Assembly (NCBI GenBank): GCA_019359315.1
Contig: JAHHHO010000053.1
Coordinates: 1 to 35,769 of the forward strand
Direction of reading: 5' to 3'
Source: Myxacorys californica WJT36-NPBG1
Lineage (GTDB): Bacteria > Cyanobacteriota > Cyanobacteriia > Leptolyngbyales > Leptolyngbyaceae
DNA length: 35,769 nucleotides
In this document: piece after piece, positions 1 through 35,769 of the stretch
How positions within the stretch are numbered: position 1 is the first letter of the stretch
How the letters are laid out: every line of letters starts with the position of its first letter
Program-made: the position numbers and the translations under genes
Notes under the pieces: model-generated
Seen by the model: only the letters and a program-made list of their open reading frames with translations
What the model was told of the DNA's origin: nothing
Database searches by the model: none

Positions 1-105
1 AGTCAAACTCTGGAGGACATGAGGTTTATTTCTGACACTGCTGTAGCTCAACATGGCAGGCGGTTCAGCTTTCGAGCGAGAATAACTATATGTCTTCTAG
101 ATTAA
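1..105 (+). CDS. C-terminal end of an unidentified protein
   Basis: An open frame enters from the left edge and stops at 103-105, giving 34 residues that begin SQTLEDMRF. The next gene begins four bases later, which fits the packed layout of this plasmid-like run. An ATG at 19 with GGAGG just before it could also start a 28-residue peptide. Too little is present to name the product. Confidence 0.4.
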   Translation, partial: SQTLEDMRFISDTAVAQHGRRFSFRARITICLLD

Positions 106-109
106 GCTA

Positions 110-412
110 TTGCCGATTAAGTCTACTCAGCATGGAATCCAACTCGCTCGGCGTAAAGGCAAACTGGATCTCACGTCAGGCAAGAACAAATTCAAATCAG
201 AACTCGCAGCAATGCGGAAGAAAGCCGTTGCTCAAATGCGCGTCGATCGCACGGTGAGCCGTCAAAAGGTCAACGACGATATCAACCGGATTAAAGAACA
301 ACCAGAAGAGGCGAAGTTGAGATCGGAGGAGCGGCGCGAGTTCACCGACTACATCAACGGCAGGACCGTTAAGCCCCGTAGGGGTAACGCTGTGACAGCG
401 CTGTTTAACTGA
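110..412 (+). CDS. Small basic protein, unknown function
   Basis: A 100-residue frame from a TTG start at 110; a stop at 98-100 rules out an earlier in-frame start. The protein is highly charged, Lys/Arg rich in its first half (RRKGK near residue 14, MRKKA near 35) and probably helical, as expected of a nucleic-acid-binding or scaffold protein. No family is recognised. It lies between the incoming partial gene and a membrane protein gene, on the same strand with short gaps (4 and 11 bases), so cotranscription is likely. The TTG start is uncertain, because no clear ribosome binding site precedes it. Confidence 0.5.
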   Translation: MPIKSTQHGIQLARRKGKLDLTSGKNKFKSELAAMRKKAVAQMRVDRTVSRQKVNDDINRIKEQPEEAKLRSEERREFTDYINGRTVKPRRGNAVTALFN

Positions 413-423
413 GGACTTGAGCC

Positions 424-897
424 ATGTTCGACAATGACGAAGGCTTCATCTATGACCCGCGCAGGCTGAAGCAAGGTAATTCCTTTCTCGTTCCCGGTGG
501 CGATTGGGAAGTCGAGGAAGCGCCCAAACCGCTCACCTTTCATGACATCGTTCGCGGCATTTCTCGCGTTGGGTTACTGTTCTCAATCGGTTTGGGCGCA
601 ACCCTTTTCGCTCGCCTCATCCCCGGTGTCATGCCCGGATATCTGCTCATCGTGGGATTGGCGATCGTGGGTTGCATTGTCTATACCTGCTTATCCCGTC
701 GCACTTCAGAACGCATTCTAGCGGTGATGATTGGCGTAATCGTCCTCTTCGGTATTGTTGGCGGCTCATGGGATGCCATCTACGGCACGATGGCAGAACC
801 ATCTAGTCAGAAGTTTGGATTACAGGCCACCATTCCCGCCGTCGCGTTACTCGTGGCAGTGGGCGCAAGTTTGTTGTTTCGGAGGCCAACAAAATGA
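424..897 (+). CDS. Small integral membrane protein, unknown function
   Basis: 157 residues from an ATG with GAGGACTT just upstream. A soluble N-terminus of about 45 residues is followed by four hydrophobic stretches (roughly 47-66, 71-90, 97-113 and 134-152), with an Arg-rich loop (SRRTSER) between the second and third. The stop overlaps the next start by four bases (ATGA), which indicates translational coupling to the P-loop ATPase. The pairing suggests a membrane partner for that ATPase. That is inference from context; no family is recognised. Confidence 0.6.
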   Translation: MFDNDEGFIYDPRRLKQGNSFLVPGGDWEVEEAPKPLTFHDIVRGISRVGLLFSIGLGATLFARLIPGVMPGYLLIVGLAIVGCIVYTCLSRRTSERILAVMIGVIVLFGIVGGSWDAIYGTMAEPSSQKFGLQATIPAVALLVAVGASLLFRRPTK

Positions 898-2261
898 CGG
901 TGCAGCACATGCCCAATGAAGGCGAGTTGAACAGAACGCATATTGGTCTAGGAATTGCGGTTGGCGTGTTGGGCATCCTCTGCGCTACGAGTTCCCTAAC
1001 TTCTCAGCAGAAAAGTGGTGGGATGCTGTTATCTTCTCTCTTCTCTGCTGCAATTGGTGCTGGTTCGTTCGCCTTCACGATTAAGGCATCTCAAACCGTT
1101 GAGAAAAGAGAAGGAGTTGCAGAACGGTTCAGACTGCAAGAGGAGAACATCGCCTACATGCAGAATGAGACGATCGCCCAAGCGAAAGTGCAGAAATTGC
1201 AGCTCCATGCAGGGGCGAAACTGCAAGTTGACGAAGTGATTGCTGAAGATGATGCGCGTCGCTACTATGCCGAATATCTGGGAGTCGATCCCGATGATAT
1301 GGAGATGGACTTAGACGCGGGAGATGACGCAGAAGACGAACCACAACCTGCGCCGCCCGCTGCACCAACTGCACAACCTGCGCAACCTGCAACGTCCGCG
1401 CCGTCCATGGTTCCAGTTGCACCCCAACCCGCGCCCGCGCCCATACCCCAACCCGCACAACCGCCACCACCGCCCACTGCACAAGCGCCCATCGAACAAC
1501 CGGGAATCTGTCAGGCTCTCGATGAGATTGTCGTTTCGGATATTTCGACTGTGTTCGCGAGTGCTACCGGGACCGGGAAAAGCGTTAGTGAGGCATACAT
1601 TCTGAATCGGATGTTTGCCAAGTTTCCTAACCTTCAAGCGTGGGTGATTGCTCAGAAGAACGATTCTTTCTGCGGACTGCGGGAACGCGGTAGAACGGCA
1701 CTCTTTGACCCGCTTGATCCATTGTTGGCACTCGCGGCGATCAATGAGGTTTACAACATCTTCGACGCTCGCCGCCGCGCTCCTGAGTCGGCAAGGGAAT
1801 CATTTAAGACTCAACCCGTGAGGCTGATTCTGTCAGACTGGCACTCAATCTATGACACCTGCCGCGAAGAGAAATGGTACAAAACCAACTACTCGAAAAA
1901 ACTCTCAACCCTAGTGACAGTAGGTAGAGAAATGAATGTATGTCTACTTGTAGACACTCAAAGCTATAACGTAGCCTCACTGGGAATCACAGAAGACTCT
2001 AACATCCGTAGCAATCTCAACATTCTGTGTCAGGGCTATAGCTGGATTGATGAGCAGGGCAGACAGCGTGGCGATTTTAATATGATTCGCAATCTGATGA
2101 AGAATCGCTATCTTGTGCCCGTGGAGAGTGACTCGCTGATTGAGCAATTAGAAAGACTGAAGGCGCGATCGATGGAAGCAAAGACACCCATCATTTTTTC
2201 AACGATTGGACCCAAGCTTCAGCTTCTGCCCGATTTGAAGTCGTTCAAATCGGTGATGTAG
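894..2261 (+). CDS. Membrane-anchored P-loop ATPase, FtsK/TraG-like
   Basis: 455 residues. Two transmembrane segments near the N-terminus (about 16-35 and 43-63) are followed by a charged helical region, an acidic stretch (about 133-148), a Pro/Ala/Gln-rich linker (about 149-201) and a C-terminal ATPase domain. The Walker A motif is ATGTGKS at 224-230. A Walker B-like strand, VRLILSD, ends at Asp315, and a sensor-like LLVDTQS follows. The order of two membrane helices, flexible linker and motor domain resembles FtsK/SpoIIIE and TraG/VirD4 coupling proteins, although the motor domain is short. It is translationally coupled to the membrane protein upstream. I infer a role in plasmid DNA partition or transfer; the exact family is uncertain. 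Confidence 0.6.
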   Translation: MTVQHMPNEGELNRTHIGLGIAVGVLGILCATSSLTSQQKSGGMLLSSLFSAAIGAGSFAFTIKASQTVEKREGVAERFRLQEENIAYMQNETIAQAKVQKLQLHAGAKLQVDEVIAEDDARRYYAEYLGVDPDDMEMDLDAGDDAEDEPQPAPPAAPTAQPAQPATSAPSMVPVAPQPAPAPIPQPAQPPPPPTAQAPIEQPGICQALDEIVVSDISTVFASATGTGKSVSEAYILNRMFAKFPNLQAWVIAQKNDSFCGLRERGRTALFDPLDPLLALAAINEVYNIFDARRRAPESARESFKTQPVRLILSDWHSIYDTCREEKWYKTNYSKKLSTLVTVGREMNVCLLVDTQSYNVASLGITEDSNIRSNLNILCQGYSWIDEQGRQRGDFNMIRNLMKNRYLVPVESDSLIEQLERLKARSMEAKTPIIFSTIGPKLQLLPDLKSFKSVM

Positions 2262-2274
2262 CATGACATGCTAC
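2258..2274. repeat. 17-bp perfect palindrome at the ATPase stop codon
   Basis: GTAGCATG, one base, then CATGCTAC. The stop codon lies inside the left arm. No T-run follows, so this is more likely a binding site or an mRNA hairpin than an intrinsic terminator. Further CATG and CATGACATG words recur up to 2430, before the next gene. Confidence 0.5.
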
Positions 2275-2419
2275 CTTGCACCGCTTAAAACTCCTGAAAT
2301 CTATTCCCATTTGAATTGCAGCGATTTTGAGCTTTCAGAATTCATGCGACTTTGCCCCTTGAAGCGCTAACAGTGTTTGCATGACATCGCATGTTCATCG
2401 CACGTTTTTCTAGAATCAC

Positions 2420-2827
2420 ATGCCCGCCATACTTCGCATGATTCGCATGACCAGACGCCGCCCTAGAGATCCCCTACCCCACTTGCCATCCCCTTCGGCA
2501 GTAGAGCCTATTACCTTTTCCCGTCGAGAAATTGCCGAAATGTTTGGAGGGATAGACCCGTCCATCATTAGCCGTGACTGCACGGCGATCGGCTTGCCAG
2601 AATATACGCCCATCGATTGCGAAGGAGTTTGGCGGCTCTATGTTCTCGCTTGCTACAAGCGTATTCGCCCGTATTCATCTAGAGAAAGCTTTGTCGAACT
2701 TTGCACCAAGCAGGGAGACGCCGCCGCCCTGGAATTTGTCAAGCTTGCGGGCGGATCGCGAGAGGACTGTGACGAATTGATTCAAAACTTTCTAGCGAAG
2801 AAACTCACTAACCCCCTGATTGTATAG
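2420..2827 (+). CDS. Putative helix-turn-helix protein of the plasmid-like module
   Basis: 135 residues from an ATG at 2420. The basic, Pro-rich first 28 residues are followed by FSRREIAEMFGG...ISRDC, which has the spacing and residue pattern of a helix-turn-helix motif (about residues 34-58). The remainder is helical and carries several Cys. The next gene starts nine bases after the stop. A DNA-binding accessory role is plausible, but I do not recognise a family. Confidence 0.45.
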   Translation: MPAILRMIRMTRRRPRDPLPHLPSPSAVEPITFSRREIAEMFGGIDPSIISRDCTAIGLPEYTPIDCEGVWRLYVLACYKRIRPYSSRESFVELCTKQGDAAALEFVKLAGGSREDCDELIQNFLAKKLTNPLIV

Positions 2828-2836
2828 GAGTCAAAA

Positions 2837-3178
2837 ATGTCTGATTTAGTTAAAGGTCAACCGTCTAAAGCCCCCTCTCAGTTAGTCAACCAAACGGAGC
2901 CTAAGCAGAAACAGAAACAGAACCTCACGCCTCAACAGGAAACAGCGCCCGAAATTGATTTAGAGGATGAACTAAGCGAAGTTGCGATCGCGGCGGCTGA
3001 TGCGCCATTTGCTAAGGCATATCAGGTCTATGAAGATCGATTCTCAGCAAACTTAAAACTTTTCCAGTCACACGTTAAGACATCTCAGCAAAAGGTCAAA
3101 ACCTTGCTGAAAGATGCGATTTACGAAGCTCACGGCGTTAAAGAATCCGATCTGTATGGGGATGAAGAGAATGAGTAA
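2837..3178 (+). CDS. Small acidic hypothetical protein
   Basis: 113 residues, with a good ribosome binding site (AGGAG) eight bases before the ATG. The N-terminal 40 residues are low-complexity and Gln/Lys rich (KQKQKQ), followed by an acidic segment and a helical C-terminal half. The end overlaps the next start by eight bases. No family is recognised. It belongs to the packed operon 1-4243. Confidence 0.5.
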   Translation: MSDLVKGQPSKAPSQLVNQTEPKQKQKQNLTPQQETAPEIDLEDELSEVAIAAADAPFAKAYQVYEDRFSANLKLFQSHVKTSQQKVKTLLKDAIYEAHGVKESDLYGDEENE

Positions 3179-3446
3179 ATCCCCGATTCAGTTCACTGCG
3201 ACTTCTACAGGCTATCTCTCTTGCCACGGCGATGATTTAGAGGCGATCGACATTTTGACGGCTCACGCACGGCGGTAAGCTCAAGCCCATCACCGTTCTG
3301 AACTGTGGCAAAACTTGATAACTCTAACCGCGCTTCTCATCCTCAGTGCGATCACTTTCTCTGGTTTTGTGGCTCTAGCTCAAACCCTGAAGACCAATGA
3401 AGCAAATCAAACAACTACCAGACATTCCCTTAGATCTGGGAATTGA
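3171..3446 (+). pseudogene. Small membrane protein gene split by an in-frame TAA
   Basis: An ATG at 3171 opens 35 codons ending in TAA at 3276-3278. The same frame stays open for another 55 codons and encodes a convincing transmembrane stretch (NLITLTALLILSAITFSGF), ending at 3444-3446 inside the start of the next gene. The overlap with both neighbours and the membrane segment after the stop suggest one ancestral gene of about 91 codons with a nonsense mutation. Stop readthrough is the alternative. The 35-residue product may still be made. Confidence 0.45.
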
Positions 3447-3774
3447 GGAAGATTTAGAGCTAGGCGCGATCGTCGCTGATGCCAAGCTTGCAGCAATGCA
3501 GCAGGGATTTAGTGAACGGTATCACCCTGGCATTGATCGATTCTTGCAACAGCAATGTGGAACTGAACTAGAGAACGATCGCCTTTCAGGTCAACAGCTT
3601 GCAGCGGCGTTCCTCTAGCATCGCCGCAAAACTCTCATTGCGATCGCGCTCAAGACCACGATTTTCACCAGCATTTCAGGACTGGCATCGCTCCTCATTG
3701 GCTGCTCTGTCCCTCAGTCCATCGCTTGGGCATTTCCCTCTGCGATCGCGGCGATTTGTACCTCTCGGAAATAA
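3397..3774 (+). pseudogene. Second small membrane protein gene split by an in-frame TAG
   Basis: An ATG at 3397 gives 73 residues (beginning MKQIKQLPDIPLDLG) to a TAG at 3616-3618. The same frame continues for 51 more codons and encodes a hydrophobic segment (KTTIFTSISGLASLLIGC) up to a TAA at 3772-3774, only four bases before the next ATG. That exact fit to the next gene argues that the full 125-codon frame was the original gene. It shows the same kind of break as the gene before it. Confidence 0.45.
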
Positions 3775-3778
3775 GACA

Positions 3779-4243
3779 ATGGCATATCTAAAACGTGATG
3801 GATGGGTCAGTAATCCTAAAGCTTTCAAGCGCTACCATCCTCAGAAACGGCGCAGAACGGCAAAACGGGCAAAGGCTCTGACTCGTGGGAAGTGTGTTTG
3901 CTGCTCAGCCCCTGCTACTGAAGCGCATCATGCATTCTACGGCATTCCGGTTGTGTATCCTGTTGCGTTGTTGTCTATAATGGCAACTGTGATCACTTCT
4001 CTATCTCTATTTGGTTTCGTGCTAATTCCGCTTCTATGGGGTTACAGCTTGCCTTTGCCAGGGTTTGAGTTTCCCCTTTGGCAAGTATTTCCGTTATGCA
4101 ACTTGCATCACTCTAATCACCCCGGATGCGCTCACAACTTCGGCAACTATGGAGCATTCAAAGCTGACCTGTGGGCAAATCGCAATAAGTACGGCTATCT
4201 ATGGAAACTCAGAATTAGTGATTTGTCTAGGCTTGTTTTCTGA
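3779..4243 (+). CDS. HNH-like Cys/His protein with a membrane-like insert
   Basis: 154 residues from ATG 3779; the frame extends upstream, but the upstream part is the other frame of the previous gene. A basic N-terminus (KRRRTAKRAK) leads to CVCC plus EAHH (about residues 39-51) and later CNLHHSNHPGC (about 107-117). This is the ligand layout of an HNH-type zinc-finger endonuclease. Between the two ligand groups lies a hydrophobic stretch of about 30 residues (LLSIMATVITSLSLFGFVLI and beyond) that looks transmembrane, unusual for HNH nucleases. It is the last gene of the packed plasmid-like run. Confidence 0.5.
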   Translation: MAYLKRDGWVSNPKAFKRYHPQKRRRTAKRAKALTRGKCVCCSAPATEAHHAFYGIPVVYPVALLSIMATVITSLSLFGFVLIPLLWGYSLPLPGFEFPLWQVFPLCNLHHSNHPGCAHNFGNYGAFKADLWANRNKYGYLWKLRISDLSRLVF

Positions 4244-4557
4244 GTGACAACATTCGATTTGGGTGCGCCCACTTCCTCTAAACGCTAAAGGTGATTTTTC
4301 CATCGGCTCTTCATAGATGTAACCGTTTGGAGAGCAAAATTTTGTCTACATCAAAAACAGACATAAATGAAATGCAATATATTTATGGAAAAGTCGTTAG
4401 AGTTTTTGCAACAGTGGTAGCCAAGCTGCTCAACCCTAGGTTGGTGTGGACGGAGCAGAAGTTACCGGTCGGAACTCAAGGTTATCTGCCGTCGCACAAC
4501 TTCACCGTTAGACCCTCTGTTGTATGAAGGCATCGTGGTGAACGAGTAACATTGGTT
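4244..4557 (+). other. Spacer with one doubtful 78-codon frame
   Basis: A frame from GTG 4291 to 4527 encodes 78 residues without recognisable domains or a clear ribosome binding site. It may be noise or a remnant. Nothing else is visible here. Confidence 0.2.
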
Positions 4558-5376
4558 ATGAAGATTCTGAAGCAAACCACGACTGAATTAGTCACACAAC
4601 ATCATCAAACGGGTGAACGATTAGCGATCGCCTGCTGCTTAATCATCGGTGCTGGATCGATTTTGATCGCCACGACCGTGCCAGAAATAAGTTGCCATCG
4701 TGACGGAGAGCTATCTCAATGCCAGCTCACACGGCATATGGTGGGCAACTGGCAGATCGAACAGTCCATCGTCATACAAAGCGTTAGATCTGAACCCATT
4801 TGTGGCTTTAGGCGTGGTAGTCAGGGCGCGAATTGTAGTTATACCGACTCTGTAGCGATCGTAAAAACACAGAGCGGTGAGATTCAATTAATGAGTCGCT
4901 CATCTAAAGCTGACGAATCTGCCACTGCTAAAATTCAAAGATTTATCAACGATCCAACTCAAACCACGCTTCAGATTAGGTCGTTCGGTTGGTCGTTGAA
5001 TCGTCCAATCGGCAATGGCTTTTTGGTTGTGTTGTCCATAGTAATGCTTATATCTGCCTGTAAACGTTTTATCAGTAAACGGATTTATAGATGTGAATTT
5101 AACAAAACAGAGAATTGGGTTCGCGTCACTCAGAAACAGCTATTGGTGTGCAGAACTACCAAATTTCCTATTTCAGAAATTGAGTCAATCAACGTTCGTC
5201 AAAAACAAGGTCGTGATTGCATTATGCTGAATCTGAAATCTAGTCAAGGAATTTGTATTGCCGAAGCAGTTTGGGGTAAAAGAGCCATTGAAGATCACCC
5301 ACTTGCTGGTCCTGTCTGGGTTAACAAAGATCTTGAGAAGGATATGCAAGCGATTGTGTCGTTTCTGCGGGTTTAA
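4558..5376 (+). CDS. Two-TM membrane protein, unknown function
   Basis: 272 residues from ATG 4558; a TTG six bases upstream is less likely. Hydrophobic segments lie near residues 22-42 and 154-168. Between them is an extracytoplasmic region of about 110 residues with four Cys (ISCHRDGELSQC and EPICGF...NC). The cytoplasmic C-terminus, about residues 175-272, is rich in strands and resembles a small PH-like fold. No family is recognised. It stands alone, between the plasmid-like run and the IS4 element. Confidence 0.55.
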   Translation: MKILKQTTTELVTQHHQTGERLAIACCLIIGAGSILIATTVPEISCHRDGELSQCQLTRHMVGNWQIEQSIVIQSVRSEPICGFRRGSQGANCSYTDSVAIVKTQSGEIQLMSRSSKADESATAKIQRFINDPTQTTLQIRSFGWSLNRPIGNGFLVVLSIVMLISACKRFISKRIYRCEFNKTENWVRVTQKQLLVCRTTKFPISEIESINVRQKQGRDCIMLNLKSSQGICIAEAVWGKRAIEDHPLAGPVWVNKDLEKDMQAIVSFLRV

Positions 5377-5506
5377 GGTCTAACGACCCTGGTGCAGCGG
5401 ATTGACCCAAGCCTCTTGTGGTGTTGCAAAGATCTTGGTAACCGCTGACGGGGAACGTTAGATGTCTAATTTTGTCGTGAAGGGTTGGGAATAGTAGCTC
5501 TGCTGG

Positions 5507-6825
5507 CTGCCTGACACATTTAGGTGAATGACAAGCAGATCAAGATTTACAGGTTAGGGAACGAATTCGAGTAAACCAAATTTGGTCATAAAAATCACGT
5601 TCAGCCCGCTTCGATGCAAAACAGGGGTGTGGGTCTTTTGGCAGCAACGCCATCGGAGACAGGAGTTGCCGTCCTTTATGCACAACGCCCTGCAGCCAAC
5701 GCAACGCAATTTTGAGGTAGCTAATGCCACGCCGCCAGTGGGGGTCAACCTGTTGACGCAACCCCGCGATTTGCACAGACATTCCCTGTGTGGTGGCATA
5801 GAGCAGAGCCAGTGCCGCAACCAGATAGAGCCGTTCCAAGGCGGCTTCAGTGCGTAGACGAGAATCTTCTAACTCAAACGCCCCTGACTTGCTATCTAAA
5901 AATAATTCTTCAACTTGAAAGCGGAGCGCATATTGCCACAAAGTTTGCAACAAGGGAGACTCATCTGTGATCACTGCCCATGATTCCTTAGCTCCTCTAA
6001 CTGTTGCTAGGGCTAGATTGCAACGACACACTCCATCTGCCCATAACCGCACCTGATGGTACAACCGAGCTTCTCCCAAGGGTGGATATAACCTGCTAAC
6101 CATCTTGGGATAGCGACTGGCACCCTGCAGCAGGACATCGGAGGGTAAGCGTAAACAAGTAGTGCCACCGACTCGCTTGTAACCACTCCATCAACTCATG
6201 ATTGGCAAATCCTCGATCAGCCAACAGCATCACATCCTGATGCTGGCGCAACAACCAGCGAGCTTTTCGCAGCAACAGTCGATACTCCTGGAAGGCAACA
6301 GTCGCACTGCCATGCTCCAAGACTCGCCACAGCAATGGCACTGCACGCCCACAACAAACAACGGACAGGTGAATCATGCAATAGCGGTTCCACAAGACGG
6401 GGGTGTCCAAAGCAAGATACAACCGATGATGGCTCCATCCACTGAACGCAACCATCACTAACGGCAGGTATATCTGGTTAACCCGCACCCGTTGATTGCC
6501 TAACAAACGTCGCCACGCCGCTCCACACTTTGCGCTTTGGTGGCTCGACTCGGCACATAGGGTTCCCAAGCAGGCAAACTCAGTTGTCCGCTACAGATTA
6601 AGGCGCTCACCATCCATGCCAGCGCTTTGAGGTGCCGTAGATCTTGAGCGCGGCAGTATTGACGCAGGAAGCCGAATAATTGACCATACAGTTGGGTAGG
6701 GTGTGACATAGCAGAGCGCTGTTGTGTGGTAACTCCAGCCTCTCATGTCTCTCTACCCTCTCTATCAATCCTATCTCTCCTCTCAATCCTATCTCTATTG
6801 GCTTTCACCTACTTCTGTCAGGCAG
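5507..6825 (-). mobile_element. IS4-family insertion sequence, decayed
   Basis: Imperfect terminal inverted repeats at 5507-5528 and 6804-6825 match at 18 of 22 positions (outer end CTGCCTGACA). They enclose 1319 bp with one transposase gene on the minus strand. I see no target-site duplication in the flanks. The spacer between the gene start and the right repeat holds a short pyrimidine-rich direct repeat. Confidence 0.75.
5540..6709 (-). pseudogene. IS4-family DDE transposase with two single-base indels
   Basis: Read from 6709, the protein starts MSHPTQLYGQLFGF. It loses frame near 6515, where one base is missing, continues in another frame through YLALD and LLADRGF (the first two catalytic Asp), and returns to the first frame near 6145, where one extra base sits in a TTGTTT run. 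The C-terminal part carries an exact YREK signature (Y-x2-R-x3-E-x6-K, in YALRFQVEELFLDSK), which defines IS4-family transposases and supplies the catalytic Glu. The total of about 390 codons is normal for the family. The two changes are compensating, so the domain order is intact, but the protein is almost certainly not made. Confidence 0.8.
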
Positions 6826-7049
6826 TCAGGCTTCAGACTTTAAACAAGCCGCAAGATTTTTTTCACAGCTTGAGAATGCAGGACGATCTCAAGCTGCACT
6901 CGATCAGATTACGCTACTCACCACTCAGTAAATGTTTACTGAGCTTCTATCACATGCAAATCGGATAGTTTCTGATGGGAGAGTTTGGGTGAAGAAGCCG
7001 TTATCGAGTTTGGGATTGAGTCTGGTTTTAGCCTTTGCGACTTTCCCTT

Positions 7050-7235
7050 ATAGGAAGACGCATCTTAAGCGGCATCGAAGCAATGAGTATGATTCGCAAA
7101 GGGCAAGCGAATGGCATCAGCCAAGGGGATCGTCTGTCTCAAGCGAAGCTTATCGAAGAACTGTTTGAAGATATCGCTTAAAGCAACATGATCGATGCAG
7201 TTCAATTACCACTAAAAAGAATTTGCAACACAACC
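7050..7235 (+). mobile_element. Right end of an IS6-family element (transposase C-terminus plus terminal repeat)
   Basis: The frame reads RRILSGIEAMSMIRKGQANG and continues SQAKLIEELF to a stop at 7179-7181. This matches the conserved C-terminus of IS6/IS240-type transposases (EAM-x-MIRKGQ ... K-x-IE-x-F). At 7222-7235 lies TTTGCAACACAACC, the inverted form of an IS6-type end (GGTTNTGTTGCAAA). The catalytic core and the left end are missing. A matching, oppositely oriented end lies at 34565. Confidence 0.65.
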
Positions 7236-7264
7236 GAGCATGCTGCAAAGTGGGATTTATTCCA

Positions 7265-8293
7265 TTACGAAGCCAGTTTCAAAGCTTCGCGACTATGAAA
7301 TGCTTTAGGATGCTTGGGTCTCACATAAACCTGTTGCTGCGGACTCAGCCGTAATTGCTCATACTGGTCGCGCGTGAAAATTGCATGGACAGAATGACCA
7401 TCTTCAAGGATTAATTCCGCTTCCACTTGCCACCCCAAATTGATCAAACGACTTACCCTCGCGATCGCTTTGGTTTCACCGCGACTCGTCTCCACTTGTA
7501 GATCGCGAGGACGCAAGAAAACCTCTGGTTCTGTAATGTCAAGATGGTTGTCTTGGAACAGCCGAGACGTGCTTGGCAACACATTCACCGGACCAATAAA
7601 ACTCATCACAAATGCCGTAGCCGGGCGATCATACACCTCTGCCGGAGTTCCAATTTGCTCAATGCGTCCTTTGTTCATCACGACCAGTTCATCCGCAACT
7701 TCCATCGCTTCTTCTTGATCGTGGGTGACAAACACGGCAGTCACTTTCACTTCATCGTGGAGTTTCCGCAGCCACGCCCGTAAATCCTTCCGCACCTTTG
7801 CATCGAGCGCCCCGAACGGTTCGTCTAAGAGCAGCACTTCAGGTTCTGCCGCCAGTGCCCGTGCAAGAGCCACTCGTTGGCGTTGTCCACCCGATAGTTG
7901 GGACGGATAGCGATCGCCGAGTCCCTCTAGTTGAATCAAGTCTAGTAATTCCTCTACCCGTGCTTTGATTTTGCCTTTGGGTGCTTTGTTGATTTCCAAT
8001 CCAAAGCCGATATTTTGGCGAACCGTCAAATGCTTAAACAGGGCATAATGCTGAAACACAAAACCAATGTTGCGCTCTTGCACGCTGTGTTGGGTCACGT
8101 CTTGATCCCGTAAGCGGATGATACCGCTGTCTGGACGTTCTAGCCCTGCTATGAGGCGCAAAAGGGTAGACTTTCCTGAACCAGAGGGCCCAAGTAAAGC
8201 GACTAGAGAACCTGTTTTGATCTCTAAGCTCACCTGATCGACAGCCTTGAAGTTGCCAAATTGCCGGGAGACATTTTCAACGACGATCGCCAT
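7265..8293 (-). CDS. cysA: Sulfate/thiosulfate ABC transporter ATP-binding protein
   Basis: 342 residues, start at ATG 8293 ([13 protein letters not shown]); the frame extends upstream to 8380, but that part is unlike the family. Walker [10 protein letters not shown] is at 35-43, the signature LSGGQRQR near 132 and Walker [12 protein letters not shown] near 152, followed by the H-loop FVTHD. The C-terminal region of about 100 residues is the TOBE-like regulatory domain typical of CysA. It would power sulfate or thiosulfate import through CysT/CysW with a periplasmic binding protein, none of which is encoded here. A degenerate copy of the 34-bp sulfur-island dyad lies about 100 bp upstream. 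The family call is secure; its use of chromosomal partner subunits is inferred. Confidence 0.9.
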
Positions 8294-8389
8294 AAAATTT
8301 TTAACCTTTGCACATAAACAACTACAGACAGCAGGTGCATTAGGCTGTGCCCGGAAGGATAGAACACCAAACCCTAGCAAAACCTGCTA

Positions 8390-8423
8390 AAACCCCGGTT
8401 CCTTGATCGAATAACCGTAGTTT
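8390..8423 (-). promoter_or_regulatory. Degenerate copy of the 34-bp dyad before cysA
   Basis: On the minus strand the left arm and inner core AAACTAC-GGTTAT fit the consensus, but the right arm (GGGGTTT) is poor. It lies about 100 bp upstream of the cysA start. Confidence 0.35.
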
Positions 8424-8583
8424 ATTCTAAGAATAGCCCAAGTCCTTTCGCAGCGCAATATGAATTGCGATCGTCTGTCGCGCTTGAATATAGAGTGATC
8501 AAGTATTACAAGGTAAGTGATGAGGTTGCGATCATATGTGGTGAAGAGCTAGCGAGAGAAAACGGAATTTCATCAATACTGCA

Positions 8584-8733
8584 ATGGACGGCGCATTAAA
8601 GGCAGCGCTCCAAATCAGAAAACGTCCTGAAAATGTAGGCAAACTCGTTATGGCGGCACAACTACACTTAAAGGAGCGTAGTTATGCCGCTCTTCCAAGA
8701 TTAGCGCTATTGGAAGCGTTCAGAGGGATTTGA
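8584..8733 (+). CDS. Possible 49-residue small protein
   Basis: ATG 8584 to TGA 8731-8733. The translation is Ala/Leu/Arg rich and coding-like (MDGALKAALQIRKRPENVG), with no stop-rich background and no long hydrophobic segment. There is no strong ribosome binding site. It could be a remnant of a larger gene. The rest of 8294-8861 holds only the two degenerate dyads. Confidence 0.25.
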   Translation: MDGALKAALQIRKRPENVGKLVMAAQLHLKERSYAALPRLALLEAFRGI

Positions 8734-8752
8734 ATAATGTCAGAGATCTAAG

Positions 8753-8786
8753 AATCTACGGTTCTCCGCTCGGCAATGAGTTGAAA
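8753..8786 (+). promoter_or_regulatory. Degenerate copy of the 34-bp dyad before the cupin gene
   Basis: AATCTACGGTT is a perfect left arm and core; the right arm GTTGAAA is weak. It ends 75 bp before the start of the cupin gene at 8862. Confidence 0.4.
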
Positions 8787-8861
8787 TTAGATCAAATTCG
8801 CTGGTATGCTTAGCAAAGATTCATTGACCTATATTCAGATCCCAAACCATTTCTCTGAATT

Positions 8862-9416
8862 ATGCCTATCCTGCTGCATTCTAACGGCGCTATTCTGACT
8901 AAGCTAAACGACATCGTTACTGAGCTTTCCCCTCTGAATGTCCGTCTTAAGCAGTTTGACTCAGAAACATCGCCGCTACTTTGCGATCTGCTGTCGCAGG
9001 ATTTGTTGGGCGAAACGGCAAAGCAGCAGATTTTAGAATTCTATGACAGCCGCTTTGCATTTCTGAAGCAGGAAGGCGAGTATAGTTGGTCTGATTTACT
9101 CACCTTGCATCCGGGGTCGGCAAATCTTTACCCATTAATGACGACCTACAGCCGTTACCACACGCATTCTGCTCCCGAAGCGCTTCACATCTTAGCGGGA
9201 GAAGCAATTTTTGGGTTTACGCAGGCAGACGGTACGCAACTGCAACTGCTGGTGCAGCCCCAAGACTACATTCACATTCCTGCAAATACAGAACATTGGT
9301 TTAGCCTGTCTGTGTCTCTACATCTGAAAGCGGTGCGATACTTCACCACGGTAGAAGGTTGGATGCCTCACTACACAGGAACGGTGGTTAACAACCCTCT
9401 AGGAAATCTGCGTTAG
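8862..9416 (+). CDS. mtnD: Acireductone dioxygenase-like cupin
   Basis: 184 residues in the size range of ARD. The single cupin domain carries the four metal ligands of the family: H100 and H102 (HTHSAPE), E106 and H145 (ANTEHWF). The following KAVRYF...GWMPHYTG matches the ARD C-terminal signature. ARD acts in the methionine salvage pathway, oxidising the acireductone made from methylthioadenosine; the Fe form gives the methionine precursor and the Ni form gives CO and methylthiobutyrate. The start is ATG 8862. It has no operon partner from the salvage pathway, and other cupin substrates cannot be excluded. The neighbourhood of sulfur genes supports the call. Confidence 0.8.
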   Translation: MPILLHSNGAILTKLNDIVTELSPLNVRLKQFDSETSPLLCDLLSQDLLGETAKQQILEFYDSRFAFLKQEGEYSWSDLLTLHPGSANLYPLMTTYSRYHTHSAPEALHILAGEAIFGFTQADGTQLQLLVQPQDYIHIPANTEHWFSLSVSLHLKAVRYFTTVEGWMPHYTGTVVNNPLGNLR

Positions 9417-9423
9417 CATTACC

Positions 9424-9461
9424 GCGATCGCTCTGCAAACTTCGGAGTATCGCACTTTTTT
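9424..9461 (+). terminator. Intrinsic terminator after mtnD
   Basis: GCGAT with inner CTC pairs with GAG and ATCGC, followed by ACTTTTTTC. It begins eight bases after the mtnD stop. Confidence 0.6.
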
Positions 9462-9498
9462 CGAACGGATTACAGTTTCTCTATATTATTTAGATAAA

Positions 9499-9921
9499 TT
9501 ATTTAGAGAACAGTACGTCCTCCGTCACAAAATTTGGTCTACGGAAGTAGGCGATCGATTGACGTCCTAGCGTTTTACAACTTTCTGCGCACTGACGACA
9601 AGCTAATGCACATGCCATCATATCTACATTGTCGTTGATCATTTCGCACGCTACGGCGCACTTCTCACACATATCTGCACAAATTGTCGCTGTACGCCCC
9701 ATAAATTCAGAACCATCCATAATCAGGTTCATGCACATCATGCACATCTCCGCACAATCGCGCAGCATGCAGACGAGGTTCATATCTACGCTCTTGCCAG
9801 CCGTCTTCAGATAACGAGACATCGCATCCAGGCAAATCTTATGCACATTGGTGCAGTCTTGGAGGCAAACTTGCATCTCGAGCGTTGTGAATTCTGTTTC
9901 GGTCATTTCTGTTTCGGTCAT
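9499..9921 (-). CDS. Cys-rich four-helix copper-binding protein (Csp/DUF326-like)
   Basis: 140 residues from ATG 9921, with AAGGAG upstream; an upstream ATG at 9966 is less likely. Fifteen Cys fall in a helical repeat pattern (for example C19, C23, C30; C51, C56, C60, C63; C81, C85, C88, C92; C104, C108, C111, C115) with Met-rich spacers. This is the pattern of cytosolic Csp copper-storage proteins, where Cys line the inside of a four-helix bundle and bind Cu(I). No signal peptide is visible. A Cu-binding protein fits an island carrying SBP56, since characterised bacterial methanethiol oxidases are copper dependent. The functional link is inferred. Confidence 0.85.
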   Translation of the reverse strand: MTETEMTETEFTTLEMQVCLQDCTNVHKICLDAMSRYLKTAGKSVDMNLVCMLRDCAEMCMMCMNLIMDGSEFMGRTATICADMCEKCAVACEMINDNVDMMACALACRQCAESCKTLGRQSIAYFRRPNFVTEDVLFSK

Positions 9922-10492
9922 CGTCGCTGTCTCCTTTTTCGTTCTGTAGCGGTAGGAAGGTCGCATCGGGCTTCTGAAAATACGCTAGCGCTAGTGTTTA
10001 GAGGAGTCAATAGGATTGGTGAATGACAAGATTGAAAGGGTAATAAGTTCATCTGATTACCGGGGATTTCAATAATCTACGGTGTTAAAGTGGCCTTTCG
10101 GGATGCATCTTCGTGTAGAACTTGCTTAGGAATTCCTACTCGCATAGTGGGAATTCTCAGAAGAAATGCAGAGGATATGAATTTTGGAAATTAGGTACGG
10201 AAAGAACACGGATTTTGTGTCAAGGTTTCTTGACAATCACTAAAGCCTTCTTTCGCTATCCTGCTCTAGCTTTTATCCCCGGTCTAGAGCTGGAATCTAA
10301 GCGTGATTGGTGAGTCAAGTGATTGGTGAGTCAAGTGATGATTGATGGTGCGATCAGTTCGGCAGAACTCCGTAAGATTGCTACTACTGCTTGCAACTAT
10401 AAATCTCCCTTTTGTCGGATGAAACTCATTCTAAGCAAGCAAATCTACGAGTTGTCTTGTCTTTTTCTCAGCAAGTTCTTAGTATCAATTAA
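9922..10492. other. Gene-poor spacer with a half dyad, a hairpin and a tandem duplication
   Basis: AATCTACGGT at 10074-10083 is a half copy of the sulfur-island dyad. GAATTCCTACT and AGTGGGAATTC at 10130-10156 form a hairpin with a 5-base loop. A 16-bp unit (GATTGGTGAGTCAAGT) is repeated in tandem at 10305-10320 and 10321-10336. I see no convincing gene. Confidence 0.5.
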
Positions 10493-10526
10493 AAAATACG
10501 GCAAACCGATCGGAATTTAGTATTTT
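10493..10526 (+). promoter_or_regulatory. 34-bp dyad, copy 1 of the 10579 gene
   Basis: Arms AAAATAC and GTATTTT are exact inverted repeats around a 20-bp spacer that starts GGCAAACCGAT. Copy 2 starts exactly 50 bp downstream and matches at 26 of 34 positions. Confidence 0.7.
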
Positions 10527-10542
10527 TCAAGCAGTTTTATGT

Positions 10543-10576
10543 AAAATACGATAAGCCGATAAAGATTAAGTATTTT
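10543..10576 (+). promoter_or_regulatory. 34-bp dyad, copy 2 of the 10579 gene
   Basis: Arms AAAATAC and GTATTTT flank a 20-bp spacer starting GATAAGCCGAT. The right arm ends two bases before the start codon at 10579, so a bound protein would block initiation or early transcription. Confidence 0.7.
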
Positions 10577-10578
10577 AG

Positions 10579-11088
10579 ATGAGTAACTTTACTAGGGTTA
10601 GTGAGCCGTCGACAGAGTTAGAACAAGCCCAGTCGGAAGCGGCTGCTGAGCAGTCACTTCAGGAAAACAGCCAGTCCAAATCAAGCTTCTTCAAAAAGAC
10701 AAAAGGAGGTTTGCTATTTGTGATCGGTTACTTGCTATCACCCCTCAGCTTTTGGAATGACGTGTTTTTTAACCTGCCTGTTGCCTACGGGTTTGGTTAT
10801 CTGTGTAGCTGGGTGTCTCAAGATTGGTTTTTGCCAGGTACGATCGCAGGCTATTGGCTCTCGAACATCGCGGGAGTCTTGCTGATGCAGTTTGGTGCAG
10901 TTGAAGTTCTCAACGACCAGCCCAAAGAACGAAATATCAAAAAAGAACTTTTAGTAGGTGTCCTTTCTTCAACAGCCTATAGCCTCGTGATTCTAGCGTT
11001 GGTGCAATTTAAGATTCTCGATGCTTCATCCCTGTTTCCAAACGGAAATTTAGGGGATTTGAGTGCATTTTTACCCTGGAAGTTATAG
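10579..11088 (+). CDS. Membrane protein under paired dyad control, unknown function
   Basis: 169 residues. The cytoplasmic N-terminus of about 45 residues is Glu/Gln/Ser rich and is followed by about four hydrophobic segments, including GGLLFVIGYLLSPLSFW, LPVAYGFGYLCSW, the region around YWLSNIAGVLLMQFG, and SSTAYSLVILALVQF. No transporter signature is recognised. The ATG at 10579 has no good ribosome binding site, because the second dyad copy occupies that position. Being directly downstream of two operator-like sites shared with ssu and rrf2 suggests a sulfur-responsive membrane protein; the substrate is unknown. Confidence 0.6.
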   Translation: MSNFTRVSEPSTELEQAQSEAAAEQSLQENSQSKSSFFKKTKGGLLFVIGYLLSPLSFWNDVFFNLPVAYGFGYLCSWVSQDWFLPGTIAGYWLSNIAGVLLMQFGAVEVLNDQPKERNIKKELLVGVLSSTAYSLVILALVQFKILDASSLFPNGNLGDLSAFLPWKL

Positions 11089-11165
11089 AAGCTTCAGCAG
11101 CGATTAGCGCCACGCACAACGTCATAGAAATCGCGCAAATCGTACCTCTCAGCTAGAACTTACAA

Positions 11166-11194
11166 GAACTTTTGTTGCAAAGTTTCAAAAGTTC
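11166..11194. promoter_or_regulatory. Perfect 9-bp inverted repeat before the TauE-like gene
   Basis: GAACTTTTG and CAAAAGTTC are separated by 11 bases, about 75 bp upstream of the permease start at 11270. Its sequence differs from the 34-bp dyad, so it may serve another regulator. No T-run follows. Confidence 0.45.
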
Positions 11195-11269
11195 GTACAA
11201 GTCGCTGCGTCTAGAAATACCTAGTTCATTCATATCGCGCCCCCTCATGTCCTGAGTTTAGAGAGTGTT

Positions 11270-12061
11270 ATGGATTACTTACTGCTGCCATTTCTCAGCT
11301 TTTTTGTAGGAATTGTTGTCGGTCTAACCGGAATTGGGGGAGCCTCTCTCATCACTCCGATGCTGATTTTTGTGTTTCAGGTTCCCCCCGCGATCGCAGT
11401 CAGTTCTGATATTTGGGCGGCAACGCTGATGAAAGTTGTGGGAGGCTTCAAGCACTGGCGACAACAAACCCTTGATATCAAAATTGTGAAATGGTTAGCG
11501 ATGGGAAGCGTTCCGGGGACACTATCGGGCGTAGGAATTTTGCACTCTATCCGACGGATTGAGACATTGGATTTTGACTCTACCTTGCTCAAAGCGCTAG
11601 GGTTCACAATCTTACTCGTCACCGCGATCGGATTGACAAAGTTATTGCTTCTCGCAGTGTTTCCAAATGTCCAACTTCCTGAACTGCCTAAGTTTGACTT
11701 AGAAACTCATTCAGGACGAGCCTTAACAATGGGTGTGGGAGCGTTTCTAGGGTGTCTTGTCGGTCTAACCAGCGTATCTTCAGGTTCGCTGTTTGCCCTT
11801 GCCCTCATGACATTTTTCCAGCTTGACGCCAAAAAATTAGTCGGAACCGATCTATCTCAAGCAGGAATTTTGTTGAGTTTTACATCCCTAGGGCATCTCA
11901 CCTTGGGAACGGTGAATTGGAGCTTAGTTGGACTCATTTGGCTCGGTTCAGTGCCAGGAGTATTGGTAGGCGCTCAACTTTGCCAGTTTGTGCCGCAACG
12001 AACGCTTCAAACGATTATCTATAGTCTTTTAATGATGGTTAGCTTGAAATTAGTTTATTAG
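11270..12061 (+). CDS. TauE/SafE-family membrane permease
   Basis: 263 residues with about eight hydrophobic helices. The N-terminal VGLTGIGGASLITPML is the Gly-rich motif of TauE/SafE proteins, and a related repeat, CLVGLTSVSSGSLFALAL, opens the second half, as expected of this internally duplicated family. Members export sulfite, sulfoacetate or other organosulfur anions, or act as general anion permeases. In this island it could remove sulfite formed by SsuD; that is inference. The gene converges on the AbrB-family gene with a 23-bp overlap of coding ends. Confidence 0.8.
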   Translation: MDYLLLPFLSFFVGIVVGLTGIGGASLITPMLIFVFQVPPAIAVSSDIWAATLMKVVGGFKHWRQQTLDIKIVKWLAMGSVPGTLSGVGILHSIRRIETLDFDSTLLKALGFTILLVTAIGLTKLLLLAVFPNVQLPELPKFDLETHSGRALTMGVGAFLGCLVGLTSVSSGSLFALALMTFFQLDAKKLVGTDLSQAGILLSFTSLGHLTLGTVNWSLVGLIWLGSVPGVLVGAQLCQFVPQRTLQTIIYSLLMMVSLKLVY

Positions 12062-13196
12062 CACGATTTTCTAGATGACAGACTAGAGAGATCAAGGCTG
12101 GAATCGCTAAATTAATTGTCGTTAATCGCACCAGGTGGCTGGCTGCCACAACTTCAACATTGTGATGCAAGGTTAACGCGATCAAAATCATTTCAGGAGA
12201 TCCACCTGGAGAAGCGACGAGTAAGCACGTCAGCCAATCCCACGGAGTCAACAGTTTGGCAATTCCGGCTGAAAGGAATCCTGCTAAAAACGTCAGCGTG
12301 ACAGGGATTGCAGTGTAAGCGACGGTGCGCTTTTCTAAACGAGGATTGATTGCCCAATATTCTCCGATCGTGATGCCCAAAAGCGCTTGACCCACTAATT
12401 TCACCAAAAGCGGAAGACTAAAATCGACATGAGGAATAAATGTTAGAAATGCTAAAAGTGAATTAAACAGTAAGCCGACCAGGATAGAGCAAAAGAAAGC
12501 CGCGACAGGAAATTTGAGTTTTCTACCGAGATGAACGGCTGATGCAGTAATGATTAGTAATAAAATCAGTAAAAATAAATAGGTTAAATCAAATTTAAGT
12601 AAGTCACGAGTTACGGAAGAAAAGATAGGAGTAATATCACGTGAGTTGGAAACATTAGCAATAATTGGAACAAATAGAATAATCGCAGTAAAACGGATTA
12701 ACTGAACGAGAGAAACAAGAGATGTATTTCTACCGTAATCTGCGGCCAAACTTGCCATCACACCAATATTTCCAGGAACCGTAGCAAGTAATGCAGTGAG
12801 TAAGTCTGTTTTTTCGATTCGAGAGTAGAAATAGCCAATGATGCCACCACTGAACACTAAAAATAGCGTCATCAGCAGAAAAATAGGCAACTGAAGTGAC
12901 AACGCGAACAGATTACTGTGTTGAATGGAAAAGCCAATGGCAAGCCCAACTAGAATTTGTCCGAGCCGACGAGAATTGCGATTGGGTTGAGCTTGGGAGC
13001 TGAGGAGAGAACGGTAAAGATAGAATGCGATCGCGCCCCCAATAATTCCACCCAGTATCCAAGCGCCGCCACCAACTCCAAGCGCCGTCAATCCAAGACC
13101 ACTCAGCAGCGCTAATATCAATTCGGCGGCAGTAAGCAAGTAAGGAGTAGCAAGTTTGACACCGAATTTGAATTCTGGCAGCACAGTTTCTACCAT
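12039..13196 (-). CDS. AbrB-family membrane protein (PF05145 type)
   Basis: 385 residues, start ATG 13196 with GGAG upstream. About ten membrane helices are arranged as two related halves; TVPGNIGVMASLAADYG in the first and LVASPGGSPEMILIALTL in the second are the paired signatures of the AbrB duplication family. This is the membrane family often misannotated as ammonia monooxygenase, not the AbrB transcription factor. Its substrate is generally unknown. It is the last gene of a minus-strand series (amino-acid permease, CadD, secreted protein, DUF202, AbrB) and follows DUF202 by 44 bases. Confidence 0.8.
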   Translation of the reverse strand: MVETVLPEFKFGVKLATPYLLTAAELILALLSGLGLTALGVGGGAWILGGIIGGAIAFYLYRSLLSSQAQPNRNSRRLGQILVGLAIGFSIQHSNLFALSLQLPIFLLMTLFLVFSGGIIGYFYSRIEKTDLLTALLATVPGNIGVMASLAADYGRNTSLVSLVQLIRFTAIILFVPIIANVSNSRDITPIFSSVTRDLLKFDLTYLFLLILLLIITASAVHLGRKLKFPVAAFFCSILVGLLFNSLLAFLTFIPHVDFSLPLLVKLVGQALLGITIGEYWAINPRLEKRTVAYTAIPVTLTFLAGFLSAGIAKLLTPWDWLTCLLVASPGGSPEMILIALTLHHNVEVVAASHLVRLTTINLAIPALISLVCHLENRANKLISS

Positions 13197-13240
13197 TGCA
13201 AAGCTCCGAATGCTGATTTGCGTCGAACCTGTTACGCACC

Positions 13241-13672
13241 CTATTCTATGATTGCTGTCCCTGCCAGAGTAGAGGGAAACGAAAAGATGTAGTAAATGAC
13301 TCCCATTCCTAAAAGCACCACCGCAAGGCTAGAAATAATTACCCATCGATCAGGTGGCTCATACGTGTCTTCTTCAATGTCATCGCGCACCACAAAGTAA
13401 TGCTGAGTAGAAAGTAAGACAGAGAGAAGACCAACAATTGAGAAGGCGAGTCCCAATTTCCAGCCATTTCCGGGAGGCTGAGCTGCAAGCGGAGGATGCA
13501 CAATTCTCATCCGCACAATTAAAACACCGAATCCCATCAAGGCGATTCCACTCCGCATCCACGATAAGTAAGTGCGCTCATTTGCCAAATGATCTCGAAT
13601 TCGATTTGGATTTAAGCGGCGAGGTTGGTCTGGCTCTGGTTTGGATGCTTCAGATTTAGACGATAGCAACAT
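13241..13672 (-). CDS. DUF202 (YidH-type) membrane protein
   Basis: 143 residues from ATG 13672, preceded by GAGGGGG; an upstream frame to 13858 looks non-coding. The family signature HLANERTYLSWMRSGIALMGFG occupies about residues 28-49, and there are three transmembrane helices in total. The biochemical function of DUF202 is not established. It is probably cotranscribed with the AbrB gene. Confidence 0.8.
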   Translation of the reverse strand: MLLSSKSEASKPEPDQPRRLNPNRIRDHLANERTYLSWMRSGIALMGFGVLIVRMRIVHPPLAAQPPGNGWKLGLAFSIVGLLSVLLSTQHYFVVRDDIEEDTYEPPDRWVIISSLAVVLLGMGVIYYIFSFPSTLAGTAIIE

Positions 13673-13876
13673 TAATACCCCCTCAATGATGTTCGATTCG
13701 CACGCAGTCAAGGTCTTGGTGCAGCCAGAGCGATTGCTTTTCAAGCTCCGAAGCGAAGGCGCACCAGTACAGGCAAATTGTCTGTTGATGAAGGGATTTG
13801 CCAGAGTATGTAGCAGCTTAGCGGTTTTGCTCCTGTAAGGGTTCATACTAAAGTTCATACTCTGGCTGACTCGAAC

Positions 13877-14494
13877 CTAGTCCGTTGGTGCATTCGGCAC
13901 TTGAGCATCAATATCTGCTTGAGTCAGATTTGGAATTGCTAAACTTCCTTCACCTGCTTTGAGAATTTTTGCAGGGGAAATATTGAGATCAATCGCGCCC
14001 GCAGGATTTGTTTTCGCTACTAACTGAGTTCCAGGGACAATTTTAAGCGCGATCGCCTCTGTGAGATCCAGAGTGTCAGTCGGCGCGAGAGCAAGTTTGC
14101 CACCACTGGGAAGATAAATTCCTTCACAGGCATAGTCATCATCAGTTTCCTGACCTGCACCTAAATAGTTGAGTGTGCTGGGTTGATTCGCAGGGGCTTT
14201 TTTGGATTTGGTGTAAACGGCTAAAGTCTTTCCGGTTTCATTGCGACACTGCGATCGATCTTCTGCCGTTTCCATGATGTATTTCTCTAACCGTAAACCT
14301 CCCAGTTTTTGCTGAATTTTCTCTGCGCTCAAACCGGATTGTTCAGGGGAGTTGAGAAGATTGTCGATCGCTTGGGTTACTTCGGCATACTCAGGCGTTC
14401 GTATGAATTTGCCTGCATCTGCCCAAGCAGATGGAGCAATGACAACGTTAATTAAAACGAGCAATGCAACGAAAATGAATTTGATTAGGTTCAT
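13877..14494 (-). CDS. Secreted protein of the QCRNETG family, paralog 1
   Basis: 205 residues from ATG 14494 with AAGGAAG upstream. A clean signal peptide runs to a predicted cut after PSAWA (residues 18-22 or so). The mature protein shares with two paralogs in this window a YAEVTQAID helix, a central QCRNETGKTLAVY, a YLGAGQETDDDYACEGIYLPSG block and an ALKIVPGTQLVAKTNP segment. The two conserved Cys could form a disulfide. I do not recognise the family. It lies downstream of a CadD gene, as does paralog 2, so a shared role with CadD is likely but unproven. Confidence 0.7.
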   Translation of the reverse strand: MNLIKFIFVALLVLINVVIAPSAWADAGKFIRTPEYAEVTQAIDNLLNSPEQSGLSAEKIQQKLGGLRLEKYIMETAEDRSQCRNETGKTLAVYTKSKKAPANQPSTLNYLGAGQETDDDYACEGIYLPSGGKLALAPTDTLDLTEAIALKIVPGTQLVAKTNPAGAIDLNISPAKILKAGEGSLAIPNLTQADIDAQVPNAPTD

Positions 14495-14531
14495 AATTTT
14501 CTTCCTTAAGCAATGCAAAACGTTAACGAGA

Positions 14532-14609
14532 TTAGAATCGGAAGAGAAGCTCAAATGCTCTGCTGTCGATGAGCATACATACGCTTAAACCAATTAAAAC
14601 AAAGGGCAT
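14532..14609 (-). pseudogene. Remnant of a third CadD-like gene
   Basis: On the minus strand MPFVLIGLSVCMLIDSRAF aligns with the C-terminal VPFVLIGLGTLILIDSHTL of the intact CadD gene next to it; DNA similarity is also evident between about 14560-14610 and 14812-14860. A stop follows at 14532-14534. This indicates an old tandem duplication of CadD reduced to its tail. Confidence 0.45.
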
Positions 14610-14688
14610 GATCGGTGAAAAGTCCTATCGAAGTAAAATGGTGTGCTTACTTGCGTTAATTCAGCCAACTCATTCTCGATTCAATTCT

Positions 14689-15405
14689 CTAGCTTTTTTC
14701 AGCGTCTGGCGCAATGGTCTCAGAGCGTTTGTTGTTTATGCTGAATGTCAGTAGAAAAATGCAACTGATCACTAGCGTCAGAACGGTTAACCCACGATTT
14801 TCGAGCGTGTGACTATCAATGAGAATTAATGTGCCTAACCCAATCAGCACAAAGGGAACAAGAGAATTCCCGTAGCAAGTTAGAGTCGTTGCGATCGCCG
14901 GAAGCCGAGTGAGTTGAAATGCAGCATAACACCAAACACCAACCAACGAAAAGAAGGTTCCTAGGATCACGATCAAACTTTCTAGACTACTACTCGCGAA
15001 TAACGGCACATAGATCCCAATATTGTCGCCACCATTAGCAAACGTGATCGCAGCAACGCTGTAGGTCTGTGGCGAAAGAATACTGGAGAACAGTGAATTG
15101 TTCGGCGTTTCGGGTTCCACTTCTTCCTCATCGTCTTGATTAAGAAGGCGACTGATCCCAATCGAAATCGGCACAAGCCCAAGCATTCCGATCCAAGGTT
15201 GGGGAAGAAGCAGACTCCCAAAAAAGCCAGGAAGACTCGCAAGAACCAGCGCACCAAAGCCCAGATACTGCCCAGCCACAATGTGTTTATGCCGAAAGAC
15301 GGCATCCACTTGAGAGAAAAACAGCAGCAACATCATAATGTCATCCATGTTGGTGGCTGTAAAAGCCGTGAACCCGGTTGGAAATGCCCGAACTAGTTCA
15401 TCCAT
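14689..15405 (-). CDS. CadD-family (cadmium resistance type) transporter, copy 1
   Basis: 238 residues, about five to six membrane helices. FTATNMDDIMMLLLFFSQ near the N-terminus and FANGGDNIGIYVPLF near residue 120 are the acidic membrane motifs of the Cad family (PF03596, LysE-type superfamily). Family members export Cd2+ or related cations in firmicutes, but the substrate in cyanobacteria is not established. The start is ATG 15405, nine bases after the stop of the amino-acid permease, whose end supplies the GAGGAG ribosome binding site. Copy 2 lies at 29623. Confidence 0.8.
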   Translation of the reverse strand: MDELVRAFPTGFTAFTATNMDDIMMLLLFFSQVDAVFRHKHIVAGQYLGFGALVLASLPGFFGSLLLPQPWIGMLGLVPISIGISRLLNQDDEEEVEPETPNNSLFSSILSPQTYSVAAITFANGGDNIGIYVPLFASSSLESLIVILGTFFSLVGVWCYAAFQLTRLPAIATTLTCYGNSLVPFVLIGLGTLILIDSHTLENRGLTVLTLVISCIFLLTFSINNKRSETIAPDAEKS

Positions 15406-15414
15406 AACGTGTGA

Positions 15415-16929
15415 TTACTCCTCTTCATGCTGACGGTGGCTCGATAGACGTGGACGAATTTGCTCAGGGATGACTGATGGGAGGATGGGGCTTGCGAATC
15501 GATCGTGAATTTCGTCAATTCTGCGAACCATCGATCGGGCAACTTCTGGGTAACGTATCCGTTGCAACACAAACCATCCACAGGTTACGAGCAAATACAT
15601 CAAGAACAAATAGGGAAATGCATCATACGGTGCTTCTGGCGCTGGAAATAAATTGCTTCCTGGAATGCCAATACTACCTAGAACTGGAATGCTCATAAAT
15701 GCAACCGACAATACTGAGATCACAACGTGCCGCGCCTTCAGCTTTCGGATGCGATATAGGTACATCGGAGCTGCGATCGAGATCAAAGTATAAACGGTCA
15801 GGAATCCATAGCTACAGATTGCGCCCAGATATCCCATGCTCTCGAACAGCTTGATGTGGAATAAGGACATTCCCGCAGGCACAAGGAACATCAGCAACGA
15901 ACAGACTGTAACAGCAATGTGTGGTGTCCGATTCGAGGAATGGGTTTCACCGATTGAGGAATGAAACAATCCATGACGCGCCATTAAAAATGCAACTCTT
16001 GCGGCTGGATTAATACTTCCGAGAACACAAGCAAAGAAGCTAAACAACGCACTGATGGTGACGAGTTCTCCCAAAAAACCAACTCCGGCTTGCTGAGAAA
16101 GAAATCCAAGAGGTTGCTCGGTGTTAGCGATCGCAACGCCAGTTCCGCTAAAAGCTAAGACCTCAATGTAAGCCAGCACCGTGAAAAACAGACCCGCCAG
16201 AACAACGCTCCCCATCACAGCTTTTGGGATGGTGCGTAAGGGCTTTTTCGCTTCATCTCCAAGCGATGTGGCGCTCTCAAAGCCAGAGAAGCTAAACATC
16301 ACTAGAACAAGTCCCATTGACACAGTTCCAGGTGTGACTCCTTGCAGTGTCAGTTGAGACATATCTAACGCAAAGCCCTTATGTGCCCAAATGATGATCC
16401 CCAAGAGCGAAATTAAGGCGATCGACAGCCCTTCTAACCAAAGCATCGCGATCGCGGAAAGCTGAATATCGCTATAGGCGGCATACCAAGCAATTCCAGC
16501 CCCGATCGCGAGCAAGGTAATGCTAGATGGATGGATGCCTAAATGCCCAATCAATGTTGCGCTGAAATTAGCAAAGCCACATAGTACGGCCATTCCCGTA
16601 AACAAATATGCCAACACTAAACTCCAGCCACACACCACGCCTGCCGTCGGACCTAATCCTTTTACGATGTAGGAATAAAGTGATCCCGGAGATGCTGATC
16701 GGCTGGCAAACTGATTAATATTAAGACTGACCAACACCAGCCCCACCAAACCAATCAGAAAGCTCAACCAAGTCCCGTTGCCAGAAAGCGCAACAATTAA
16801 GCCAATATTAGATGCAGGAATCGTTGTTGGGGCGATGACCGCAAAGGATTGAGCTAAAACCTCGCCGAACGAAAGGCAGGCAGGCTTTAAACCATGCGAA
16901 CTCTGCTGTAGCCCTATTTCACTCGTCAT
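15415..16929 (-). CDS. APC-superfamily amino-acid permease
   Basis: 504 residues, about twelve membrane helices. The N-terminal FGEVLAQSFAVIAPTTIPASN and the central MFSFSGFESATSLGDEAKKP (the GFE and E-A-K-x-P motif of amino-acid transporters) identify the APC family. The substrate is not visible in the sequence; an S-containing amino acid or glutathione-like compound would suit the island, which is inference. It is divergent from the LysR gene across 368 bp and probably heads the minus-strand operon with CadD. Confidence 0.8.
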   Translation of the reverse strand: MTSEIGLQQSSHGLKPACLSFGEVLAQSFAVIAPTTIPASNIGLIVALSGNGTWLSFLIGLVGLVLVSLNINQFASRSASPGSLYSYIVKGLGPTAGVVCGWSLVLAYLFTGMAVLCGFANFSATLIGHLGIHPSSITLLAIGAGIAWYAAYSDIQLSAIAMLWLEGLSIALISLLGIIIWAHKGFALDMSQLTLQGVTPGTVSMGLVLVMFSFSGFESATSLGDEAKKPLRTIPKAVMGSVVLAGLFFTVLAYIEVLAFSGTGVAIANTEQPLGFLSQQAGVGFLGELVTISALFSFFACVLGSINPAARVAFLMARHGLFHSSIGETHSSNRTPHIAVTVCSLLMFLVPAGMSLFHIKLFESMGYLGAICSYGFLTVYTLISIAAPMYLYRIRKLKARHVVISVLSVAFMSIPVLGSIGIPGSNLFPAPEAPYDAFPYLFLMYLLVTCGWFVLQRIRYPEVARSMVRRIDEIHDRFASPILPSVIPEQIRPRLSSHRQHEEE

Positions 16930-17297
16930 CTTTAACTTTCCCAGCGTTGTAAAATTCTCGGCTCAGATATCATCCGTTCACTCAAATCAAGTTATCTCTG
17001 ATGTGTCATGAGCCGTTGTAGAAATCACTAACATCACTCTACGCAGCAGAATTTATAGAAGCAAATACTCTTTTTTGTCATTGTGATAAAATCCCTTTAT
17101 CCGAAACCTGGCTATTGAACTTTCTTTAAATGCTCTTGGCACAGCAACTAGAGCTAGAGTAAGCCTCAAGCGGCGGGTATCACCTTCTATTGATTGCACA
17201 CGAATTACTGAAAACCCCTAGACTCGCATCGCTTTTTAGGAGTTTAGAGCGATAGGTTTTCCCTAACAATCTTGACTAGAAAACTTTAAGAACTGAA
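16930..17297. promoter_or_regulatory. Divergent promoter region of the permease operon and lysR-type gene
   Basis: 368 bp between two outward-facing genes, AT-rich around 17060-17140. LysR proteins commonly bind such a region to control themselves and the divergent gene. I could not single out a convincing operator and no full 34-bp dyad is present. Confidence 0.4.
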
Positions 17298-18215
17298 ATG
17301 ACTCTGGAACAATTAAGAGTTTTTCTAGCCGTTGCAGAACACATGCATTTTACGAGAGCGGCTGAAGCACTTTACGTTACTCAGCCCGCTGTCAGTGCGG
17401 CAATTCAAAGCCTGGAAGAAGAATACAGCGTGAAATTATTCCATCGTGTCGGTCGTCGGGTTGAGATTGCCGAAGCGGGAAAGCTACTGCAAATGGAGGC
17501 ACAGAAAATTCTCGATCAAGTAGCGTTGACCGAGCGAGGCCTGCGTGAACTGAACAATCTTCAACGTGGTGAATTGAGATTGGGATCAAGTCTGACAATT
17601 GGAAACTACTGGCTGCCAGAAAAAATTAGCCAATTCAAAATTGCCTATCCTGGAATCACTGTGAATTGTACGTTGGCGAATGCGAAGGAAATCTGTGAAG
17701 GGACAGCAACCGGATTTTTTGACCTCGGTTTAGTCACAGGAGATATCCAATCTTCGCTAAAGACGGCACTAGATCAAGAAGTGGTGGGAACGGAACGCTT
17801 TCAAATTGTGGTGGGTCGATCTCATCCTTGGTTTAGTCGCGCTAGGATTTGTGTTAGAGAGCTGACGAAAACGGCTTGGGTGATGCGAGAGCCAGGATCG
17901 GGAACGCAGCAAATTTTAGAGCAAACGCTTCAAGGTTGGGGCATCGATCGGAATCAACTAAATGTGATTTTGGTCTTTAGTACCAGTGAAATGGTGAAGG
18001 CTGTGGTTGAAAGTGGCGTGGGTGCTGCTGCGATTCCTGAATTGATGGTGCAAAAGGAGTTACAGCTTTCGACGCTACGGGCGATCGAGATTACCAATAG
18101 CCGCAAAGGGACGGGATCGATTTTAGAAATTGTGCAGCCCGTTTGGAAGCTGAAGCATCGAGAGCGATTTCAAACCCAACTCGCGATCGCATTTGAACAA
18201 ATGCTAATGACGTGA
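17298..18215 (+). CDS. LysR-family transcriptional regulator
   Basis: 305 residues. The N-terminal winged helix (MTLEQLRVFLAVAEHMHFTR then AAEALYVTQPAVSAAIQSLE) is canonical, and the C-terminal part is the two-lobed effector domain. The family size is normal. CysB and CbbR-like members use the same architecture, and the effector cannot be read from sequence. The divergent position suggests it controls the amino-acid permease. It converges with the SPFH gene 21 bp downstream. Confidence 0.9.
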   Translation: MTLEQLRVFLAVAEHMHFTRAAEALYVTQPAVSAAIQSLEEEYSVKLFHRVGRRVEIAEAGKLLQMEAQKILDQVALTERGLRELNNLQRGELRLGSSLTIGNYWLPEKISQFKIAYPGITVNCTLANAKEICEGTATGFFDLGLVTGDIQSSLKTALDQEVVGTERFQIVVGRSHPWFSRARICVRELTKTAWVMREPGSGTQQILEQTLQGWGIDRNQLNVILVFSTSEMVKAVVESGVGAAAIPELMVQKELQLSTLRAIEITNSRKGTGSILEIVQPVWKLKHRERFQTQLAIAFEQMLMT

Positions 18216-18236
18216 ATTTCCTTTGTTTCTGACCCT

Positions 18237-19109
18237 CTATTTCTGACTCTGTGTTAGCTTCTGCATCTTCATCAGTTGCTTGACGTCGATCACCTTTGTC
18301 CCGTTGTCGCCCATGATCAACGGTAAATTTCCATTCCATTTTTCGATCGCTTGCTTTTCTAATAACTCTGAGGTGAGATTTTCGCGCAGTAAGCGTTGTG
18401 CTTCCGCTTCTCCTTTCGCTAAATTAACCTTTGCTTCTGCTTCTTTAATAGCTTTTAGCGCCACAAATTCTGCTTGTTTCGCTTCTTGTTCCGCAATCTG
18501 TTTTGCTTCAACTGCATCACTAAATCGCTCTGAGAAATGAACATGCACCAGAGAAATATCATCGATAGCAATGTGATAGGCGGCAAGTCGCGTGTTTAGC
18601 GCCTGATCTACCCCTGCTTTGACTTCTCCTCTTCGAGTAATAATCTCTTCAGCCGTATATTGCGCGACGACGGCTTTCAGCCCTTCTTCAACTGCTGGAT
18701 TAATGATTCGTTCGATGATGGCGGTTTCACTGCCAATCTGCTGAAAAATAATATTTGCTTCCTCTGGAATAATATGCCAATTCAGCGCAACATCGGTAAA
18801 AACATCTTGCAGATCTTTGGAGGACGCTTCCGCAGAAATCTTGTGGTTCTGCACGCGAACGCTCAATGTTTCGACCGTGTTGACGATCGGAATGATGACA
18901 TGAATGCCTTCGCCTAAAATTTGCTCTTGCACCTCGCCAAACTGCATTAATATACCGCGTTGTCCCGCTTCGATAACCACAAAGAAAGTAGAGAGCAGCG
19001 CAAGCAATATGAGCAAAATCAAAATCCGAGTAAAAGCATAGACATCTTTTTTACTCGTCGCTTTGGTTGCTCTAAATTCAGGGACTTGTTTAGCAGAGTT
19101 TACAGTCAT
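18237..19109 (-). CDS. SPFH/prohibitin-family membrane protein
   Basis: 290 residues from ATG 19109; a GTG at 19121 with GAAG upstream is an alternative. One N-terminal transmembrane helix (about residues 28-46) is followed by GQRGILMQFGEV...GEGIHVIIPIVNTVE, the opening of the prohibitin SPFH domain, then a long helical region rich in EAK repeats (about 205-260). Bacterial prohibitin-like proteins oligomerise in the membrane and scaffold proteases or transporters. The gene shares its upstream region, with a short dyad at 19197-19219, with the methanethiol oxidase gene. Confidence 0.85.
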   Translation of the reverse strand: MTVNSAKQVPEFRATKATSKKDVYAFTRILILLILLALLSTFFVVIEAGQRGILMQFGEVQEQILGEGIHVIIPIVNTVETLSVRVQNHKISAEASSKDLQDVFTDVALNWHIIPEEANIIFQQIGSETAIIERIINPAVEEGLKAVVAQYTAEEIITRRGEVKAGVDQALNTRLAAYHIAIDDISLVHVHFSERFSDAVEAKQIAEQEAKQAEFVALKAIKEAEAKVNLAKGEAEAQRLLRENLTSELLEKQAIEKWNGNLPLIMGDNGTKVIDVKQLMKMQKLTQSQK

Positions 19110-19196
19110 AGGCGATCGCACGATTTCTTCACGAATCGTAAGCTTGAGCGAGGTTCACGGCTTCTGAAGATTTTTCAAACTCCTTCAAAACGCATA

Positions 19197-19219
19197 AATC
19201 TACCGATTTACCGTAGTAT
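19197..19219 (-). promoter_or_regulatory. Short-spacer variant of the dyad between SPFH and methanethiol oxidase genes
   Basis: On the minus strand ATACTAC, nine bases (GGTAAATCG), GTAGATT. The arms equal those of the copy at 34341-34374, but the spacer is 9 bp instead of 20, 11 bp shorter or about one helical turn. It lies 88 bp from the SPFH start and 136 bp from the SBP56 start. Confidence 0.55.
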
Positions 19220-19354
19220 ACTCAATTTCAGGAGAGCTGAGTTAGTATTTAACATTACTTTCAGAGCGCTACTTCCAGCTTCTAAACCAGGAGCGCCAGT
19301 CTAATTAATACAAGTTCTAGGACATACTCTCTAGTACCCATTTAGGCACCTCTC

Positions 19355-20707
19355 ATGGCACATACATGTTGTGGACCAGGTTACGCTTCCCCAGAGGCGG
19401 CGATCAAAGCAGAGCGGGAAAAGCTGTTGTATACGATCGCGCTCTATACCGGAACTAGCATCGAGGAACCCGACTATCTCGCTACGATCGATGTCGATTC
19501 AAACTCTCCCACTTACGGCCAAGTGATTCATCGCCTACCGATGCCCTACATTGGTGATGAACTCCACCACTTCGGCTGGAATGCCTGTAGTTCTTGTCAT
19601 GAGGATGCGACTAAATCTCGCAGATTCTTAGTGATTCCCGCGATTCGGTCTAGCCGTATTTACATTGTTGACACTGCCGATGCTAAGGCTCCCAAAATTC
19701 ATAAGGTGATTGAGCCAGAGGAAATCAAAGCAAAAACGAATCTTACTGCACCTCATACCGTTCATTGTCTTGCCAATAGTCAAATCATGATTTCGATGTT
19801 GGGAGATGGAGAAGGCAATGGTCCCGGTGGCTTTTTACTCCTCGATGACAACTTTGATATTGCTGGGCGGTGGGAACATCACGCCGATGCGATGAAGTTC
19901 AACTACGACTTCTGGTATCAACCGCGTCATAACGTCATGGTCAGTAGTGAATGGGGTGCGCCCAAAACGTTTTATCCAGGCTTTGATCTCAATGATGTTT
20001 CGGCAGATCACTATGGGCATCAACTCCACTTTTGGGATTGGCAGAAGCATGACATTATCCAAAGTATTGATTTAGGCGAGGAAGGGTTAATTCCGTTAGA
20101 AGTTCGGTTTCATCACAATCCTGACAGCACACATGGTTATGTTGGTGCTGCACTCAGCAGTAATATTTGGCATTGGAGCAAAGAAAACGGACAGTGGGCG
20201 GTGAGTAAAGTTGTCGATGTGCCGCCTGTAGAGCTTGAAGGATGGGCATTTCCGGTGCCATCATTGATTACAGATCTTTTAATTTCACTTGACGATCGCT
20301 ATCTCTATTTTTCCAACTGGCTCCACGGCGACATTCGCCAATACGACATTCGTGATCCGGCTCAGCCAAAACTTACAGGGCAAGTGTGGTGCGGTGGCCT
20401 ACTAGGCAAGAGTGTTGCAGTGAAAGGTCGTAAACTCGTCGGAGGTCCGCAGATGCTGCAACTGAGTTTAGATGGCAAGCGGCTTTACGTGACGAGTTCC
20501 CTCTTTAGTACGTGGGATAATCAATTCTATCCAGAAATGAGCAAAACGGGTTCGTACCTGCTGCAAATCGATTGTGACACTGAGAACGGCGGACTCTCGA
20601 TCAATGAAGATTTTTACATTGATTTTGGCAAAGAACCGAAGGGTCCGGCTCGTGCCCACGAGATGCGTTATCCGGGCGGAGACACTACTTCGGATATCTG
20701 GATTTAA
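19355..20707 (+). CDS. mtoX: Methanethiol oxidase / selenium-binding protein SBP56
   Basis: 450 residues, start MAHTCCGPGYASPEAA, the hallmark of the SBP56 family. Further signatures are HHFGWNACSSCH (about residues 71-82), APHTVHCL, SSEWGAP, the HHNPDSTHGYVGAAL block and PGGDTTSDIW at the C-terminus. Characterised bacterial MtoX oxidises methanethiol to formaldehyde, hydrogen sulfide and hydrogen peroxide (EC 1.8.3.4) and needs copper. No signal peptide is visible, so a cytoplasmic form is likely. The [2Fe-2S] ferredoxin gene begins two bases after its stop, so the two are cotranscribed. The family is secure; the substrate in this organism is inferred. Confidence 0.9.
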   Translation: MAHTCCGPGYASPEAAIKAEREKLLYTIALYTGTSIEEPDYLATIDVDSNSPTYGQVIHRLPMPYIGDELHHFGWNACSSCHEDATKSRRFLVIPAIRSSRIYIVDTADAKAPKIHKVIEPEEIKAKTNLTAPHTVHCLANSQIMISMLGDGEGNGPGGFLLLDDNFDIAGRWEHHADAMKFNYDFWYQPRHNVMVSSEWGAPKTFYPGFDLNDVSADHYGHQLHFWDWQKHDIIQSIDLGEEGLIPLEVRFHHNPDSTHGYVGAALSSNIWHWSKENGQWAVSKVVDVPPVELEGWAFPVPSLITDLLISLDDRYLYFSNWLHGDIRQYDIRDPAQPKLTGQVWCGGLLGKSVAVKGRKLVGGPQMLQLSLDGKRLYVTSSLFSTWDNQFYPEMSKTGSYLLQIDCDTENGGLSINEDFYIDFGKEPKGPARAHEMRYPGGDTTSDIWI

Positions 20708-20709
20708 TC

Positions 20710-21036
20710 GTGAAAACGCATCGGATTGAATTAGTCAACCGGAACAACATCACGATCGATGTCGCTGAAAACCAAACCATTTTAGACGCGATCGAGCAAG
20801 CCGGATTATGCTTACCCGTCGGCTGCCGCTATGGTGTTTGCATCACTTGCGCTGCTAAGTTAGTTCAAGGCACAGTAGACCAGACTGAAGCCCGTTGTCT
20901 AAAGCCAGAGCAAATTGCAGCGGGCTATGTTTTGCTATGCATTGCGTATGCAAAGTCGGATTCTAAATTTGAAGTGGGTGCCGAGTGCCAAGAAGCTCTT
21001 TACCCGAATCCCTTTAGGGGGATCAGCAAAGATTGA
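20710..21036 (+). CDS. Plant-type [2Fe-2S] ferredoxin
   Basis: 108 residues from GTG 20710, two bases after the mtoX stop. Cluster ligands are C39, C44 and C47 (CRYGVCITC) with C77, exactly the plant-type spacing. The C-terminal tail (NPFRGISKD) is longer than in photosynthetic ferredoxin. The tight pairing suggests it passes electrons to or from the SBP56 enzyme or protects it, which is inferred and not part of the usual MtoX picture. Confidence 0.9.
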   Translation: MKTHRIELVNRNNITIDVAENQTILDAIEQAGLCLPVGCRYGVCITCAAKLVQGTVDQTEARCLKPEQIAAGYVLLCIAYAKSDSKFEVGAECQEALYPNPFRGISKD

Positions 21037-21088
21037 TTCCTCGTCACTGCGGCTTAGAAGGATTGGCTGTTAGATACTTGAGGTTTTT

Positions 21089-21120
21089 GTTTACGTTAAC
21101 CAACGTAAACCGAAAATTTT
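21089..21120 (+). terminator. Probable terminator after the ferredoxin gene
   Basis: GTTTACGTT, a 4-base loop, AACGTAAAC (perfect 9-bp stem), then CGAAAATTTT. The T-run is weak, but the place is right. On the minus strand it is followed by AAAAACC. Confidence 0.5.
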
Positions 21121-21166
21121 AATGCCACTTTAACATTTATCAATTAGAACCTCGTACCAAAATACT

Positions 21167-22091
21167 AGACTTCTTGCAAAAGTCACGAATCTAGGTCTGA
21201 AGTAGATGTGTGAAGCATGGCTAATTCATAATTGTACAAATCTGCAATCAAGTTGAACCGTAAACCAAACCGCTTACGACGGTTGCGGTAGCGCTCTGCC
21301 ACAATGCGCCAGATCTTCAAGCGGCGGTTCACATGTTCGGCAATCACGCGCCGTCGTGCTAAATCACGGTTGTAGTGTCGATCCGGTTTGTCCAACGCTG
21401 CCTTTCTCGATTTTTTCTTAGGGGTCTGGCTGTTGGAATGCAGGTTGAGGATGCCTTGGTAGCCCTTGTCAGCCAGCAGTTGAATCTTGGAACTCACGGG
21501 AAGACGGCTCTGCTTGAAGAGGCGAAAATCGTGCACTCGACCTTTGGCAAAAGCCGTACAAATAATCCTTCCGGTTGACTGGTCGACCACGACTTGCGAC
21601 TTGAGCGTATGGCGTTTCTTTTTACCGGAGTAGAATTGTCGCCCTTTTTTTAGGGCGTTCCACCGGAGTCTCGGTTACATCGACCACGAGTACCTCAAGT
21701 TCATGCTCGCTAGCGTACAGCTTTTTCTGACCAGGCAAGGCGAAGCGCCCTGACCCAATTAGGGTCTCTTCCACAGACCGGATAGTTCGGTAGGCAGTAG
21801 ATTCATCTACCCCCCACGATTGAGCAATATGAAAATACGTGCGCTACTCTCGCCAATACTGCAACGTCATCAGTAATGGATTCGGGATGCTCAACTTTGA
21901 CGGTCTACCTGGCTTACGCTTCTGTCGAGCTTTTGCTTCCAGCACGGCTACCATTTCGGCAAACGTCTCCGGACGCACTCCGCATAGCCGTTTGAACGCT
22001 TCTGGTCTGAAATCTTGAACTTGCTCGTAGGTCATCGACTTTCCCTCCTTAACCTACTTCTACTCAGTTCTCAGACTTTTGCAAGAAGTCT
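21167..22091 (-). mobile_element. IS5-family insertion sequence
   Basis: 925 bp with perfect 18-bp terminal repeats (AGACTTCTTGCAAAAGTC) at 21167-21184 and 22074-22091. ACT on both sides (21164-21166 and 22092-22094) is a probable 3-bp target duplication. The perfect ends indicate recent insertion. It lies between the ferredoxin terminator and the regulatory region of ssuA. Confidence 0.85.
21183..22035 (-). pseudogene. IS5-family transposase with an internal TAG and an A7 frameshift site
   Basis: The N-terminal part starts at ATG 22035 and meets TAG at 21844-21846 (in YWRE*RTYFHIAQSWG). The frame then stays open through VVVDVTETPVERPKK, with the first catalytic Asp. At 21645-21651 a run of seven A on the coding strand changes frame by +1, and the C-terminal half continues with LLADKGYQG (second Asp) and IAEHVNRRLK (Glu) to 21183. 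IS5-type elements often split their transposase at such A-runs, so the shift may be functional. The TAG is probably inactivating. The stop codon lies inside the left terminal repeat. Confidence 0.75.
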
Positions 22092-22155
22092 ACTGAAATT
22101 GACAAGTCTGCCACAGACGCTGATCTTGTCGCTTCACCTTTAGATTGTCATCAAA

Positions 22156-22189
22156 AATCTACGGTTCGTCTATAGAGATGTCGTATTTT
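22156..22189 (+). promoter_or_regulatory. 34-bp dyad, copy 1 before ssuA
   Basis: AATCTAC, 20-bp spacer starting GGTTCGTC, GTATTTT. It lies 254 bp upstream of the ssuA start and is the first of two copies there. Confidence 0.65.
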
Positions 22190-22245
22190 TTCTGAAAACT
22201 CTTGAATTGCTGGATCAGCTATGGCATACTCCTAACTTAGCGAAA

Positions 22246-22279
22246 TAAATACTGTATCTTGATCGGTTAACCGTAGATT
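22246..22279 (-). promoter_or_regulatory. 34-bp dyad, copy 2 before ssuA
   Basis: On the minus strand AATCTAC, 20-bp spacer starting GGTTAACCGAT, GTATTTA. The GGTTAACCGAT core is identical to the copy before the second rrf2 gene. It lies about 130 bp upstream of the ssuA start. Confidence 0.7.
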
Positions 22280-22409
22280 ACGAAGCACTTGTTTTACGGT
22301 GTGCGATCGCTACCCTGTATTTCTCGTCACAATTCATGTCTAAAAAATTGGCTCAGGCAGTAAAGGTTGTCTGCTGTTTCAATTGCTATTGCAGGAGTAA
22401 GTTGTATTA

Positions 22410-23456
22410 ATGATGTCTAGAAAGCTTCCGAACCCGTCTCTCACCCGATCTTCGACTGGATTGCTCGCGATCGGATTGGGATTGAGTGTTGCGATCGCGT
22501 CTTGCACACCAAGCAATTCAACAAATCAACTGACCTCGAATCTGCCTAATTCCTCCCCTGCAAGCAGTACGAATGCTGGTCAGAATAACGAAGGACAGTT
22601 GGTTCGGATTGGCTATCAGAAGTTTGGAACACTCAATATCCTCAAAGCACGCGGCAACCTAGATCAACAGTTAAAAAAACAAGGTATCTCAGTTCAGTGG
22701 ATTCAATTTCCAGCAGGACCGCAACTTTTAGAAGCTTTGAACACAGGCAGTATTGATTTTGGACACACGGGGGAAGCACCCCCCGTCTTTGCCCAAGCGG
22801 CAAACGCACCCTTGCTTTATATTGCAAGCCAAACCCCAAACCCCAAGGCTGAAGCCATCCTAGTTCGCAAAGATTCTGCCCTTCAATCGGTAGCCGATCT
22901 CAAAGGAAAGACCATCGCACTCAACAAAGGCTCGAATGTCCATTTTCTGTTAGTGAAAGCTCTGGCAGACGCAGGTGTGAAATACGAAGATGTCATGCTA
23001 AAGTTCTTGCCGCCTGCGGATGCAAGAGCCGCTTTCGAGCAGGGCCGTGTGGATGCTTGGGTGATCTGGGATCCATTTTTTAGCGCCGCGAAGCGAGCGA
23101 CTGAGGCGCGGGTTCTTAGAGACGGAGAAGGACTTGTTGCCAATCGAGAGTTTTATTTAGCGGCAAAGCCGTTTAATGACAAATATCCTGAGCGAATCAA
23201 GACTGTACTTGAAGAAATCAAGAAAGCGGATGTCTGGGCAAAGGAGAACGTCACTGATGCTGCAAAACTTCTCTCGCCGGAACTGGGAATTGATGTGGCA
23301 ACGCTAGAAGAAGTGCTGCAACGTCGTCCTTCTGGAGTCCAGTCGATCAGTCCAGATATTGTGAAATATCAACAAGACATTGCTAATACGTTTCTCAAAT
23401 TAAAGCTGCTGCCAAAAGCGATCGACGTAAAAGAAGTGGCTCAAACAACACCATAG
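22410..23456 (+). CDS. ssuA: Aliphatic sulfonate ABC transporter substrate-binding lipoprotein
   Basis: 348 residues. AGGAG lies upstream of a double ATG (22410 and 22413). The signal peptide ends in a lipobox, IASC, so Cys32 would be lipidated. A Ser/Asn/Thr-rich tether follows, then the binding domain: IGYQKFGTLNILKARG and GSIDFGHTGEAPPVFAQA are characteristic of SsuA-type proteins. It delivers alkanesulfonates to SsuC. First gene of ssuADCB, behind two 34-bp dyads. Confidence 0.9.
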   Translation: MMSRKLPNPSLTRSSTGLLAIGLGLSVAIASCTPSNSTNQLTSNLPNSSPASSTNAGQNNEGQLVRIGYQKFGTLNILKARGNLDQQLKKQGISVQWIQFPAGPQLLEALNTGSIDFGHTGEAPPVFAQAANAPLLYIASQTPNPKAEAILVRKDSALQSVADLKGKTIALNKGSNVHFLLVKALADAGVKYEDVMLKFLPPADARAAFEQGRVDAWVIWDPFFSAAKRATEARVLRDGEGLVANREFYLAAKPFNDKYPERIKTVLEEIKKADVWAKENVTDAAKLLSPELGIDVATLEEVLQRRPSGVQSISPDIVKYQQDIANTFLKLKLLPKAIDVKEVAQTTP

Positions 23457-23488
23457 AAATCTGAAGAAAACCAGCAAAGAGACAATTC

Positions 23489-24646
23489 ATGCAACTACTT
23501 TGGTTTATTCCAACTCACGGAGACGGACACTATCTCGCAAGCGCGATCGGGGGCAGAGCGACGACGTTTCCTTACCTCAAGCAAATTGCTCAAGCAGCCG
23601 ATGAATTAGGGTTTGCAGGCGCTTTGCTGCCGACAGGTCGTTCCTGTGAAGATGCTTGGGTGCTGGCATCGGCATTAGCCGCTGTAACGCGACAGATGCG
23701 ATTTTTGGTGGCAATTCGTCCGGGGCTGATGTCGCCGGGGGTAGCTGCAAGAATGGCGGCAACCTTCGATCGAATTTCTGAAGGACGGTTGCTGATCAAT
23801 GTTGTTACAGGCGGCGATCCCGTCGAACTCGCCGGAGATGGCGTGCATTTAAGCCATGACGATCGCTACCGTTTAACCGATGAATTTCTAACCGTGTGGC
23901 GCAAAATCGCCTCCGGAGAAAGTGCAAATTTTCAGGGCGATTATCTTGATGTTCGCGATGGCAAACTACTGTTTCCACCCGTGCAGAACCCCTACCCGCC
24001 TTTGTGGTTTGGCGGATCGTCTCCCATTGCTCAAGAGATTGCTGCAAAGCATGTGGATGTCTATCTGACGTGGGGTGAACCACCGGAGCGAGTCGCAGAA
24101 AAAATTGCTTCAGTTCGCCAGTTAGCAGAGGCAGAAGGGCGAACCTTACGGTTTGGCATTCGGCTACATGTGATTGTGCGAGAAACCGAAGATGAGGCTT
24201 GGGCGGCGGCAAATCGGTTAATTCGCTATGTCGATGAAAGCGCGATCGCAACTGCCCAAAAAGTTTATGCTCGAATGGATTCAGAAGGTCAACGCCGAAT
24301 GACTCAGCTACATGACGGTAGCCGTGAAGCGTTAGAAATTAGTCCAAACTTGTGGGCTGGTGTAGGTTTGGTACGAGGGGGCGCAGGCACAGCGTTAGTC
24401 GGTGATCCCGATACTGTTGCTGCTCGTATGTTGGAATATGTTGACTTAGGGATTGAAACTTTTATTCTCTCTGGCTATCCCCATTTAGAAGAAGCGTATC
24501 GTGTAGCTGAACTGCTTTTTCCTCGATTGCCATTGGAGAATTTGCCCAAGCGTGAAGAGCAGCACGTCATTAGTCCGTTTGGGGAAATCGTCGCAAATGA
24601 GAAATTTTCATTGCAATCTAGAAAAGCTGCTGCCACAGTAGATTGA
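23489..24646 (+). CDS. ssuD: FMNH2-dependent alkanesulfonate monooxygenase
   Basis: 385 residues of the luciferase-like TIM-barrel fold. [13 protein letters not shown] opens the chain, TGRSCEDAW contains the conserved active-site region Cys, and [19 protein letters not shown] matches the flexible loop. It splits the C-S bond of alkanesulfonates with O2 and reduced flavin, giving an aldehyde and sulfite. The reduced FMN normally comes from SsuE, which is not encoded in this window. It starts 32 bp after ssuA. Confidence 0.95.
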
Positions 24647-24707
24647 CCCAAAGATTGTCCCAAATCTAGACTGACCCAAAACTTTATCCCTTAAAAAGGG
24701 CTACTAT

Positions 24708-25487
24708 ATGAAAAAACGATTCAACAAACGACTTGATCAACTCATCCCTTGGGGCGTTCCCATTCTGCTGATTGTGATTTGGCAGTTATTGGCACAGGTT
24801 GGCTGGCTTTCAACTCGTATCTTGCCTGCACCGACTGCCGTTTTGCTGGCCGGAATTCGTTTAGCAAGTACTGGGGAACTGTGGCAGCATCTTAGCGTGA
24901 GCGCAAGCCGTGCCGTGACTGGCTTCCTAATTGGTGGCGGAATTGGGTTCACACTAGGCATCATCAATGGCGTTTCTAATGTATCTGAAAAACTGTTAGA
25001 TACCTCATTGCAGATGTTACGAAATGTTCCTCATCTCGCCATGATTCCCTTAGTGATTTTATGGTTTGGAATCGGTGAAGAAGCAAAGTTATTTCTAGTT
25101 TCGCTTGGGGTTTTATTTCCGGTTTATCTCAACACCTTCCATGGCGTTCGCACTGTTGATCCTGGGCTGTTGGAAATGGGTAAAGTCTATGGATTAAAGC
25201 CCTGGGAATTATTTCTGCAAGTTATTCTTCCCAATGCATTACCTTCTATTTTGATTGGGGTAAGGTTTTCACTAGGAATTACTTGGTTAACCCTGATTGT
25301 TGCAGAAACGATCGCAGCCGATTCAGGCATTGGCTACCTAGCGATGAATGCTCGCGAATTTATGCAAACCGATGTGGTCGTCTTTAGCATTCTCATCTAT
25401 GCCTTACTTGGCAAACTTGCAGATTCAATGGCGAAGTTTTTTGAAGCGAGATTGTTAGCGTGGCATCCCAGTTACCAGTTAACTTAG
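24708..25487 (+). CDS. ssuC: Aliphatic sulfonate ABC transporter permease
   Basis: 259 residues with about six membrane helices. The cytoplasmic coupling loop [20 protein letters not shown] is the EAA motif that contacts SsuB. The start is ATG 24708 after a 61-bp gap from ssuD. Family length is normal. Confidence 0.9.
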
Positions 25488-25543
25488 ATGACACTTTGAA
25501 TTGCACACATTCCATTACAGGGGTTAACAAGGGGTTTTGTCCG

Positions 25544-26320
25544 ATGACATCAATTAATGGAGCCGATTTAAAGGTTCTAAACCTCACCAAGCGATTTGGC
25601 GATCAGCAGGTGTTGCGGGAAGTCGATTTAGAAGTGATGCCAGGAGAGTTTATTGCGATCGTTGGACGCAGTGGTTGTGGAAAAAGCACGCTACTGCGCC
25701 TCGTTGCGGGCTTAGACCGTCCTTCAGAGGGTAGAGTGCTGGTGAATGGAACTCCCGTGCGACGTGTCGATCCATCAGCACGAATGATGTTCCAAGATGC
25801 GCGGCTTCTGATGTGGAAACGAGTGCTAGAAAATGTTGGATTAGGCTTACGAAATAACTGGCGAAGTAAAGCGAAATGGGCGCTTCAGCAAGTTGGACTA
25901 GCAGATCGAGCAAAGGAGTATCCCGCTGTGCTTTCTGGCGGGCAGCGTCAACGGGTGGCACTTGCTAGAGCGTTGGTCAGTGAACCTCGTCTGTTACTGC
26001 TAGATGAGCCGCTGGGTGCATTGGATGCTCTAACGCGAATTGAAATGCAGCAGTTAATCGAACAGCTTTGGCAGGAGCAGCAATTTACCGCCTTGCTGGT
26101 GACTCATGATGTCGAGGAAGCAGTGACCTTAGCCGATCGCGTCATCCTGATTGAATCCGGTCAAATCGTGATGAATATACCGATTGTGCTTTCCCGTCCG
26201 CGCCACCGCGGAGATGCTGCATTTGCCGCGATCGCTGATCACATTCTCAAACGGATTCTTAATAAAGCAGATGTTGATCAAGACCATACAGAAAGCAGTC
26301 AAGAACTTGTGCTTCATTAA
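25544..26320 (+). CDS. ssuB: Aliphatic sulfonate ABC transporter ATP-binding protein
   Basis: 258 residues from ATG 25544 ([14 protein letters not shown]); a GTG at 25460 inside ssuC would add 28 residues unlike the family. Walker [10 protein letters not shown] is near 41-49, the signature LSGGQRQR and Walker [12 protein letters not shown] follow, then LVTHDVEEA. It lacks a long regulatory domain, as usual for SsuB. Last gene of the operon, followed by a strong hairpin. Confidence 0.9.
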
Positions 26321-26409
26321 CTCGCTTCAGACTAGCGTGATGGATTTTTATCAGCAGGATCTAAAGTGTCGGTTCAGGCGCGTTGAACTATTTTTGTTCT
26401 CCACTTGCC

Positions 26410-26446
26410 AGTAGCAAATGGGTTAACTCCTGACCCATTTGCTACT
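26410..26446 (+). terminator. Hairpin terminator of the ssu operon
   Basis: A perfect 14-bp stem (AGTAGCAAATGGGT with its complement) around a 9-base loop, followed by a pyrimidine-rich TCTCTCTTCT. It lies 90 bp after the ssuB stop. It lacks an uninterrupted T-run. Confidence 0.6.
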
Positions 26447-26568
26447 TCTCTCTTCTGCCAATCTGATTCATCACCGAAATTGTGTAACGCAATACTTCTA
26501 AAAAGGCTATGCCATGATTGGAAATTTAGAGCGAGAACTTGACATTTCTCTAACATCCGAAGATCACT

Positions 26569-26883
26569 ATGTTTACCCGCAAAGAGTTTACCCACAAAGA
26601 GCGAAAGCTCAACTTACTCAGATTGCTCAGACAACTGACTTTACCGCGATGGCTGGCAACGTTTGCACTTATTCTTTACGTTGGCTTTCTAGGAAGCTGC
26701 GATCGCTCCAATCTAAAAGTGGTTCGGCTAGATACCATTTGGATTGACTATGCGTACTACAGTCCTGTAAGCCTTGCTTTAAAAGGAAAACACTGGCTGG
26801 AGGAGAAATTAACTGAAAACGTTAAATGCGGGAAGAACGGCAACGGATTGTGCAAAATCCGAATAAGTGAATCAAATAAGTGA
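26569..26883 (+). pseudogene. Truncated second sulfonate-binding protein (SsuA-like)
   Basis: 104 residues. A basic N-terminus and hydrophobic signal peptide end in a lipobox GFLGSC, followed by VVRLDTIWIDYAYYSPVSLA and LKGKHWLEEKL. This is the start of an SsuA/NrtA-type binding protein (D-x-A-YY-x-P-VSL-x-L). The match ends near residue 85, and the last 20 residues (beginning KCGKNGNGL) look unrelated. About 70% of a normal binding domain is missing. A 15-bp unit is repeated near the start (TTTACCCGCAAAGAG then TTTACCCACAAAGAG, 26572-26601). Confidence 0.6.
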
Positions 26884-26972
26884 AAGCAAATTCTAGTAAA
26901 AGAAGCTATTTTGTCGAGCACATTAGAGAGCTGCTGCAAGCTGTTGAAACCAAATTAGACATTCATCTCTAA
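26880..26972 (+). CDS. Possible 30-residue peptide after the truncated gene
   Basis: GTG 26880 overlaps the previous stop by four bases (GTGA) and runs to TAA 26970-26972, giving a helical peptide with SYFVEHIRELLQAVETKLD. It may be the tail of the broken gene in another frame or a coupled small protein. Confidence 0.25.
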   Translation: MKANSSKRSYFVEHIRELLQAVETKLDIHL

Positions 26973-27014
26973 ACAATGCTGAGAGTATGTGACGGAACGA
27001 CTTACTTTCACGAA

Positions 27015-27036
27015 CTAAACCGCGATCGCGGTTTAG
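27015..27036. repeat. 22-bp perfect palindrome built on a HIP1 core
   Basis: CTAAACCGCGA followed by its exact complement, centred on GCGATCGC, 38 bp before the NIL-domain gene. HIP1 sites are common in cyanobacteria, but the palindrome here extends seven bases further on each side. Confidence 0.5.
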
Positions 27037-27073
27037 GTGAACACAATTTTAATTAGCTACAAGACCGAATCTA

Positions 27074-27367
27074 ATGCTCGTTTCAAATGCTTCTAGATCT
27101 TGCAATATGACCCATGTTCGTGTTCATATCAGCATTCCCCATCAGTATCAGCAAGAACCGATTATTTCTCGCCTGATTTCTGAGCATAGTCTAGTGGTTA
27201 ATATTACTGGCGCGATCGTAGGAACTAATCTTCATGAGAAAGGGCTGTTCGACCTAGAGCTGAATGGAACTCCTGAGAAAATTTGCAGCGGTTTGTTATA
27301 CCTACAAACCTTAGGCATCAAACTGATTGGAAAACCAAATGCTGAAGGAGATAGCTGGCACTACTAA
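27074..27367 (+). CDS. Stand-alone NIL-domain protein
   Basis: 97 residues from ATG 27074, or 86 from ATG 27107 (MTHVRVHISIP). The domain reads RVHISIPHQYQQEPIISRLI, VVNITGAIVGTN and GLFDLELNG with a final KLIGKP, matching the NIL domain. In MetN ATPases this ACT-like domain binds methionine and inhibits transport. A free copy next to sulfonate genes may sense an S-amino acid; that is inferred. Confidence 0.75.
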   Translation: MLVSNASRSCNMTHVRVHISIPHQYQQEPIISRLISEHSLVVNITGAIVGTNLHEKGLFDLELNGTPEKICSGLLYLQTLGIKLIGKPNAEGDSWHY

Positions 27368-27398
27368 TTTCAGGCGATGCGGGAGTAGTGAGAGAAAA

Positions 27399-27429
27399 AT
27401 TCGATAGCATAACGATTCGATAGCATAAC
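27399..27429. repeat. Tandem 15-bp repeat
   Basis: ATTCGATAGCATAAC occurs at 27399-27413 and 27415-27429, one base apart, downstream of the NIL gene. No function is evident. The rest of 27368-27676 shows no gene. Confidence 0.5.
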
Positions 27430-27676
27430 TACCCTGTCACATCTAAAGAGATCAGATTCCAGCAACATCCGAAGTCTACGCTTCTGCAGAATCTCGATGT
27501 TGAATCGATCGCAGATCTAAGAGCAAAACCTCCATGTACAATGCCAAATTAAATGAAATCGAGACAACATCCGTGTCATCAAGCCAGCTTGCCCGCTGCT
27601 CGCTTGATGAATCCAATCAGCATGATAAGATGTGGGCGAAGTTCTGCCGGTCTTCCATACTTTCAGTTTTCTGAGA

Positions 27677-28435
27677 ATGCGCGACTCTAATTTCTGGAAG
27701 CGTCCAACCTCCTTTCTTAGCTTCCTCCAACAGTTTTTGATTGCCCGTTGGCGATCGCTACTTCTGCTTCTAATGGGTGTCTGTTTGCCATTACTCGTCT
27801 TTGAGCAGCTTGCGATCGTGATTTGGCAAAACCAAATTAGCTTTCCTTGGGATATTCCTATCCTATTCGCTGTTCATTCTGCTGCAACACCTCAACTCGA
27901 TGTATTTGCAAAAATATTTACTAAACTGGGTGTATTTTGGGGAGTGACTCCGGTTGCAACAATCGTTGGCATCAGCTTGTTGAAGTTGAAGCGATGGCGA
28001 TCGCTCACGTACTTATTAACGACACTGTTGGGCAGTGTTATCATCAACCGCACAGCAAAAGAATTTATGCATCGTGTGCGTCCGCATCTATGGAACTCGC
28101 TCAAGTCCGAATTTGATTATAGCTTTCCCAGCGGTCATGCGATGTCGAGCATGAGCCTGATTGCTGCATTGGTAGTTTTGACATGGGGAACAGCTTGGTG
28201 CGGATGGGTGCTAGGCATTGGTGGATTGTTTGTCATAACGATCGGCTGGACTCGGCTTTATCTCGGCGTTCATTTTCCTAGTGATATTTTGGCAGGATGG
28301 TTAGTGTCACTCGCTTGGGCGATCGGGGTCAGCCTAATTATTCGACCGCATTTGGTCAAGCCAACTTCAATGGATGAGAAAACCAGCGAAACAGCATTGA
28401 CCGTTGATGAGGTGGAAGAAGCCCAGGCAAAGTAG
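27677..28435 (+). CDS. PAP2-family membrane phosphatase
   Basis: 252 residues from ATG 27677; a GTG at 27632 would add 15. Five to six membrane helices carry the three acid-phosphatase motifs: KEFMHRVRP (K-x6-RP type), SFPSGHAMSS and GWTRLYLGVHFPSDILAGW, which includes the catalytic His and Asp. Such enzymes dephosphorylate undecaprenyl or phosphatidyl lipids at the membrane. It has no evident sulfur link. A strong terminator follows. Confidence 0.85.
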   Translation: MRDSNFWKRPTSFLSFLQQFLIARWRSLLLLLMGVCLPLLVFEQLAIVIWQNQISFPWDIPILFAVHSAATPQLDVFAKIFTKLGVFWGVTPVATIVGISLLKLKRWRSLTYLLTTLLGSVIINRTAKEFMHRVRPHLWNSLKSEFDYSFPSGHAMSSMSLIAALVVLTWGTAWCGWVLGIGGLFVITIGWTRLYLGVHFPSDILAGWLVSLAWAIGVSLIIRPHLVKPTSMDEKTSETALTVDEVEEAQAK

Positions 28436-28473
28436 ATTAACGACAAAGATTAAAGATAATCTACGTTTGATAA

Positions 28474-28509
28474 GTAGAGATGCAATTAAGGTATCTCTAC
28501 TATTTTTTT
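28474..28509 (+). terminator. Intrinsic terminator after the PAP2 gene
   Basis: GTAGAGAT, an 11-base loop, ATCTCTAC, then TATTTTTTT. Perfect 8-bp stem and clear T-run, 38 bp after the stop. AATCTAC just upstream at 28458-28464 resembles a dyad arm, but the terminator reading is stronger. Confidence 0.8.
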
Positions 28510-28564
28510 GTCTTTCCTCAGCAAATTGGTTCACCGTTCTTGGCTTAATCACTTCTACTTATCG

Positions 28565-28597
28565 TTTTAAGAAAAAAGAACGTTTGCTTCTATAAAT
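28565..28597 (+). promoter_or_regulatory. Upstream repeat shared with secreted paralog 3, copy A
   Basis: 33 bp matching 31524-31556 at 28 positions. The centre, AGAACGTTTGCTTCT, is a partial palindrome (AGAA ... TTCT). This copy lies 259 bp upstream of the DUF1003-CadD-secreted operon. Confidence 0.4.
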
Positions 28598-28855
28598 CTA
28601 TCCGCTTAAAGTAAAGCCATGTTCAGTCAAGCAAGTCAATTAGATGAAAGCGTAGAGTGAAAAAGCGTGTAACACTCGATGAAGTTTAAGCGCAACGCTT
28701 GAGAAATGCCAATTTTAGTAATCTAAGCGTTCATCTAAAAATTGACTTTTGAAAGTTTCTAACTGAGATTGTCATAGATTGTTCAAAGCTAATTTCGAAC
28801 AAAAGCAACGTTCCTGCAATCGGTCAATTGAACTCTAATTTCAACGAGGTACTCC

Positions 28856-29620
28856 ATGAATTCAACGAAGCAGAAAACACAATGTCAAACACCATCCATC
28901 TGTGAGAATCAGTTGAACTTAGAGCAATCTGATCAAAAAAATGAATCATTTGGACAGCGCCTTGCTGATGCAATGGCAGCTAGAGTTGGCTCCTGGGCAT
29001 TCATCGGTGCTCAAAGCGTGGTTCTCGCAGGATGGATTGGCGCAAACAGCTTGCCTGGAGTTCCTCACTGGGACGAGTCACCCTTCATTCTGCTCAATTT
29101 AGTATTTTCCTTTGCCTCAGCTTACACCGCTCCTGTTGTGTTGATGAGTCAGAATCGTCAATCGGACGAAGATCGCAAAAGTGCTGCAATTAACCACAAG
29201 ATCAACCTAAAAGCTGACCAGAGCATCGAGTTGCTACATCAAAAAATGGATGACTTGCAATTAGCGCTTCGGTCAACTTCGCAGGAATCGCGCCAAATTT
29301 CAGAACTGATGGATGTGTTAAAGCAACAACAGGCCGCTCATGCAGCACCAATGGTTCATGTTCCGTCGCGAAGCTACCTCACAAGCGAAGCAAACCTAAG
29401 CGTTGAACCCACAGAATCGCTGAGAGATGATCGTAAGCCTAAAGAGCCTTCGGTGATGCTTGTTCCATCTGTTCTTAATTCTCAGTATTTAACAGAGATC
29501 AGTTCCTTAGCAGATTCTCACTTGCAAACAAAACACAAGTTCTCTATTGCAATGAGCGATGAACAAAGCACTAACTCTGTTCAGGTTAATGAAACTCGCA
29601 CAGAACAGCAAGGTGAATAG
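28856..29620 (+). CDS. DUF1003 membrane protein
   Basis: 254 residues from ATG 28856 with GAGG upstream. FGQRLADAMAARVGSWAFIG, the NSLPGVPHWDESPFILLNL region and SFASAYTAPVVLMSQNRQ are the DUF1003 signature, with two membrane helices (about 46-66 and 79-97). A helical region and a long Ser/Glu-rich tail (about 170-254) are extra compared with typical members. Function is unknown. CadD copy 2 starts two bases after its stop. Confidence 0.8.
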   Translation: MNSTKQKTQCQTPSICENQLNLEQSDQKNESFGQRLADAMAARVGSWAFIGAQSVVLAGWIGANSLPGVPHWDESPFILLNLVFSFASAYTAPVVLMSQNRQSDEDRKSAAINHKINLKADQSIELLHQKMDDLQLALRSTSQESRQISELMDVLKQQQAAHAAPMVHVPSRSYLTSEANLSVEPTESLRDDRKPKEPSVMLVPSVLNSQYLTEISSLADSHLQTKHKFSIAMSDEQSTNSVQVNETRTEQQGE

Positions 29621-29622
29621 CA

Positions 29623-30393
29623 ATGAATGAGCTCATCACAGCAATTCCTACAGGAATCACTGCTTTCATTGCAACTAACTTAGATGACATTGTGATTCTG
29701 CTCCTGTTCTTTTCTCAGATTAATGCAGTATTCCGCCGCCGCCACATTATCATAGGTCAATATCTCGGATTTGCGACGCTAGTGTTAGCTAGTCTTCCAG
29801 GCTTCTTTGGTGGTTTAGTGTTTCCACGCGATTGGGTAGGCATGTTAGGAATTCTTCCGATCGCGATTGGAATGAGTCGGCTGCTAACTCCGAATACGGA
29901 TGAACCTGAAAACGAGTCTGAAACAGCACAAGCTGAAAATTCTACCTTAGCTATGCTGTTCTCCCCCCAAAGTTACAGTGTCGCTGCCGTAACGTTTGCC
30001 AATGGTGGCGATAATGTCGGAATTTATGTTCCCTTGTTTGCTAACTGCACTTGGGACAGTCTACTTGTGATTTTGGGAGTGTTTTTCTCGATGGTGAGCC
30101 TTTGGTGTTATGCCGCGTATCAACTGATTCGGGTGCCTGCGATCGCAGATACACTCGCCCGCTATGGCAATCATCTTGTTCCCTTCGTCCTAATCGGATT
30201 GGGTGTTCTGATTCTAATCGACAGCCATACGCTAGAAAATCGGGGTTTAGCGGCTCTAACGCTAGTGATTGTAGGGCTGTGGTTTTTGAAATTAGTCAGA
30301 ACCCTAGGCTCTGGTGCAGTTGTCATGCTACAAGTCGAAAAAATTAGCACCCTTCGCAGATCTTTCTTGTCATTCCTCTTTCTTCATTCCTAA
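29623..30393 (+). CDS. CadD-family transporter, copy 2
   Basis: 256 residues, closely similar to copy 1 along its length (FIATNLDDIVILLLFFSQ; FANGGDNVGIYVPLF; VPFVLIGLGVLILIDSHTL). The C-terminal 25 residues differ and are more basic. The start is ATG 29623, two bases after DUF1003, and the secreted paralog 2 follows after 12 bases, so the three form one operon. Cation export is the family function; the cation here is unknown. Confidence 0.8.
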   Translation: MNELITAIPTGITAFIATNLDDIVILLLFFSQINAVFRRRHIIIGQYLGFATLVLASLPGFFGGLVFPRDWVGMLGILPIAIGMSRLLTPNTDEPENESETAQAENSTLAMLFSPQSYSVAAVTFANGGDNVGIYVPLFANCTWDSLLVILGVFFSMVSLWCYAAYQLIRVPAIADTLARYGNHLVPFVLIGLGVLILIDSHTLENRGLAALTLVIVGLWFLKLVRTLGSGAVVMLQVEKISTLRRSFLSFLFLHS

Positions 30394-30405
30394 AAGGAGA
30401 CGCTC

Positions 30406-31029
30406 ATGAGATTCCTCAAGTTTGTTGTAGTTGCTTTAGTGATGTTGGTAAACTTTGCGATCGCTTCTCCTTCATGGGCAGGTAAAGATTTCACTAAAGG
30501 TGCAGACTACGCTGAAGTAACACAGTCGATCAATCAACTCTTGCAGTCAAAGAACACGTCTGAACAACTCGGTTACACGCAAGAAGAATTGCAACAGAGA
30601 TTAGCAGAGCTACAGCTTCAGCAACACATCATGCAAACGGCGACAAAGCGAGCGCAATGCCGCAATGAAACTGGACACACGCTTGCCGTTTATGCCAATC
30701 TGCCCAAAAAATCTCCGACTTCTCTTTACTTTCTTGGATCGGGAAAAATTACAGACGATGATTGGGATTGTGATGGCGTCTACTTGCCCAGCGGAACAAG
30801 CGTAGCGATCTCTCCCAATCAATCTGAACAAACGCTCACAGCCCCTTCTGCCCTTAAGATTGTTGACGGCACGCACTTGGTGACCCGAGCCAATCCGCAG
30901 ACAGGTGCGATCGAATTCAATACCTTTCCTGCCAAGACGTTTCAAGCAGGACAAGTCAATTGGGCAATTCCAAACTGGTCTCAAACAGAGATTGATGCAA
31001 AACCGCTCAGCAAGGAAATCTTGGACTAA
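30406..31029 (+). CDS. Secreted protein of the QCRNETG family, paralog 2
   Basis: 207 residues with AAAGGAG before ATG 30406. The signal peptide ends at ASPSWA. Conserved blocks are DYAEVTQSIN, QCRNETGHTLAVY, SLYFLGSGKITDDDWDCDGV, YLPSG and ALKIVDGTHLVTRANP. The two Cys (in QCR and WDCDG) are kept in all three paralogs. It is the third gene of the DUF1003-CadD operon, repeating the CadD-then-secreted-protein order seen at 15405-13877. Confidence 0.75.
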   Translation: MRFLKFVVVALVMLVNFAIASPSWAGKDFTKGADYAEVTQSINQLLQSKNTSEQLGYTQEELQQRLAELQLQQHIMQTATKRAQCRNETGHTLAVYANLPKKSPTSLYFLGSGKITDDDWDCDGVYLPSGTSVAISPNQSEQTLTAPSALKIVDGTHLVTRANPQTGAIEFNTFPAKTFQAGQVNWAIPNWSQTEIDAKPLSKEILD

Positions 31030-31086
31030 AAGTGTTTTAACGCCGAACGTAGCCGTTGTAGATCGCTGTGAAGATTGCCCTCACTC

Positions 31087-31154
31087 TAAATCCTTCTGAA
31101 ACGTGGCAGAAGAATTTAGCTGAGGGAAAGCCAAATTTATAGCTTTCCCTCAGC
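31087..31154 (+). repeat. Two abutting hairpins
   Basis: 31087-31118 pairs TAAATCCTTCTG with CAGAAGAATTTA (11 of 12). Directly after it, 31119-31131 and 31142-31154 form a perfect 13-bp stem (GCTGAGGGAAAGC) with a 10-base loop. No T-run follows. The pair may act as a terminator, an mRNA stabiliser or a structured RNA between the secreted protein gene and the HTH gene. Confidence 0.5.
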
Positions 31155-31180
31155 CGTGTTGCCCATCTCAGCAAGCTATT

Positions 31181-31474
31181 ATGTCTCGTCATCGCCTTCA
31201 AATCATCCCCCATTTAGATTACGCAGAATTAACTCGGCGCTATGAAATGTGCCGAAGTTTAAAAACTAAGAGCTATTGGTTAGCTATCAAGCTTTTAAGT
31301 TATTCAGAAGAAACAATGACGGTTGAGCAAGTTGCTGAAGCTGTAGGATTCTCAGCAGATTGGGTTCGTAAATTAGCTCATCGCTATAATCGATTGGGAC
31401 CTGTATCTCTTACAGATAGCTATCAGCGCCAGAACCGAAAAAACCGTCGTTCTCACTCTTCAAGTTCTGGTTAA
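31181..31474 (+). CDS. Helix-turn-helix protein, IS630-transposase N-terminus-like
   Basis: 97 residues. SEETMTVEQVAEAVGFSADWVRKLAHRYNRLG is a typical HTH of the IS630/Tc1-type first reading frame, and the basic Ser-rich tail (RQNRKNRRSHSSSSG) ends it. No DDE catalytic partner follows, so it is either a transposase remnant or a domesticated DNA-binding protein. It separates secreted paralogs 2 and 3. The word TTAGCTGAGG occurs on both sides (near 31117 and 31509). Confidence 0.5.
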   Translation: MSRHRLQIIPHLDYAELTRRYEMCRSLKTKSYWLAIKLLSYSEETMTVEQVAEAVGFSADWVRKLAHRYNRLGPVSLTDSYQRQNRKNRRSHSSSSG

Positions 31475-31523
31475 AATAGCCTCTAATTCTATAGCTAAAA
31501 TGTTCAATTAGCTGAGGTTATTA

Positions 31524-31556
31524 TTTCAAAAAAAAAGAACATTTGATTCTATGAAT
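31524..31556 (+). promoter_or_regulatory. Upstream repeat shared with the DUF1003 operon, copy B
   Basis: Matches 28565-28597 at 28 of 33 positions; core AGAACATTTGATTCT. It ends 115 bp before the start of secreted paralog 3. Confidence 0.4.
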
Positions 31557-31671
31557 ATCGTTGGTTACAGTGAAGCTGTGCTGGTTAGAAGTACAAATTA
31601 GCTCGCTCAACACAGTTTTTTTGCTTTCTGTACTTTGGCTCAAGTGTCTTTCAATTTACGAGGTGCCCAAT

Positions 31672-32286
31672 ATGAAACTTTTGAAAATCACGCTGGTAAT
31701 CGTGGTGTTTCTAGTTAATCTCACAATCGCTTCTCCTTCTTGGGCGGATCGCCCTAAAGTCAGCAAAAATGCAGACTACGTTCAAGTGACAAAAACGCTC
31801 GATCGCTTACTTCAAGAACGAGAATCGGACGGTTCTACACCCGCCTTGAAGCAACAAATTGATGAATTACAACTTCAGAAAGCTGCGATCGCGTCAGGAG
31901 TTACGTGGGGACAGTGCCGCAATGAAACAGGAAACACGTTAGCGATCTATGGTCCCGCTTCAGAAGAATCGAAGTTTACAAACGGGACACTTTACTTCTT
32001 GGCCGATGGACAAACCACACCCGACAACTGGGATTGCGCTGGAGTCTATCTACCCAGTGGAATCAAAGCAGCAGGAATTGATTCTACCACTGCCTCCGTG
32101 TTCAAAATTATGGATGGCACTCAGCTTATAGCGAAACGTAATTCTGATACAGGAGAAATTGTCTTTAATGTTCCACCATTGAAAGATTTCAAAGAAGGTG
32201 AAACTACCTCAATCCCCAGTATCTCGCAAACATTTATCAACTCACGCATTCCTAGTACTCTGTCTGCCGAAGAGCTAGACGATTAA
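31672..32286 (+). CDS. Secreted protein of the QCRNETG family, paralog 3
   Basis: 204 residues from ATG 31672 with GAGG upstream; the frame extends to 31561 but without a signal-like start. Signal peptide MKLLKITLVIVVFLVNL ... SPSWA. Shared blocks: DYVQVTKTLDRLL, QCRNETGNTLAIY, LYFLADGQTTPDNWDCAGV, YLPSG, VFKIMDGTQLIAKRN. Unlike the other two it has no CadD gene directly before it. A terminator follows. Confidence 0.75.
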   Translation: MKLLKITLVIVVFLVNLTIASPSWADRPKVSKNADYVQVTKTLDRLLQERESDGSTPALKQQIDELQLQKAAIASGVTWGQCRNETGNTLAIYGPASEESKFTNGTLYFLADGQTTPDNWDCAGVYLPSGIKAAGIDSTTASVFKIMDGTQLIAKRNSDTGEIVFNVPPLKDFKEGETTSIPSISQTFINSRIPSTLSAEELDD

Positions 32287-32307
32287 AGCGGGTCATAAGT
32301 TTAATAC

Positions 32308-32353
32308 AGCTAGTAGTCAGAAGAGATTTTGATTGCTGGCTCTTAATTTTTTA
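32308..32353 (+). terminator. Intrinsic terminator after secreted paralog 3
   Basis: A 12-bp stem with three G-U pairs (AGCTAGTAGTCA with TGATTGCTGGCT), a 10-base loop, then CTTAATTTTTTAA. It lies 22 bp after the stop. Confidence 0.65.
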
Positions 32354-32428
32354 ACTATCCTAAAAGCTCAATCTATGGCAACTCTAAATTAGTTGTGAGC
32401 AGAATTCTAGCCCCACATATATCAGCCC

Positions 32429-32692
32429 TTACATGGATCCTTGAACCGAATTAAACAATTTAGCAAACGCTGTAACAAGCTTTTTAGAAATCCAGTGAAT
32501 CTGTAGAAACATCAGACAAACCACCGTCAAAAACATGATTCCCAGGATAGGCAAAAGCGCTTTCGTATGCCACCATCGGCGCTTGCCCCAAGCAATTCCA
32601 AACTGCAAAAGCGTTCTGCTTTGGAACTTGGTAGCGTCTGAGCGATCGAGTTCAAGTGCAATTGGCTTTGCTAAACTCCCAAAGATCATCAT
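32429..32692 (-). CDS. Small single-TM protein under paired dyad control
   Basis: 87 residues from ATG 32692, with GGAG eight bases upstream; an adjacent ATG at 32689 is equally possible. A soluble N-terminal half (beginning MMIFGSLAKPIALELD) is followed by one transmembrane helix (LLPILGIMFLTVVCLMFLQI) and an amphipathic tail. No family is recognised. A perfect 34-bp dyad ends 33 bp upstream of the start and a second copy lies further out. Confidence 0.55.
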   Translation of the reverse strand: MMIFGSLAKPIALELDRSDATKFQSRTLLQFGIAWGKRRWWHTKALLPILGIMFLTVVCLMFLQIHWISKKLVTAFAKLFNSVQGSM

Positions 32693-32724
32693 TTCAATTT
32701 CTCCAATCAAGACTATCCGGCTTC

Positions 32725-32758
32725 AATCTACGGTAAATTTATCGGTTTATTGTAGATT
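32725..32758. promoter_or_regulatory. 34-bp dyad with perfect arms
   Basis: AATCTAC, 20-bp spacer starting GGTAAATTTATCGG, GTAGATT. The arms are exact inverted repeats, the best copy in the window. It sits in the promoter position of the minus-strand gene at 32692. Confidence 0.75.
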
Positions 32759-32775
32759 CATTCAGGATGTCACAA

Positions 32776-32822
32776 TTCAAGTTAAAGAACAAGCAAAATT
32801 TGTACTTGTTCTTTAACTTGAA
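32776..32822. repeat. Perfect 18-bp inverted repeat between two dyads
   Basis: TTCAAGTTAAAGAACAAG and its exact complement are separated by 11 bases (32794-32804). No T-run adjoins either side, so an intrinsic terminator is unlikely. It lies between the dyads at 32725 and 32848. Confidence 0.7.
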
Positions 32823-32847
32823 CTATGCGATACTAACAAACCGGCTT

Positions 32848-32881
32848 AAAATACCAAACACCGCTAGGCTTACCGTAGACT
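32848..32881 (-). promoter_or_regulatory. 34-bp dyad, second copy in this region
   Basis: On the minus strand AGTCTAC, 20-bp spacer starting GGTAAGCCTAG, GTATTTT. The region from 32882 to 33127 shows no gene. Confidence 0.65.
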
Positions 32882-33127
32882 AGAACAATTTGAGTTTATA
32901 AATAGCAGCTTTTAGCTCTATGTTTATCTGCATTCAGTAGCAAAGTAGAGAGAATTAACGCAGACGCATAAAGCGTTGAGGCTGCATTATTCTTTTCTGA
33001 CTCGTTACGCTAATGGTTGGTAAGCCGTGGCATTAAGAATAGTGTGTCGCTTGTATTAAAGCTTGTTTTATTAACAGCGTTTTTAGCTCAGTTAGGTCAG
33101 GATTAACCCTAACGAACATAAGAGCCG

Positions 33128-33574
33128 CTAAATGTAATACATAACCGCGGGCTGTCGTCGATTGTTACGCTTGTCTAATAAGTCTTGTAGCGTATATTGC
33201 TCTAACACTGCATTGCTCGCTTGCTTTGCCTCTTGCCAAATCTTTAAGACTTCAAAACTTGTGACAGTTTTGAGGGTAACGCCATTCTCCAGGTCTAGAA
33301 CATCTTCTCCCTGCATACAGCTTACGATGCCCAACAAGGTTACATGCCTAGGCTCTCTAGCCAGTAAATAGCCTCCGTTCTTGCCCCGCTCACTAACAAT
33401 TAACCCAGAGCGCCTAAGTGCCGCTAATACCTGCTCTAGGTAGCGCTCAGGAATGTTTTGCAAAGCCGCAATCTGTCGAATATGGAGAGGAGCCTCGCCA
33501 CTGTTGTAGTTAGATGCTAGCTCTAACATCGCTAAAAGCGCGTATTCACTTCTACATGATAGTTCCAGAAACAT
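33128..33574 (-). CDS. Rrf2-family transcriptional regulator 1
   Basis: 148 residues from ATG 33574. The winged helix (CRSEYALLAMLELA; HIRQIAALQNIPERYLEQVL) and the wing (SERGKNGGYLLAREP) are canonical Rrf2. The three clustered Cys that hold the Fe-S cluster in IscR are absent; Cys occur only near residue 7 and in VSCMQG. This resembles CymR, the cysteine-metabolism repressor of firmicutes, which works with CysK. No full dyad lies in its upstream region (33575-33865). Confidence 0.9.
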   Translation of the reverse strand: MFLELSCRSEYALLAMLELASNYNSGEAPLHIRQIAALQNIPERYLEQVLAALRRSGLIVSERGKNGGYLLAREPRHVTLLGIVSCMQGEDVLDLENGVTLKTVTSFEVLKIWQEAKQASNAVLEQYTLQDLLDKRNNRRQPAVMYYI

Positions 33575-33865
33575 GGTGAAGCTGAAGAGATAGTGGATTC
33601 AAGCTACTTCAAACCTGCATTCTGTCGAGGACTGAATTTGATCTCACAGTCAGAAATTCTCAGAATTCTTCTCTAGAGTAAATACCTTTTTCAATAAATT
33701 CAAATATCTTTCTTTTTCAAAACAATCACTAAAATTTATCATAAAACTGGTATCAATCCCAGATTAAACGAATCTACTTTCAGTCCGCGATCGCGGCCTT
33801 CTGCCGCGTTAGATAATTTAGTGCAAGGACCGAGATTCGAAGCAAAATTAAGAGAAGTGCATTGA

Positions 33866-34300
33866 TTAGATGTAGTACATCGGATCGGTTTGCCCAAGCA
33901 GGTCACGTCGTTGGCACAAGTCTTGAAGCGTATAGCGGCTCAGAACCTCTTGTGCAGATTGAGTTGCTTGTTGCCAAGCTTCGTAGACTAAATCTTTTTC
34001 AATCGTGGCAGTTTGAGAAGATTCTGGTTCTCTCGCCTGCTCTCCTTCTAGAATCATTAAGATTTCCAATATTGTAATCTGCCGCGGTTCACGAGCCAGG
34101 ACATAGCCTCCCTTCGCTCCTCGCTGGCTCTGAACAATTCCCTCGCGCCGTAAACTGGTGAAAATTTGTTCTAAATACCGTTCTGGAATCGGTTGTTTTG
34201 CCGTAATCTCACTGATCTTGAGTGGATTTTTTGCAGATGCATGAGTCGCGAGTTCCATCAACGCTAGCAGGGCATATTGCATTCTTGAAGACATTTCCAC
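33866..34300 (-). CDS. Rrf2-family transcriptional regulator 2
   Basis: 144 residues from GTG 34300, or from ATG 34294. The layout is the same as regulator 1 (MQYALLALMELA; IPERYLEQIFTSLRREGI; SQRGAKGGYVLAREP), with the same C-terminal MYYI. It has no IscR-type Cys cluster; the only Cys is near the end (LCQRR). Two 34-bp dyads lie upstream at 34341-34374 and 34468-34501, the first only 41 bp from the start, which suggests autoregulation. Confidence 0.9.
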   Translation of the reverse strand: MEMSSRMQYALLALMELATHASAKNPLKISEITAKQPIPERYLEQIFTSLRREGIVQSQRGAKGGYVLAREPRQITILEILMILEGEQAREPESSQTATIEKDLVYEAWQQATQSAQEVLSRYTLQDLCQRRDLLGQTDPMYYI

Positions 34301-34340
34301 GGGATTGCTATAGAAGTAAAGATTTTGGCTGAAATTGAAT

Positions 34341-34374
34341 ATACTACGGTTAACCGATAAGATTTTGGTAGATT
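34341..34374 (+). promoter_or_regulatory. 34-bp dyad, proximal copy at rrf2 gene 2
   Basis: ATACTAC, 20-bp spacer starting GGTTAACCGAT, GTAGATT. It lies 41 bp upstream of the regulator start. Confidence 0.75.
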
Positions 34375-34467
34375 AATACAATCCTAGAGTTTAAACCGCT
34401 TTAGGCTAGGGCAATATTGAGACTTTTCATAGATTCAGATCAACACGTTATTCCCAATTCTACATGA

Positions 34468-34501
34468 TAAGTACGGTAACTTGATCGAGTTAACGTACTT
34501 A
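34468..34501. promoter_or_regulatory. 34-bp dyad, distal copy at rrf2 gene 2
   Basis: TAAGTAC, 20-bp spacer starting GGTAACTTGATCGAG, GTACTTA. The whole site is nearly palindromic: pairing continues into the spacer (GGTAACT with AGTTAAC, one mismatch). Confidence 0.65.
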
Positions 34502-34564
34502 TTGCGGATAGTAGATAATTTGATTGTGAAAAAGCAAAACACGTTAGCCAGACGCTACTCACCC

Positions 34565-34740
34565 GGTTCTGTTGCAAATTTTTTGAAGTGACAAACAAAG
34601 TGTGCTAATTGTTTTGTCTTAAGCACTCACTCCAAAGATTGCTTCAATGAATCTTGCTTGAGCCACACTGTCCCCTGGTATGTTGAGATTGTGGTAGACC
34701 GATGTCCTCAAGGTTGCATAAAACCGTAGAAAAGCTTGGG
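34565..34740 (-). mobile_element. Right end of a second IS6-like element, opposite orientation
   Basis: GGTTCTGTTGCAAA at 34565-34578 is an IS6-type terminal repeat. Reading inward on the minus strand, a frame ending at 34619 encodes VAQARFIEAIFGVSA, comparable to the transposase C-terminus of the remnant at 7050, although the upstream residues are diverged. The first 27 bp match the other element's end at 22 positions. IS1-like DNA abuts it. Confidence 0.5.
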
Positions 34741-34792
34741 TCACCACACCTTCTCGAAGTGCTGGGTAATGTCCTAGAGGTGTTGTTTGCGC

Positions 34793-35321
34793 TTAAATGG
34801 ATAGTCCAAACGCAACTCGTTGCCTTCGGCTCACGCGAAGCGTGCATGATGAATAGCCCGATGACTACATCATGCAACCACTCGGATCTAGAAAAACAAA
34901 TGGTTTTGCGAGCTAATCGCTTAATTCGAGTTCGCAACGTTAAATGTTTGCGCTCAATCGTCTGAGTATTCACCTTGCCCACGGTATGAAACACGGGTTC
35001 GACATGGCGCTCATAGGCTCCCCAGCCATCGGTGTAAAACTGGGTAATCCCGAAAGGTTCAAGTAGCGCTTTCAGTTCGAGAAAGGCTGCATCTTTGTGT
35101 TCTGCCAACACATACGCCAACACTGCTCCCGTCGTGTGGTCAATCGCGTGCCAGAGCCACCGTTGTTGTCGCTTGGAACCCACAAAGCTCCACATTTCAT
35201 CTAGTTCTGCTTCCGTATCTTCCCACTGACAAAGATTTACGATGGTTTGAGTTGGCTCTAGTTGGGCAAGACGCGCTTCATTCACCGCTTTCAGTTTTGG
35301 GCTTTTTTTTGAGCTGTTCAA
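34793..35321 (-). pseudogene. IS1-family InsB-like transposase, C-terminus disrupted by a small repeat
   Basis: DEMWSFVGSKRQQRWLWHAI, LLEPFGITQFYTDGWGAYER and IERKHLTLRTRIKRLARKT are the IS1 catalytic domain. After VVIGLFI the normal ending AFGLSI and its stop (34793-34795) appear one frame away, because a short GC-rich repeat (34822-34844) has entered. The actual frame reads on to 34644, adding an unrelated tail. The start of InsB overlaps insA at an A8 run. Confidence 0.75.
34822..34844. repeat. Small GC-rich palindromic repeat inside InsB
   Basis: GCCTTCGGC followed by T and CACGCGAAGCGTG: two small hairpins in a row. The shape recalls dispersed small palindromic repeats of cyanobacterial genomes. 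It shifts the InsB frame by +1. Confidence 0.5.
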
Positions 35322-35568
35322 TTACGGTCGTCGGACTGATTCTCAGCACACGGGCGGTGTCTCGGATGCCACTGCCATTGGTTGCCATGTCTGCGATCTG
35401 CTGCTTCACTTCGGGTAGATAGCCTCGATACGCATACTGCCGGATGAAGGTGCGTCGAGAACAATTCAGATTCCGACACTTGTAGCGTTGTTTGCCTTCT
35501 TCCAACTGACCATGCTTGACCACATCTTCACTGCCACAGCTAGGACAAAGAATGGGTTCGACAACCAT
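35278..35568 (-). CDS. IS1-family InsA-like zinc-finger protein
   Basis: 96 residues from ATG 35568. CPSCGSEDV and YKCRNLNC form the Cys4 zinc finger of InsA, followed by an HTH (GIRDTARVLRISPTTVIEQL). Near the end, a run of eight A on the coding strand (35303-35310) is the site where IS1-type elements shift frame into InsB. Here InsB lies in the +1 frame, not the usual -1, so loss of one A by transcriptional slippage would be needed. Confidence 0.8.
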   Translation of the reverse strand: MVVEPILCPSCGSEDVVKHGQLEEGKQRYKCRNLNCSRRTFIRQYAYRGYLPEVKQQIADMATNGSGIRDTARVLRISPTTVIEQLKKKPKTESGE

Positions 35569-35653
35569 GAGAGAGATCCTGGTTTGAAAACGTCTCTTCC
35601 ATTATTCCTTATTCCACAGGTCTAGAACACGACCAAGACGTGGCAGGGCTGTT

Positions 35654-35767
35654 TCATTGTAGAAGAGGAAATATGCGCTGGAGTTGATTCGCCAACTGTC
35701 GCTTTGCGGTTGCCATTGAGGTAAAGCCTAATCGTCGAGCAAGCGTGATGAAGAAGTTGCGGATCAC
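35654..35767 (-). CDS. C-terminal end of a probable transposase
   Basis: A frame entering from the right edge encodes NFFITLARRLGFTSMATAKR and continues QLANQLQRIFPLLQ to a stop at 35654-35656. The basic helical tail fits a DDE transposase C-terminus, but the family is not certain. The stretch 35569-35653 shows nothing else. Confidence 0.4.
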   Translation of the reverse strand: MIRNFFITLARRLGFTSMATAKRQLANQLQRIFPLLQ

Positions 35768-35769
35768 TG

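Follow-up and report, generated by a model that had tools for sequence, protein, structure and literature searches.

Methanethiol, a malodorous gas, is a main product of marine DMSP breakdown, and its fate sets the split of sulfur among DMS, sulfide and cell material. The SBP56 family includes human SELENBP1 and C. elegans SEMO-1, for which we know of no ferredoxin partner. The MtoX enzymes of Hyphomicrobium sp. VS and Ruegeria pomeroyi (SPOA0269), which share the SBP56 fold, are reported to oxidize methanethiol and to possess a conserved histidine copper site; they are predicted to be periplasmic, have a signal peptide and are encoded beside SCO1 and MauG (PMC5739008). In the cluster 1 methanethiol oxidases (MTOs) of Rhodobacteraceae (RdMTO and RlMTO; Cao et al. 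2024) the cysteine of a GGDCS motif is termed catalytic, and the assays described relied solely on purified enzyme or on E. coli cells; the word 'ferredoxin' is absent from the main text of that paper (PMC10936201). The products of methanethiol oxidases are disputed, with H2S and H2O2 reported in some studies (PMC5739008, PMC10362175) versus sulfane sulfur and water in another (PMC10936201).

We analysed a 35,769-nucleotide stretch of Myxacorys californica WJT36-NPBG1 (JAHHHO010000053.1; hereafter the window), in which a forward-strand gene for a 450-residue SBP56 protein (19355–20707) is followed by one for a 108-residue plant-type [2Fe-2S] ferredoxin (20710–21036). Both genes are intact. The SBP56 stop lies at 20707 and the ferredoxin GTG start at 20710, confirming the two-base gap of the original prediction, which had described an mtoX gene fused by operon to a ferredoxin. 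The adjacency holds; the products are encoded by separate adjoining genes, not as a fusion protein, and the name mtoX is too loose for this sequence. Pfam matches among the ten proteins at 14.7–24.6 kb comprised SBP56, ferredoxin, Band_7, LysR, amino acid permease, CadD-like, SsuA-like, luciferase-like and transposase proteins and one protein lacking a match, with neither SCO1 nor MauG among them. A promoter and terminator scan gave no signal exceeding that of shuffled sequences.

The SBP56 protein matched PF05694 over its whole length (731.5 bits, residues 5–450, cut-off 34), and its AlphaFold2 model (pLDDT 91.3) was closest to PDB entry 2ece (TM 0.94). Unlike MtoX, it scored only 143.8 bits against the NCBIfam MtoX equivalog NF052453 (cut-off 650), has a ferredoxin partner, and shows no signal peptide by eye, the criterion by which a hydrophobic stretch was judged absent from its N-terminus (MAHTCCGPGYASPEAAIKAER). 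It has the GWNACS and HTVHC motifs of the cluster 1 enzymes, and on motifs alone most likely belongs to the same branch as RdMTO and RlMTO. Judged by its sequence, the protein appears to be of the cytosolic 'cluster 1'/SELENBP1-like type and not a periplasmic MtoX, and it probably serves to destroy methanethiol.

The predicted copper site is complete. His71-His72 (19565–19570), His134-x-x-His137 (19754–19765), the putative copper-site residues Asp185 (19907–19909) and Glu249 (20099–20101), and His435 (20657–20659), all on the forward strand, were identical in all 140 aligned homologues. The first six match by motif, not by alignment, the HH, HxxH, Asp and Glu residues required for activity in SELENBP1 and SEMO-1, those equivalent to the HH copper-site residues among them (PMC10362175); His435 is the probable counterpart of Hyphomicrobium MtoX His412, an equivalence drawn without alignment. 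Unlike the cluster 1 enzymes, the window protein has GGDT rather than GGDC in its third motif (GGDTTSD): the cysteine, found in 113 of the 140 homologues, is replaced by Thr444 (20684–20686, forward strand). The alignment excluded ten loci that appear to repeat G-series genomes (L009–L018), which were also left out of the neighbour clustering and scan, the SBP56 tree and the distance correlation. It further excluded one locus with SBP56 in two frames (L019), also omitted from both trees, and four broken or partial SBP56 genes (L170, L171, L174 and L175), also omitted from the trees and from the neighbour and cyanobacterial counts.

The ferredoxin matched Fer2 (62.9 bits, cut-off 21) and the plant-type model fdx_plant TIGR02008 (83.2 bits, cut-off 81.15), and scored 162.9 bits against A1, a profile of 35 SBP56-linked ferredoxins of which it is itself a row and whose rows match by construction. 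Its cluster ligands, Cys39-x4-Cys44-x2-Cys47 (20824–20850) and Cys77 (20938–20940), are invariant in A1, and towards the C-terminus it contains VGxE-x4-LYxNPF (20974–21015, forward strand like the ligands), a signature that marks the linked ferredoxins of bacteria. Within this signature G90, L97, N100 and P101 are invariant in A1, and Y98, F102 and the column equivalent to V91 are nearly so; it is looser in four haloarchaeal linked ferredoxins. The window ferredoxin resembles PetF in its [2Fe-2S] fold (AlphaFold2 pLDDT 92.5; best PDB match 1rfk). Unlike PetF, whose acidic surface binds FNR and photosystem I, linked ferredoxins lack both the acidic charge and the FLDDDQ stretch, while the compared PetF sequences lack the C-terminal signature. 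Net charge is −2 in the window ferredoxin and −3 to +4 across 15 cyanobacterial linked ferredoxins, whereas five PetF proteins range from −15 to −17; low acidity is not confined to the linked type, since another cyanobacterial ferredoxin has a net charge of +1. After identical sequences and one weak row (<40 bits) had been dropped, a single clade of 61 linked-type ferredoxins was not rejected by the AU test (p 0.485) and is not established either, as the free tree places four other, long-branched ferredoxins amid those of haloarchaea.

Pairing of SBP56 with this ferredoxin type extends across phyla and two domains. We counted over the 80 top-ranked of at least 596 related stretches, so that the figures apply to the closest relatives of the window, near-identical SAR11 rows among them. 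In 43 of the 80 a linked-type ferredoxin lay downstream of SBP56, on its strand and no more than 1 kb away, a regularity that takes the pairing beyond chance; 33 had none in the available flank, one had it farther off and three had flanks below 600 bp. Carriers include SAR11, Rhodobacterales, Granulosicoccus and some cyanobacteria (taxon names of metagenome-assembled loci such as Bacteroidetes L020 and Flavobacteriaceae L062 may reflect misbinning), and four of eight haloarchaeal plasmids also had the pair. None of the 59 ferredoxin matches over all loci, in which some genomes count twice, lay upstream on the SBP56 strand, and the two on the opposite strand both had a PetF sequence. The two genes overlap by four bases in SAR11 and N. 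occultus, with ferredoxin starts, and hence gaps, placed by script at whichever start codon lay closest.

In one cyanobacterial family the linked-type ferredoxin occurred in 15 of 217 genomes, all 15 within the 57 that encode SBP56 (probability 4e-10, assuming independent genomes; seven of the 15 are rows of A1 and eight are not). This agrees with the proposal of a dedicated ferredoxin, a type that goes with SBP56. The neighbour survey suggested by the original prediction thus found the pair conserved across phyla and haloarchaea but missing from most cyanobacterial SBP56 genomes: in this family 42 of the 57 lacked the ferredoxin anywhere (E≤1e-34), and in 10 of the 15 carriers it lay kilobases from SBP56 or was unlinked. 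A phylum-wide sample contained it in one of 386 genomes, the window's own. In a search at E≤1e-10, in which seven of eight linked matches were A1 rows and one was not, the SBP56 genomes G603 and G610 had no A1 match, indicating that SBP56 can work without the ferredoxin; in the single SAR11 genome searched (∼0.9 Mb) the linked ferredoxin was the sole match at that threshold. Distances between SBP56 proteins correlated with those between their ferredoxins (0.80 over 46 pairs; highest of 2000 permutations 0.39). The SBP56 tree came from a quick search with long branches flagged and kept 101 rows once those that shared 93% identity or more and did not differ in ferredoxin state had been removed. 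On these comparisons SBP56 and the linked ferredoxin are co-inherited, and the ferredoxin is dedicated to SBP56 yet not obligatory. That the pair is kept in many unrelated bacteria and in haloarchaea suggests that this form of SBP56 has its own electron supply. We found no description of the linked pair in the literature searched; a metatranscriptome table lists consecutive selenium-binding protein, ferredoxin and CoA-binding protein genes (2517702558–2517702560) that shift together (PMC10203303).

Genes able to handle the expected products adjoin the pair in some proteobacterial loci. In locus L074 genes for an SQR-like protein, S-formylglutathione hydrolase, a persulfide dioxygenase-like protein and glutathione-dependent formaldehyde dehydrogenase diverge from SBP56, which is followed by the ferredoxin and a PpoB2 copper chaperone. 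On a Phaeobacter inhibens plasmid the order is SBP56, ferredoxin, CoA-binding, rhodanese, sulfur dioxygenase-like, enoyl-CoA hydratase, acyl-CoA ligase and DmdA-like. The copper chaperone, formaldehyde and sulfide oxidation and DmdA-like genes of such loci would fit methanethiol oxidation. Of 45 non-cyanobacterial loci that carry the ferredoxin, 8 also have a PpoB2-type gene; the scan is biased toward ferredoxin loci by its queries (mostly taken from them), author-set bit cut-offs and unequal locus lengths. No ferredoxin reductase stood out on inspection of the neighbour clusters. A zinc dehydrogenase between SBP56 and ferredoxin in L129 was rejected as a formaldehyde dehydrogenase, its best NCBIfam match being a keto-inositol dehydrogenase model (141 of 450 bits). 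A downstream peroxiredoxin was likewise discarded as a mark of an H2O2-making, ferredoxin-free state: in cyanobacterial loci it occurred in 10 of 38 without and 1 of 19 with ferredoxin (p 0.079), with related rows and with unlinked ferredoxins counted as 'with'. The original prediction had also pointed to a nearby Cys-rich copper protein as a possible copper source. The protein (9499–9966) does resemble Csp3 copper-storage proteins; it is separated from SBP56 by ∼9.4 kb, and a scan of the loci yielded no relative of it up to 7 kb from SBP56, so that we dropped it as the operon's copper source.

The reading that we tentatively prefer, with slightly less than even confidence, is that the pair forms a cytosolic copper-dependent methanethiol (alkylthiol) oxidase with its own ferredoxin, which would give electrons to the copper/O2 chemistry. 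The ferredoxin may dock on the acidic propeller of SBP56, an idea in keeping with the charge contrast between linked ferredoxins, near neutral or basic, and the window SBP56 (−22); SBP56 is acidic either way, with mean net charges of −20.5 without the ferredoxin and −27.7 with it. The docked ferredoxin would pass electrons to the copper site, O2 would be reduced to water and sulfur would leave as sulfide, giving a putative net reaction of CH3SH + O2 + 2 Fd(red) + 2 H+ -> HCHO + H2S + H2O. This mode would take the place of the autonomous one that gives off H2O2, or of the H2O2-free one reported to yield sulfane sulfur. A precedent for an external electron supply to a copper enzyme is formylglycine-generating enzyme, whose fold is unrelated to that of SBP56. 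As a functional analogy only, this copper enzyme uses O2 to oxidize a thiol to an aldehyde, acts on peptidyl-cysteine unlike SBP56, and requires an external two-electron reductant, the natural one being described as unknown (PMC12123546). Against an electron donor stand the many SBP56 loci and genomes that lack the ferredoxin, and the reported activities of cluster 1 enzymes in vitro without ferredoxin (PMC10936201) and of SELENBP1 made in E. coli (PMC10362175).

Electron supply and metal-centre priming, the latter raised by the original prediction, are plausible roles. It is possible, though we consider it rather doubtful, that the part of the ferredoxin lies in maturing or priming the enzyme and not in each turnover, by reducing Cu(II) to Cu(I) or rescuing oxidized enzyme, much as MauG might beside periplasmic MtoX. 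The periplasmic operon of mtoX, the copper chaperone SCO1 and MauG (PMC5739008) and the PpoB2 genes of the ferredoxin loci speak for this: with SCO1/MauG in one case and PpoB2/ferredoxin in the other, both enzyme types can be accompanied by a copper chaperone plus a redox protein. That many genomes dispense with the ferredoxin also suits an aid more than a stoichiometric donor, whereas E. coli-expressed SELENBP1 and cluster 1 enzymes are reported to be active without a dedicated maturase (PMC10362175, PMC10936201). A role in acting on the sulfur product, by reducing a persulfide or disulfide on the enzyme and so letting sulfide leave instead of sulfane sulfur, would accord with the Cys-S-S-CH3 and sulfane sulfur reported for cluster 1 enzymes (PMC10936201); we regard it as decidedly improbable, given that the 'catalytic' cysteine is missing from the window protein, from other members of the alignment and from 5 of 54 homologues with an adjacent ferredoxin.

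A plant-type ferredoxin in a phototrophic host would suit the further suggestion of the original prediction that electrons from methanethiol oxidation pass through the ferredoxin to, for example, the photosynthetic chain. This route is unlikely and did not survive the comparison: by record titles, carriers among the 80 top-ranked relatives (of at least 596) are mostly non-phototrophs, and linked ferredoxins no longer show the acidic charge seen in PetF. Moreover, we take the methanethiol/formaldehyde+sulfide couple to have a rough potential near 0 V, estimated from formation energies, so that transfer to a low-potential ferredoxin would be uphill. A chance or hitch-hiking neighbourhood without functional interaction would suit the distant or unlinked ferredoxins of two-thirds of the carriers in the cyanobacterial family, but is scarcely credible in view of the constant strand and downstream order across phyla, the confinement to SBP56 genomes where tested and the parallel distances.

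Extended beyond the window, the electron-donor reading leads to a proposal that we hold with considerable doubt: this SBP56 branch, in SAR11, roseobacters, cyanobacteria and haloarchaea, may be ferredoxin-driven, using two electrons to turn methanethiol and O2 into formaldehyde, sulfide and water while making no H2O2 and no sulfane sulfur, and the conflicting product reports may come from assays lacking the natural electron donor. A conserved electron carrier next to the cytosolic enzymes, seemingly not yet described, would offer a direct way to resolve this dispute. The carrier, only generically named in the records examined, also bears on how the genomes of SAR11 and roseobacters are interpreted.

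The window encodes an SBP56 protein (19355-20707, +; PF05694, 731.5 bits) followed by a ferredoxin gene with a GTG start (20710-21036, +; Fer2, 62.9 bits; plant-type model TIGR02008, 83.2 bits, cut-off 81.15). As predicted, the ferredoxin begins two bases past the SBP56 stop codon. SBP56 gave the only PF05694 match in the whole genome, and its nearest relative among the best 80 of at least 596 is that of Microseira (86% identity). AlphaFold2 models showed a propeller for SBP56 (pLDDT 91.3; closest structure Sulfolobus 2ece, TM 0.94) and placed the ferredoxin (pLDDT 92.5) closest to cyanobacterial ferredoxin 1rfk. A LysR-type regulator lies at 17298-18215 (+); its top NCBIfam model, the selenium-metabolism-associated LysR, scored 190.8 bits, under the cut-off of 250.

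The gene is not the periplasmic mtoX described by Eyice et al., since its product reached 143.8 bits with the NCBIfam MtoX model, whose cut-off is 650; the name mtoX in the original prediction is therefore loose. The protein has the motifs GWNACS and HTVHC, as do the cytosolic, SELENBP1-like methanethiol oxidases that form cluster 1 in Rhodobacteraceae (PMC10936201). Counterparts of the HH, HxxH, Asp and Glu residues required for human SELENBP1 activity, according to PMC10362175, were conserved without exception in all 140 aligned homologues. In contrast to the cluster 1 enzymes, in which the GGDCS cysteine is the catalytic residue according to Cao et al. (PMC10936201), the window protein carries Thr444 at that place. 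This position is Cys in only 113 of the 140 homologues, so the proposed Cys-based mechanism is not valid for all members. We infer that the window gene encodes a cytosolic SBP56 methanethiol oxidase, with methanethiol the probable substrate by homology.

When the neighbours of SBP56 were surveyed as the original prediction had proposed, the pair proved to be kept in 43 of 80 relatives on genome contigs (the best 80 of at least 596), with a linked ferredoxin encoded no more than 1 kb downstream in the same orientation; of the remainder of these best 80, one had a ferredoxin farther off, 33 had none in the available flank and three offered <600 bp of downstream sequence. Carriers included SAR11, Rhodobacterales, a SAR116 MAG, Granulosicoccus, Planktomarina, Acidimicrobiia and Chloroflexi MAGs, and cyanobacteria. 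No ferredoxin adjoined SBP56 in the Planctomycetes, Thermogemmatispora, Rubrobacter (plasmid included) and Geminicoccus relatives, or downstream of more distant SBP56 genes (42-45% identity) from Azospirillum, Phyllobacterium and Rhodobacter. On plasmids, the ferredoxin was directly downstream in Phaeobacter inhibens, Paracoccus seriniphilus and four of the eight haloarchaeal records examined, the other four being Haloterrigena turkmenica, N. bangense, N. salinisoli and N. gelatinilyticum. Among 54 loci with a gap <700 bp, the genes overlapped by 1-10 bases in 12 and were within 40 bases in 29, overlaps counted. Across all loci (some genomes present twice), none of 59 ferredoxin hits lay upstream on the same strand; two were on the opposite strand, both with the sequence of the photosynthetic ferredoxin PetF.

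The linked ferredoxin is dedicated to SBP56 but not obligatory. In the family of genome G380, SBP56 matches, counting fragments, occurred in 57 of 217 genomes. Profile A1, built from 35 linked ferredoxins, detected the type in 15 at E≤1e-34, eight of these ferredoxins not being rows of the profile, and all 15 genomes fell within the 57 (chance 4e-10 under an assumption of independent genomes that does not hold). The ferredoxin was adjacent in five; in six it followed SBP56 at a distance of 1.8-5.6 kb in the same orientation, and in four it was more distant or on a separate contig. In the window's own family (42 genomes), SBP56 and the linked type both occurred only in the window's genome and one other; the A1 scores were 162.9 and 169.2 bits, and no other ferredoxin exceeded 106.8. 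Across 386 genomes sampled from the phylum, PF05694 matched in seven (full length in five) and the linked ferredoxin occurred in the window's genome only. Among 14 genomes searched via their loci, eight linked ferredoxins (seven of them A1 rows) scored 165-177 bits and all others ≤99.6; the SAR11 genome had one A1 match in all. The predicted dedication thus stands in that the type was confined to SBP56 genomes in the G380 family; against an obligatory partnership, A1 did not find it in 42 of the 57 at E≤1e-34. Two SBP56 genomes, one of Thermogemmatispora and one of Gemmataceae, likewise had no A1 match at E≤1e-10.

SBP56 genes were broken or partial in five cyanobacterial loci (L019, L170, L171, L174, L175), perhaps as a result of repeated loss. 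A gene named by eye as peroxiredoxin-glutaredoxin-like directly follows SBP56 (+134 to +138) in four ferredoxin-less cyanobacteria that belong to a single genus (L164, L165, L166, L169); its overall association with ferredoxin absence was not significant (p 0.079).

SBP56 and ferredoxin distances were correlated (0.80 over all 46 pairs, where permutations reached at most 0.39; 0.71 for the 42 bacterial pairs), and common organismal history contributes to this. A single clade of all 61 linked-type ferredoxins, including four unlinked in place and four haloarchaeal, was not rejected (AU p 0.485), and the free tree shows no such clade; nor was one of the 57 bacterial sequences (AU p 0.537), which is no proof of a clade. 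Where the genes are ordered SBP56, CoA-binding, ferredoxin (the four loci L063, L071, L077 and L086), SBP56 belongs to one proteobacterial group and the ferredoxin to another, an apparent sign of partner exchange.

Bacterial linked ferredoxins have a C-terminal VGxE-x4-LYxNPF motif, which is looser in the haloarchaeal ones. The net charge of the linked type was -3 to +4 in 15 cyanobacterial sequences, averaged +1.3 in 41 other bacterial ones and was -4 to -12 in haloarchaea; five PetF sequences had -15 to -17. Weak acidity is not exclusive to the linked type, because four further cyanobacterial ferredoxins ranged from -11 to +1. Unlike PetF, linked ferredoxins lack the FLDDDQ stretch, which has a role in FNR binding. 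The window SBP56 has a net charge of -22; in the tree set, the mean is -27.7 where a ferredoxin adjoins the gene and -20.5 where none does, so this acidity is not specific to pairing.

Other loci supply a metabolic setting. In a Rhodobacteraceae MAG (L074), a group divergent from SBP56 encodes an SQR-like protein (182.5 bits, under the cut-off of 525), S-formylglutathione hydrolase (TIGR02821, 414 bits, above cut-off), a persulfide dioxygenase-like protein (top model NF040641, 391.7/625) and glutathione-dependent formaldehyde dehydrogenase (TIGR02818, 607.5, above cut-off); onward follow SBP56, ferredoxin and the copper chaperone PpoB2 (PF09948, 90.6, cut-off 28.7). On the Phaeobacter plasmid, SBP56 and ferredoxin are accompanied by a CoA-binding protein and a rhodanese (as named in the record), and further by a sulfur dioxygenase-like protein (367.1/625), an enoyl-CoA hydratase, an acyl-CoA ligase and a protein that NCBIfam matches best to DMSP demethylase (377/410, slightly under cut-off). 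We compared 45 non-cyanobacterial loci with ferredoxin and 33 without, a comparison biased toward the former by queries mostly from ferredoxin loci, author-set bit cut-offs and unequal locus lengths: PpoB2 (8 versus 0), CoA-binding (18 versus 1), formaldehyde dehydrogenase (6 versus 0), persulfide dioxygenase (7 versus 1), SQR (7 versus 0), DmdA-like (9 versus 0), enoyl-CoA hydratase (10 versus 1) and IclR (9 versus 1). Some loci thus cover the formation of methanethiol together with the handling of formaldehyde, sulfide and copper. None of the first seven types was found within 7 kb in cyanobacterial loci at the same cut-offs, and the proposed methanethiol activity of the window enzyme accordingly rests on homology.

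The window's own sulfur context is an ssu alkanesulfonate operon (22410-26320, +) with an SsuA-like binding protein, an FMNH2-dependent monooxygenase (620 bits, above cut-off) and, by eye, a permease and ATPase. A transposase remnant (21183-22035, -; DDE_Tnp_4 match at 21183-21590; a 63 aa frame at 21844-22035, -, has no Pfam match) separates it from the ferredoxin, so the ssu genes may adjoin the pair through insertion or rearrangement. A NIL-domain protein follows (27074-27367, +; domain match), the domain being otherwise known from methionine transporters; NIL-protein hits lay within 7 kb of SBP56 in 26 cyanobacterial loci, and a longer two-NIL protein stands upstream of SBP56 in many (for example L117). 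A Cys-rich protein at 9499-9966 (-), without a Pfam match, is related to Csp3 copper-storage proteins (RkCSP3, CSP3). By eye, a CadD-like transporter paired with a secreted-looking protein of ~200 aa occurs twice, and the small protein a third time (13877-15405, -; 29623-31029, +; 31561-32286, +).

In the likely frame, a copper enzyme would convert CH3SH to HCHO and reduced sulfur, and the ferredoxin may well give it electrons during turnover, a reading we hold tentatively. Approximate calculation from formation energies puts the HCHO+H2S/CH3SH couple near 0 V, so a ferredoxin of the usual low potential would be donor and not acceptor. Acceptance of electrons from methanethiol oxidation, which the original prediction had pictured as a route into the photosynthetic chain, runs against this estimate and seems quite unlikely. 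The formylglycine-generating enzyme, whose chemistry resembles that proposed for the SBP56 enzyme, needs two outside electrons, their natural source being unknown according to PMC12123546.

Alternatively, the ferredoxin might prime the enzyme, as also originally suggested, or mature it; loci with PpoB2 mirror the mtoX-SCO1-MauG operon, and we regard this role as plausible yet less likely than electron supply. That the ferredoxin acts on a persulfide is less probable than even electron acceptance, and that the two proteins do not interact is very improbable. The original observation is confirmed, and its interpretation supported in part.

Partial text of a Monterey Bay metatranscriptome study lists in its Table 1 a CoA-binding domain protein (2517702558, ratio 0.42), a ferredoxin (2517702559, 0.34) and a selenium-binding protein (2517702560, 0.47); 51 of 2196 core genes differed, and these three share the Rhodobacteraceae species in which they are higher. 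That text discusses the three one by one (PMC10203303). Their consecutive numbers suggest the SBP56-ferredoxin-CoA-binding operon. The word ferredoxin is absent from the main texts of PMC5739008, PMC10936201, PMC10277263, PMC12262181 and PMC13360808, and appears in those of PMC8371827, PMC8498564 and PMC10974252 in other contexts. A description of the pair was not found in open-access full texts, which does not mean that none has been published. The locus probably encodes an SBP56 methanethiol oxidase of the cytosolic type together with a ferredoxin dedicated to it.
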